DNA of 7,002 nucleotides, from positions 1-7,002 of the forward strand of contig JACPQI010000097.1 of NCBI GenBank assembly GCA_016190545.1. The letters run 5' to 3'. Shown one piece after another: positions 1 through 7,002 of this stretch. The notes under the pieces were generated by a model, which did not search any database, was not told where the DNA came from, and saw nothing but the letters and a program-made list of their open reading frames with translations. The DNA is from Chloroflexota bacterium (GTDB taxonomy: Bacteria; Chloroflexota; Dehalococcoidia; SHYB01; JACPQI01). Both the position numbers and the translations under genes were made by a program. How positions within the stretch are numbered: position 1 is the stretch's first letter; each line of letters begins with the position of its first letter.

Positions 1-1
1 G

Positions 2-784
2 ACCAACGCCTACAAGGCGCAACCGCTCTCGGCGGACGAGGTCTACCGGAAGCTGTGCGAGTACGGCGAACGCCTAGCGCCTTTCATCACCTACACGGAG
101 CCTCTTCTGCGAGAAGCGCTGCAAGCGGACCGCAAGGTGCTGTTCGAGGGGGCGCAAGGTACATTGCTGGACCTGGACTTCGGCTCCTACCCCTACGTCA
201 CCTCCTCCACCACGACGGCGGCGGGCATCTTCACCGGCGCGGGCATGGCCCCCAGGAAGATCGATACGAACATGGGCGTGTTCAAGGCCTACAACACACG
301 GGTGGGCGCCGGGCCCATGCCCACGGAGCTCAAGGACGCGCTAGGCGACCAGATCCGCAATCGCGCGGGCGAATTCGGCGCTACCACGGGCCGTCCCCGG
401 CGCTGCGGCTGGTTCGATGCGGTGGCGGCCCGTTACAGCGTGCAGGTAAACGGGTTTAATGCCATCGCCCTCACCCGCCTGGATGTGCTGGACATCCTCC
501 CGGCGGTCAAGATCTGCACCGCCTACCGCATGGAGGGACAGGTCATCCAGGACTTCCCCACCTCCGCCTACATGCTGGAACGCTGTCTGCCGGTATATGA
601 GGAACTGCCCGGCTGGCAAGTGGATACGAGCCAGGCACGCACCACCAAAGAGCTGCCCCGCGCCGCGCGGGCCTATATCAAGCGCATCGAAAAGCTGGCG
701 GGGTGTCGCGTGGAGCTGATTTCGGTGGGCGCCCAGCGAGAGCACACCATCGAAATCAAGGAGCCGTTCCGGACCCGCCGATAA
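2..784 (+). CDS. purA: Adenylosuccinate synthetase, C-terminal part (5' end outside window)
   Basis: This enzyme joins IMP and aspartate using GTP to give adenylosuccinate, the first committed step from IMP to AMP in the cytoplasm. The visible 260 residues are the C-terminal 60% or so of a family usually near 430 aa. Reading in frame from base 2, family signatures occur in the expected order: FEGAQGTLLD, the TSSTTTAAG loop, RVGAGPMPTE, the GEFGATTGRPRRCGWFD block that binds substrate, the base-recognition segment LTRLDVLD (Lys is more usual than Arg at its third position), and a C-terminal GAQREHTI. The frame is open from the window edge to a TAA stop, so the true start lies upstream. No terminator follows. 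The presumed mobile element begins within about six bases of the stop, so any original purA terminator has been displaced. The gene itself looks intact. Confidence 0.97.
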   Translation, partial: TNAYKAQPLSADEVYRKLCEYGERLAPFITYTEPLLREALQADRKVLFEGAQGTLLDLDFGSYPYVTSSTTTAAGIFTGAGMAPRKIDTNMGVFKAYNTRVGAGPMPTELKDALGDQIRNRAGEFGATTGRPRRCGWFDAVAARYSVQVNGFNAIALTRLDVLDILPAVKICTAYRMEGQVIQDFPTSAYMLERCLPVYEELPGWQVDTSQARTTKELPRAARAYIKRIEKLAGCRVELISVGAQREHTIEIKEPFRTRR

Positions 785-785
785 G

Positions 786-795
786 GCCCGTTGTC
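786..795 (+). repeat. Direct repeat, left copy (GCCCGTTGTC)
   Basis: The ten bases GCCCGTTGTC also occur in the same orientation at 3890-3899, beyond the right end of the element. This could be a target-site duplication, which would place the element at 796-3889. However, it overlaps the tip of the left inverted repeat and is longer than the 8 bp usual for IS1595-family insertions. Confidence 0.4.
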
Positions 796-828
796 AGCTT
801 TCGTGGCAGTTATCCCGATGACACACCA
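790..828 (+). repeat. Left terminal inverted repeat of the IS1595-like element
   Basis: This imperfect repeat matches 3828-3866 in reverse complement. The inner 10 bases TGACACACCA (819-828) are perfect. Further matching blocks are TGTCA near the tip (792-796), GGCA in the middle (806-809) and TTA (810-812). It starts six bases after the purA stop codon. Confidence 0.6.
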
Positions 829-845
829 TACATAGGAAAAATACC

Positions 846-1082
846 GTGGCGCTGAAACCTGATGCAAAGGAATGGGCAATCAGAGAGCAGATTGTGGAAG
901 ACCCTGTGAGTGGGTTGACAATACAATTCGCCGTTGCTCCAGACGGCACTTTCCGATTAAGGTTATTTGGGGGCTTCCCCTTCGGAAATCGAGAAATCAT
1001 CTTTGACAAGACAGGGGCAGAGGCGGGAGCCGGTGTTGCCCTTAGTCGCCTCTGTCCCCCATCTTGGCTTCGAGAAGTCTAG
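846..1082 (+). CDS. Small hypothetical protein (78 aa)
   Basis: I do not recognise this protein. It starts at GTG (846), with AGGA at 834-837 giving a normal 8-base spacing, and ends at TAG. The product looks like a real small cytoplasmic protein. An acidic and basic helix (residues 4-18) is followed by alternating hydrophobic strands (LTIQFAVAPDGTFRLRLFG, then REIIFDKTG) and a terminal CPPSWLREV. There is no signal peptide or membrane segment. It is the first gene inside the left end of the proposed element and converges on the GIY-YIG gene. The two stop codons share the bases CTAG at 1079-1082. I see no convincing -10 box between the left repeat and the start. It is probably a passenger gene of the element, function unknown. 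Confidence 0.6.
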   Translation: MALKPDAKEWAIREQIVEDPVSGLTIQFAVAPDGTFRLRLFGGFPFGNREIIFDKTGAEAGAGVALSRLCPPSWLREV

Positions 1083-1393
1083 CCTACGCGCTCATTACAA
1101 GAGGGTAGACGACCGAAGTGCGCCCCTTTGTACTCTTCGAGAAGTGCTACTTCTCTAGACCGAGCCGCTTCGGTGCTCTCGCGCCTATAGTATGCGGCGC
1201 TTTGTGTGCATCGGCCTTCATCTCCCCTCAAATGAGACTGAAGCCGACTTCGGATAGTGACTCCAACCCCATCGGCACGCCCTATGTAAATCAAAGCCTG
1301 GTTGCTGTCGTACAGAGCGTACACGCCATGAGCATCAGGAGAACCATCAACGTTTTGTTGGTTGAATGCGTACATGTCACCAGTGATAGGCAT
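1079..1393 (-). CDS. GIY-YIG domain protein (small, stand-alone)
   Basis: GIY-YIG domains are small metal-dependent nuclease folds found in homing endonucleases, UvrC, Slx4-partner nucleases and many stand-alone proteins. In this 104-aa product the signature is GVY (residues 23-25) and YIG (36-38). Arginines 48 and 50 and His54 lie in the following helix, Glu86 (LLEEYKG) is in the position of the metal-binding acid, and Asn100 is near the end. These are the expected catalytic elements, so the protein may be active. It has no DNA-binding extension, unlike homing endonucleases. I chose the ATG at 1393 because GGGAG (1406-1402) sits 8 bases upstream. An in-frame TTG at 1408 would overlap that ribosome site. 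An intrinsic terminator (1456-1431) lies just upstream, so this gene needs its own promoter or read-through. The substrate is unknown. Confidence 0.8.
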   Translation of the reverse strand: MPITGDMYAFNQQNVDGSPDAHGVYALYDSNQALIYIGRADGVGVTIRSRLQSHLRGDEGRCTQSAAYYRRESTEAARSREVALLEEYKGAHFGRLPSCNERVG

Positions 1394-1430
1394 GTGTTCT
1401 ACTCCCAATAGTTTTTGAAGTGGAAAAGAT

Positions 1431-1460
1431 GGCAGGCTCCCAGGCGGAAGCCTGCCTATG
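1431..1460 (-). terminator. Intrinsic terminator, minus strand
   Basis: An 8-bp perfect stem is formed by GGCAGGCT (1431-1438) and AGCCTGCC (1449-1456) around a 10-base loop. Read on the minus strand it is followed by ATCTTTTCC, a short T-run. It would end transcripts coming from the DUF5343 gene and the hairpin region, upstream of the GIY-YIG gene. The T-run is modest, so partial read-through is possible. Confidence 0.6.
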
Positions 1461-1468
1461 ATATGATA

Positions 1469-1626
1469 AGAGGTGCGAACAACGGGCCGGTTCTAGCGGC
1501 CCCTTGTTCCACCAAGGGACAAGATGCGAGTAGCATCGCGTCCAAGTCCTTTCGGCGCTGGAGAGTTTTGGTCCGGCAAGACTATGAGGCTCTCCAGCGC
1601 CCTTGTTATCCCGTACAGGCACCTCT
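1469..1626. other. Multi-hairpin region, possible structured RNA (strand unsure)
   Basis: About 158 bases are closed by an 8-bp perfect pair AGAGGTGC (1469-1476) with GCACCTCT (1619-1626), extendable by ACGGG (1482-1486) with CCCGT (1610-1614). Inside are consecutive hairpins: GGGCCG/CGGCCC (1484-1489, 1497-1502), CCCTTG/CAAGGG (1501-1506, 1513-1518), GATGC/GCATC (1523-1527, 1533-1537) and a 12-bp perfect stem at 1554-1565 with 1590-1601. The 24-base loop of that stem holds a further TGGTC/GACTA pair. Some pairs are mutually exclusive, suggesting alternative folds. Minus-strand reading puts it directly behind the DUF5343 stop (1627-1625) and ahead of the terminator at 1456-1431, as a 3' UTR or processed RNA. 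Plus-strand reading has a -10-like TATGAT (1457-1462) but no good -35. I recognise no known RNA family. A DNA-level role (recombination site, small inverted-repeat element) is also possible. Confidence 0.45.
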
Positions 1627-2371
1627 ATGCCTGAGAAACGGCTTGGGGTGTCTCTTGTGGTTGTTCGGCGTTTGTCACTTCAAAAAGAAGGTCAACGGCT
1701 GCCGTCATGGTGTCCACCCACTTCTTTCGCTTGTCCGATGTCCATTTCCCATTTCGCGGCAGTTGTTGAATGACCGCCGAGATCAGCCTGTAATCAGGGG
1801 CAGCGTCCGGTTCATTCTCAGTCCGAGATGGCTCTTCTTTGTCGGATTGCGAGGTTGTGACCCTAGGGATGGGCTTACTAGGTTTAGGACGTGGTGTTGG
1901 TCGTTGGGCAGCCACGCGGCGCTTCCCTGTCCTAGGTGGGATTATTTGTGCTTCTTCACAGAGACCTAAGAAAAGGCGGATCATCTTGTTTCTCTGATTG
2001 GCGGGATCATAGCGGCGAAAGGCATCCGCAATCGCTATATCCCCATCTTGGGCGGGATCAACAATGGAGAAGACGGGGAGATATGCATTCCGGACGATTT
2101 CCGCTAGTGTTTGGGGGTACTCCTCTGTAGAAGCACGCCTCAGACGCTCAAAGACTTCGGTGCGATTGCCGCCTTCATCGATTAGCCCTAAGAATCTCAA
2201 CGCTTTCAAGCAAGGACTTGTCATAGTATTCGAGACCCCAATTTGCTCCAAAGCGTCGAGAGTCAAAGGCTCTGGAAGTCCTCTTTCTCTATACCGCTTG
2301 ATCACATCAAGGACTGCCTTTGCGGGAGCGTACGCTGCAAAATTCTCCCCTATCGGTCTCCCTGTGGTCAT
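1625..2371 (-). CDS. DUF5343-like protein with C-terminal helical tail
   Basis: This 248-aa cytoplasmic protein has three parts. Residues about 8-145 resemble the DUF5343 family, whose role is unknown: an N-terminal helix, a winged-helix-like segment (LTLDALEQIGVSNTMTSP followed by LKALRFLGLIDEGG), then a helical region ending CEEAQIIPP. Residues about 146-195 are a Pro/Lys/Arg/Glu-rich linker. The last 50 residues hold a helical module (LISAVIQQLP, then W and KKWVDTMTAAVDLLFEV) of a type seen at the ends of other such proteins. I prefer the ATG at 2371 because GGAGG (2381-2377) precedes it by 5 bases. The in-frame ATG at 2383 has no comparable site. A strong promoter lies at 2449-2421. The fold suggests a DNA-binding or regulatory protein, but this is inference. 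The family assignment is from remembered sequence pattern, not a search. Confidence 0.72.
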   Translation of the reverse strand: MTTGRPIGENFAAYAPAKAVLDVIKRYRERGLPEPLTLDALEQIGVSNTMTSPCLKALRFLGLIDEGGNRTEVFERLRRASTEEYPQTLAEIVRNAYLPVFSIVDPAQDGDIAIADAFRRYDPANQRNKMIRLFLGLCEEAQIIPPRTGKRRVAAQRPTPRPKPSKPIPRVTTSQSDKEEPSRTENEPDAAPDYRLISAVIQQLPRNGKWTSDKRKKWVDTMTAAVDLLFEVTNAEQPQETPQAVSQA

Positions 2372-2420
2372 CTTGCCCTCCATCCGGCAACATCACGCGC
2401 CGAGAGTTCATGACATCAAA

Positions 2421-2449
2421 ATTATAATGCCACCAGCGCTATATTGCAA
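2421..2449 (-). promoter_or_regulatory. Sigma-70-type promoter of the DUF5343 gene
   Basis: On the minus strand, TTGCAA (2449-2444) and a perfect TATAAT (2426-2421) are separated by exactly 17 bases. Transcription would begin near 2414 and give a leader of about 40 bases before the start at 2371. The -10 lies within ATTATAAT, which also reads TATAAT on the plus strand (2423-2428), but no matching plus-strand -35 is visible. Confidence 0.72.
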
Positions 2450-2539
2450 GTCCGTCACGAACCAATTTGGCGAAGCATTTGCAATCAATATCCAAACCGG
2501 CCATTCTTCTTACTGAAACCTCGTCAAAGGGGGCAAGAA

Positions 2540-2728
2540 ATGCAACCCAAATTAGTTGGAATCAAGGGCGGATGGGCCGCTGTCGGAAAGGGCTGGGCTG
2601 TCTTCGGAGAAACCAAAGAGCAAGCGTTGCAGAACTTTGTTGCTGCGGAATCACGCCATGCTACAATAGCAATGAGGGATAAGGAAGCCACTGATGGGCG
2701 GGATACAAAGAAAGAAACGGCGGCATGA
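2540..2728 (+). CDS. Small hypothetical protein (62 aa), HicB-like pattern
   Basis: The chosen ATG at 2540 has a run of five G (2529-2533) six bases upstream. An earlier in-frame ATG at 2444 lacks a ribosome site and would add an atypical N-terminus. The first 35 residues read as two short strands and a helix: IKGGWAAVGKGWAVFGETKEQALQNFVAA. The GWAV.GET.EQAL.NF arrangement is reminiscent of the beta-beta-alpha half of HicB-type antitoxins, but the protein is shorter and no HicA is present, so this is only a resemblance. The rest is a charged, probably disordered tail. Its last 35 bases overlap the start of the next gene in another frame, indicating translational coupling. It lies inside the proposed element. 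Confidence 0.6.
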   Translation: MQPKLVGIKGGWAAVGKGWAVFGETKEQALQNFVAAESRHATIAMRDKEATDGRDTKKETAA

Positions 2729-2906
2729 TGATACGACGGTCTCGTTGGCCCCTCTTTCCTTCGAGCAAGCTATCGCCGAGCTAGCCAAGGCCCCTAAGCG
2801 TGAGGGTTCTCGGCCAAAGGCTTCTCGCAAAACCACGTCACCCGCCCGCGAGTCTGGCCCATCAAAGCCGCAAAGCGAGTCTCATCCGAAATCTTCCGGC
2901 GATTGA
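2694..2906 (+). CDS. Small basic hypothetical protein (70 aa), overlaps transposase 3' end
   Basis: The ATG at 2694 follows AGGA (2682-2685) by 8 bases and overlaps the preceding gene by 35 bases. The product starts with a basic patch (RKKRRHDD), then has the segment TTVSLAPLSFEQAIAELAKAPK, a pattern I associate with small uncharacterised proteins in which a short strand and one helix are followed by a Lys/Pro-rich tail. From about residue 34 the reading frame runs antisense over the last 113 bases of the transposase gene and encodes a Ser/Pro/Lys/Arg-rich tail. That tail may be genuine, or the frame may simply run on into the transposase gene. The function is unknown. It is probably cotranscribed with the 62-aa gene. 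Confidence 0.5.
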   Translation: MGGIQRKKRRHDDTTVSLAPLSFEQAIAELAKAPKREGSRPKASRKTTSPARESGPSKPQSESHPKSSGD

Positions 2907-3780
2907 ACCTGAACTCGAACTCGCTCAGGTATTCCGGCAAATACTGCTGGTCAACGTGGTGGAACGTCCCCACGAGGCCACGTTTTAGCAGCGACCAGTA
3001 GTTGTCGATGCCCTGGGTGTGGATGTCCCCATCGACATACGAAATCTCATGGTCGATGATTCCATGCGGTAGCTTGTGGTGTATGAGTCTGTACGCAGGA
3101 TGCCCATCCGTCATCAGTCGGGCGTTCCCTTGGTCAATGTAGCCCATAAGCAAGGGGCGCAACTCTCTAGCCGTAGCCTTCGGTACAACCATCGTGCGGA
3201 CCGAACCGCCGCGCTCCAGCATCCCGAACACGGTTGTCTTGCCCTCGCGCCAGTCCTTGTGATTCTTGGGGCGCAAGCCCATCTGTTTTTCGTCTTTTAC
3301 CTGTTCGTGATAGATGGGATGGCCGCGCTTCCGCTTGGGGTAGATGTAGGTTTCATCGGCCTCGACAGTACCGGCCAATATGGGGAGCGCCTTGTCCTTC
3401 ATCGCTTCCCTGATCCGATGGCACATGAACCATGCGCTCTTGTAGGCGATGTGCAGTTGGCGGTGAATCTGGTGGGCGCTCATGCCCTTCTTGGAAGCGC
3501 ACATGAGGTATATCGCCGCAAACCACTTGCTCAGGGGGATATGGCTGTCCTCAAAGATGGTGCCTACCGTGGCCGTGTACTGGCGCTTGCACGCCTTACA
3601 GCGGTAGAGCGTGGTGACGGCGTTCTTGGTCTGGCTGTGGCGGGTGAGCCGGTAATGCTCCGTGACCCCACACTTGGGACACTTGGGGCCGTCCGGCCAC
3701 CGCATCTTCTCTAGGTAGGAGCGGCATTCCTCATCACTCCATTTGAGAACTTCCTGGAAGGTGACTCGTGGTGTAGTCAT
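2794..3780 (-). CDS. IS1595-family (ISXO2-like) transposase, DDNK type
   Basis: This enzyme cuts and joins the ends of its element by RNase H-fold chemistry. The 328-aa protein looks full length. Residues 14-30 are the N-terminal helix, and residues 34-64 form a zinc ribbon (C34-x2-C37 and C61-x2-C64). A helical region reads GTIFEDSHIPLSKWFAAIYLM, and the ISXO2-type catalytic domain follows. Catalytic residues are D142 (VEADETY), D225 (MTDGHPAY), N260 (GIDNYWSLLKRG) and K266, matching the Asn-containing DDNK branch of the family rather than DDE. The end, RVTWFCEKPLAENPHA, also looks native. The ATG at 3780 follows AGGAG (3794-3790) by 9 bases and has a good promoter in the right inverted repeat. 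No frameshift or internal stop is present, so the enzyme is potentially active. Its 3' end overlaps a small plus-strand gene by 113 bases. Confidence 0.95.
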   Translation of the reverse strand: MTTPRVTFQEVLKWSDEECRSYLEKMRWPDGPKCPKCGVTEHYRLTRHSQTKNAVTTLYRCKACKRQYTATVGTIFEDSHIPLSKWFAAIYLMCASKKGMSAHQIHRQLHIAYKSAWFMCHRIREAMKDKALPILAGTVEADETYIYPKRKRGHPIYHEQVKDEKQMGLRPKNHKDWREGKTTVFGMLERGGSVRTMVVPKATARELRPLLMGYIDQGNARLMTDGHPAYRLIHHKLPHGIIDHEISYVDGDIHTQGIDNYWSLLKRGLVGTFHHVDQQYLPEYLSEFEFRFNRRKISDETRFAALMGQTRGRVTWFCEKPLAENPHA

Positions 3781-3809
3781 AGCTATGAACTCCTATCTGA
3801 CTAGATAGA

Positions 3810-3838
3810 AGCATAGCACATTTGTCTTGGTGTGTCAA
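3810..3838 (-). promoter_or_regulatory. Transposase promoter inside the right inverted repeat
   Basis: On the minus strand, a perfect TTGACA (3838-3833) and TATGCT (3815-3810) are separated by 17 bases. The start of transcription would fall near 3803, about 23 bases before the transposase ATG. The -35 box is part of the conserved repeat core, so transposase bound there could repress its own gene. Confidence 0.65.
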
Positions 3839-3866
3839 GTACCTAATTGCCGCTTTCGTTGACACC
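3828..3866 (-). repeat. Right terminal inverted repeat of the IS1595-like element
   Basis: This is the partner of 790-828. The inner core TGGTGTGTCA is at 3828-3837 and the tip-proximal GTTGACACC at 3858-3866. Two TTGACA hexamers are embedded in it, one on each strand, and both can serve as -35 boxes (see the promoters at 3810-3838 and 3859-3887). Confidence 0.6.
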
Positions 3867-3887
3867 CACCTAACGCCGTGTTATAGT
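3859..3887 (+). promoter_or_regulatory. Outward promoter toward the solute-binding protein gene
   Basis: A perfect TTGACA (3859-3864) and TATAGT (3882-3887) are separated by exactly 17 bases. Transcription would start near 3894 and give a leader of about 80 bases before the lipoprotein gene at 3976. The -35 lies in the tip of the element's right inverted repeat. The -10 lies just outside the tip if the element ends at 3866, or inside it if the edge is 3889. Confidence 0.65.
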
Positions 3888-3889
3888 AC

Positions 3890-3899
3890 GCCCGTTGTC
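3890..3899 (+). repeat. Direct repeat, right copy (GCCCGTTGTC)
   Basis: This exact copy of 786-795 lies 24 bp beyond the right tip defined by the inverted repeat. It is either one half of a target duplication or a chance match. Confidence 0.4.
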
Positions 3900-3975
3900 G
3901 TTGGCGTCTCTGGCGGCACCCTATGCGCCATAGAGCAGACACTTCACATTGCAGCACTTGAAGGGGAGGAACAAG

Positions 3976-5727
3976 ATGCACAGGCTGACACTTATTGGTA
4001 TTGGCAGCGCCATTATCGTGGGGCTCGCGGCTGCGGCGTGCGGCGGCGGAGAGACGGCCACGCCCACTGCCCGCCCGGCGGCGACTGCTACGACAGCGCC
4101 AGCCAGACCCACCGCGACCGCTGTCGGCACGACCGTGGCCCGGCCGTCCCCGACCCCCGCCCCCACAGTAGCCCAAGCTACCGCCACGCCAGCAGCACGG
4201 CCCACCAGCGCTCCTGCAGCGCCCGCCGGCAGGCTGCGCATGGCTATCCCCACCTTTGACAACGAGCAGGTCCGGCCCTCCCACGGCAAGGCTGCCACCC
4301 TCTCTGGTTATATGGGCGGTCTCTACGACTGGCTGGTATGGGCCGGGACAGACGGCTCCTTGGCCCCCGGCATTGCCACCCGCTGGGACTTTGCCAGCGA
4401 TGCCTTGAGCTGGACCTACACCGTGCGCCAGGGCATGCGTTTCCACAACGGCGACCCGCTTACCGCCGACGACGTGAAGTTCAGCATCGAGAAACTCTTG
4501 CAAGACAATTCCGACGCGCAGCACGCCACCTTCTCCGCCTCCTGGGTCGCCCAGATCCAGTCCGTGGACATTGTTTCTCCCACCGCCGTCCGCGTGAACC
4601 TGAAGAAGCCGTGGCCGTTGATGGCCATGGACGCCAGCGTGCTGACCGGCACAGAAGGGGCGGTGGCTCCCAAAGCCTATATGCAGCAGGTGGGCGATAA
4701 TGGGTTTGACGAGAAACCCATCGGCAGTGGCCCCTGGCGCTTCCTCCGCCATGACCTCGGCGTCCGCTTCCTGTTCGAAGCGGTCCCCACCGCCCACGCC
4801 TACCGGCAGACGCCCAAGTTCAAGGAGCTGGAAATCTTAGCCGTGCCTGAGGAAAGCACCCGCGTAGCCATGCTACGGACCAAGGCCGTAGACCTGGCGG
4901 CGTTGGGATCCTTCGACACCGCTGCGGGGCTGATGAGCAACCCCGAGTTCTCCGTTCTGGCCATCCAAGGCGGCACCATAGGCAGCATGCTTCTGTGGGG
5001 CGCGGACGACGCCAGAATCAAAGACCTTCCCCTGGCGAAGAAGCCGGTCCGCGAAGCCCTGGCCCTGGCCCTCAACGTCCCCGAGATAGTGGAGACTATC
5101 TTCCGAGGCCTGGCCAAGGTAGCGAACGACAGCTTTATCACCCCCAGTGGCATGGGCTACGATCCTTCCTGGAAGCCCCAGGAGTTCAACCCCAACCGTG
5201 CCAAGGAGCTGCTGACACAGGCGGGCTATGCGCGGGGCTTCTCCTTCCGCGTCTACAGCTTCTCCACAGCCGCAGTGCCCTGGGCGCCACGTGTCGCAGA
5301 GGCTTCCGCCGGATACTGGAGCCAGATTGGCCTGCGACCGGAGATCATCCCGGTCGATTCTGTGGCAGGGTTCTACCGAGCCAGACCTCAGGGCATAGAC
5401 TTGATGGGGCAGGCCAGCCCGTTGTGGGTCACCGCCTCGCCCTCTCCCCTTGGCCCCATGCGGTCACAGGTGCATTCCAAGGGCACCCTCCTCCTATTGC
5501 AACGCCCGGAGATGGACGCTTTGCTCGACCAGGCGGTTGCGGAGCTTGACGAGCAGAAGCGCATTCAGCTCCTTCGCGGGATATCCGAGATGGCGCGTTC
5601 CGAGTACGTGGTCATTCCCATCGTCGTCTCGCCGGCCCTCGTCGGCGCAGGCAGCAACATCGCCGGGTGGCAGGCCATTCCCGCCGCCGGTGTGAGCCTG
5701 GCCCTGGAGACGGTGACGCCCAAGTAG
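3976..5727 (+). CDS. ABC transporter family-5 solute-binding lipoprotein
   Basis: This is a peptide/nickel/opine-type extracellular binding protein that would deliver a ligand to an ABC importer. The 583-aa product begins with a short basic start and a hydrophobic segment, then GLAAAAC with Cys22 as the probable lipidated residue (the -3 position is Ala, so the lipobox is loose). Residues 23-85 are an unusually long Thr/Pro/Ala-rich linker that would hold the domain away from the membrane. The SBP_bac_5 domain follows, with family signatures: LAPGIATRWDFASDALSWTY, the RQGMRFHNGDPLTADDVKFSIE block, and IGSGPWRF. Later segments include KKPVREALALALN and NPNRAKELLTQAGY. The ATG at 3976 is chosen because GGGGAGGA (3963-3970) precedes it by 5 bases. 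A TTG at 3949 would spoil the signal peptide. No permease or ATPase genes adjoin, and a terminator follows, so it is an orphan here. The ligand cannot be told. Confidence 0.93.
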   Translation: MHRLTLIGIGSAIIVGLAAAACGGGETATPTARPAATATTAPARPTATAVGTTVARPSPTPAPTVAQATATPAARPTSAPAAPAGRLRMAIPTFDNEQVRPSHGKAATLSGYMGGLYDWLVWAGTDGSLAPGIATRWDFASDALSWTYTVRQGMRFHNGDPLTADDVKFSIEKLLQDNSDAQHATFSASWVAQIQSVDIVSPTAVRVNLKKPWPLMAMDASVLTGTEGAVAPKAYMQQVGDNGFDEKPIGSGPWRFLRHDLGVRFLFEAVPTAHAYRQTPKFKELEILAVPEESTRVAMLRTKAVDLAALGSFDTAAGLMSNPEFSVLAIQGGTIGSMLLWGADDARIKDLPLAKKPVREALALALNVPEIVETIFRGLAKVANDSFITPSGMGYDPSWKPQEFNPNRAKELLTQAGYARGFSFRVYSFSTAAVPWAPRVAEASAGYWSQIGLRPEIIPVDSVAGFYRARPQGIDLMGQASPLWVTASPSPLGPMRSQVHSKGTLLLLQRPEMDALLDQAVAELDEQKRIQLLRGISEMARSEYVVIPIVVSPALVGAGSNIAGWQAIPAAGVSLALETVTPK

Positions 5728-5756
5728 CCGTCGCACAAGCAGCCTTTGACCGGATA

Positions 5757-5797
5757 AGCGCCGTGGCAGCCTAGGTTGCCACGGCGCTCTCTTTTGT
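5757..5797 (+). terminator. Intrinsic terminator after the solute-binding protein gene
   Basis: A perfect 12-bp stem, AGCGCCGTGGCA (5757-5768) with TGCCACGGCGCT (5777-5788), encloses an 8-base loop and is followed by CTCTTTTGT. It starts 29 bases after the stop codon. On the minus strand only TTAT follows the stem, so it would stop the converging hydrolase operon less well. Confidence 0.88.
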
Positions 5798-5806
5798 CAT
5801 GCTCCC

Positions 5807-6583
5807 CTAGCCCTTCGCCTCCGCTTCCGCCCACAATCGGCGCAACGCCTCGGCGAACCGCTCCGGCTCCGCCCGGTGCGGCGGGTCCAGATGGCTGCGG
5901 CCCTCGTACACCTCCACAACGGCGTTGGGGAAACGGCGGGCCAGATCATCGATAAGCTCAGCAAAGCTAGGGTGGCTCTCGCTTCCCAGGGCCAGGTACA
6001 CCGGCTTGCGGAAACGGGACAGACGAGGTCGGTCTAGCTTATAACGCTTCTCCGCCTGGATGATGGCTTTCATGCCCAGGCCGCGCACCGTCATCCACGG
6101 CGGCGGGTCGGCCACCGGGGGCACCGCGTCAGGCCGGCGAAGGAGGAATGGAAGCATGGCGGGCAGGCGGTCCTGCTCCGGCAACTCCATGCACCGCTCC
6201 ACCCTGAGCCGGTGCTCTCTTCCTTCCGGCGTCTCCGAGTGCTCGTTGATGGAGGCCGGCTCTATCAGGGCGAGGCTGCGCACTCGCTCCGGGTAAGAGA
6301 CGATGAAAGCCAGGCAGATGTAGGCGCCAAAGGAGGAGCCAAAGAGGTGGAACCGTCGCGCCCCGGCGTTGTCGGCGAAGCAGAGCAGCCCCTCGACTTC
6401 CTGCTCCACGCTGTAGCCAGGCGGGCCTGGCGGGTCTGAGGTGTAGACCTCCAGCTCTTTGAGCAGCGGCGTCGGCCCCTCGGTGAGGACACGCTGGAGC
6501 GGGCCGAAGGTGATGGCAGCCGGCGTCACCGCGTCAGGTACGCAGATAAGCGGCGACTGCCGGGTAAACGGACGGTGCTCCAC
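5807..6583 (-). CDS. Alpha/beta-hydrolase fold protein
   Basis: This 258-aa cytoplasmic protein is probably a serine hydrolase. The nucleophile elbow is G82-S-S84-F-G86 after a hydrophobic strand (RRFHLFGSSFGAY). The typical next segment is present (AFIVSYPERVRSLALIEPA), and the likely catalytic His231 lies in GRSHLDPPHRAEP. Two usual features are altered. The HG oxyanion motif after the first strand is replaced by LICVPDAVTPAA, and the acid position after the sixth strand reads GSESHP, leaving Glu202 rather than Asp as the possible acid. The GTG at 6583 is the best available start, but its ribosome site is weak (GGGAG 13 bases away), so translation may depend on coupling to the gene ending 23 bases upstream. 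The substrate is unknown. Its position suggests a role alongside the molybdenum hydroxylase. Confidence 0.82.
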   Translation of the reverse strand: MEHRPFTRQSPLICVPDAVTPAAITFGPLQRVLTEGPTPLLKELEVYTSDPPGPPGYSVEQEVEGLLCFADNAGARRFHLFGSSFGAYICLAFIVSYPERVRSLALIEPASINEHSETPEGREHRLRVERCMELPEQDRLPAMLPFLLRRPDAVPPVADPPPWMTVRGLGMKAIIQAEKRYKLDRPRLSRFRKPVYLALGSESHPSFAELIDDLARRFPNAVVEVYEGRSHLDPPHRAEPERFAEALRRLWAEAEAKG

Positions 6584-6606
6584 GGTGAGAGACCCGCTCC
6601 CAGGAA

Positions 6607-7002
6607 CTAGGGCTTCCCCACGCGCTCCAGGGCCTCCAGCACGTTGCCAGGGGAAAGGGGCAACTCGGTCATGCGTACGCCGGTGGCCCGGGTGACGGCG
6701 TTGGCGATGGCGGCCAGCGGCGGCACGATGGAGACCTCGCCCACACCACGCAGGCCGAAGGGATGGCCCGGGTTCGGCACCTCTACGATGACTGTATCGA
6801 TCATCGGCAGGTCGAGGGCGGTAGGCATGCGGTAGTCCAGAAAGGTAGGGTTAGCCATGCTTCCGTCCGGGTTGAAGACATACTCCTCGTTCAGCGCCCA
6901 GCCGATGCCCTGGACGGCGCCGCCCTGCATCTGGCCCTCCACATAGCTGGGGTGAGCGGCCTTGCCCGCGTCCTGGAACACCGTGAAGCGCAGCACATCC
7001 AC
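6607..7002 (-). CDS. Xanthine dehydrogenase/CoxL-type molybdopterin-binding subunit, C-terminal end
   Basis: The large catalytic subunit of molybdenum hydroxylases (xanthine dehydrogenase, aldehyde oxidase, CO dehydrogenase form II and relatives) binds the molybdopterin cytosine dinucleotide cofactor. Only the last 131 codons, of roughly 750-800, are in the window, and the frame is open to the right edge. Visible signatures are FQDAGKAAHP, the cofactor-contacting EGQMQGGAVQGIGWALNEEY, the DYRMPTALDLP segment, and GLRGVGEVSIVPPLAAIANAV with Glu89 of the visible part as the conserved active-site glutamate. The last residues (GVRMTELPLSPGNVLEAL) match the normal family end, so the 3' end is intact. 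The substrate cannot be decided because the active-site loop that separates CO dehydrogenase from the others lies outside. It is followed 23 bases later by the hydrolase gene on the same strand. Confidence 0.94.
   Translation of the reverse strand: MDVLRFTVFQDAGKAAHPSYVEGQMQGGAVQGIGWALNEEYVFNPDGSMANPTFLDYRMPTALDLPMIDTVIVEVPNPGHPFGLRGVGEVSIVPPLAAIANAVTRATGVRMTELPLSPGNVLEALERVGKP

What the first reader, a model, noticed from the sequence alone, without database searches (positions are those of the whole stretch)
790..3866. IS1595-family transposon carrying five passenger genes next to purA
The sequence shows a 10-bp perfect inverted repeat (819-828 / 3828-3837) extending imperfectly outward to about 39 bp. 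It brackets a lower-GC block with a complete DDNK transposase, a GIY-YIG protein, a DUF5343 protein and three small unknown proteins. IS1595-family passengers are established, but I do not know this particular set. It may be a self-contained module (regulator or effector plus nuclease) that moves together.
Basis: partly seen in the sequence, partly recalled or inferred. Interest (0 to 1): 0.72.

Follow-up and report, generated by a model that had tools for sequence, protein, structure and literature searches.

The report
Transposon carrying two small gene pairs
A 3-kb jumping DNA element with exact ends and its insertion scar intact sits between two bacterial genes; besides its mover gene it carries a tiny companion gene that most of its relatives also have and two pairs of possible defence genes, so this family may serve as a small vehicle for bacterial immunity genes.

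Summary
The transposon is real and its ends are now exact: 805-3851 (3,047 bp), terminal inverted repeats GGCARTTA...TGACACACCA, perfect 8-bp target duplication GCTTTCGT at 797-804 and 3852-3859. Of 86 transposase loci examined (85 distinct), 45 including the window could be delimited by repeats plus a perfect 8-bp duplication; these 45 carry 850-3,242 bp beyond the transposase match. Cargo differs even between close relatives: PemK, DUF3800, AbiU, RelA/SpoT, GmrSD, PIN. The window's five other genes are not one module. One (2694-2906) is a small companion gene; related small genes are found in 42 of 45 elements and in none of the matched flanks. The other four form two pairs, each also found elsewhere: DUF5343 plus a divergent 62-aa protein, GIY-YIG plus a convergent 78-aa protein. 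The third catalytic position is Q, not N. IS1595 elements with passengers are a known kind; I saw neither the companion gene nor this conflict-gene cargo in the papers reached, but ISfinder and the founding paper were out of reach. Cargo function is inferred.

The parts
797..804 (+). Target-site duplication, left copy (GCTTTCGT), 12 bp after the purA stop
   Evidence: 8 of 8; only two places in the window
805..828 (+). Terminal inverted repeat, distal end (GGCAGTTATCCCGATGACACACCA)
   Evidence: 17 of 24 against the other end
846..1082 (+). 78-aa protein (GTG start), convergent partner of the GIY-YIG gene (4-bp overlap)
   Evidence: tblastn 57% in L144 (1.6e-25) and 49% in L154 (3.7e-12), both beside a GIY-YIG gene; convergent layout; no Pfam family
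1079..1393 (-). Single-domain GIY-YIG protein, 104 aa (ATG at 1393-1391; longest frame starts at 1408)
   Evidence: PF01541 1.1e-5, DUF7508 1.7e-5; 103 relatives, up to 66%; PADLOC PDC-S14 1.1e-5 (weak); start codon
1431..1456 (-). Terminator-like hairpin between the DUF5343 and GIY-YIG genes
   Evidence: 11 pairs, 8 G-C; a consensus match only (5 found, 3.0 expected)
1625..2371 (-). DUF5343 protein, 248 aa (ATG at 2371-2369; longest frame starts at 2383): winged helix, more helices, C-terminal helical pair
   Evidence: PF17278 2.2e-19; 211 relatives; PADLOC PDC-M34A 1.8e-11; AlphaFold2 mean pLDDT 84; start codon
2540..2728 (+). 62-aa protein, divergent partner of the DUF5343 gene (overlaps the next gene by 35 bp)
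   Evidence: 58% in L146 (8e-12) and 55% in L148 (6e-11), each divergent from a DUF5343 gene (L148 layout); no Pfam family
2694..2906 (+). Small companion gene (70 aa, SLAPLSFEQAI core, basic tail), antisense to the transposase 3' end
   Evidence: related small genes in 42 of 45 elements, none in matched flanks; purifying selection on the core; no Pfam family
2794..3780 (-). IS1595-family transposase (328 aa), zinc ribbon plus ISXO2-like domain, D-D-Q-K
   Evidence: PF12762 1.3e-32, PF12760 4.4e-17; NF033547 1.6e-60
3810..3838 (-). Promoter-like TTGACA-17-TATGCT for the transposase, its -35 box inside the inverted repeat
   Evidence: 10 of 12, TG before the second hexamer; a consensus match only
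3828..3851 (-). Terminal inverted repeat, transposase end (GGCAATTAGGTACTTGACACACCA)
3852..3859 (+). Target-site duplication, right copy (GCTTTCGT)
3859..3887 (+). Promoter-like TTGACA-17-TATAGT ahead of the lipoprotein gene; its first base is the last base of the duplication
   Evidence: 11 of 12; a consensus match only

Best explanation
It is a complete IS1595-family transposon with passenger genes, inserted between purA and a substrate-binding lipoprotein gene. Shown by sequence: exact ends, an 8-bp target duplication, an intact transposase, and the same bracketed architecture in 44 other elements. The core is the transposase plus a small companion protein (short helical segment, basic tail) that most delimited relatives carry whatever their cargo; I infer that it helps or controls transposition. 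The cargo is two independent two-gene units, DUF5343 with a 62-aa partner and GIY-YIG with a 78-aa partner, each found elsewhere as a pair. I infer that they act as conflict modules of defence or toxin-antitoxin type: a nuclease or DNA-binding effector with a small partner that restrains or senses. The insertion site TGTCA-N8-TGACA resembles the TTGACA inside the element's own repeat, so I infer that the transposase of this sub-clade prefers targets that look like its ends. Here that left the -35 box of the downstream promoter in place.
For: Ends and duplication. Generality: of 86 transposase loci (85 distinct), 45 have repeats of at least 16 of 24 plus a perfect 8-bp duplication and were accepted (best score with the downstream DNA shuffled, one shuffle per locus: 15); all 45 have at least 850 bp beyond the transposase match. 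Companion gene: profiles trained partly on the elements hit 40 of 45 elements and 0 of 45 flanks (one flank, L111, short); a profile from database proteins only hits 25 of 45 and 0 of 45; a third variant adds L018 and L061 and hits no flank; the core in 8 elements differs 208/122/415 times at codon positions 1/2/3 of 672 each. Cargo of relatives: AbiU in L003 and L014 (best 2.7e-123), RelA/SpoT-type PDC-S33 in L020 and L034, GmrSD/NsnA in L007, PemK in L009 and L103, DUF3800 in 5 and PIN in 2 of 103 cargo ORFs. Window cargo: DUF5343 hits PADLOC PDC-M34A, 1.8e-11. Pairs. Target preference in 10 elements: GTCA half-site score 47 of 80, null mean 20, 0 of 20,000 draws; motif-free information content also 0 of 5,000.
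Against: No function is tested for any cargo gene or for the companion gene. The defence enrichment over flanking genes is modest: 7 identified and up to 9 of 103 cargo ORFs against 3-4 of 103 flank ORFs at E <= 1e-8 in PADLOC, and the cargo ORFs are shorter (mean 180 against 266 aa). The companion gene was not found in L007, L016 and L030, is weak in L053 (0.0018), and is too diverged across clades for one alignment (21% mean column identity), so common descent of its variants is not proved. GTCA was chosen as the motif after seeing the sites, and all 7 full GTCA half-sites of 90 lie in the ten elements, none in the other 70 half-sites. A 33%-identical transposase lies about 0.4 kb from a DUF5343 relative in L155, but no ends were found there (best 12 of 24). 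No empty site could be examined.
Confidence: 0.8

Rival explanations
1. The small gene at 2694-2906 is not a transposition factor but part of the cargo, for example a general antitoxin-like or regulatory partner that travels with conflict genes.
For: It sits at the border of transposase and cargo. Its 72 database relatives (36-85 aa) have no genomic context here. Its basic tail and short helix would also suit an antitoxin or a nucleic-acid-binding regulator. No cargo-free element of this clade was seen that could separate the two.
Against: It is present with very different cargo (PemK in L009 and L103, DUF3800 in L101 and L110, AbiU in L003 and L014, RelA/SpoT in L020 and L034, the window's pairs) and not in flanks.
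Confidence: 0.3
2. The two cargo pairs are not defence or toxin-antitoxin units but ordinary accessory genes (a DNA-binding regulator and a general GIY-YIG nuclease) carried by chance.
Against: Both pairs keep the same partner and orientation in other places. Cargo in sister elements includes known toxin and abortive-infection families. L010, a separate sister element, carries a distant DUF5343 relative (hhalign probability 93%).
Confidence: 0.3
3. The block is a genomic island or a composite of separate insertions, and the transposase is a short IS inside it.
For: Cargo-free IS1595 elements exist in other subgroups (for example the 712-bp ISApl4; passages of PMC12561309).
Against: Repeats and duplication bracket the whole block exactly, and none of the 45 delimited elements ends within 849 bp of the transposase match.
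Confidence: 0.03

Closest known systems
IS1595-family insertion sequences with passenger genes ('tIS'; MTnSag1/tISSag10, tISCpe8)
   Same: IS1595-family DDE transposase, terminal inverted repeats, target duplication, passenger genes inside the ends (passages of PMC5704250; usual 8-bp duplications and zinc finger, passages of PMC8101967)
   Different: Those two are described as mobilizable elements, and tISCpe8 as a lincomycin-resistance element (a reference title); here the cargo is two conflict-type pairs, a small companion gene recurs in relatives, and the third catalytic position is Q
Tn7-like transposons carrying defence cargo (PMC8649781, passages including the abstract)
   Same: A transposon family as a vehicle for defence and toxin-antitoxin genes; cargo decoupled from the core
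   Different: Unrelated, larger machinery with several core proteins (recalled); here one transposase and one small protein in elements of 1.8-4.2 kb
Cargo-free IS1595 elements such as ISApl4 (passages of PMC12561309)
   Same: Family, 8-bp duplication
   Different: 712 bp, transposase only, ends GGGGCTGTACTAGA

Membership tests
IS1595 family | DDE_Tnp_IS1595 catalytic domain | tested here: met
   PF12762 1.3e-32; NF033547 transpos_IS1595 204.7 bits, cut-off 75
IS1595 family | N-terminal zinc-binding domain (all groups but IS1016, per passages of PMC8101967) | tested here: met
   PF12760 4.4e-17; four Cys conserved in 41 of 41 aligned transposases
IS1595 family | 8-bp target-site duplication (usual, per PMC8101967) | tested here: met
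   GCTTTCGT twice
IS1595 family | Terminal inverted repeats | tested here: met
   17 of 24
IS1595 family | Catalytic set recalled as DDNK, DDEK, DDHK or DDER (from memory, no call) | tested here: inconclusive
   Window has D, D, Q, K; third position Q in the window and 9 relatives, N in 29, gap in 2 of 41
IS1595 family | Match to a named ISfinder subgroup and its ends | not testable with these tools
   ISfinder not held; Siguier et al. 2009 not read (seen only as a reference)
IS with passenger genes (tIS) | Genes other than those for transposition inside the ends | tested here: met
   Four non-core genes between 805 and 3851; cargo differs between relatives with the same core. That they are not needed for transposition is inferred
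Integrative mobilizable element (as MTnSag1) | Relaxase or other conjugation proteins | tested here: not met
   No such family among the element's proteins; an oriT was not looked for
Type II toxin-antitoxin system (cargo pairs) | One toxic gene neutralised by its neighbour | not testable with these tools
   Needs an experiment; conserved two-gene layout only
PADLOC PDC-M34A (DUF5343) | Profile match | tested here: met
   1.8e-11, residues 17-172; PADLOC-DB lists known and candidate systems, and I take PDC to be a candidate (recalled)
BrxA-like or FokI-like DNA-binding fold (DUF5343) | Same fold over most of the domain | tested here: inconclusive

The most novel reading that the evidence does not exclude
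A multi-phylum clade of IS1595-type transposons has a two-gene core: a transposase and a fast-evolving small protein with a short helix and a basic tail. The clade always carries cargo, largely toxin and anti-phage modules, and its sub-clades choose targets that mimic their own ends or another fixed motif. It would be the smallest dedicated vehicle for bacterial immunity genes, and the unnamed cargo (DUF5343 pair, GIY-YIG pair, many unknowns) would be a ready list of new defence systems.
Probability: 0.45. Interest if true: 0.78.

Novelty: new variant of a known kind. Interest (0 to 1): 0.6.

Why it matters
Many defence genes are found by guilt by association in large islands. Here the unit is 1.8-4.2 kb with base-exact borders, so whatever lies between the transposase and the far repeat is by definition what moves. 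That turns a collection of short transposons into a clean screen for new toxin and defence modules. The companion gene raises a directly testable question: does a short, diverged protein let this IS1595 clade carry cargo when cargo-free insertion sequences of the same family do not?

Tried and rejected
One module of five genes: rejected. Short IS inside an island: rejected. Empty-site comparison: tried, no close relative held. Viral or plasmid origin of the cargo: DUF5343 alignment in viral contigs, 89 stretches matched a pattern, none confirmed; GIY-YIG alignment, 1 locus confirmed of 11 stretches; no DUF5343 match in plasmids; no GIY-YIG match in phages. Likeness of other cargo to DUF5343: supported for L010, not for L041, L058 or L053; likeness of an L026 protein to the GIY-YIG family not supported. 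A companion-gene regex was too strict (13 of 45 elements, 0 flanks) and was replaced by profiles. One search also gave a companion-profile hit inside the transposase frame of L054 (identical to L113), which I did not resolve.

Rows dropped before counts. Of 86 loci (L054 and L113 are one sequence), 45 were accepted at 16 of 24 or more. L067 also scored 16 but was dropped by hand because its ends do not resemble the family repeat; L011, at 16, was kept because hand delimitation agrees. L028 (15) fell below the cut. L104 and L108 have repeats but no matching duplication, L100 and L102 are cut by contig ends, L107 has one repeat found. L050 and L051 share their duplication and may be one insertion; L024 and L026 have the low-complexity duplication of eight T or A. 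Of 112 mechanically picked cargo ORFs, 11 were dropped by eye as overlapping or spurious, one was shortened and 2 from L102, not among the 45, were added, giving the 103. The flank set is a random 103 of 244. PADLOC on the cargo showed 25 of 29 families, Pfam on the flanks 25 of 100. The profiles were partly trained on the elements; one search is the control without that, and there a profile trained on six acidobacterial elements hit 8 others and no flank.

Fold search of DUF5343: no significant Foldseek match, only middling Z. Literature: DUF5343 0 papers; IS1595 with passenger, tIS, toxin-antitoxin, target-site, defence, cargo or accessory-gene terms: listings only, those mostly irrelevant; passages of PMC7371123, PMC5704250, PMC12561309, PMC8101967 and PMC8649781. 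PADLOC candidate papers were only listed. The companion gene has no name to search by, so its absence from print rests on these listings.
Full report
What is there. The window is a 7,002-bp sequence; its own proteins are listed on a contig of that length, and no whole genome is held for it. It reads: the end of purA (2-784), a transposon, a solute-binding lipoprotein gene (3949 or 3976 to 5727) and further genes. GC is 0.51-0.58 inside and 0.63-0.70 outside.

The ends. The closest transposases (L009 69%, L010 68%, L011 64%) have GGCAATTAG(A/G)TACTTGACACACC upstream of the gene and an inverted, imperfect copy 1.2-1.6 kb past its end. Aligning the window to them puts its ends at 805 and 3851, flanked by the identical octamer GCTTTCGT at 797-804 and 3852-3859. 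The same offset gives perfect 8-bp duplications in 10 of 12 hand-delimited elements; L104 and L108 fail.

Automatic delimitation. Each of 86 transposase loci (window, L001-L071, L100-L113; L113 repeats L054) was searched for 24-base repeats joined to a perfect 8-bp duplication, up to 6.5 kb downstream. Forty-five were accepted at 16 of 24 or more, after L067 was dropped by hand. With the downstream DNA shuffled once per locus the best score was 15. The 45 are 1,779-4,223 bp long with 850-3,242 bp beyond the transposase match, median 1,783. Of three plasmid loci opened, two show the layout in named species, Roseomonas marmotae and Methylobacterium oryzae, with a PIN or VapC cargo gene and 8-bp duplications; the third, L160, gave no acceptable ends.

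Transposase. Zinc-ribbon and ISXO2-like domains. In 41 aligned transposases (those of 280 aa or more among the 45) the first D is conserved in 41, the second in 40 with one gap, K in 38; the third position is N in 29, Q in 10 including the window, gap in 2. All ten Q-type elements have perfect duplications, so D-D-Q-K seems to work; this is inference.

The companion gene. The + strand frame 2694-2906 overlaps the transposase 3' end antisense. In the Chloroflexi-class loci plus L009-L011 and the window the profile finds it in 16 of 18 (L109 only with the first profile; L113 is a fragment); 14 are aligned. In 24 core codons, all but about five bases of them outside the window's transposase, differences among 8 elements fall 208/122/415 on codon positions 1/2/3, and dN is below dS in every pair where dS could be computed, though dS is often saturated. 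In several elements outside this clade (L015, L027, L041, L055, L058, L059) the small gene lies on the transposase strand, so an antisense effect cannot be what is conserved. Profiles find it in 40 of 45 elements and 0 of 45 matched flanks (the L111 flank is short); a profile from database proteins only finds 25 of 45 and 0 of 45; a third variant seeded from the plasmid copies adds L018 and L061 and no flank. L007, L016 and L030 remain without. No Pfam family fits (one hit of E 0.026 in 1 of 18). The variants share a short helical stretch, a proline and a basic tail but are too diverged to prove common descent.

Cargo of relatives. Among 103 cargo ORFs Pfam finds 22 families: DUF3800 in 5, AIPR 2, GmrSD 2, DUF6941 2, PIN 2, RelA/SpoT 2, PemK 2, and singles of ParB, SieB, Panacea, HipA-like, NYN, DUF4258, HNH, trypsin and others. 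A random 103 of 244 flanking ORFs match 100 families; the 25 shown are mostly metabolic, transport and signalling. PADLOC at E <= 1e-8 hits 7 identified cargo proteins (AbiU in L003 and L014, PDC-S33 in L020 and L034, NsnA in L007, a protease in L036, the window's DUF5343) and up to two more (HEC-09, PDC-M04A, one member each, not assigned), against 3-4 flank proteins. The defence reading is strong for single cases and only suggestive in count. PemK with DUF6941 is carried by both L009 and L103, and L010 has a distant DUF5343 relative, so some cargo types recur in separate elements.

Target choice. In 10 elements the four bases outside the duplication score 47 of 80 against GTCA (null mean 20, 0 of 20,000 draws); the motif was picked after seeing the sites, but information content without a motif is also higher than in all of 5,000 draws. 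Over all 45 elements CA at -2,-1 occurs in 20 of 90 half-sites (background 0.059, p 2e-7) and GTCA in 7 of 90, all 7 in the ten elements above. The window is the clearest case: TGTCA-GCTTTCGT-TGACA. The right TGACA belongs to the -35 box of a promoter-like site ahead of the lipoprotein gene (3859-3887, 11 of 12), and the element's own end carries TTGACA as the -35 box of a promoter-like site for the transposase (3838-3810). Target mimicry of the end is inference.

Verdict. A new member of a known kind (IS1595 elements with passengers) whose clade shows two features not seen in the papers I could reach: a recurrent small companion gene, and cargo that leans to toxin and anti-phage modules. Siguier et al. 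2009 and ISfinder were not available, so priority cannot be claimed.

Noticed in passing
window 3859-3887: The insertion abuts, and leaves intact, the -35 box of a strong promoter-like site ahead of the lipoprotein gene.
   Followed up: partly
L014, L025, L034 (also L003, one base different): In one alphaproteobacterial-type group of elements the target duplication is itself the same octamer, CCCGCAAG (either strand), in three elements, at least two of them with different cargo, which points to sequence-specific targeting.
   Followed up: partly
window 786-795 and 3890-3899: GCCCGTTGTC occurs on both sides of the element, outside the target duplication (read); chance or an older flanking repeat.
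   Followed up: no
L015, L026, L158, L159: A recurring cargo set: a protein of about 266-309 aa, a PIN/VapC-like protein and a small protein (read from frames and plasmid annotation).
   Followed up: partly
L101, element 6320-9059 in transposase orientation: A NYN protein appears split over two frames beside a DUF3800 gene.
   Followed up: no
L104 and L105: A 356-aa cargo gene of L105 (no Pfam match; DUF3800-like only by eye) is split in two frames in L104, whose ends lack a matching duplication.
   Followed up: no
L155 4180-5785: A DUF5343 relative lies about 0.4 kb from a distant (33%) IS1595-type transposase; no ends found.
   Followed up: partly
L139-L143: The GIY-YIG profile also hits inside frames of about 840 aa in five genomes of the class, a different architecture.
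   Followed up: no
L144 4678-5764: Next to the stray GIY-YIG pair lie two frames that look by eye like a RelE/HigB-type toxin and a helix-turn-helix antitoxin.
   Followed up: no
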